Assembly: GCA_031763025.1 (NCBI GenBank)
Contig: JASSKH010000015.1
Span: 992,001-1,056,000 of the forward strand
Direction of reading: 5' to 3'
Source of the DNA: Macrocystis pyrifera
Lineage: Eukaryota > Sar > Phaeophyceae > Laminariales > Laminariaceae
DNA length: 64,000 bases
Part shown: positions 1 to 64,000 of the stretch, one piece after another
Layout: every line of letters begins with the position of its first letter
How positions within the stretch are numbered: position 1 is the first letter of the stretch
The notes under the pieces: model-generated
What the model was told of the DNA's origin: nothing
The model's database searches: none
What the model saw: only the letters and a program-made list of their open reading frames with translations
Program-made: the position numbers and the translations under genes

Positions 1-627
1 GAAGTCCTTCTGCGAGTCGTTGGCTTCCAGCGACGACTACGCACCGACCACACCACCCTCACCTATGCGAAGGCGCTCAGGATAACACGATGCGAAAGTA
101 TCGAAACGACCATCCGTAAACGGCGACTCTTCTTTGCGGGCGCTCTGGTGCGGCAACACGAGGGGCGATTGCCCAGTCGGTTGATGTTCGGCACGATCGC
201 TGGTGGGGGGGGCCCGAAACCAGGCGGGCAGCCCAAGACTTGGCCTAGGGCCATTGCTGAGGACCTTAGAGTGTTCAAAGCCACCGAGGGGTCAACGGAA
301 GAATCCCCCTTAGTCTTTGGAGTTGGGACCGCACTATGGCCCACTGCAGCAAAACAGACGGGAAAATGGTACCGGGGAATCCTCGAAGCAGCTGAACAGT
401 TCATGGCCAGGTGGCACGAGGCTGAGGCAAAGCTGAGTAGACAGCGCCGTGCATCCGCTGCGGGTAGTGTTAGAGGGAATGGGGGGAGGGGTAACAGCAG
501 GAGGGGTAGAAGGAACACCGTACAAGTGTATGGGGGCAGGGGGGGGAACAGGAGGAGTAGAAGGGAAACGGTAGAAGAGAGTAACAGAGAGACCGCAGAT
601 AGGGTAGCAAGGTACCAGGCCGACTAA
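1..627 (+). pseudogene. LINE ORF2 C-terminal fragment, cut by the window edge
   Basis: Frame 1 is open from the first base to the TAA at 625-627, giving 208 residues with no start in view, so the N-terminus lies left of the window. The motifs are TIRKRRLFFAGALVR, RLPSRLMFG and, further on, LVFGVGTALWP and GKWYRGILEAAEQFMARW. I recognise this pattern as the tail that follows the reverse transcriptase in a LINE family of stramenopile-type genomes, where the catalytic RT would lie upstream. The last 60 residues are an Arg/Gly-rich low-complexity tail. The frame has no stop, so this part is intact. The family name rests on memory of the motif. Confidence 0.7.
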
Positions 628-1549
628 TAGGTTGGACTTTTCTTTGCTACTCGTACCGCCAACTGCTGCGGCCGTTCGGTATGTATTGGCTTGGTGCTTT
701 GATTTTGTTTCCATGAATTAACTTTTTCCTATATATTTTCCCCTTCTTATCCTTATGAAGAAGTACTACATAGTGGGTGGGTGACGAGCGTATTTTGGCC
801 CACTCATTATTTCTCTTTTTACTTAGTTAAATGTTCATCGGGATGCATATTATAGTTCCCTTTTTCCTACTCGTTTCTTCCCCCTTGCACGTCCCTTTTG
901 GCTCATGCTCGGGGTAAGTATGTGTGTGAGCTTTGGCTTCCCATTTTATTTATTTATTTATTTGGGATTCTTCTCATTTTCTTCTTCTTTTTCGGTTTGG
1001 TTTCTTTGTTGCTTCTCTTTCTTTATGGTGTATTTTGGTTGCTGGCGTATGTATGTATGTTGTGTCGGCCGCACCTAGTGTGAAGGCATGGTATTGCGTA
1101 GGCTATTAATGCATTACGGTGTGTTGTCTCTGTGTCGTAGTCTGTGACCACAGAGCTCGTGTCTTTCTAGGGTGAAGAATCAGCACGGACACTGGGCTTG
1201 CTGGATGTCGACGAGTAGAAGAACGGTTTAATGTGAAGAACACACACACACATATGGTGTGTGTCTGCGTCACGTGCGTGTCCGTCCGTGTTTGCGTATA
1301 ATTTTGTGCCCCTCCCTACCCATCCAGCATAATCACACCCAGTCTCCTTTTTTTGCTGGAGAGAGTAGTACTTACTGGTTAGAAGTCGTATAGTATCACA
1401 GCTATAGCTACTACCACGTATATATTATTATTATTAGGCTTGCCATCCGACAATGTGCAGCATGAGCTTCATTCACCGTTGATCAACCAAAACATTCTTC
1501 AAGGAAGAAATACCCGGATACAAAGGAAACCAATGCACAAGGTCTATAT
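628..1549. other. Non-coding stretch: LINE 3' UTR and flank of the LTR element
   Basis: No coding signal. T-rich sequence at about 715-1070 could be the 3' UTR of the LINE. A short (AC)n run lies near 1240 and an ATT run near 1424-1436. The last four bases before the LTR, ATAT at 1546-1549, match the four bases after the other LTR. Confidence 0.5.
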
Positions 1550-1827
1550 TGTTAAGATCAAGCTTGCAGGACACTTTGTATCCCTGGACAGGTCTGCCTT
1601 TTAAGCCGGTAATCGTTGTACTCACGTGTGTTGTTTGCTTAGCTATAGAAGAAGAGCAGGTTTATTCCTGTCGTGCACGCGGAGACTGAGACCAATCTCG
1701 TGCGTCTCTGGAAAACCCCTGGTTTTCCCATCTAAGATACGCCTTCCAAGTACTGCAAATACGTTCCCAGTGACTGAACCCAAGTAGTTACCGGGCTTTC
1801 AACCTCATACAAGGCAGTATCATAACA
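1550..1827 (-). repeat. 3' LTR (in element sense)
   Basis: Starts TGTTAAGATC and ends ATCATAACA on the plus strand. It pairs base for base with 11858-12134, with scattered substitutions and one C indel in the GGTTTTCC hairpin arm. Read on the minus strand it contains AATAAA (GGAATAAACC), a likely polyadenylation signal. An earlier boundary would need homology left of 1550, and there is none. Confidence 0.93.
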
Positions 1828-2397
1828 CTAGCCCACTCTGATGAGCCGTGTATGCAGAATTATGGGAAATTCGTGGAAACTCCGATTCCACGAACTAGAG
1901 CATGAGTCGAAGATGCGGCGCCTCAAAACCCACTCCCACACCTCTGAACGGCGAGGCAACAAAGCCGGCAAAGTACGTGAAAACATAAAGGGAAGACCTA
2001 ACCTTAAGGGGCAGGAAGAAATTGTCGATGAAAGCCATCGCCATGCCGCCCGCACGGGGGGGGAGGCGAGGAAGATGCACGGAAAAGCGAAAAGTGAGTA
2101 CGGGAACGAAAAGAAAAAATATCGCGGAAGACGGCAAGAACCACCTAAACCCAGTCCACGACTCTGAAAGCGCGTCCTGGGCCGCAATTGAGCGGCCGAA
2201 TGCCCAGACCAGTCCCAACACTGAGCGGGGGGGTAGGCAGGACAGAATACGCAAAAACACATGCCCAACCCAGTCCCAAAAAAAAAACTCACACACACGC
2301 ACACCAGGGACATATCGGGCAGACAAAAATTCATCCGCAAAGGCCCAGGAAGACGACAAAAAATATATAAATATCGAGTACAGTCAAGAAGCGAAAA
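1828..2397 (-). other. 3' untranslated part of the LTR element
   Basis: About 570 bp between the end of the Tudor-like frame and the 3' LTR. The open frames here on both strands have no recognisable motif and overlap in every register, so I do not call a gene. The sequence just before the LTR in element sense, GAGTGGGCTAG, is at best a weak polypurine tract. Confidence 0.5.
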
Positions 2398-2883
2398 TCA
2401 GCTATCCACGGCGGCACTTCGAGATTCATCTACGTTACGCTGGACCCTCCGTGTAAACGCGCTAGCCAAGTGAATTTGCAGACACCAAGAACCTCGTACA
2501 GCTCTCGTCAAAGTCGTGTAGCGCGCCGGAGAAAGAGGAAGCTTGATTGGCCCCGGGTCGTCCAAAAATCGAACCAAATATACTCCATCCGTCCGTGTAG
2601 TTGCGCTGATTTTCCCGAGCCACCACAGACCATCGTCGCCCTGGTACCAAAAGTGGGCCCCGTTGGGAAGTACAGTGTTGCTGTGTCGGCGGAGCCAATC
2701 GGCGTGCGATACGCAACCATAGCCGGGTGCCAGAAACCGCTCGCCGTTACTCCGAGAAAGCTCCCGTTGTGCCGCGCCAATTCTCATTCGGCGATACAGG
2801 CGGTTGGTTTGGCGGTGTTGGTTCGGGGTGTCGGTCCAGTAGCGCAAAATTGCGTGGCGAGAAGCTGAAGGTCCATTTCCCAT
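2398..2883 (-). pseudogene. Gypsy Pol C-terminus: end of chromodomain and Tudor-like module
   Basis: This frame continues the integrase/chromodomain frame after a shift near 2868. It opens with HAILRYW, the usual last helix of a chromodomain. It then carries GAHFWYQGDDGLWWLGKI followed by GVYLVRFLDDPG, the beta-barrel pattern of a Tudor/Agenet-like fold: aromatic cage residues, a Trp pair, then Val-Phe-Asp-Asp. The frame ends at the stop at 2398. Tudor-like modules bind methylated lysine or arginine, so together with the chromodomain it could steer integration to modified chromatin. That role is inference. Confidence 0.7.
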
Positions 2884-5405
2884 TCCCAGGATGGCCGGGA
2901 TAGTCCCTTCCAGTGTGTCTCGTACATCACCGCGATGACGCCACCTCGATCTCTAACCGATTGATGTCCAGTAATCTTTTCCACTTCGAGTCGTTCAAGA
3001 GGGGTCGAAAAGTCGTCCTCGGTGACAATGTACGGAGGGGATTTCTTGGAGAAATTGTTGAGCACGTATTGCGTCAACCCCGCCGGCAAATACTTCGGCA
3101 TGTCGCCGCGGTCGTGGGGGTTGGCACAGGGCTTGCAGCGTTGAACAGATACGCGCCGGCGAGCCTCAGCGCCGGGCATATCGGAAGGAATATCCAAATG
3201 CAGGAGCTTTGCTCCGAGAGGAGATCCATCCGGGGTGTCCGCTGAGGAGCAGGGGCCAACTGCGAGAACTTTGTAGGGGCCCGTCCAGTTGAGTGAGAGT
3301 TTGGCCTTGAAGACCTTGGCGTCCGTGTCTGGTTTCGCGCCCTGGCGGATGGTGGCCGCCGTATTGTACACCCACACCCAACCACCAACGTCAAATTTGG
3401 GGACCGGACGCAGAGCGTCGGAGAGGGCGGAGTTGCGGCGGTTCACGCGAGCGACAGTGAGGGCGTGGTGTTCTCGAACGATTTCGTACGCGCGCTGCTG
3501 GCGGTCCGTCGCCAAGTCGCAGTAGGCGAGGTGGTCGCGGGCCAAGCTCTGGTGGCCGGCGACTCCAGCACGTTCGAAAATCGTGAGTGGGAGGCGTGGG
3601 AGCCGACCCATATGTACCTCGTTGGGAGCCAGACCCGTGGCGGCACTGACGGAATTGTTGTACGCAAATTCGACGTGAGGGAGATGTTCATCCCAGTTGT
3701 TTTGGAGCTCGTTGACGACCATTGCCAACATCTGGGCCATCGTGTGGTTTACACGTTCCGCCCAACCGTTGCCGTTTGGGTGGTAGGAGCTGGTGGCAAT
3801 TTTTCGAAGCCCGAGAAGCTGATATACGGCGTGCGAAAGCTTGGAGCAGAACTGGAGGCTGTTGTCCGAGAGGATGCTGCGCGGGCACCCCCAGAGAGGG
3901 ATATACCGGTTGATGAGAATGTTAGCCGTGCTCTCAGCGGTGAACTCGGCCGCTGTGACGGCGTACATGTCAGCTCGGCGGCTGAAACGATCAGTGAAAA
4001 GCAAGATGTAGGTATTACCTCGAGGCGTCACCGGGAGGGGGGCGAAATAGTCGATGCTGACGGCGATGCCGGGCCCTTCTGGCAAGGGCAACGTGATGGA
4101 GGGCCACCGGACTGTCTGCCGCGACGTTTTCCGTGCCTGGCACTTTAAGCAGTTGCGTAGCCACCGCCGGGTGCAGATGCTCATGCCAGTCCACCAGTAG
4201 AAACGTTCGAGCATACGTAGGATGCGCGCGGTTCCTAGGTGGCAGGAAGCCGTAGAATGGCAAGCCTGCATGACCCAGGGGCGCATGAGCAGCGGAACAT
4301 AAATGCGAATAGGCTCGTCGTTCAATAAGCAGGCCGTACGACCCACCGGGCGTGGCGTATCCAACGCAGGGGGGGAGGACGACTGTCGGACAAGTAGAAC
4401 GATGCCCGCGTCAGTGGTGTGCAAGCGGCCTTTGGTGGCCAGCTCTTGAACTTCCGAAAAGGGAGGGCGCTGGTGGGAAAGGAAACCTGATAAAAAGTCG
4501 TCTGGCAAAACTTCCGGTCGGCCAAGGGCTATGTAGCGCATGGCGGCATTGCACGCGGGCTCAGCCTGTTGTTCCCGAGCCCAGTCAGCGTGCGAATGGC
4601 GCGCTGCGGAATCACCGAACTGAAACTCGGCAGCTGCGCCGAGGGCGTCCAAGTCGGTCGAGGTGACGGGAGGTGCGTCAGTTGGCGGCGGAAGTCGTAA
4701 AAGAGGAGTTCCCACGGGCTCGGTGCGGTCGCGGCCGGACGGGATGGGTACCGTCGGGACGGACGAAGCGGCAGGAGTCGGGGACAAAACGACGGGAGCG
4801 GACGGTCGCGGCCGTGGGGCTCGCAGCGGGGTGATAGCACGCCGGGCTGATGGTCTAGGGGTCCCGCCGGGCCCGAAGCCATAATCAACAGCAGGCGGCA
4901 CGGCGGCAGCGGCGGCGGCTGTTCGTCGGCGCATCCGCGATGAGATGCGGCCTGAAGACGGCAAAACGTTCGGAGGCGCCGGGTTGCCAGGCGGCGATGG
5001 GGTAGACGCGGCCGGATCAGTGATCACGGCGGAATCTTCGAACTGTAAAGTGCTCGTCGGGGGAGGAGCACGCTGGGCGACAATCGTCGCTGCAGCGGGG
5101 GCTTCTGCAGAGCCCTGGCATGCGAGGGAAGACGCGGCCGGAGCAGTGCTCACGACGGAATCTTCGACCTGTAAAGTGCTCGTCGGGGGAGGAGCACGCT
5201 GGGCGACAATCATCGCTGCAGCGGGGGCTTTTGCAGAGCCCTGGCCTGAAAGGGAAGACGCGGCCGGAGCAGTGCTCACGACGGAATCTTCGAACTGTAA
5301 AGTGCTCGTCGGGGGAGGAGCGCGGTGGGCGACAATCATCGCAGCAGCGAGGGCTTTTGCAGAGCCCTGGCCTGAGAGGGAAGACGCGGCCGGAGCAGTG
5401 CTCAC
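2784..5405 (-). pseudogene. Gypsy integrase with 42-residue repeats and chromodomain
   Basis: A long frame of 873 residues. The first 130 or so are three 42-residue tandem repeats (core SQ/SGQGSA, MIVAQRAPPPTSTLQ). A Pro-rich linker follows, then integrase: the HHCC zinc finger HSTASCHLG ... CLKCQARK (about 4145-4265), the first catalytic Asp in VSIDYF, the second in SDNSLQF (about 3850-3870) and the catalytic Glu in NGWAERVNH (about 3735-3765). The chromodomain is at about 2870-3010 with VEKITGH, YETHWKG and SWEWE. All three DDE residues are present. The true N-terminus joins the RNase H frame; the two are separated by a 1-bp insertion at about 5515. The upstream start seen here is only a frame artefact. 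Confidence 0.9.
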
Positions 5406-5640
5406 GACGGAATCTTCGACCTGTAAGGTGCTCGTCGGGAGAGGAGCACGCTGGGCGGCAATCGTCGCAGCAGCGGGGGCTTCTGCAGAGCCCTGGCCTG
5501 AGAGGGAAGACGCGGGCCGGAGCAGTGCTCACGACGGAATCTTCGACCTGTAAGGTGCTCGTCGGGAGAGGAGCACGCTGGGCGGCAATCGTCGCAGCAG
5601 CGGGGGCTTCTGCAGAGCCCTGGTCGCCCCCGGAGGGTAC
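5015..5640 (-). repeat. 126-bp tandem repeat inside pol, about five units
   Basis: Unit starts on the plus strand are at 5015, 5141, 5267, 5393 and 5520. The spacing is exactly 126 bp three times, then 127. A unit codes for 42 residues rich in Ala, Pro, Ser and Thr. The 127-bp spacing comes from one extra G (GCGGGCC instead of GCGGCC near 5515), which shifts the frame between RNase H and integrase. Such Pro/Ala-rich linkers are probably flexible spacers. Confidence 0.95.
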
Positions 5641-6393
5641 GACAAAAACCGAAGCGAAAGCGGCGTTGGCGGGGGGTGAAAAATCCCCCAAGCCAGGACG
5701 GCGGTCGACGGTGGCGACGGAGGCAGATACACGAGCGACGAATCTCCCCGAAGGAGCAGAGAGGTCGTCAATCCTCATACGTGGCCCGTGTGTGCGAAAA
5801 TCGCGAAAATCCGAAGGGGCGGGAGGTAGCCCACCCAAGACGGCATTTTCACTGCGGGACACCAGCCCACCCAAACCGACACCAGGGGTCGGCGAAGAGC
5901 GAGTGCGAAGCCCGCAGGCTCCGATGAGGAAGATACCACCGTCCTCGACGGGGTTGAGGCAGCTAGACCCACTGCGGTCGTGTTCTGTGGCGGGCTCTGG
6001 CAAGCGGGAGAGAAAGTCAGCATTTCCGTTGGCGCTGCCCTTGCGGTACTTGAGGGTGTAATCGAACGCGGTGAGGAACTCGAGCCACCGCTGGACTCGC
6101 GCGTTGTGGTCCCCTACTTTGGCGATACTCTCAAGTGCTTTGTGATCCGAAAATATTCGAAACTTCGTGCCCCACAGGTAACCTCGGAGTCGTTTGATGG
6201 CCCAGACAATGCTGCCAGCTTCCAGGTCCAACGGTGTCCAGTGCCTTTCGGAATCGAGGGTAGCGCGGCTGATATAAGCAATGGGCCGTACCGAGCCGTC
6301 CGGTTGTTCTTGTTCGAGCGCGGCACCGAAACCGTCGATGCAGGCGTCGCAGTACACGTGGAAGGGGCGGGAGCCGTCGGCTACGGCATCTCA
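5521..6393 (-). pseudogene. Gypsy RNase H domain and linker
   Basis: The frame is the same as the RT frame upstream and is separated from it by a single TGA at 6391-6393. Ribonuclease H residues are visible: the first Asp in VYCDACIDGFGAAL, the Glu in DLEAGSIVWAIKRLRGYL, the Asp in FSDHKALE and the final Asp in GNADFLSRLP. This matches the normal gypsy RNase H layout. The domain removes RNA from RNA-DNA hybrids during reverse transcription. A Ser/Pro-rich linker then leads into the 42-residue repeats, where the frame is lost. Confidence 0.88.
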
Positions 6394-8910
6394 GTCAGGG
6401 AAGACCAAAATCGGTGGGGCCGCAAGCTCGGCGAGGATCTGGCGGACGATAACTTCCATAGCCGGCGTGAAGACATACTTGACCCCCTTCCGGAGAAGGG
6501 CGGTGAGAGGACGTATCCGTTTAGACAGGTCGGGCAGGAATTTGCGATAATATCCTACGCCGCCCATCAGGGCGCGGACCTGCTTGAGGTTCTTGGGCAT
6601 GGGCATTTTCAGCAAGGCCGAAACTTTTTCCGCATTTGGGCTTATACCCGCGGGCGAAATAGAATGGCCCAGAAAATTGGCGTCCGTGGCGCCGAGGCGA
6701 GCCTTCGAGGGGGAGAGCTTGAGGTTGTGTTTGCGCAGGCATTCGAAGAGGGCTCGTATCGTCTTGACGTGGGCCGTCGGGTCAGAGTCGAAAGCGATCA
6801 CATCATCAAGGTAGGCCGCCACTTGTGCCAGGCCTTTGATGACTTCGTTAATCACTTTGACGAACCAGCCGAGCGAAGCACTGCTGCCTTGGGGCATGAC
6901 GATCCACTCGTAAAGGCCCGTGGGAGTGCAGAACGCCGTAAGAGGGACGGTGTCCTTGTGCGCGGTAATCTGGTGGAACGAGGAGACCAAATCGAAGAGG
7001 GAAAACACCCGTCCCTTCCCCAGGGAGTCGAGGACTTGGTCCACGCGAGGGATAGGCAGCTGGCTGAGTTTGCTGATCTGGTTGAGTTTTTTGTAGTTCA
7101 CGGTGATCCGAACGCCTCCAGACTTCTTCGGGATGACCACCAGCGGGCTCGAGTACGGGGAAGTCGAGTGCTGGATCAGACCTGCCGCTAGGTACTGATC
7201 CAAGGTGGCCTCCACTTCCTTGGCCAGGATGGGGTCCATGCGGTGCGGCCTGGACGTGACAGGAGCGCTTCCTTCCGGGACCGAGATCACGAAAGGCATC
7301 AACGAGCAGGAACCAAAATCCGACTTGGACTTCGAGAAAACGTCAGGAAATTCGCAGAGAACGTCCCCCAGCTGTTCAATGACCGCAGGGGTCCAGCCTG
7401 TGCCGTGGAGATCAAAAGCCACTTCCCGCAGATGTGTCGGCAAGCGTGCCCAGACGCGCAGGAACGAAGCGCGCTGTTCTGAGGTCAAACGCTCAAGCAG
7501 TGCAGGCGAGGGCGAGGCTTGGGCTGCGAGGGGGGGGGGGGCAGTAACTGCTGAAACCGGACACACCTCACCTAGTCCGGAGGGAGGGCTGGGGCCTCGG
7601 TTGTCCTGCTGCAAAACGTCCAGCGGGACGCTCAGCAGTAGGGCGTGGGCGACGCCGAGGACATCCCCCGGCTCGAGAGCCGCCACTCCAACGAGGGGAA
7701 GAACCTGTCGTCCGGAGGAGACGGAGTGCTCCTCGACCGAGGGTAGGTCGGGCTGGGGCATCATGTCGACCAAGTAGTGTCCAGTGAGGGCCGGGGAACC
7801 ATCGCTTCGAACCAAATTAACAGCAAGCAGCTGGAGATCGTCGGACAGGGTGACGCCTGCTGCGCCCTCGTAGCGTAGATGGAAGCCTCCACCCGAAGCG
7901 GCGGAGTCTATGGCGTACACGGACATGCCTGTCGGGGCGTGGTGAACTAACTCCAGCTCGCCAAAAATGCGTTGATCAGACGGCCGAGGTGGCAGAGAGC
8001 GGTAGGAGCGGCTATTAAAGCGCATCCAACTGTCACGTCCCAATAGTACAGCATGCTGTATCGCTGAGGGGGGGACCACGCAGGCCCAAACTGCGAGGGA
8101 GCAAGTAGGCTCATTTTCTCGAAAAAATTGGACGCTCAGGCGCACACTCGTCGAAGTCTTCAGAGGGGCCGATTCGCCAACCCCCCCCCAAGAACGAGGG
8201 GCGCCTTTCTGCTCGCACGCGAGGGATGCCGCACCAACCGAGTGCATGCGATCCAAAACATCTCGTCGGATGAAAGTCTGCGGGGAGCCAGTGTCAAGAA
8301 GCGCCACGCAACCAAAAGGTGCAAGAACGCCAGCTCCGCTGTGAATCGCGATTTTCGTCGTAAAAGAGGCGTCATCGAGGGTAATGGTGCCCCCGACGAG
8401 GCAGGGGCCGTGTTCTGGCAGCGCGAGGGAGGGGTCGACACTAGGTGCGACAGCCAAAATCTCGGGGATGTGATCAGCCGGTGCGTCAGAAAAATAGGTC
8501 GAAAACTCCAAAGAAGGACCTGGGCAAGCGCGGGTCACGGCCAAAGGGCGGGGCGGCGCTGGTGTAATCTCATGAATTCTGTCAGGTCTGGTTGGGGTGC
8601 AGAATTGATGAGGAGAGGCGGGGTGTGCCAACCCGGCCTCACTTGATCGGATGGTGTCGCGAACGGCGGAAAGAGCTTTACCGAGCAATTTTTTTCCATG
8701 CCACCGAGAGGGGTCGTGAGCTTGGGGGTCGTCTGCCCGCAGACCGATGCCCCACACGGCATCAAAAGGGCTGGCTTCAGCCAAAATTTTGGTGCCAGTG
8801 CTCAATAGGTGCTGCTTCATGACCGAGTTCTGCGAGAATTTGGCAAAATTACCAGCAAGGACGGCGTCTTCCCGAACACGGTCCCAGATAGCGCAGTCGA
8901 AGTTATGCAC
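6391..8910 (-). pseudogene. Gypsy Pol: NADAR C-terminal half, aspartic protease, reverse transcriptase
   Basis: An 839-residue open frame in three parts. Residues 1 to about 90 are the C-terminal half of a NADAR domain (NFAKFSQNSVMKQHLLSTG, EASPFDAVWGIGL, WHGKKLLGKALSAVR). A linker follows, then a retropepsin with the catalytic triplet in ALLDTGSPQTFIRR (about 8264-8310) and the flap-side motif HAVLLGRDSW. RT occupies the last 330 residues: GLIQHSTSPYSSPLVVIPKK, RITVNYKKLN, PQGSSASLGWF and the catalytic YLDD in AAYLDDVIAFD (about 6800-6825). Active-site residues of protease and RT are intact. The frame ends at a TGA just before RNase H. The start is not a true initiation site, since the polyprotein begins in Gag. 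Confidence 0.92.
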
Positions 8911-9109
8911 GCCTCGACCGAGGCGTTTGTGCTCGCGTGGGCCTGGCCATAATCCGCTCCGCTGTGCCGTGGTCCTGGAAAAGGCGAGCCTTTTCAGCCA
9001 TCATATACTGCTCCGCGCAGGAATATGATACATCGTCGACGACAAAAGACGAGGGGGACCACTGCGAAAAATAAGAGGGGGGCTGCCAGAACAGTACCAC
9101 CCGCTCCAT
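8650..9109 (-). other. NADAR (YbiA-like) domain embedded in the retrotransposon
   Basis: Two adjacent frames make up one domain. The upstream half (9109-8903) has YFSQWSPSSFVVDDVSYSCAEQYMMAEKARLF and ERIM. The downstream half (from about 8933) has RLGRGVHNFDCAIWDR, KFSQNS, LLSTG, EASPFDAVWGIGL and WHGKKLLGKAL. These are the conserved blocks of the NADAR/DUF1768 family, including the Glu-Gln-Tyr, Lys-Phe-Ser-Gln and Trp-Gly-Ile-Gly signatures. Known members cleave N-glycosidic bonds of riboflavin intermediates or act on ADP-ribose. A one-base shift near 8915-8930 separates the halves, so this copy is broken unless the shift is translational or an assembly error. Confidence 0.88.
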
Positions 9110-10099
9110 TGTATACTCGAGAGTAGGGTCAAAAACCGACGGTGCCGAGTCGTCGGTGGCCGCAGTTGCGGCGTGTGGGGGGGGGAGTGTGCTTCTCTAA
9201 GAACACTGAGCCCCTGGTGCACGAGACGAGTCCGGTTCCACGTATACTGGCTCTGTGTCACCATTGCCCGTAGGCAAAACATCGCCAGAAGGTTCTCTTG
9301 CTGCGCCCGATGATCTCTGTCCTGGACCAAAGGGGGCAGGGGGCTCTGAGCCCGTTCTGCTTGACGAGAGGTGCGATTCTTCCGAATTTAACGGGTATGC
9401 TGTCCCGTTGATCTGACCGGAGGCCGTGGAGTCACCACTGGCTCGACGGACAGTGCCAGGTTTTTCCTGTTCCACTGGAGCCGAAGGAGCGCTGCGCACG
9501 TGGAGTGGCGTGCGCGAAGACGAAAGAGGGCCTGCAGACCCTGTAGACGTCTTCAAGAACGGTGCTCGGGTGGGGGGCAACAAAGGTTCCACCGGAGAGG
9601 GCTTCCGTCCTGTAGACCTGGTGGGGAAGGGGGACGAGGTAGCTAATCTTGTCGACTCCTCCTTGATAGGAAAAAGGGTGGAGCGGCCACCGTTATTGCG
9701 AGGAAACGCCGAGTCGAGCTTCAACCGAGATCTCGGGTTTAGGTGTTTGCCTTCCCGCTCCTCAAACCGACCGCCACCGCATGGCCGGGAGGTGTAGGAG
9801 GGGGGCAACCTCGCTGAAAAAAAACGACGCGACGCCGCGACACTCGTCGTGTTGCGCGGTGCGTGGTTTGGGAGAGAGGCGTTTATCGCGCCTGCTCTCG
9901 TGCCCAGGTTGAGGGGAGCGGCGTTTGAGGCGCGGGCTCCCGACGTCGGGGAAGGCGCCCGAGGGCTCCCCGGAGAAAGCAGTGGAGCTGAGTCGCTGCG
10001 TCGGTCCGAAGTACGGAGTAACGCGCGGGGCGGGAGCGGAGTACTGAGTGAGCCTGGGACGCGAGCATCTTGTGAAATCAAGTTTTTTTCTCCCGACAA
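8903..10099 (-). pseudogene. Ser/Pro-rich Gag-Pol linker leading into NADAR
   Basis: One register stays open from 10099 down to 8903 except for a single TAG at 9197. The first 300 residues are Ser/Pro/Arg-rich and without a recognisable fold. The part after the TAG reads into the N-terminal half of the NADAR domain. The register differs from those of Gag upstream and RT downstream. A run of nine G at about 9178-9186 is a likely indel site. Confidence 0.6.
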
Positions 10100-11199
10100 T
10101 GCTGGCGGCGGGCGGTTAGGAGAATCCGAACCGCCGTCGACCTGTCAGTTACCGGCGCGGAAGGTGCCTGGCTGGCGTCCATTCGGGTTTCCGCCCGAGG
10201 TATGCGAGGCACCGTAGCGAACCCCCGAGACGGGAGCCGGGGCGGAAGAGGTAGGGGCGGCCGAACCACCATGATGGCCGGAGTGAGACTGCTGGTGTCC
10301 TCGTGCCGCGTGTGTGTTGTAGCCATCACCTTGTCTGTGTTGCTGAATTGGCCGTGATGTTGCCCACGCGAGTGGCCGGGACGACGCCTGTGTTTCTTCT
10401 GGTTGTATTTGTTCGGTCGTGAATTGTTCTCGCGGCGGTGTCTGATCATGCGTTCTTGCCACCGACGGAACGCCTCGCCGTCGTCGCCGAGCGTTCCGAG
10501 GTCGGGGTTCAAGATACCACTGAGGTTTAAGAAGGGGTGTCTACACTGTCGAAGAGAGTGTGTGTCTTCGTGACAGTTTAAACAGCGTCCTCGGTTTTCG
10601 CTGAGAGCGGCTGCGCGAGCGGACGAAGAAAGTAGGGCGCTCCAGAGGGGAGGGTCCTCGGTCTGGATGGACATGCAAACGGCGTGAGCTTCGGCATAGT
10701 GGTGTTCTTCAAGGGGCCAGCAGTTGGAAGAGGTGTCAAGCCACGGGTCGAGGCAGTCAGGGATGGATTTGTGGACATTCATCACAAGCGGATTATTGCG
10801 CGATGCCGTCTGCCAAGAAGGCGACTGGGGAAACGTCCGGCCCTGGCCGCGACCAATATTGGAAGGGCCGGGTCCTCGACGGGGCGGATGACCGCGCACC
10901 TGTCGAAGAAGCAGGCAAGAAAAATATTTTTCGCCGTTGACGGCAGGTGTCTTATTATTCGCAAGAGTCTCGAAAGCTAACCACATGGCGTCCAAAGTGC
11001 CGAACGGCCTCGATACCGTAGCCAAAACTCCCGGGTACAGCGTCGGCATCAAGCTGGGGTACTGCTCGTTCACTGCCATCCGAACTACCTCCAAAACAAC
11101 CTCCACCCCCGGTGCCAAAACACGCTCAGTCCCCGTCTCTGCGGACACCACCCCTCGCAATGCACGACTAAAATCGCAAAAAGGGGTCCCGTTAGCCAC
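10078..11199 (-). pseudogene. Gag C-terminal part with CCHC zinc knuckle
   Basis: Holds CLNCHEDTHSLRQC, a C-x2-C-x4-H-x4-C nucleocapsid knuckle (about 10542-10586), followed by a basic Arg/Lys/His-rich segment suited to RNA binding. The upstream part (residues 1 to about 120) is acidic to neutral and resembles a capsid C-terminal region without a specific motif. The frame overlaps the N-terminal Gag frame in another register at about 11085-11199. Both cannot be used as they stand, so a frameshift is likely there. Confidence 0.8.
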
Positions 11200-11857
11200 G
11201 CCAAATCATGCAACTTGGTGTAGCTGCCCCCCGTGTTGGTGCGGTCGGAGTGGTTGCTCAGCAACCTCAGGAGGAGCGTGAACGCCTCCGGTCCCGACGA
11301 TTCTGCTGCGAGGGCACGCGACACCTGTCCAAAAAAATCATCCATCAAGGTAGTGAGAGGGGCGGTCGTACGCTTGTCAGGCGTGATGGCGCGCGCGAAG
11401 GATTTCTTGAGAGGGTACTCCCAACCGGGGATCCAATTAGTAGAACTAAGGCCTTCATGGCTGCCATCGTTGCACATCATGAGAATATCACAGGCGGAGG
11501 CCTTGACCGAACGCGTGAGTTGCTGCGCGGCCTTCGTTGTGGAGAAGGCGAGTGGAAGGTTCTCCGCTGGGGCCCTCGTCTTGGCGGCCCGACTGGTCTT
11601 GGAGGAAGCAGCAGCCCGGGCAGTCCGCAGCGCTTCACTGGCTCGAGATATGGAGTCTCGCGCGCAAGAGGCGGAGCGAGCGGCTTCCTCGGAAGCCGTG
11701 GCGGCAGCCGTGGCGACGGCGGCGGCGGCCGTGGAGGCGCGGGCGGCAGCTGCAGCCGCGAGCTCGGCCGACACACGCGTCTGCGCTCGACGACTAGCCG
11801 TTGTCGTCGAGGCAAACCGACAAAAAAGCGGAAAAGTCCTAAGCCGTCGACGCCACT
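11085..11857 (-). pseudogene. Gag N-terminal part
   Basis: An open frame that runs in from the 5' LTR. It starts with basic residues, then a long Ala-rich helical stretch with coiled-coil character (about 11640-11800), then a globular part (WIPGWEYPLKKSFARAI, LMDDFFGQVSRALAAE). Position right after the primer-binding site and ahead of the zinc knuckle makes it Gag. An ATG inside the LTR would also fit, so the start is uncertain. Confidence 0.7.
11838..11855 (-). promoter_or_regulatory. Primer-binding site of the LTR element
   Basis: Two bases after the 5' LTR the sense strand reads TGGCGTCGACGGCTTAGG. It begins with TGG, complementary to the CCA end of a tRNA, as expected for minus-strand primer binding. 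The predicted primer tRNA would end ...GTCGACGCCA. I cannot name the tRNA from the window. Confidence 0.75.
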
Positions 11858-12134
11858 TGTTAAGATCAAGCTTGCGGGGCACTTTGTATCCCTGGACAGG
11901 TCTGCCTTTTATGTCGGTAAACGTTGTACCCACGTGTGTTGTTTGCTTAGCTACAGAAGAAGAGCAGTTTTATTCCTTTCGTGCACGCGGAGACTGAGAC
12001 CAAGCTCGTGCGCCTCTGGAAAACCCCTGGTTTTCCATCTAAGATACTCCTTCCAAGTACTACAAATACGTTCCCAGTGACTGAACCCAGGTAGTTACCG
12101 GGCTTTCAACCTCATACCAAGAGGTATCATAACA
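11858..12134 (-). repeat. 5' LTR (in element sense)
   Basis: Pair of the repeat at 1550-1827, with TG...CA ends. It should hold the promoter of the element. The hairpin GGAAAACCCCTGGTTTTCC is kept in both LTRs. Confidence 0.93.
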
Positions 12135-12234
12135 ATATATCTTCGATGTCTACTTCCTTTTAAGCTTTATCTACGATACTCTATGTCTGTGTTGTCGTTC
12201 CTCCTTCCTACATCTTACTATTACTATGTACTCG

Positions 12235-14470
12235 CTACTTTCTATTCTTGAATCTTAAGCCGCATCCAAGCTCCATCCCCACGCCATCGGTGTCTGGGTC
12301 TGTCATCACCCCCTCTCTGCTCCTTCTCGATTCCTGTCGACCCCTAAGCTGGAGTCTAAATCGCGATACCCTCCTCGAAATGGCGACCTGTGTAGTCACC
12401 GAGACGATTAGGAGTAGGCGTTCCTTCACCAATTATTTCCTTCCCATCGATCCACCATCCCTCCCCCCCATGACACTAGCTGCCAGCTGGTCGATGAACT
12501 TACTGCCCTCTACCCCGAGACGCCCAAAGCTTTCCACTGCTAAAGTGGCGAGTTTGTGACTCCGTTGTCAAAGGACACATGTCCCGGACGAGCGTACTGT
12601 TGGCACTTGCGCGCCTCGGAGGTAGAGGCAGCTGATCCATCGTGATCGGCACAGCCTCCTTGCAGGTGTATCTGCGCTTGGGGGTCAGCATGGGTGACGT
12701 CCAGCAGGATGGGCTTCCTCCTATACTCCCTACTAGGAGCATCCCGAAAACCTCCTCTCCTGACGACAATGTCCATCCGCAGATTTCGGTCTGCCGTGAA
12801 CGGTTCGCCGCTTTCCACTTGGTGTGGAATTCCCGGCCGTTTCAAAGTACGGGATATCGCGTAGACGAGCGGTTGGTGTTGCTTGTGCCCCTGCTCTGGT
12901 ACAGATGCGTGCGTGGCGAGTGTCCACGTCAGCTGCATCACAGCAGGGGCACCTCACGGCCACGTGTTCCTCTATCCCAATGAAGCGCCTTCCCATGCCC
13001 ACAAACTCGTATGACCCGGGATGAGTCCGTTGGTCTCGCCCGAAGGCATGCCGTGGCTCCTGTCCCCTGTAGGCTCCTATAGCGAGCCTTGGCGAGGGCT
13101 TTGGTTTCGGTTCCCCCCGTCGGGTCGCCCGGTCCGGGGGGGCGCGCTGTCTCCGGGAGCTCCTCCAGCGAGGCAGCGTGGGCTGCGTGCCGACGTTAGT
13201 TTACCAGGTTGCCCAACTTCTGTTGGACTTTGCGTGAGTTCGTGGTTATGGCGTCGTGTGCAGCCAGCATGTCGGCCTCTGGGGGTCTTGTGGCCAGGTC
13301 CCCCTCTGCGCCTAGACCCCATTCTATCCAAGATTCGGGGGCGATGCCCGCCATCGCCTCCTTCGTTACCCCCCATGTGTCCCGAATCTCCCGCAAGCTG
13401 TCTCCCAGCTGAGCAATGATCCTCGATTCTGGGAGCCCCCTCTTCAACTTATCGCCTACCGGGCCTGTGAGGTCTGCCAGGACCTCCGGCAAGGTCCCCA
13501 CCCTGTTTCCGATGGAAGCCGACATTCTCCTTGCTTCTGTCGACGGCAGCCCCAACCCTCCCGCTACCGTAGAAAGGCGTGCTTGGGCTTGCTTGTAAGG
13601 TTTGAGAGTCAGCCGACGATCCGGGGACAGCTCCTAGAAAAATGGTTGTGCCTCCGCTGCTCCCGGTAGTTCAAGGATTTTCTTCTACTCCCATTGCGCT
13701 CCGTTGTCTGCTCTTTTACATGCTTCGAGGGACAACCCCAGTTCCAGAGCCCTTTCGAGGTAACTCGTCCGTTGCGCGACAGATTCGACGGTGATGAGGG
13801 CCGCCGCTTGTTTGTCGGGCATGTTAGCGAGCCAGCGCGCAAGGTGGTCCGCGCCCCCATCCCTCACTGCCTCCAATGCTCGCCCCCACACGTATTCTTC
13901 CGTGCCGATCGGGACACCCACCACCGTCACCCCTCCTTCGTCTGCGATGCGGACCTCAACGCTTTCAAGGAGCGAAATTTCCCCCATCGTCAGGGCGTGC
14001 CCTTTTGGTGATAGCGCCACTGTTTTGGCGGCGTTGACCACAATACCGATGTCATCTAGCTCTCGTCGGAGGAAGGCCAATGCTCTAATCGTGTTGGCCG
14101 TGATCCCTGTAAGGCCGAGAGAGGCATCGTCCATGTACGCGAAGGCTTCCATCCCTTCTCTCTCGAATTCCTGCCGGAATCGCTTCAGCCCCGGTCGCAA
14201 CGCCATGCAGAGCATTGCTGGTCCCATGGGGTCCCCTTGCTGGACACCGCTGGAGCAAGCGATCGTCCTGGTCTCTCCTGAGTCCATCCGGAAAAAACAC
14301 ATCGGCTGGTCTTGTGCCATAGCACTTGGCCACTAAAGGCGTGAGCGCTGGCACGCATTTTGCCACCTCTTCTAGCACCGCTGTCCTTTTCATGGTGTTG
14401 AAGGCGTTGGAGCAGTCCGTGAGAACAAGCCAGTTGCCCGTCTCGTGTAGCATCCTAGCCCTCAATAGCT
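12235..14470 (-). pseudogene. Non-LTR retrotransposon remnant: RT, CCHC finger, possible restriction-like nuclease
   Basis: Pieces in several registers follow one protein order on the minus strand. From 14465: WLVLTDCSNAFNTMKR (first catalytic Asp of RT), then SSGVQQGDPMGPAM and AYMDDASLGL (YMDD) in 14320-13685. About 13555-13196 is a helical linker. About 12995-12930 has VRCPCCDAADVDTRHARIC, a CCHC finger. Then come ISRTLKR, RMDIVVRRGG and RKPILLDVTHADPQ (about 12870-12640), and VKERLLLIVSVTTQVAISRRV near 12410. An Asp followed by LLDVT after a CCHC finger resembles the PD-(D/E)XK endonuclease of R2/CRE-like LINEs. At least five frame changes make it a pseudogene. It is truncated at its 5' side. 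Confidence 0.75.
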
Positions 14471-15005
14471 GCTCTGTTGATCACAACTAACTACGCTGAA
14501 GATTCATATACTTGGTATACCCGGTAGACTATACACAACAAGGAGAGATAGACAATGCCCGTACTCGTACACATCTCAAACAACAAAAACGGAGATGAGC
14601 TTATCCAAAATGTTAAAAAAAATGCACTGATTGGATTATGAAAAATGAACGCACCGCACATTCTTAGTACAGTTGCTGTATCAATACACAATAATAATAT
14701 AGAGCAGTCATTTTCGACGCTATTAGTATCAGCAGTTATTTTTATATTCTACTACAATAGCAGTTACTGCTGTAGTATAATAGTAGTGTGCACGAAAATG
14801 GATACTGGGAGTTTTCTTATCAGACACCGGTAGGCAACTTGTATGTACTTCTGTGACCTGCTGTGGCTGAAAATGCGTTCAGAAAGTTGCCGATCGTTAA
14901 GAAATGTTGCGCTTGAAGCCAGAAACTATAGGGTATGACCTAAACAAAGCATCCGATTCAGCCTTCTCATGATTGACAAACCCTTCAACTGCTGTAGGGT
15001 AGAAA

Positions 15006-15072
15006 CTGCGGTCCCGCTTTGGGGACAAACTACTTGGAAGTTGTGTGGTTTGTCCCCAAAACGGGACTGCAG
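15006..15072. repeat. Foldback hairpin with GGGGACAAAC arms
   Basis: The 25-nt arm at 15006-15030 (CTGCGGTCCCGCTTTGGGGACAAAC) is nearly complementary to 15048-15072, with a 17-nt loop. It looks like a very short foldback element. Confidence 0.8.
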
Positions 15073-15117
15073 TCCTGAAAGGGTTAACGAATGCTGCAAC
15101 AGGCCTTGGCCACGACG

Positions 15118-15209
15118 CCCCCCCCCCCCCCCCCCCCCCCCCCCCACGCCCACCCACCCTCCCCCCCCCCCAACTCCCACGCCACCCTCCCCCCCCCCCC
15201 CCTTACCCC
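15118..15209. repeat. Poly-C and C-rich tract
   Basis: 28 consecutive C at 15118-15145, followed by further C-runs broken by ACG and CTC. A (CG)n run follows at about 15232-15247. Assembly length is unreliable here. Confidence 0.9.
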
Positions 15210-16680
15210 CCACACTGTATACCCTACCCCCCCGCGCGCGCGCGCGCCCGGATAGGACCGTACCGGCGAAAGATGATTGGTATCCGGCAGAGGGAGCAAA
15301 TCGGGGACGCTTTTCTTACGGTTGCTATTAATACGTTGTTACGGAGTTCGACAAAATATTGTGTAGCTGTCGTTAGGACCTCTATTAATAGCAGAAGGAT
15401 ATTTGTAGCTGTCGTCACCTTGCGTGCGTCGCTGGAGTCTCGACTAGTCACACAAAAAAGGGGCCGGTCCTCGATGCAATCAATCTGTACGTTGGTATGT
15501 TGGTTTGTTGGTACCGCGACGGCGGACGGCGAACGTAACAGGGCACTCGAAAAGGACCCCTACATTTTTTGGCGCCGTCAACAACACCGTAGAAGCTATT
15601 AACACTTAACTATGCAGCATTCGCTCGCAAAATGTGACGCATGCCGATTCCCTGCTGCGTCTGTTGTTCTTACGCCCTTTGTTAGCTCCTGCGGGCGCTG
15701 TGCTTCGGTATGTCCCCCATCCCGATTGAGCTTGCCCTCGGCGGTGATGTTGTGAATCCTTTTGGTCCCTTCGGGGGTTTGAGGGGGGAAATCATCGAAG
15801 ACAGTGACGATTTGCAATATTTTACACCATGTATGAGATCGTCACATGGAAAGCACTTCTTCGGCGCTCTGAGCTCCTTCGTCTTGGCCATGTGTTCTAT
15901 ACTGCAGTAAATAGCGTTATAAACGGAGCATATACAGCACTAACGAAGCGACATCAATCTCCCCCCACCCCTTTACGCTGTATATGCAGAAAATCTTCCT
16001 GGTGTACCGGGGCAAACGGGGCTTCTGTGTGTTGGTCGATACCGATCGTACAGTACAGTACAGTAGTTTTACAGTACAGCGTCGCCTAAACGAAGCGACC
16101 CGAGCTTCCGAGGTAGGGGACGTGCCCGGGCTACACTACCAAGAGATATTGATACTACAGTAGTGGTGAAGTAGTGTTATACTGCACCGCACTGCACTGC
16201 ACTACAGAGTTGATAATCACAGCGCCTTTTTTTGCTGAACTTGGCAGTGGAGTGGGTGCCCAAAAGGTCCACAGCGTGTCCTGGCCGATCTGCCTTGGGC
16301 AGGGCTGCCCGCTATTGCACTATTTCAAGGGCTTGGAGGCAGTTCCTAGTCGGATTAAGGTATGCGCGTAGCCCCATCCCAACCCTTATCCTAACCCGAA
16401 GCCGAAGCCGAAGCCCAACCCTGACTCAAACCCTTACCCACCCCAAAATGGCCCAAAACTGGCCAGAAACGCGGCTGCGCCGCTTTCTCATTGATCGGGA
16501 GTTTTCCATACTGCCGATCGTAATTCCGACGTGCGGATCACGATTTGCCCAGATGACCAATCAAAAGAAGTAGGTCCCACCGGAATTTTCCGTCCGGACA
16601 TTTCGTTCCAACTGTTAGATATTGTTGACCTGGAAGAAGGTTCTGTAGTGGCCTATCCACTGATCCCAAGGTTCTATAGT

Positions 16681-17600
16681 GGCTGCTGGTGAGACTGTTG
16701 GTGGCGTGGCGCCACGAGAGATTCCGTCAGCAGCGGTACGTAAAAGCACGAGTCAGTAGCGGCGATATCGAGTTGTTGGGGCACAAAACTCCTTCCATGG
16801 AAAAATCGTGGGCGGTGGCGGCGGCCACTCCCTGCCCCGACCACCCACCCGGGGTGGAAGGGGCGGTTGTCTTGCGCCGCCCGCCCTGCCTCGCTAGGTG
16901 GAAATTTTGTTCGCCCTCGGGCCGCCCTGCCCCGCCCACCCCCTTTCTCGCGCGTGTCTTTGTACATGCTGATGCCCCGTAGCACTACCCCGGCAGACGC
17001 ACCCTCTGCCCGCCAAAATTCGGTGGCCTTGTCAGGCAAGCCATTGGGAAAGTTACTCTGGTCAAGGCAGGTGGGTGAAAGCGAAGCCTTGTCTGGCCCC
17101 TAAGCGTTTTGCATCCGATCGAGATCGGCAAAAGGCGCGACGCGATGGAACGGCTGGTGTCGATGGTGAGGAGCTTCTTTGGAGAACAGTCCTCGAGGAG
17201 CATGCCGCCAAGCTATCGGCACCGGCTCATGGCCGTGGAGGCCTGGCGGTCCATGAGCTACTGTAGCTATCTACTGCCGATGACCACCACAGCGCGGCGC
17301 AGGATGCAGTACTGGCTCAATCATGTGCTGCGTGATGCCAAACGAAAGCATGTAGAGCACCTGCGATATGATGCAGCAAGTAGGAGTGACCAGGCCCCTA
17401 GATCCCTCCGCGGCTGCATCTAGCTGCGGGCGGTTGGTCATCGGGGTACTCGATAAGGTCCAACGCGCATCGCGTTGCGGGGGTCTATGTGCTCACCCCA
17501 AGGGTTGCACGCGTCTCGTTGAAACACGGAAGGCCGCTCACTGTAGCCGGCGGCCCACACGAGCACAACCTCAGGAAGAGCAGGCGTCGCTGTGCCCGAT
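16681..17600. other. GC-rich stretch with unassigned coding-like frames
   Basis: The plus frame at 17109-17423 (RRDAMERLVSMVRSFFGEQ, TARRRMQYWLNHVLRDAKRKH) has protein-like composition, but so does the minus frame at 17039-16674. No motif fits a known family. It may belong to the same decayed element as the PIF1 remnant to the right. Confidence 0.3.
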
Positions 17601-18611
17601 AGCCTAGTGCATGTGCACCACCTCTCCCTGAAGCTCTCACTGAACCCCGTGCAGATGGTGCTGTCTAAGGACATCTGCGCTGTTTATGAACACCCGCGCA
17701 CCAACCGCGAGAAAGAGTTTGGGCTGCAAACCCTGGACCGGCGCTCGCATGTCGAAATCCCGGTTGGTTGTGGAACGCGCTGATTCGCGCGATGGGCGTC
17801 GCCAGGGTTTGCAGTCACTCCCAGTTCCACAGGCGTGAGTTGCTGTGTTGGTGGGGGAGGGAGAAGTGAACAGAGCCGTGCCACGGTAGGCATTTCAGTT
17901 TCATGCCCGCCCACACATTGATCACGGGCGGGGCTCCTCCCTCCAAGACCGTCAAGGTCTGGCCATCACTGAGCTAGGCTACTCAACGTACAGTAGTTGG
18001 ATCCGATGCGCTTTTATAATTTATACTGTTATGTGTTAATATACTACTGTTAAGCTGATTGGAGTGAGCGTCGCGGTTAGCTTACTATTTGTCAAGAAAG
18101 TAAGTAAATTGTTGCGTGGGGTACAGAGCTCCCTAAGCGAGGGGCCTAAAACTTCCGTGATGAGTTCAACTCAGGTGTTGAGGTCACACCACGCCCGCAA
18201 GCTTTCCACAGTGTGCCCAGCAGTGCTCGGCTTGTCGGCTCACATCGCTGCTACTCCCACCGGCGGCAATTTTTCTTTGGGATCTTCACGAGAATGAGGT
18301 CGAGCCCACAGAGTAGCCCCGACTCGCGCTGGATATTCTCGTGCGGTGTCCGCCCCTACACAGCTTGTGGCGCCGAAGCAAACGCCTATGAAGCCCAGAA
18401 GGTCCTGGCCTGTGATTGACATGTCGTCGACGAGGATAGAGTCCACCCGTTTCATCCCCCGCTCAAGATCCTGCATAGCCGTAAGCCCAAGCGTGCTTCG
18501 GTCGGCGCCTCGAGAGACGTGCTCTGTTTCGGACGGGAAACTTGACGCCGCAGTGGACAGTCTGCGGTTGGAGAAATGGGCAAACGGAAGGCGGTAAGGC
18601 TCTTCGTCCAC
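17600..18611 (-). pseudogene. PIF1/Helitron-type helicase remnant
   Basis: On the minus strand, LTAMQDLERGMKRVDSILVDDMSITGQDLLGFI (18500-18380) matches the Walker B region of PIF1 helicases, normally ...LIIDEiSMvG..LL..I. About 30 codons on, DLILVK in one frame and EDPKEKLPPVG in the next together match the LxGDxxQLPPVG block, so a frameshift splits it near 18265. A later frame (about 17585-17480) has LPEVVLVWAAGYSERPSVF, compatible with a downstream PIF1 segment. The Walker A part would lie above 18611 and is missing; an (AGT)n array begins at 18684. PIF1-like ATPases occur as host genes and in Helitrons, and the sequence cannot tell which. Confidence 0.5.
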
Positions 18612-18683
18612 GAGTCCACCCTACCTACTCCTCGCGCACAGCGCCCGTCCAAGGTCAGAACCTGGCCAGGTTGTTTCGGCAGC

Positions 18684-18714
<31 letters not shown>

Positions 18715-18828
18715 TTACGGGGGTCCATAGTTAATAGGACCTATGGTATACATAAAAACCTATATATTCACCTATTTTTAAAAACAATATTTGGTCCTGA
18801 TAACTATGGACCCCCGTAATAGTAGAAA

Positions 18829-18884
<56 letters not shown>
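18684..18884. repeat. (AGT)n array split by a MITE
   Basis: AGT repeats at 18681-18714 and 18822-18883 flank a 105-bp MITE. The phase suggests insertion at a TA within the array. Confidence 0.9.
18715..18819. mobile_element. MITE family A, copy 1 (105 bp, TA target)
   Basis: Runs from TTACGGGGGTCCATAGTTA to its inverted copy ending CCCCCGTAA, with TA on each side. Terminal inverted repeats extend about 27 bp, down to AGGACC. The middle is AT-rich (CCTATATATT ... TATTTTTA) and non-coding. A TA duplication fits a Tc1/mariner-type transposase acting in trans. Confidence 0.92.
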
Positions 18885-18885
18885 T

Positions 18886-20853
18886 AGTCTTAGTAGTGCA
18901 GGCTGCTGGGGTTGCTCCAGAAGAAAGTGCTCAAAATAATTACACAGGTTGAGCAGGAATGGTCAATCAGTAGTGCTGTGAGTCGGCCGCATTTATTTGG
19001 CGGCTAGTGGTTTAGTTGGGTGGCAAAGTAAGCCGACTAACTGACATATGGTAAAAACAGAAACACGTACGTACGAGGTGGTTCGTGTCATGGTATTCAT
19101 GATCCCGTGTCCCCTGTATTATCGAGGAGGCGTGTTTCTGCTTAAACGCGACAAAAAAATAATATGTAAATAAAAAAAAACCTGCTCTCAAAACTCTCTA
19201 ATAGCCAGGAAAGTGAGAATCATCAAGATAAAACATCAATCTCTGTGAGTAACTACACATGCGTTTAGTTCGACCTGCATTACAGTAGTCGGGCCGGCCC
19301 CAGACTGTCATATTTGTTATCTGGTAATCTGCCCATACAAGGGCATACCATCAAATTCGCGCAAATCACCCCAAATTTCGTCAGCCACGAATGGCGCATG
19401 CCATAGCAACTCAAATGCCACATATTCGGCAATAGTATCACACTTTCCACCATGAACATTGGAAGAAAGTGACACAGTCAGTTTTTTTTCAAGGATCATG
19501 GCTGGGGTTACCGCCAAAACTGTGACCCGACCAATCACAGGCCTTCAAACAGGTAAAAACAGACAGGCGTTTCCGTAGGAATATATTTAATTTTCCCATT
19601 TCTTTTCTGAACTGAGCCGCTTTCAGGTGGTCCAAGGCATATTATTACACAAAGGTTCACGCAAAAATTCGAAGATGGGACAGGGTATGATCAGTATACA
19701 GCAGTATAGGTCATAATTAACGCCCAAAATCGATTATATACCGAATTTAAATTCCGAGGCGACGCCAGAATTTGCACGCTTATCGCACAAAGGTCCAGAT
19801 GTCCGCGCCGTTTTCAAGAGATGCACCCAAAACGTTGGCACACGTGTTCTCTATGATCCTGCCGAACCATTCACGAATGAGTTCGTTTTTTTTTTTTCGT
19901 TGCCGAAAATTTGTGATCCCTTACCCAAATCTCCCCCCAAAAAAACATGATCGTATCTGTCTGAAAAGAAAAAAAAATACCAACCGTTAACGCGTCGGCA
20001 GGGGCTCATAGAAGATACCGGTATGTATGCCTGTATGTGCCAGATTTAACGGCCTATCTCTCAAAAACGGCGTGGACATTGGACTCTTGAGGAATTTCGG
20101 GCGAGATGTTTGAACCAGCCTGTATCAGCTACAAAGGCACACATATAATTCGGCAAGAATAGTACCGTATGGAAACAACAAACTGTATTACCTAGCCAAC
20201 AGGTAACTTGTAAACGACTTGCAATCAGCCCACTCACAGCCCTATATATAGCAATGTGCGTTAGATGATGCCTCCCTTGTTTAGGCGGAGGTTGTTGCTG
20301 AACTGAGCGAGTGGCATGCTTGCTGCTTGCTTCTCATTTCCTTCCCGGAGGGTGGCCCAATCAAACAAACAACCAACCCATCCATCCTCCTAAACGCGTA
20401 TCGTAAAACATGGAAGACAACGCACCCCATCAGGCCATCAGGCCATCAGACGAATTTTCTATCTGTCTTTTCTCGACAGCGGGGAGGGAGTGTTCAAAGT
20501 TAAAAAAACAGACGCTGAGCGATGCGTCCATGGAAAGATATGGACGAGATCTTGCCAAAGTTGCCCTTTAGGTTGTACGTGCCCCTCTACTCTACCTTTG
20601 CTGTTTGGAGAAAATATCTCGGACGTTCGTCCGAGGGAGTATGTTATCACCCTACCACCCTATTGATAGTGTGATGTGATACAGCAGCAGTATTATACGA
20701 GTAGTGTTGTACGGCATGCACCCTCTTCCATCCTCCTACAGGTGTGTGGCGTGAGCCTATTAATAGAGGCAAAATATTTGGTTGACAGCACCTTTTCCCC
20801 TTGACGGCGGAGGCTCGACCTAATAGTATGCGAGTACATTAATACCCAAATTA
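18886..20853. other. Non-coding stretch
   Basis: No gene supported. 18985-19230 shares words (TAAGCC.ACTAACT, TAATAGCCAGGAAA) with 47090-47350, probably a decayed dispersed repeat. The minus frame 19538-19317 has plausible composition but no motif and no convincing splice sites. A TATTAATA octamer is at 20758. Confidence 0.45.
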
Positions 20854-20958
20854 TTACGGGGGTCCATAGTTAACAGGACCTATGGCATACATAAAAACCT
20901 ATATATTTAGGTATTTTTACTAACAATATTTGGTCCTGTTAACTATGGACCCCCGTAA
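20854..20958. mobile_element. MITE family A, copy 2
   Basis: 105 bp in the same orientation as copy 1, TTACGGGGGTCC...GGACCCCCGTAA, flanked by TA (20852-20853 and 20959-20960). Not inside a microsatellite, so the family is not limited to AGT arrays. Confidence 0.92.
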
Positions 20959-20960
20959 TA

Positions 20961-23422
20961 GTACTGTATGACCGCACTTTTCAGGCGCAATTAAATAAAT
21001 AAAGCACTGGCAAAGTCTAGTAGCAGCAGCAGTATGTAGTACACCACGGTCACAACCAGTAGTAGTATTGCACCATGTATTGTTGTAGTACACCATGCTA
21101 TTCGCCATTCTCCTCAGGCTAGCTGTGGTGCTGGATCGAGAAAAAGCTGCGCTTGATTGCAATTGAATCATGCTCTATCATGCCATGCAGCCCTACCTCC
21201 ACGATGGATGGATGGATGGATACGGCCTAACCCCTGGCTGATTATGACTTTTTGGGGACAATTTGGGAACAATTTGGGAACAAAGTACTCGGACATATTG
21301 TTGGCGACATATTGCAGCAGTGAAACTTTAGCACCTAAATGTTTCTTCGGCACCACGGATCCATATTCAGCAAGCACCATGGGCCATTATCGCGATGAAT
21401 ATTTCGCACTTTTAATAGCAGCATGACCCTGTTGGTCAGAAGAGGTGACCTACTATTCATAGACTACTCAGCCAACGCAGAAGGTTCAGTACCATGAATC
21501 TTCAGCACAGCACCAGTATCATTTGGCATCATGAATCACATCACCATCCATTTCGGTACAGTAACACTCTGGCACGGTTACCCGGGCCTTATCCCCCTCA
21601 CTTGAAAACTGACAAAATAGATCACGGCGCCCAATCATTATCGTGCCACCTGATAGGAGGACAGCCCGGACCTTCCCCCCTCCGCCCCGTGGCACCATGC
21701 ATCACATCATCCAGTTCATTATCGCAACACTCTGTTAGCACAGCAACCCCGCCCCCAACAACCGTGAACTATCGAAACACTGGCAACCCGGACCTTAACC
21801 CACCCCCTTGACACCATGAACGACATCACCCATAGGAAAACTGCAGGCATGAAATGTCTCTGACAAACATTGAAACACCGGACACCCGGACCTTACCCCT
21901 ACTTGACACCATGGATAGCCGGATCTTACCCCCCATCCCTCAAGGACACGTCCATCACCATTCAACACCATGCACGTATATACTTCGAAGTATGTATGCA
22001 TACCAAATCTAGCACTGGCCCACCAATCCGACACAATGACATATTTTTTCACGGTCCGACAGTCTATGCATATAGAGCCGCACCCGCGCTTGGGGGACAA
22101 ACTACCTTGAATGATACTTGGATACATTTGCAACCTCAACGTACGCTTTGGCAAAAAACAACGTGCAACCAGAGTCGGATATTGCTTTCGCTTATGACAG
22201 CAAAAGGGTTCCTAACCCCTGCACCTATTGATACATACAGCCGCAACACCGCCTACGTTAAGACTGCGAGTACTGCGAGCACAAGGGTTATAATCCCTAT
22301 ACCTACACACCGCCTACAGGAAGACTGCGGTTGTCTCTTACGTCCAGAGAATCACAGCCAGTTCAGTCGGGTTTCAAGCCTTCTCGAAACTGAAAGCTAC
22401 CCTGGCGTTCCACGTGGTACGCTTGTCATCGGCACGATCGACTGCGGCTTGGAACTTAACAAAAATCGTGCGGGATCTGATCGCAACTACACTACGATCG
22501 TTTGCGGGCAAATGCTGGAAGCAGAGTCGAACCTTTTTTGCAGTATCAAGATGAACGTTAAATAGTGACCGTGTCAACCTCTATATCAATGTTTCTGTAC
22601 AGCCTGCATCGACGTTTAGAGGGTGGGTCACATTTCACACTACTATTAATATTACTGTTGCAGCTGGACTCAGAGTCGTATTGTTTTTTCCCTATCGTTT
22701 GGAGCAAATGAGCTACTGTAGGGGATAAAATAACCCCTTTTCAACTGCACCCACCCTTCAGCGACAGATGGCTTGTGGGATCTGAATTGAGAGTGGGAGC
22801 ATGTCTGCACAAGTAAAACAGGTTACGTGGTCCGCTTGAACCTACCTGCGCCCACATTAGGGCTCAAGCTGCTATAATACTATTCATATCTATCAACACA
22901 GTACCATTAATAGTTGAATTCAAAGTTGGACACTGAGTAGATATGGCGAGTAGAGCGGGTGGAGCGAGTGCCGCGAGTACCAAAAGGAGGGTAATGGTAA
23001 CAATACCAGCTTTCTCTGTCAAACGCCGAGACGTCAAAGCAGCCCTCTTTCCTGCCCTTGCCGTGCCCGTGAGAGGAACAACCGTATATACTATAATCAA
23101 GATAATAAAACCCCCGGAAGGGATGTCCGAGTCGAATTCTCGAAACCATGCCTCAAGGGGGGCACACAAGGAAAAAGCTGGCTTTGGAAAAATCTTGTGG
23201 AGATATTTCCCTAGACACATCGCCCGGCGGTTTCAGTTTGCCCGTTGTCGAGAAAAACAGTCTGGAAATTATTCCTTGTCGAGAAAAACAGCCTGGAATA
23301 TCGTCCGAGGGGTGTACTATCTTAACTCATAAGTCATAAGTCATTCCAGGTATACGGTACCTGTACGGCTATTTCGGTCACTCCCTTCCCTGCCCTTGTC
23401 TTGTTCTGTAAAAGGAACCACG
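20961..23422. other. Non-coding, with degenerate tandem repeats
   Basis: About 21500-21990 repeats the pattern CACCATGAATCACATCA ... CCCGGACCTTACCCC in three to four diverged units of 100-130 bp. 22920-23330 shares short segments (GTTGTCGAGAAAAACAG, GGAAATTCGTCC-like) with 26930-27120 and 51900-51990. No coding signal. Confidence 0.45.
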
Positions 23423-23709
23423 CCTCGGACAGATGATGATCTATCTGATCCATCTGATCTATCTACTGTAGATCATCTACTCTACTTCCTCACCTGTCGT
23501 TGAGAGAGGTTGCGCAGGGTCTGCACAGTACAAATCCAACCCAGAAAAACTGTCCTACATCATGCAGAACACACGGGTCCCACCCGGCAACATGAGCTAG
23601 ATCACACAAGCTTGGAATAGATACATCTGCCTTGAAAGATCTAGATCATGATGTCTGGGAATGATCTGTAGATGATCTGTTAAATGATCTGTGCATGATC
23701 TGTCCGAGG
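23423..23709. mobile_element. MITE family B, copy 1 (GATC-rich, about 290 bp)
   Basis: Begins CCTCGGACAGATGATG and ends CATGATCTGTCCGAGG, inverted copies of each other. Internal landmarks shared with the other copies are CTTCCTCACCTGTCGTTG, GAGAGGTTG, CCAACCCAG and CGGCAACATGAGC. No coding capacity. No clean target duplication is seen at this copy. Confidence 0.85.
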
Positions 23710-23780
23710 TGTGCAGTGCACTTGCTGACATACTTCAGTAGCGCAACAAGTAATTGGTTCCCAAGGGCATGTCTACACGT

Positions 23781-24020
23781 CTACCCCCCCCCCGCCATGA
23801 ACGGCGCAATGCGCTCATCCGCCGTCTCTGCTTGGCCAATCACAATGCGAGGTCGGACGCAGTCTCGCACGGTGTTGTAGAACGCCCTATCTTCCGACAG
23901 CCACTGAGGCGCATCGATGTCGCTTGTTCTCGACGGGTCCACCCTCGGTTGCTGGACGTCAACCTTGACCAGGTTTTCAGATCCTTGCGCAAGCAGGAAG
24001 TTAAACAGAGCCCGCCCGTT
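23781..24020 (-). CDS. F-box/LRR gene: last exon with stop
   Basis: Acceptor CTTGGAAG/AAC, phase 0, 80 codons including TAG at 23781-23783. Starts NGRALFNFLLAQGSENLVKV, a diverged LRR, and ends with a non-repeat tail. The stop follows a run of ten G. Linkage to exon 7 rests on phase and LRR character only. Confidence 0.65.
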   Translation of the reverse strand, partial: NGRALFNFLLAQGSENLVKVDVQQPRVDPSRTSDIDAPQWLSEDRAFYNTVRDCVRPRIVIGQAETADERIAPFMAGGG

Positions 24021-27000
24021 CTTCCAAGCAGGTTTGCACAAAAACATAGCGGCGTATGGGGGGGGGGGGGGGGGGGGGGGGGGGCGGTGACGGGAGCAGG
24101 GGGGGGGGTAGGGGGTGTACTCGATCTCATGCATGGCCGTTGTTATATGACCATACACCCTCGCATCCCTACAACGCCGGGACGGAGCACATCGAGTTTT
24201 CACCGACCAGGCAGACATCCGAACGGTTACAATTATGGTACGACGGGTGGTACGATTGGTACGATAGGGGGAATACAAGCTAACTGTAAGTTCTATTAAT
24301 AGTAGTAGTATTTTTTGGGCGGAGTGTTTCTGACTGACGGGGTTCGCGATATCGTTGCTTACAACCCCGCAATATCGTTCGTTGGAAACTAGTTGTGTTT
24401 TAGTATTGCTCGTCGTACACCTACGGCGTGTGATTTCTCATCATAGGGTTTACCCCTGTGTGTGGGACGCCGAGATACAACCAAAACAACGACAAGTTTG
24501 GTGTACTTTAAATCGCCTATGATAGGAGCAGCGTCAGCGTCCAGCAGTATCATACGGGTAGGCCGGGCCATCTTGCCCCGTACCGTACCACTCCTCGCAT
24601 CAACCATTGTAACTAAGAAACCAGTCTGTACCATCCCCCAATCACGCAGTGGCCGTCGTGGTAATCGTTACCTGGTACCTGGTATATTTTATGGTCAATT
24701 TTTTCCGTCTGAAGTCCCAACAGGGTTAAGAAGCTCTTCTTTGGCTTTCAAAGTCCGTTTTGGGTCTACTGCAGGTGTGGAGCTCCTATACTATACTATA
24801 ATTAGGTGAGGAGCCCCATGAGTTTTAGACGCTGTATATACATCATACCCCCACCTCAAGGCGCCTCTAAGTACTGCTGCACTGCTGCACTGCTTCACCG
24901 CTGTAACAAAAAACGGATCAATTCACACAGGGGGAATCCAATACCTGCGGATGCTCCAGCGCGCCATTGTGAGCGCAAAACACCAAGCTGGTGAGTTGGG
25001 GACATTTGCTGACGACAAACTGCACCGTAGTAGGCTTGGCCTCGCACTGGTCCACAGTCAGCGATGTCACGCGCCCCATATTCGGTGATATATCCTGCAC
25101 AGCGAATCACGTAGCGACAGAGGAGTGCGCGAAGAGGCTCAGAGGGGGAGCACATGTCTTCATGTCTGTTTATTTCGGTCTCGTCAGAAGGGTGAACCTT
25201 GACCGTTTTGGGACTATCCTGCTTCAGAGGCCGGTCGTCAGGGGACATCCGGGGTACATCCCCTGGTTTCCTGAGTGGATATGGATATTGGGGTAAGACG
25301 AATGTTGCTACTTGCTGCTGTAGAACATCGCCCACAGCAATCACTCTATCCTCGTTTGAGTTCCAGCAGACTGCCTACCACGCTGGAGAGTAAAGCATGT
25401 CTATCTTTCATTCATGTTGACGAGGGTGATCATCTCACTCATGTGCTTCAGCGATGCCGGCCCTGGATCGAGCGTGATCACCCGGTCCGTCCTAATAGAT
25501 TACCGTGTCGGCCATCATAAGTAGCCCGGCGCTGTTAGGGGACGATACGATACGCCTAGTACTGCAGATCGTTTGCCCTATGTGTGAATAGTTTCAATAC
25601 TTTGTTTGAGACCGTGTACTCAAGGAGTTGGTGGTTGTGCCTGGGTTCCAAAAGGGTTAACCTTTTCCACCTCGGACAGATCATGGTCTATCTATCTATC
25701 TATCCACATATATATGATCTAGTTCCTCACCTGCCGTTGTGAGAGGTTGTGCATGATCTATCTGCATTATAGGGCAGATCCAACACAGGAAACACGTGCT
25801 AGATCGTGCAGCAGATTGGCACGGCACCCATCAGGCAACATGAGCAAGATCATACAGATCATACAAGATCGGGAATAGATTTGCCGTGAAAGGCATAATA
25901 TATCTAGATGATCAAGTTGGAGTCGATGACCTGTTAGATGATCTGTCCAAGGTGTATAACCTTTCGAAGTGCAGCCCATGTTTTTGGGGACGTTATACTT
26001 GGAAATAGAATGGAATATTTTTTGCAGTAGGGAAAGGTGAAAAGTACAATATCGTCCCCAAAAACAAAAAACACTGAATTAAAGCACTATTCTTGGCAGG
26101 CGGGAAAGTAGTGGAAATAGGCAGTTTTTGTGTGAGGCATAGGTCTTCAAGTGAGGAGGCTATTAATAATAATGCTTCGTTGCAGCCCTATATACCGTAC
26201 AGTAGCATGCGATAGCTTGGAGCATGGCTTACCTTCAGGCAACGGTCGTTGACGCGAGAGACCTTGGTGAGGATGAGCGTGTGCAGCTGCGGACACGAGG
26301 ACGCATCCAGTACACAGCGCAGCCCAGTAGCTCCGATATTGATCTTAAGTACGTACAAACACCAGTAGTATTGATGGAAGTCGGCACGTGACGATCGTCA
26401 GTTGTTTTTATAGCTGTCGTTTGCGGCTGTTGCTGTTGCTGCTGCTGTTGTTGTATGTCGTTTTTTTTCAGTTCGTTTGCTATTTTTGTCCGTGCTGTTG
26501 ATGTTGAGTAGTTGTGGTGAAATGATGATTTCTGTTGTTAAGTTGTTGTGGTGGTGGTGCTTGTTGCTGTTGTTGCTGTTGCTGTTGTTGTCACCTAAAC
26601 TCGTGATCGAGATAATCTACAATAGATATTGGACGTAAGATAGGCTCAACTAACTATGGAACGAAATACAAACGTAGTGAAACAGAAAACACATACACCT
26701 ATGTTATATCTAGAGCTGTAGACCTACACCACCTATTCCGATAGACTGCTGTAGACGTCAGTCCACAAGTTCGAGCTGGCAGTCAAATTGCCACTTGAAA
26801 TAAAAATCAATCGAAAAAAAGGAGAAACGAGGGGCGGGAGGCGAGAGCCAGGAGGGTGGGAGGGATGTCTATGGTGATAATTACCGTGCAACACTACCAC
26901 ACGGGTGGTAAGATATCACACCCCCTGGGATGAAGTTTGTACTGGTAGTCGGTTTGCTCCAAGGCAAGGGGAGCAGATACAATGAAAATGGTGGCGTTGG

Positions 27001-30000
27001 AAAGACCCCGTCCAGATATCGCCAGAGAGTGTTGTGTCGCTCGGCGTTTGCCTTTTTCCCGTTGCCGAGAAGCACCAGCTTGGAAACTCGTCCAAGGGGT
27101 GCACTGTGGTATCTTGCGTGTTGTACGGTATACCGGCACAGACAGTATGGTGTACCTACCAGGTACTCAGGTATGACGTGGCATGACGTTGATCAAAGGA
27201 ATTCTAGAGCTTCACCACACACAGGGGTAGTTCGATACACCTACCAGATATCGCAAACGTTCCACAGCTCGAACAGATAGATCACGGTATAGATAGATAT
27301 TAGATCAGATCAGATCGACCCTACATCAGCCGATATGATGTATATGTTCTGCAGGATCTGTACATATGTATCGTACAATTAAACCAGATCGAAAACATGT
27401 GCTACAGCAGTAGATATGTACATACCATACCATACCATACCATACCATATCATACCATACTGTACCGCTCCCACACGGCAGCATGAGGTACAGTAAGTAG
27501 ACCATACGGGTCAGGCATTCGTCTGCCCCAGATGATCTAGATGCTTAAGTGTGGATATAATGTACCTGATGTATCTGATGTGTGAAACGTTTCTTTAATA
27601 CTAGGGAGGTTGCGTCGAACATGACACCCTTGCCGGCAATGGCCTCGGCTACGTATGGGGGGGGTGGGGCTAAACCAGTTTTCAAACAGGCAATTGTGTC
27701 ATCGTTGAAAGCCCGCACGCTTGCACGACGAGAGCGTAAAAAACAAGCCATGCTTTCGTTTTTTTGCTCTAGACAATGAACATACCTTGTCAACCAGAGA
27801 AAGTACTTTCAGGTTGGGTGCTCCCAATGTAGTGAAGGCTTTCATGCCGAAATCGGTCGGGTACTCGCCGATCCTAACCCCCCTCCGGTTGGACCTGCAG
27901 CAACAGCAACAGCAGCAGCAGCAACAGCAACGGCACCAGCAACAGCACCAGCAACAGCACCAGCAACAGCACCAGCAGTAGGAAATATATCGCAGGGCGA
28001 AAAAAAAAAATCATCATCGACCAGAGCGGTAGTTGACGATAAGCTACAGCAGGCCTAGATCGTAGCATCAGTATCATCACCGCCGTTCATCAATATGATC
28101 GCATCCCTCTGCCAGGTTGATGTGCAACGCGGGATAACTGATAGAGTACTCACTCAGCGCACCTCTTCTTGGTTACAATATTATAATGTAATAATGTATG
28201 TAAGGAAGTAACCCCCCCCCCCCCGACAAAATATCCCGCGAAAGAAGCACGATAACTATTTATAGGGTGAGTTGTATAACCATAGCTCGTGGACTACTGC
28301 TGTACTTATAATACTCACTTGGCCGCCAAAAATAACGTGTATTCTTCGCATCTGGCTGGCGCGTTTATGGCTGCTGCCTGCAAGTGTTTACCTATTAGTT
28401 ATAAAATTGATAACATGCTATGTCAGTTGGCTTAGTTCACAGGCCAACTCAAAGACCGAATAATCTTTAGAAGTAAAGTCCACCTGGTGCCGATGTGGAG
28501 GCTGCGAAGCTGTCGGCAGCCTTTCAGCAGCAGCTTCAAGCCCTTGTTAGACGCGTCGATTTCCAAAGCCAAGTGGAGCACTCCTGAGGATAGAACGCCA
28601 AGCACGCCCCGCCGACGAAGGCCGCGAGATGCAAACACCGCGACCAACCAGCGACGAAAAACACAAAGATGTAATTTTCGTGAAATCTAGCCCATGACCA
28701 TGACCACAACTTCGAGTGTGACTATTAATATGAAGATCATGTTCTAACATCGGCAGACTTTCCTGAAATCTAGCCACAGGCCACAATTGCGACTATTAAT
28801 ATTGATATTATATGATGACGAATATTATTATGATGTAGATTATGCTTTGAAATCTGTCCCATGGCCACGAAGCTGCTATCAACATTAGGTTACTGTCCTC
28901 AGTATCTCATAGAACCAGCGCTCACGATAGTTAATTATCCTAGAATTTAGGCTGTAGTCGCAAAACAGACTACGGCTTGTAGGTCTCATCAAAACACGAC
29001 GAGCAGAGATTGATGTAGTGTCGCCAAGACACAACTGCAAGTGTATGTGTTGCTATCAAAACACATATTACCGACAGTCGATTCCTCACAACAGCAGCAA
29101 CAGCAACAGCAATAGCAACAGCAGCACCACCACGACCACCACCACATACATCACCACCAACAACAGACATAAACAACACCATCCCCACCACCAAGACCAC
29201 CACCATCGCCAGCATCACTGTCACCAACACCACTCTCAACACCACTGTCAACACCACCGCAACAACCACCACTACTATCACTATCAACACCAACACCGTC
29301 GCCACCGCCGCCACCACCACCACCACCACCACCACTAAACGAACCTGGAAGGTTCTCTGCGATGAGCTCCTCCACCGCAGAATCGGGCTGCGGCAACCTC
29401 TCATCCTGCAGCGAGCACGTGATTCACGTTGTCGTATCAGCGCGCAGAGGCGTATCGGGGGGGTTGGGCGGGGGGGGGGTCAGGCATGGCTGACACTTGC
29501 TCACTCGATGAGCTACAGGGGGTAACGGGCTATTCATATTTCGCACCAGCAGATTTGCAGCCACGGGCCACATTTGAAAACTGCGGAATAGATGAGCCAC
29601 TGGGGGCAGTGAGCAATTTATAGGTTTTGTGGACACGGGCTAAATTTCAGAAGAATGAGCAAATGTGAATGCGTCACCATCGCCGTCGGCACCACCACCA
29701 TCAGCGTCATCATCCTGACCATCATCATCATCATCGCCACCAACACCACCACGAGAATCATCACCACAATCATAATCACAATCATCATCGCCATCATCGT
29801 TTTCACTATCATCATCCTCATCAATACCATCACCATCACCATCGACGCCACTACCACTATATCATCATCGTCATCATCAATCACCATCATCCTTATCAAC
29901 ATCATCATCGTTAATACCATCTTCAGTAGCATCAGCCTCATCAAAATCGCTGGAATGAACACCGTGTGTTCGTCACCTGTACCTTACAATAAATCTTCCA

Positions 30001-32045
30001 AATACTTCGCTAGAACCAATCCAAGCGACGACTACCCAGATATCAGGTACGTTGCCCGTGTGCGTTCGTCAACTTCATCTCCACGAAAAACGTGCAGACA
30101 TTTCACTGAGACCAATCCGAGCAAAACTTCGTTGACAGACAAGGCATGCCGCGCCGCACGCTTGCTCGCGCCCGCCCGTCTCCGCGCGATATTTCAAGAC
30201 GTTTCGCGATAACCAAACCCAGCGATACGTTAGTGACAACAGGGCACGCCGCGCACTAAAGTTGCTGGTATTCGTCAAGCGTGTCGTTACTAAAATACGT
30301 CCAAGAATGTCTCCCAGATACCAAGCGGCGGCACCCGAAGCCCAGTAAAAAAGGAACAGTTACAGCCTCTGAACGTTCGAAACCCCTGTATCGACACCCG
30401 CTCGTCGGGACCAATCTAAGCAACGCCTACAATACCAGGCACACCTCACGCTTGGGTTTTATCAACCGTACACACCTTCACACGAAGAGATTTCGCTGGA
30501 CGCAACTAACCAAGCCACGACTTCAGCCCTTTCGAACTGCACCCACGTTCTAATTTAACAAACTGCTTGGGAATAGTGTAGGATAACTATCACAAAAAAG
30601 TCGCAAAAGTGTCAAGGACACGAGGGCACGATATGCGCGGCTCTTTGTGTTCGTCAACCGTACTCTCCAAAAACGTTTACTGAAATAATGACATTCTAGT
30701 TTGTAGTGTGGACTACGTTGGCTGATTTTTAGGCGACGAACCGTCATTCTTATTACACATACTGGTATTTCATACCCACCCACCCACCGACCCACCGACC
30801 TTGGCGACTGTATTCCGTTTCGTGTAATCTAAGCAACACCGTTACGATAGCAGAGGCACACCGCGCGCTTGCCCCCACAAACGCCTTCCAGGCGTTTCGC
30901 TCGGACCAGCCCAGGCAACGCCGAAAATCAGCATCCACGGCGAAATTGAAGATCTCAGTTGTTTTTTTTTTCCGAAAAGTGACGTGACGAGCTTCGATAA
31001 CGTGGCCGATCGACCACGGGTTTTCCACGACGCAGAAAACCCCTTCTAAACAAAACCACAACTAAAAAACTATGGGCACCAAGTAAACGGCTGGCTATTG
31101 TTGACACAAGGGCATGCCGCACCGCACGTTCGATGGTATTCGCCAACCGCATCGACTCATCGACTCACTTGGACGTAAGTGTTCCAGAGGTTAAGCGTGG
31201 TGAGGTGCTTGCAGTGGTCGAAGAGGGTCACCAGCAGGTCGGGCCTGGACCCCATTGCGCCCAGGTTGAGTCCTCGCAGGTCCGCGGTCTTAAGCAGCGA
31301 GAATCTCGGCTGCTAGGTCACAGACACGGCGGCATACATCAGCACGTACATATACACTTCGTGTGAATGTAAGAGCTAGCATTGAGGGCGATACAAACCG
31401 AGGTGACTGCCGGGAGGAGGGGGGGGGGGGGGTGTACTCATTATCGTGCATGGCCGTAGTCATATGACCATAGACCCTCGCATCCCTACAGTGCCGGGAC
31501 GGAGCACGTCGGGTTTCACCGACCAGGCAGACGTTGCTTGCACCAAGCGCGAAGCGCCGTGAGGTGTTGGGCGGAGGGGGGGGGGGGGGATCGCCACGGC
31601 TTGTCCAGAAGGTCTGTGAGCTTGAAACAACACTACTGCGAGTTGAGATGGAAAGCAAAAATGTTTTTCTGGCAGTAATCCTCACAGCGCAGGAATGGAC
31701 GATAGCAAACAATTCGGGCTGAGTTGGAAAGTAAACGTGATGACATTTTTTTTCCCTACAACTAAACAAGCAACACTTTCACAACACAAAAAAATCGGAC
31801 AACATCGGTAATAACGCTACCGCTACGCTACTGCTACCCCCATTACCTGGAGAACAACGCTTCGAGCGAAGAAAAAGAGAGGTTGCTTGCTCATGATCGA
31901 TTGCCGCCCCGACTTCATCGTGCGCCTGCCGATCACTTCCGCTCTCAGGTCTAGGGATTCCCAAGCCTCCGGCATGTCTAGTAGGGGGCGCATCCCCTTG
32001 CACGCCCGCTGAAGGGCGCACTTAGACGTCACGCACAGAAAAGGC
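23781..32045 (-). CDS. F-box/leucine-rich-repeat protein gene, eight exons visible
   Basis: I assembled this minus-strand model from exons with GT-AG sites and matching phases: 32045-31847, 31309-31169, 29405-29345, 28583-28484, 27873-27786, 26343-26233, 25094-24945 and 24020-23781 (stop TAG). Exon 1 here reads like the second half of an F-box (VTSKCALQRACKGMRPLLDM, EAWESLDLRAEV). The rest are leucine-rich repeats of the F-box/AMN1 type, with LRGLNLGA, CKHLTTLNLW, CRQLRSLHIG, APNLKVLSL, CPQLHTLIL and CPQLTSLVF. Such proteins choose substrates for SCF ubiquitin ligases through the LRR part while the F-box binds SKP1. That role is family knowledge, not seen here. The N-terminal exon with the first F-box helix was not found above 32045. 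Introns of 0.5-1.9 kb hold a LINE tail, MITE B copies and satellites. Confidence 0.8.
24058..24290 (-). mobile_element. 5'-truncated LINE 3' end with poly-C tail, copy 1
   Basis: On the minus strand, GTGCTCCGTCCCGGCGTT ... CATGAGATCGAGTACACCCCC runs into C-rich tails, the longest being 27 C (24084-24058). The 90-bp core matches 31436-31535 and, less closely, the end of the LINE at 56884. It lies in the last intron of the F-box/LRR gene, in the gene's own orientation. Confidence 0.75.
24945..25094 (-). CDS. F-box/LRR gene: LRR exon 7 (150 bp, 50 codons)
   Basis: Acceptor GCTGTGCAG/GAT, donor CCGCAG/GTATTG, phase 0 both sides. Contains MGRVTSLTVDQCEAKPTTVQ and FVVSKCPQLTSLVF. A longer frame in another register covers the same DNA but has no LRR pattern. 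Confidence 0.82.
25667..25957. mobile_element. MITE family B, copy 2, with 8-bp target duplication
   Basis: CCACCTCGGACAGATCATG ... GATGATCTGTCCAAGGTGTAT, flanked by AACCTTTT (25659-25666) and AACCTTTC (25958-25965). An 8-bp duplication points to the hAT superfamily. It lies in intron 6 of the F-box/LRR gene. Confidence 0.88.
25980..26065. repeat. Foldback element with GTTTTTGGGGACG arms
   Basis: Arms 25980-25992 and 26053-26065 are perfect inverted repeats around a 60-bp spacer. It starts 14 bp beyond the target duplication of MITE B copy 2. Confidence 0.8.
26233..26343 (-). CDS. F-box/LRR gene: LRR exon 6 (111 bp, 37 codons)
   Basis: Acceptor TACTTAAG, donor CTGAAG/GTAAGC, phase 0 on both sides. 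Reads INIGATGLRCVLDASSCPQL then HTLIL, one full repeat. An exon of whole-codon length coding one repeat suits repeat-unit duplication. Confidence 0.82.
26400..26590. repeat. Impure TTG/CTG microsatellite
   Basis: Two CTGTTG-rich blocks (26423-26456 and 26560-26591) with unique sequence between. Intronic. Confidence 0.8.
27270..27545. repeat. Probable degenerate MITE B copy plus (CATAC)n
   Basis: Repeated AGATAGATC/AGATCAGATC, CACACGGCAGCATGAGGTAC and CCAGATGATCTAGATG words follow the order seen in family B, but the ends are not clear. A pentamer run (ATACC)n occupies about 27422-27462. Confidence 0.5.
27786..27873 (-). CDS. F-box/LRR gene: LRR exon 5
   Basis: Acceptor GGTTAG/GATCGG, donor GACAAG/GTATGT. 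One base completes the split codon, then phase 0. Contains MKAFTTLGAPNLKVLSLVDK. A (CAG)n array starts about 20 bp upstream of the acceptor. Confidence 0.8.
27895..27980. repeat. (CAG/CAA)n microsatellite
   Basis: CAGCAACAGCAACAGCAG pattern, ending in CAGCAACAGCACCAG units of 12-15 bp. Intronic; not polyglutamine coding in the model above. Confidence 0.9.
28484..28583 (-). CDS. F-box/LRR gene: LRR exon 4
   Basis: Acceptor TATCCTCAG/GAG, donor GCACCAG/GTGGAC. Two bases complete the codon of the previous exon and two remain at the end. Contains KLLLKGCRQLRSLHIG. Confidence 0.8.
29085..29338. repeat. Imperfect CAN trinucleotide field
   Basis: About 250 bp of CAC, CAA, CAG and ACC triplets. All frames are open as an artefact. 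It abuts the 3' side of LRR exon 3 in an intron. Confidence 0.9.
29345..29405 (-). CDS. F-box/LRR gene: exon 3 (61 bp)
   Basis: Acceptor GCTGCAG/GATGAG, donor TTCCAG/GTTCGT. Phase 0 in, one base over. Reads DERLPQPDSAVEELIAENLP, the linker side of an LRR. It sits directly beside a long CAC/CAA microsatellite in the intron. Confidence 0.72.
29650..29950. repeat. Imperfect ATC/ACC trinucleotide field
   Basis: 300 bp of ATC, ACC and CAT triplets giving spurious open frames on both strands. Intronic. Confidence 0.9.
29985..31145. repeat. Degenerate satellite-like repeats of about 100 bp
   Basis: Recurring words in fixed order: TTTCGCTNGGACCAATCCAAGCAACG, then GACAACAGGGCACGCCGCGC, then GTATTCGTCAACCGT. 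At least six diverged units can be followed. They fill the intron between LRR exons 2 and 3. Confidence 0.65.
31169..31309 (-). CDS. F-box/LRR gene: LRR exon 2
   Basis: Acceptor CCTAGCAG, or three bases earlier at 31312; both keep phase 0. Donor GTCCAA/GTGAGT at 31168. Encodes two repeats: TADLRGLNLGAMG and LFDHCKHLTTLNLWNTYV. Confidence 0.8.
31416..31560 (-). mobile_element. 5'-truncated LINE 3' end with poly-C tail, copy 2
   Basis: The minus strand reads GTGCTCCGTCCCGGCACTGTAGG ... GATAATGAGTACACC followed by a run of C. The core is about 90% identical by eye to copy 1. Same strand as copy 1 and as the LINE at 56884. Confidence 0.75.
31588..31667 (+). mobile_element. SINE 3'-half fragment
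   Basis: CCACGGCTTGTCCAGAAG ... GGAAAGCAAAAATG matches the 3' half of the SINE at 48023-48343 (GGCTTGTCCAGAAGATCG ... GGAAAGTAAAAGTGG). It joins a G-run at 31578-31590. No head region is present. Confidence 0.6.
31847..32045 (-). CDS. F-box/LRR gene: F-box exon
   Basis: Acceptor CCCTGCAG before 32045, donor CTCCAG/GTAATG at 31846. It starts with one base of a split codon and ends in phase 0. LLDMPEAWESLDLR is the classic F-box tail (usual form: ...L..dp.lW..LdL). Confidence 0.75.
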
Positions 32046-32332
32046 CTGCAGGGCGCCAAGAAACGAGATGTGGCCGTAGAGTAGAGCAGAGCAGAGCAGA
32101 GTAGAGCAGAGCAGAGCAGAGCAGAATAGCGCGGTACCCGTAATGACAGCGCGGCGGGTCAGGGCACGGTGGAATGAGGGAGGTGGTATTATGTTATGAT
32201 ACGCGCAGGCAGAGCGGCAGGGCAACGCCGACAGGGCGAAATCGAGGTATACGCAGACCTTCAGCACGCCCCAGGCGGGTAAGCAGTAGATTCGCAGACC
32301 GTGATCATCTCACACCGCCACACAGTCGGCCG

Positions 32333-32515
32333 GGACCCCCCCCTTGCACAATGCGGGCGTAAAACAATGGCCGTGGAGATATTGGACAATATAGCACACC
32401 ATTGGACGTATCAGTTGAGGTTGGCGACACCTTGTTGGGTTTGCTACTGTACATCGCTCAATGTCTCCACAAGGATTGTCTTACGCCCACACTGCGCAGG
32501 GGGGGAAGGGGGCTC
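32333..32515. mobile_element. Foldback element with about 60-bp inverted repeats
   Basis: CCCCCCCTTGCACAATGCGGGCGTAAAACAATGGCCGTGGAG... on the left is the imperfect inverted copy of ...CTCCACAAGGATTGTCTTACGCCCACACTGCGCAGGGGGGG on the right. No coding capacity. It lies upstream of the F-box exon, in an intron or the promoter region. Confidence 0.7.
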
Positions 32516-35500
32516 CAGCCATCTGCGTATGGAAGCACCCCGTCTAGAAGCACGACTCTAGGTGGTATATATCACTTCACGGCTGCGTAAGGGCTAGGGG
32601 ACCGCAGAGTAGGTGACAATAAATAGCGATACCCGCTATTATAGGGGCTTACAAAAAAGACTTCGACCGTTGCAGGATCGGAACGAGCGACAAAAAATAT
32701 CTTTTTGTTTCGCAATCGGGCATTTTTAAGAAGATAAACGCAGCATAATAGGGCTTTGTTTGGGCGCCAACTAGGGGAAAACATACTAGTTTTATGCTCT
32801 TTATCCATTGAAACGCAAGGGAATAATAATCAAAAAAATGAGCAGAATGACTGCTAAGTTAGGCCCAGTTATTTTTTCAACCATGTGAGACTGACCGGAC
32901 GATTCCGTTAAGCACCACCTCGGCAGACATATCCATGATCGAAGCTCCCCTGCTTGCCCCCTTCCTCACAGAGCTGGCACGACGATGAGGCGATTGGCAT
33001 AGCATGCACGAAACGGCAACAGAGGGTTAGGAGAGGGGAGGGGAGGGTGGAGACAAACGAAAAACAACAAATCGAACATTCAACATGAATGGGGGTTTTG
33101 GGGAGATGAGGGTTGGGGCTGGGGAGGGGAGGGTGTATCCATGTCGATCATAGATCCTCGCTACAATGCTGGGACGGGGGGGGGGGGGAAGGAATCTTAT
33201 TTGTGCGAAAGAACCGCCCCCCGCACGGGTGAAGGCAATCACCATGCACATGGCGGTAGGTAGATTGACATACGACCGCGTGTAGAGCAGCAGAGCATGC
33301 CGGTGGTGGAGGCGAGACAAAGGCCAGGCTCGAAGGGATGTCTACTGTACGTGTTGATATTAATACTATTTACTACATACAGTGGGGGTCACGGCATAAA
33401 AGAGGAACAAACGTGTCCGGCCCCTTGGACCTCTCCTAAAGTAAAGAAAGGTCTTGCCAAGCCATGTTGAATTCTCTTAACAACCACTACGTTTCTTAGA
33501 CCGATATCAGCTACCTGGTAGCTGTTAAACCGTGACCCCCACCGTATATCAGGTATGTCGCATTTTTCTTAAACCGAAACCTGTTAGCTCTTAAACCGTG
33601 GCCCCCAATATATTGACCAGGTATGCCGCTTTGGCTGTTGCTGGCGGGCAATGTTCTGGTCTTCCTGTGATACGGATAGCTCGTCAAACATGAAACCTTG
33701 ACCTTTGCTATATACATTTGTCGCACAAGCAGGAGCAGGCTGAGAGGCACTACATCCCGTCACCTTTGGCTATAGCTCTCGTCCGATGCAACAAGCGTAT
33801 CGGCCAACTGCAACCAGCTCATGCAGCACCAGGAAGCAATCAACCAGTCAATGAAGCGAGCCACTAACCAATCCACCAACAACAAAAAACAGGCCACCAA
33901 TGTATGAATGCAATCAATCGATCCAACAACCAATCAGCTTTCCAGTGCATGGGTGAACGGACGAAAAAAGGAATGACTAAATTTTCGACTCAATGTCTTC
34001 TCCTGAGGAGGTTTGTACGATGGTTGTACGTAAATCTTGGCCCAGCTTCGTCGCAACTGTTGAACTATTCGTACTTGACGCGAGACCCCAAAAAACAAAA
34101 CGTATCCCTAACCCCGACCGCCTGAATTGTTTCGGAATAAATACCTATGCATGTAATGTAGAGTTGGTGTGGAGTATCAACAATATCGTTGAAGCTTGGG
34201 CAAGTCGTAACCACTGCTTTTCTCCCGAGTGCGGCGGCGGGGGGGGGGGGGGGGAAGCCTCCTGCTTGCCCGGCAGGAAGGTACCGCAAAGTGGAATCGA
34301 GCTGGCTTATGTCACGCGGCTAACCTCGTGGGAATTTCACTTGATTCTAGTCTAGAGGGAAAACATGTAAAAACCAAGTGACTGACGATTACATCATGTG
34401 CCAGACGAAGCAGCCCGGGGTGCCCGGACAGCGGGGGGGGTGTCCCACTACAAAACAAGGAAACGCACGACAAGCACAGCATGATGTCACTCGCGCTGCT
34501 GCGCGCTCGCACTAGGCGGTGTGATGAGAAGAAGACCACACTCGACACTCTTCGATCACTGCTGTACCCGGGTCCCGAAATGCCTACCAGGTACGTCATA
34601 AACCCCTTTGGGAAACCCCTTTGGGACTTGAGAGGGGTAAAAAGTGTCGACAAAAATGACGATAACAACTGAACTGCAGTACAGGCCCATGATTGAGAAA
34701 CAACCAAACAATAACATAAGGGAAAAAAAAAATGGGGAACGCTAAGAAATTCGGAGCAAGAACTCGTGCTAAGGGGCGAGTGCTGCACTAAATCTAACAA
34801 AACAGCCTATTATGTTCAAGGTTTTCGTTCAAGGACGGTGTCACAATGAGGAATCAAGGTTCCCTCAGAATATGTGTTTCTTGTTGGCGAGCCCATAGTT
34901 TACGGCATTGCCCATAGGTGGCAATGTGGTGCCCCAAGCACACGCAAGACGTTCAACACACAACAGGCATGCAGCATGATACTGCTCGTTCTGCTGTGCG
35001 CTCACGCAGGATGATGATAACATCGCCCGTGTTCTAAACTATTTTGTCGCTGTCTATGGGTCACAAATGGGGTGCGTTAAGTCTGGTGCTGCCTGCCGTA
35101 CAGCAGTCCGTTCTGTGTCATGATCGGGGCACTCTTGTGTGGCGATGTGGGCGGTGTGATTCGGAAGGACACCCATAGCTTTTTCTTGTGTTCTAGCGCA
35201 TGACCAAACTGTGCATGGAAGATGCCTCCACTCGTGCAGCAGACGCACAGCTGTCACGGCAACCTTCAAGCGCAAAGACCATCAACTTCAAACGCCTCCG
35301 AACTCCTCTACAAACACCAAGGACACCTGTCCGCTGTATGCATGGGAAAAACGAGATACTCCTATGTGACAAACGTCGGGTTCGTCTTTTCCCGGTCTAG
35401 GCTCACGACAAAAGGGGTGTTAAACAGACGCAAGGTGCGTCATGCCGTACACTTGACCACAGGACACAGGACAGCTCAGAAAGCGAGAACTAATTTAACA

Positions 35501-36049
35501 CAGGCAGGTTGAGATTCGCAGGCAAACAACAACCTCGAGGTGGTATACTGGACTTCCAGTAGTGTACAACGCACCCTTTCTTAAACCAGAAATCCAGGCT
35601 GGGTCAATCAACGCTCCTGCATCTTCCAACAGTAGTGTACTTGTAGGAATCCTGCACCTTAAGGGCAACAATTGCTGATATTACTATTACTATTACTATT
35701 ACTATTACTATTCCTACTGTGCGCGTTCTCCTCCGCGTCGCCGCGTGATCGACTCTAGGGCGGGGCGCCACCTCAACCTCAGCGACAACCCCCCCCCCCC
35801 AAAAGGCGGGGGATTGATAACTCTGTATCGGCGGCAGGCAGGCAGGCAGGCAGGCGCCGCGGCGGCAACAGAAGTGGAACACCTTCGGCGCTATTTTTAC
35901 CGGAAATGTGTGCTATACTGCCCAAAATCTCCGTTTCTGTTTATATGTTTCTATGCTTTCGACCAGCGCACACAGCCGACGACGGTTACATCTGTCCATC
36001 AAGCGCGAATTCCTAGTAAAATCTACCGTATTTTCCATCCAGACAATCA
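32516..36049. other. Non-coding stretch
   Basis: No gene supported. Contents: a probable deleted LINE tail at 33123-33190 (GTGTATCCATG ... GCTGGGACGGGGGG), G-runs at 33176-33188 and 34228-34242, an (ATTACT)n array at 35678-35712 and (GGCA)n at 35834-35854. The open frames at 34800-34312 and 35882-35604 carry no motif. Confidence 0.45.
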
Positions 36050-36057
36050 AACTATTT

Positions 36058-36349
36058 CACATTCCGGACAGATCATGAACTATCTATCTGATCTATCTAT
36101 CTGATCTGTGTACAGATAGATGATCTGGTCCTCGCCTGCCGTTGTGAGAGGTTGTGCTGCACGATCTATCTGTCTCATAGGGCAGATCCAACCCAGGATA
36201 CGTTGTCTAGATGATGCAGGTTATACATACAGCTCCAACCCGGCAACGTGAGCTACTTGAGACAAGGCAGGCAGGGATATATCTACCGCATCTATATGCC
36301 CTGAAAGAACTAGGTCCTCAAGTGGGAATCGATGATCTGTCCGAGTGCG
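36058..36349. mobile_element. MITE family B, copy 3, with 8-bp target duplication
   Basis: CACATTCCGGACAGATCATG ... GATGATCTGTCCGAGTGCG, flanked on both sides by AACTATTT (36050-36057 and 36350-36357), a perfect 8-bp duplication. 292 bp. Its right edge lies 36 bp from the splice donor of the neighbouring minus-strand exon. Confidence 0.92.
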
Positions 36350-36385
36350 AACTATTTAATAGATTCCCTCGAACTTCGGACATAC

Positions 36386-37500
36386 CTGTTGAAAGCTGCG
36401 GGTGAGCCCCAAGAGTCCTTGGAGTCCTTCATCCGGCGATTGTTTTTCGCGGTCTTGCGCGGCGATGGTGTCTCCTTCCCCTGTTGCTTCGGATTTGTCG
36501 CGGCGGAACCGGCCGTCTTTTTGCCGCGGTGTTTGCTCTTACTCATAGTGGCCGCGTAGCTCTCATCTTCGGAGTCGTCGTAATCGCAGTCCCCCGCGTT
36601 CCAGTCCACTGGTATCCCGAAAATTCCCAGAACTTTTTTCGGCCGATTAGTTTTGGAGCTCTTGCTCGACGACGATTCCTCTTTCCCGCGTTTCTTCGAT
36701 CGTGTTGCGGCGGGGCCAGTGGGTTGTTTTCCGCGGCGTTTGCTGCTTCCGTTGGCATTCCTGGTTGCTCTCAAGGTCTCGCCAGAGGCATCATTTTCAC
36801 CATTTCTGCCGCCGCTGTCACCACCACCACTTTTACCACCACTTTTACCACCGCCACTACCACTACCACCACCACCACCACTCTCAGCACCATCAGCACC
36901 GGCAATATCAGACTTTTTTACGCCGGTACCGGTAGCGCACTTTCTCAACGGACCCTTGCCCTTTCCGGTGGATGGTGTACCCGCAGCCTCGGTACTTCGT
37001 CTTCGAGCACTGCCCACGTTGCTGCCGCCGCCACTACCACTGGTACTACCGCCATCACAACCACCGCCGCTACCACCGCCGCCGCCGCCATCGCTTGCTG
37101 CGTTCCCTCGTTTAGAACCACTCCCCCCCGCAACACCAGAAACAGTAGGGCACTCATTCAAGGACCGATCCAGTACATGCGGGCTGTCCGAGGTACCTCT
37201 AGTGGTCTCCTCGTTGCATCTGCCGCGCTCGCACATTGGCGCCAGAGGTGTGACTTTGGTTGCTGTTTCAGCACGTTGACACGCTGACGTCGCTTGTACA
37301 GGATAGGCCGTTTCGGTTGTGGGAACTTTCGTCGCCTTATGTCTTCTCCTCGCAGCTCCTATCGTTTCGAGCTCTTCGAGACGATGTGTGACAAAGTAAG
37401 GGAGCGGATCGGGGGCGGAGGTTACCGCAAGAGGAATACACAATCCCACAGCAGCTACACAAATGTACAATACAGCAGTTACGCGCATCCGCAACTCCAT
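36386..37500 (-). CDS. Gly/Ser/Lys-rich protein, first coding exon with possible signal peptide
   Basis: The frame begins with two close methionines (37500 and 37488). The hydrophobic stretch after the second, AVLYICVAAVGLCIPLAV then TSA, looks like a signal peptide. Residues 170-250 are Gly/Ser runs made by CCACCACCA-type microsatellite. The C-terminal third is basic and holds two imperfect 38-residue repeats: SSKRRGKQPTGPAATRSKKR and SKHRGKKTAGSAATNPKQQG, each followed by a Ser/Lys tail. Between them is an acidic patch, CDYDDSEDES. The exon ends at CAACAG/GTATGT (36385) with two bases over, so more exons follow to the left, but I could not find them. A secretory start and a nuclear-looking basic C-terminus conflict, so the real N-terminus may be elsewhere. 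Function unknown. Confidence 0.55.
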
Positions 37501-37700
37501 ACAGTTTTCATGTTGTACAGGATGCACCAAAAATGTTCGACATGGTACAATGAGCACCACAAATGTTTAATATTCCACATGTACAATGTGCACCAAAAAA
37601 TATGGCAAGCTCTTTTTCTCCTCCTCCTCGCACCTGCTATTATTTCGAGCTCTTAGAGACGATGCGTGACAATACAAGCAGGCGAGTTGAGGGCGGTGCT
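37330..37700. repeat. Diverged direct duplication around the exon start
   Basis: 37344-37420 (CTCCTCGCAGCTCCTATCGTTTCGAGCTCTTCGAGACGATG) recurs at 37619-37666 (CTCCTCGCACCTGCTATTATTTCGAGCTCTTAGAGACGATG). Between them, three units of about 42 bp (TTGTACA.GATGCACCAAAAATGTT) are repeated. The upstream copy looks like a decayed duplicate of the exon's 5' part. Confidence 0.7.
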
Positions 37701-39104
37701 GCCGTAATAGGTGTGCGTGTCTGTCCTCTGCCTGTCCTCAACGAGAGGTAGAGGTAAGAGGTGTGTCTGTCCTCAACGCCGGTAAGGGGTAAAAATCGAC
37801 GCGAGTTGACGTGGAAAGTAAAACTGCCCACCAAAACAAACAAATCAACACCAGCCATCGACGTAAATTATTTTTTGTAGGGAAAATGCTGTGCTGCCAC
37901 CGATCGACACGGTTCGTTGGTTGGTTCGTTGGTTGGATGGACGGACTACTTCATGGAGATGCGCGTTTTTTTCTCTTCTTTTTCTTCTAGTGGTTCGTCG
38001 GAAATAAAAAACGTGTTAAACACAGTACGCGGCACCACTTGAGTTAATATTCGTAGAGGCCAGGCACGAATTTTCGTGTGAGGCAGGACGTGTCTTACAC
38101 GAAATTGCAGCAAAAAATATACTTTTCTCATGTTTCGAGTCGACATCTTAACGCCCACATTTGTTACTTTGTTAGTGCTGTTGCATGTTGTGTACGTGCC
38201 TCATAAACTTGGCTGTGCGCGAGTCGAATGGAAGGATTTTCGGCCAGGAGTACTCGTCGAGGTACGGCGCTGCTGCTGTCGTGTCTCTACCGTAAAACTG
38301 TCTCTTAAGAGGTAGCTAGCTCCTGAGCCCTGCTCATACAAAATACTCCTCGTACAACAAGCATTATTGTAACTTGAGAATAATGCACTACAGGCGATAA
38401 CTAGGGCTGTAGATCGCAGTCGATTAATCCGATTCAGTCGTACGATTCAATCGATATCGGAATCGCAAAAGGTTGCGATTGTTTCGCGATATGTGAATAT
38501 ACTAGTAGGTTTTTATCGGCTATCCTGGCTCCCGGACCAGGACGTGAATAATCGGTTTTGACGAAACCGAAGTAAAGAAATTGAATCGACCTCTCGCTCC
38601 GATTCATAGCCTCAATGATAACTCTTCCTGCAGACAGTATTGTCTCCAAAAAGTGTTTGTACGAAGGACATGTTGCACGGAGGACCCCGGACTCTCGCTC
38701 TACAAAATAGAGCACCGTACGGCATCCTCCTCAAGTTATAACCATTGTACAAAAGGCTCAGTAGGATTCGGCAACAACCGTGCTAGCAGCAGAGTAGGCG
38801 TTCTCGGTCGGCATATGAATCGTTCGATTCATTTACAAACAATTCTTACAACTACTGCGGCGGGTGGTAGTGTAATAATTTCCGTCTTTGTTCAACGGTC
38901 CGATTGGCTGTTACACTAAAAACAAAGGTGTACATCAATTGATGGTCATATAAGAAGCTCTGTCATGGCAGAGTACGCGCCAGGAGTACATACAGTAGTA
39001 GATGGGCACGTGAATCGCTCGAAATGATATACATACTAAGCACACTTACGTACAAGTGTTTGTTCAACATCTGTTTCGTTTTCGCACGAAATAGTCAAGC
39101 GCAC

Positions 39105-39168
39105 CAGTACAGTACAGTACAGTACAGTACAGTACAGTACAGTACAGTACAGTACAGTACAGTACAGG
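39105..39168. repeat. (AGTAC)n pentamer microsatellite
   Basis: About 13 perfect units of CAGTA/AGTAC. Confidence 0.95.
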
Positions 39169-40088
39169 CAGTGTGGTGCAGTGGGGGCTACGAGTATGGT
39201 TAAAGAGATGAATGTGAACTACGGAATAAGCTTTTCTCTCGTAGCATACGTAGGACTCGCGGAGCAGCCTTGAAAAAGATAAAGCGACACATCACGCCTC
39301 CAGAGGTCAGGATTGAATACCGACCGGAGCGTTGTCATCATGGGACGAAATACGAAAACGACATTTGTTCGGATCTACATTTTCACCTGGTATCAAAGTA
39401 CTCGTTCCTTGTTTAGGGAAAACACATTTTTCTTTCGGACGCCCATGCCATCCCTAAGAGTACGAAAAAACGCACAATTTTTAAGTTTTTGTTGCCCCCA
39501 CAAACTTGTATTCATGTGTCCCAAGGGATTTGAGCACTTTTAGACCTGTGCACATTTTAGCCAAAATGAAGTCTCCTAATTCTCTTAAACCGCGCGCCTC
39601 AATTGTATACTCTTGTATCCACCACCAAGTGATAGCTATTATACCTCTGTCAGCTCCCATAGGGCGTCGCTCCTCCTCCTCATCGCTTGACATGCAATAC
39701 GTTGACATTGCTCAGTCCGGCTGTAGAGAGTACTGTAGAGGGTAAATATCGGGCAGGGGAAGGAAAGGAAGTTAGTCGTGAACGGCCATAGCTCCTATAA
39801 TCACAGCTGTGATTGATATGTTGCACAAAGAGCCGTATAAAACAGATTCCACCACCCTGCAATCACGTGCGCGAGAGTCTAGGGAGCAACATATCCCACC
39901 CGGAAAACACGGCGAAGACCGTCCGTGCACATCATTCACAGCCACGGGCAGCTATACCATAGACAAACGCAGACAGCCGTAAGCATCCTTGGCAGGTATG
40001 TAGAGACATGTCCAGGCGTACACAGGCCTACACCTGCACGAAGAGCATCGATAGGCTTAAACAGCCACATACAGCCTTGCCAAGATTG

Positions 40089-40280
40089 CACATATCGGAC
40101 AGAGCACTGCGTCTCAGTTCTTGAGATCTACAGATCTAGTAGGGAAGGTAGGTTCCTGATCTGTATGATCTAGGGCATGTTTCCTGGGTTGGATATGTGC
40201 TGCACATATCTCGCACAGTACCTCATAGCAGCAGGCTAGGATCTAGATGATCTATCTGGGGATGATCTGTCCTAGAGTGC
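40089..40280. mobile_element. MITE family B, deleted copy in reverse orientation
   Basis: The ends GCACATATCGGACAGAG and GATGATCTGTCCTAGAGTGC are kept. TTTCCTGGGTTGGATATGTG and CCTCATAGCAGCAGG inside are the reverse complement of the family B interior. About 100 bp shorter than full-length copies. Confidence 0.7.
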
Positions 40281-41754
40281 AGTAGGTGTGCAACCTTAAC
40301 ATCCATAGACGGTAGTGTCAACCGTGAAAACCATACGTAGAAACATAGAAAGCCTTGAGTTAACATTTATAAACAACCATACGTGGGAAGCCACAGACAG
40401 CCATTGGCGTAGGCAGACATGGACAGTCAACCTTGACAGCCACAACCAGGTACCGACAATTCTGGAAAGTTTTGGACAGCCAAAGAGCCATAGATTGTCG
40501 CCAGAGTGCATAGTACCCTTACGAAGCTTTTGGATACTTCGTTCGCGAAACGCCCAAACGGCGAACGCGAATGAGATAGACACACATGCACACATTTTTA
40601 CAGTGCCTGGTACTTAAGTATCAGTATCAATATTTAATAATAGCAATGCGAGTACGTGGTGCAACAGGGAGGAACAGGAGGAGGGTGAATAATACACCGA
40701 GGGGGGGGCAGCGGCGACAGGGTATGCGCGCTACTCGTACGCACCCACCCTTGTTTTACTGTAGGTTGTGATGGGTGATTGGGGGATGATACCATTTGGT
40801 GTTCGGGTTAGTCATAATGGTTGAAAGCAAGCAGTCGTGCGGCACGGGTGCACCATGATCCTACCCAGACGCTACTTGCTGCTGGGAGGTGAGAGGTGAG
40901 GCTATTGCTACACTGGACGGTTAGCAACACCGAAATTATCATTGGTTTGATCCCGATCTTCAACAGCCAGAGGGGTTAATAGCATCCTGAGACCCCGACT
41001 ACAGTAAACTATATACCAGGTACCAATTAATGTTTTATTTTGCTACCTACACATGATACCTGCAAATATGCCAGGAGACGACAGTTAGGCCTGTGACGGA
41101 CGACAAATGGGCCGGCCTTGTGACTTACCAGGTACCACTTAGACGACAAAAAAACGGGGACAACATGTTTTTATCCCCTCTTTAGGAAACGCCTTTGATG
41201 AACATGAAGTTTCGCATATTCGTTATAAATCACGACAACGGGGACATTTGAGAGCCATCCCCAAGGTTTCATCCCCGGGGTTTCCAACCTTATACGGGGA
41301 TTTATTATATCAGGGGATAGGGGGCAGTACTCATGACAAAAATGCCTGTGACGGACGATCGCCTAGACTAGACATCTAAACGAGACTCGTCTCTCGCATA
41401 TTTGCCTTTCATACTTGTCTACCTGTACGTCGTATATCTATACACTCTTTGTGCCTTTTCGTGACCACTTGCAATGATAAATTGCACCAATGAACTTTTA
41501 TATGTACGAGGTATTGATCGTAACGCGAGAACAACAACTTGTGGGTGTCATGCGATACCGTACGTACTTAATCGTTCTGATAATTTAACCCGCACCGTCA
41601 AGACGTGCATCATCATCATGTCAGAATGTTCGTTGAGCCTTTGTGCCTGAATTAAACCGGTGTGATAGCCTGATCATCGTTGAAAGCGTCACTCGCCCCC
41701 ACTTATATTGCTTCAATACCCGTCCGTGCACCGACCCGTATTGTTAATACTGCG

Positions 41755-41781
41755 GATGCTGCTATTGCTGCTGCTGTTGCA

Positions 41782-41816
<35 letters not shown>

Positions 41817-41945
41817 TGTTGCTGCTACTGCTGCTGCTATTGCTGCTGCTGTTGCAGCTGCTGCTGCTGCTGCTGCTGCTGTTGCTGTTGCTGCTACTGC
41901 TGCTGCTGCTGCTGCTACTGCTGTTGCTGCTGCTGTTGTGTATCA
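41755..41945. repeat. (CTG)n with a higher-order 75-bp repeat
   Basis: The block GCTATTGCTGCTGCTGTTGCAGCTGCTG ... TTGCTGTTGCTGCTACTG occurs twice in direct order (about 41760-41832 and 41836-41902), so the impure array grew by segment duplication as well as by slippage. Confidence 0.9.
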
Positions 41946-42879
41946 AACGGCGGCACTCGAGCAGTAAAACTACTACACAAAAGTAATACAAGTTACGTGT
42001 CACTTTGGCGATCAGGAACCGTTCGCCCGTCCCGCCTACCCTTACTTCCAACTGTAATTCGGTACGCAGTTCGCTTTACTGCTGCTGTGTTGTAGGCTCA
42101 CCGCTGACAAGGTCGAGTCTTTCCGCTACCGCTACACTCGTATTTCAGCATTTCAGTAGTTCAAGTGCCCCTCGGGTGTGTTGCTTCAATTATTCAGTAT
42201 TCGTGCACCGACTGCAATACGAGTACTGCTAGAATACTTACTATTAATACTTGCTGGTGGTGGTGGTGATGCTGGACCAGACGGCGGCACACGAGCAGTA
42301 TTCGTATGATACGTAGGTAAGCGTGCGTTCTGCTGTCCTACGTGCTGCGGCTGTACCGGGTTTGTTGTGTGTCGACGTGTAGATGGCTGGTGTGTCTCCG
42401 TTATGGATACCGAGCACACACCGCCCTTCATACAGGACTGGTACACTTCGCTTTCAGTTGCGACAACAAATCATCAATGATGGGCATCAAAGCACCCCCC
42501 CAGTTCGTTACTTTTCTTTACCTTCCTCCTTCCCTTCCTACAGTACACAGCATACGTTCGAGTGAGGTATACGTGCAACATCATACACTGTGCGACGTAC
42601 GACGTACCTGCTTCGCTTTTCGTTGAGAGTGTTTCTAATGGGTTCCAGCACCAAAGCACCAAAGCATCGAAACACATCCGCACCTTGCCGTGCTTCCTTC
42701 CCATGGACATGTACGCATTGCTGCTGATGATTACGTGACATCCTACGCATGCTGCGCATAAAAAAAAAATCAAGATACATACCCCAGGTGGTATAGTATA
42801 CGTGGATGTTTTTCACCTCCAAGACCAAGACTTTTACGCACCTTCTAACCCGTCGCTGTAGCGGCGCCGAGTGATCGAT

Positions 42880-43298
42880 CCACGTAGACCCGGCTGTCAC
42901 TATACGTCTCTCGCAGAACATTTTGAGCAACAACTTGTTAAGATTTTGACTTTAGAAAGGAGGGGTTTGGTGGAGGTCCCGAAGGCCTTGTGTACACGGT
43001 ACGGTGCAAAGTTTCTGTGTTCCGCGCGCAACCGCCCAGGTTCTTCCCGAGCGAGTCCGAGCGAGAAGAGCCTCACCCACCCGGAAGCAGCCGCCGGTGC
43101 GTGCCTTGAGGCATTGCAATCTTCGCCAGTCGCGGAGAGCCCGTCAAAGAAAGAGCGGTTCCCGATCGAGGCATTTTCTTGTGTTGACTGGTAGACGCTG
43201 AAGCTGCCTTGATTGAGTCCTGTGGGCTTTATTCTGGAAAGTGAGATTGAAGTGGCTATACTGCTCGACAACATCAATAGCGAAACAAAACATCAGAC
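42880..43298 (+). promoter_or_regulatory. GC-rich region upstream of the RGG/cold-shock gene
   Basis: A GC-rich island ends just before the first coding ATG. CCGCCG/GTGCGT at 43097 would serve as a donor for a 5' UTR exon. A plus frame (42871-43194) and a minus frame (43277-42900) are both open, but neither has a recognisable motif. Promoter or leader function is inferred from position. Confidence 0.35.
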
Positions 43299-63349
<20,051 letters not shown>

Positions 63350-64000
63350 GTACGACGCGGGAAGATATTCTTAGTTATATAAACCAGTTGCTCGTATACA
63401 CCATTTACGTTTCATAGTTTACTGCAAATCTCCGAAACAGATACTCGTTGGTGCGTTTTGAAGTGTGAGCTACAGTACAGTAGTATTACCGGGCAGCATA
63501 TGATCCTAATAATAATGTAATACCTATACTTACCAAACATGGTGTGTGAAAAGAGGGGGATACCTGCTTTTTCGGTCTGTCGTGGATTCTGTTTAGTATC
63601 AATACCAGTACCATGAACACCATGAACATCAACCATGTCTATACCTGTGACAGGGGAATGGCTATAGAACTTCTTACAGATATCTCACTCTCTGAGCGTG
63701 CTCGGTACATCCCTGGCCTCTCAGAGCTCCCACTTGGACATCGCCTCCTTCGATTACTTGCCGGACCTTTCTTTCCAGCGGTTCTTTGTTTTCATTTTTC
63801 TTGGCACTTTGAGTCCTGCTTTCCTTTTTCCTTCTTTCGTTTCGTGTGCTTGCGGGTACTCGGAGCACGGCACCTGGGTACTCGGTACTCGGAGCACCGC
63901 ACCGCGGGCGAGTGCGGCACCATCGAGGATGTCATCGGGTGGTGGCGGGTAGAGGGGGGGGTTGCAAGGAGCTCGGTCGCCGTTTTCGTGGCTAGGCGTC
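63350..64000. other. Right edge, no gene assigned
   Basis: The next exon of the RGG/CSD gene should lie here or beyond. The minus frame 63868-63674 (RKVRQVIEGGDVQVGALRGQ) looks protein-like but has no family match or splice support. A GTACTCGGAGCAC repeat is at 63854-63896. Confidence 0.35.

Follow-up and report, generated by a model that had tools for sequence, protein, structure and literature searches.

A NADAR domain carried between Gag and protease by brown-algal Ty3/gypsy retrotransposons looks to be kept by selection

What might a retrotransposon gain from an enzyme domain, and does the domain belong to its Pol or only to one copy? These questions are raised by the minus strand of the window (the whole 64-kb stretch of DNA analysed here), which holds a single copy of a Ty3/gypsy LTR retrotransposon carrying a NADAR domain (Table 1). 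The first-pass annotation had named six NADAR motif blocks and placed them at 8650–9109, between Gag and protease. All six are present on the minus strand; the profile match puts the domain at 9091 to 8647, close to that span, and it sits between the CCHC knuckle and the LLDTGSP motif, with reverse transcriptase (RT), RNase H and integrase following. The Pfam check proposed for the two half frames also bore the annotation out: against a PF08719 gathering cut-off of 35.1 bits, frame 8903–9196 scores 49.4 bits (profile positions 2–69 of 163) and frame 8535–9000 scores 111.9 bits (positions 55–163). Because each half frame alone exceeds the cut-off, a chance match is ruled out. In a PDB search the second half hit chain 8bau, whose deposited name is NADAR domain-containing protein (E 3.1e-12), and the first half gave no significant matches.

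Table 1. Features of the NADAR-carrying element, in window coordinates.
Feature	Position	Strand	Evidence or remark
5' LTR, TGTTAAG...CATAACA	11858..12134	-	repeat detection, LTR-LTR alignment
Primer-binding-site-like sequence (TGG...), 2 bases past 5' LTR	11838..11855	-	sequence inspection only
Gag region	9200..11857	-	open frames 11088-11969 (into LTR), 10081-11205, 9200-10144
CCHC zinc knuckle CLNCHEDTHSLRQC, nucleocapsid part of Gag	10543..10584	-	pattern C-x2-C-x4-H-x4-C
NADAR first half, with E of AEQY and K seven residues on	8933..9091	-	PF08719 E 7.9e-13
NADAR second half, other frame, with KFSQN, EASPFD..WGIG and LLG motifs	8647..8973	-	PF08719 E 4.9e-32
Aspartic protease, motif LLDTGSP	8032..8304	-	Asp_protease_2 E 0.2, below cut-off
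Reverse transcriptase	6658..7134	-	RVT_1 E 1.1e-24
RNase H	6064..6372	-	RT_RNaseH E 4.1e-31
Tandem array, 4.9 copies of a 126-bp unit (42 codons)	5000..5623	-	RNase H-integrase linker
Integrase H2C2 zinc part	4125..4295	-	E 6.7e-12
Integrase rve core	3777..4073	-	E 3.9e-06, below rve cut-off
Putative C-terminal chromodomain	2874..2987	-	Chromo E 0.012, 16 bits, below cut-off 25.1
3' LTR	1550..1827	-	repeat detection, LTR-LTR alignment

By its structure the carrier of the domain is a Ty3/gypsy element. Two LTRs with TG...CA ends surround the coding region; both start with TGTTAAG and end with CATAACA as read on the plus strand, and they differ by 18 substitutions in 277 aligned sites (K2P 0.068). 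ATAT stands at both outer LTR flanks, possibly a 4-bp target duplication, though the sequence there is of low complexity. The order Gag-protease-RT-RNase H-integrase is present, with Gag recognised by its zinc knuckle (a Pfam scan of the Gag region gave no family above cut-off) and protease by the LLDTGSP motif together with a position common to relatives. Among the matches listed, the closest RT relatives are algal Pols, some of them with gypsy domain order. One of these, P0179 from Ectocarpus sp. CCAP 1310/34, holds NADAR, RT, RNase H and integrase, is 70% identical in the RT region, and as annotated runs from NADAR to the C-terminus without the protease stretch; it aligns to the window element in successive frames, and its alignment continues past the putative chromodomain through 2419, with a frame change. 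Beyond the 5' LTR lies a second RT fragment (13688–14332, minus strand; RVT_1 2.3e-9), which looks like part of a non-LTR element.

The window copy of the element is dead: Gag is open in three frames, the NADAR domain changes frame, an in-frame stop at 6391–6393 parts RT from RNase H, and the reading frame shifts again within the tandem repeat array. The frames were analysed as they stand in the sequence. The frame change within NADAR is real and located where the halves overlap, at about 8933–8973. Since the DNA matches of 39 other copies in the host's own genome are 461–465 bases long, against 458 for the window, the break is minor damage to this one copy, not a trait of the family. A programmed frameshift inside the domain is ruled out, as other copies of the same family read it in one frame.

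The first-pass annotation had allowed that NADAR might be a chance insertion in this copy alone. A search of the host's own genome (537,376,219 bases in 223 contigs) instead gave two diverged families that carry NADAR ahead of a protease motif, and the many copies there, together with the database relatives described below, rule out a one-copy insertion. PF08719 drew 1264 first-look candidates, and all 150 that were scored pass the Pfam cut-off; a stop lies inside the match in 24 of them and 126 are stop-free, a proportion in which intact copies are over-represented because the scored candidates were the best ones. With the window's NADAR DNA as query there were 493 first-look candidates, and the 40 scored included 39 other copies at 96–98% identity. 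The LTR gave 3601 first-look candidates, of which 40 were scored, yielding 40 full-length matches at 94–100% (window LTR counted) and one 44-base piece at 93%. The excess of LTR over NADAR-DNA candidates at first look suggests that the genome contains many solo LTRs or shortened copies. The second gypsy family has NADAR and then the protease motif, and its NADAR protein is clearly diverged. Within set B (20 copies, L130–L149), L130, L131, L132, L147 and L149 resemble the window's family; in the stretch examined, LLDTGSP lies in the NADAR frame in 12 of the other 15. In 15 of the 20 set B copies the KF.QN motif has histidine in place of its asparagine, possibly a change of specificity.

Database relatives place the domain in a wider lineage. 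A query of NADAR plus protease returned 54 proteins, with a NADAR match in 41 of the first 46, some of them incomplete (P0001 is only 44 residues long). P0047–P0052, except P0050, are bacterial-type proteins with NADAR present and LLDTGSP absent; these five (P0047, P0048, P0049, P0051 and P0052) are 515–546 aa long, and in them NADAR is N-terminal and followed by a long unnamed C-terminus that, by eye, looks sigma-factor-like. The RT query returned 520 proteins, and 27 of the 120 listed have NADAR residues. Within single predicted proteins, NADAR and RT occur together in P0004, P0010, P0179 and P0195. Among the matches listed for both queries, the algal ones with a named organism come from Ectocarpus sp. 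CCAP 1310/34. IMG/VR contigs held no retroelement Pol by the patterns used; for NADAR alone they gave 14 viral loci, eight of which were taken as tree rows, and prokaryote contigs gave 77 NADAR loci under bacterial titles.

Carriage of NADAR is widespread among these Pols, with exceptions. Of 92 proteins with a near-complete RT from both queries, 21 have NADAR and two do not (P0054 and P0228), the other 69 starting too late to be judged under our length rule. The RT tree has 49 rows: the window, all 23 informative proteins and 25 late starters out of the 69. NADAR carriers occur on both sides of its deepest starred split. P0228 stands next to one group on a long branch. P0054 falls within a group of carriers, where its lack of NADAR looks like a deletion or an effect of the gene model; the presence and absence labels require at least two changes on this tree. 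Where the protease motif lies at least 260 residues into the protein, NADAR is present in three of four proteins listed for the RT query and missing from P0228; P0050 and P0053, with the motif 300 and 370 residues in, have no NADAR match ahead of it. Because P0228, P0050 and P0053 have room for the domain yet lack it, NADAR is not indispensable in every relative.

Is the domain then kept by selection? Between relatives it is about as conserved as the protease. Median pairwise identity across 16 sequences is 51.3% for NADAR (91 pairs), a value depressed by the inclusion of P0054, which lacks the domain, against 50.3% for the protease region (105 pairs), 53.9% for RT (45 pairs), 66.7% for RNase H (15 pairs) and 22.6% for the linker (118 pairs). 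In paired comparisons NADAR identity exceeds that of the linker by 23 points (90 pairs) and falls short of the protease region by 4 (78 pairs), of RT by 10 (36 pairs) and of RNase H by 24 (15 pairs). We also compared copies from the host's own genome, 36 of 40 of which can be read through 140 or more codons without a frame change; L119, L120, L123 and L127 were left out as rows, so that copies with a broken NADAR frame are excluded. Among the 16 copies of the window's family, whose 120 pairs are not independent, median dN/dS is 0.48; it is 0.19 for pairs with dS of 1.5–5 (154 pairs, a further 161 being saturated).

A test of purifying selection, which the first-pass annotation had called for, gave signs of it. 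Relative to a mutation-type-matched neutral model, the ratio of observed to expected N/S in the window's family is 0.54 for NADAR (16 copies, 120 pairs), a moderate value; over 72 pairs each, the linker gives 0.59 and the protease 0.60. In a disjoint-pair test (20 random pair sets, 500 simulations), the share of simulations at or below the observed N had a median of 0 and a worst value of 0.03 for NADAR, 0.016 and 0.65 for the protease, and 0.06 and 0.84 for the linker. The linker thus comes near NADAR in its pooled ratio and is weaker in disjoint pairs; the deep comparison parts the two clearly, the recent one weakly. The domain might nonetheless be an inert passenger, a fragment of a host gene amplified along with the element, as could be read from the broken window copy, the stops in scored copies and the three Pol relatives without NADAR. 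We consider this very improbable: NADAR matches the protease in conservation across deep divergence, each of the 20 random pair sets has fewer non-synonymous changes than the neutral model predicts, and the domain is kept in two diverged families. NADAR looks to be kept by selection in these elements, as judged from their sequences.

In the NADAR of E. coli C7, K95 is essential, E88Q is inactive and E88A has a slight effect in vitro, and both NADAR subfamilies, including an oomycete YbiA-type protein, hydrolyse guanine-linked ADP-ribose (PMC11543638, in the parts consulted); the hallmark of the YbiA type is a glutamate in the last strand (PMC11125620, likewise). In the window element the glutamate of AEQY and the next lysine are seven residues apart, as are E88 and K95, and we read the glutamate of EASP as the probable YbiA-type last-strand residue. 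The features of the YbiA subfamily are thus divided between the halves, with the pocket glutamate and lysine in the first and the EASP glutamate in the second. Among 41 database retroelement NADARs, several of them incomplete, rows with a letter at the position have the lysine in 36/36, the AEQ glutamate in 29/32 and the EASP glutamate in 37/40; in the 36 one-frame copies from the host's genome the counts are 36/36, 34/36 and 36/36. The predicted catalytic positions are mostly retained. We think it unlikely that the elements keep the domain for structure or binding, such as holding nucleic acid or ADP-ribose or spacing Gag from protease, and not for catalysis. The domain does sit where Gag meets Pol, so that spacing can be important, and the asparagine of KF.QN, otherwise well kept, is histidine in most of set B; against this, the pocket glutamate and lysine and the EASP glutamate are among the best-kept positions in the 36 copies, and the adjoining linker diverges freely between relatives, at 23% identity.

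We suggest, with somewhat better than even confidence, that a YbiA-type NADAR is a regular part of Pol in a Ty3/gypsy lineage of a stramenopile, most likely a brown alga to judge by the nearest relatives, and works as an ADP-ribosyl hydrolase on the element's nucleic acid. Synthesised in constant proportion to Pol, the domain would enter the particle or be freed close by, and would take ADP-ribose off guanine, or remove a related ADP-ribose adduct or product, in the RNA or cDNA of the element itself; reverse transcription and integration would thereby be kept unblocked. We favour this substrate because NADARs hydrolyse guanine-ADP-ribose and because RNA viruses carry NADAR in polyproteins with their polymerases, as far as the parts of those reports consulted show. 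The first-pass annotation had proposed that NADAR could strip ADP-ribose marks set by the host, or act on NAD-derived signals, and had taken its position to suggest packaging with Pol; the removal of host marks and the packaging are inferences here too. As to an enzyme that would write such marks, a search of the host genome for DarT gave no matches (its control was found in 1 of 14 control genomes) and one for PARP gave a single exon match (control in 0 of 14), searches that genes with introns may escape. This counts against the proposal.

The main rival to an element-nucleic-acid hydrolase is a role in which NADAR processes the element's RNA, or free ADP-ribose or an NAD-derived molecule, instead of guanine-ADP-ribose set in defence. 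We hold this to be a substantial though less probable reading. In the parts consulted, PMC12477816 proposes processing of the RNA intermediates of transposition, and PMC9503650 argues that NADARs can act on small ADP-ribose derivatives, including those of RNA repair; the failure of the DarT search to find a match points the same way. On the other hand, the published activity of NADARs on nucleic acid is guanine-ADP-ribose hydrolysis (PMC11543638 and PMC11125620, parts consulted), and the sequence gives no hint of a small-molecule substrate.

From where did the elements obtain the domain? A NADAR-only query returned 2341 proteins, of which the best 120 were listed, and we built a tree of 73 chosen rows, with only the second half of the domain standing for the window. 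One side of a split at 93/74 holds the retroelement NADARs, P0057 and five separate NADAR proteins (brown-algal P0061, P0063, P0067 and P0091, plus P0076); Tribonema comes next at 87/80, bacterial rows lie around, and neither split is starred. Among the matches listed, the four brown-algal proteins and P0076 are the closest non-retroelement kin in the tree. They are 209–252 aa long, apparently stand-alone as judged by length, and lie outside any Pol, whereas the retroelement NADAR lies within it. Four of the five (P0061, P0063, P0067 and P0091) have an N-terminal Cys/His stretch, possibly a zinc finger, that is absent from P0076; a Pfam scan of P0061, P0063 and P0091 matched no family there. 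Topology tests, on groups defined after the tree was seen, did not reject a retroelement clade without the host rows (p 0.33) and gave p 0.0535 for bacterial and retroelement rows together without them. On the tree and these tests, the origin with the better, though moderate, support is an exchange of the domain between the elements and a host gene of a stramenopile. An earlier bacterial source of the whole NADAR group is possible, as is direct bacterial transfer to the elements, along the lines of the horizontal acquisition that PMC12477816 suggests as possible. The best 150 of 1403 candidates in the host's own genome included no clear orthologue of the separate brown-algal NADAR (top identity 59%), a gene that introns could hide.

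That a retroelement has kept an enzyme domain over such deep divergence is a sign that it profits from some chemical step. The fullest version of the argument, in which brown-algal gypsy elements captured a stramenopile host NADAR and use it inside Pol to strip guanine ADP-ribose from their RNA or cDNA, is one that we offer as a long shot. If true, brown algae would have a eukaryotic defence not described in the literature that we examined, in which retroelements are held in check by ADP-ribosylation of nucleic acid. Should NADAR remove ADP-ribose from nucleic acid, brown algae would become a testable case of ADP-ribosylation in transposon control, and the stop-free copies among those scored are enough for selection and specificity to be measured well.

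Known systems offer several likenesses, which we draw from the parts of the reports consulted. Positive-strand RNA viruses likewise have NADAR in a polyprotein with a polymerase, and differ from our element in lacking LTRs and integrase (PMC9503650); the words retrotransposon, retroelement and gypsy are absent from the main text of that paper. Orchid Ty3/gypsy elements that encode AlkB, an m6A demethylase, have also gained an enzyme able to strip an RNA modification, and a link to host surveillance has been proposed for them, but theirs is another enzyme, in an extra reading frame, in land plants (PMC9289625). Among the literature matches listed for NADAR or YbiA in retroelements, only PMC12477816 (Genome Biol 2025) reports such a case. 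It describes a YbiA-type NADAR in Tx1 LINEs of Crassostrea gigas, there in ORF1 of a non-LTR element in an animal host and described as divergent, and an Ectocarpus Gypsy lineage with NADAR, Gypsy-12_Ec32. The NADAR-gypsy arrangement is therefore already known from Gypsy-12_Ec32, to which we liken our element by description, our sequence comparison having covered database proteins of Ectocarpus. A C-terminal chromodomain behind integrase belongs to the description of that lineage; the match at this place in our element scores 16 bits against a cut-off of 25.1. That paper, in whose main text Saccharina, kelp and Laminaria go unmentioned, considers the domain possibly horizontally acquired, blastp outside Ectocarpus having given almost only bacterial hits; in contrast, the closest NADAR kin here, among the matches listed, are brown-algal proteins outside Pol. 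To the published account, in the parts consulted, the present analysis adds a different genome (537 Mb), evidence of selection that is absent there, and a tree that joins retroelement NADARs with the separate NADARs of brown algae.
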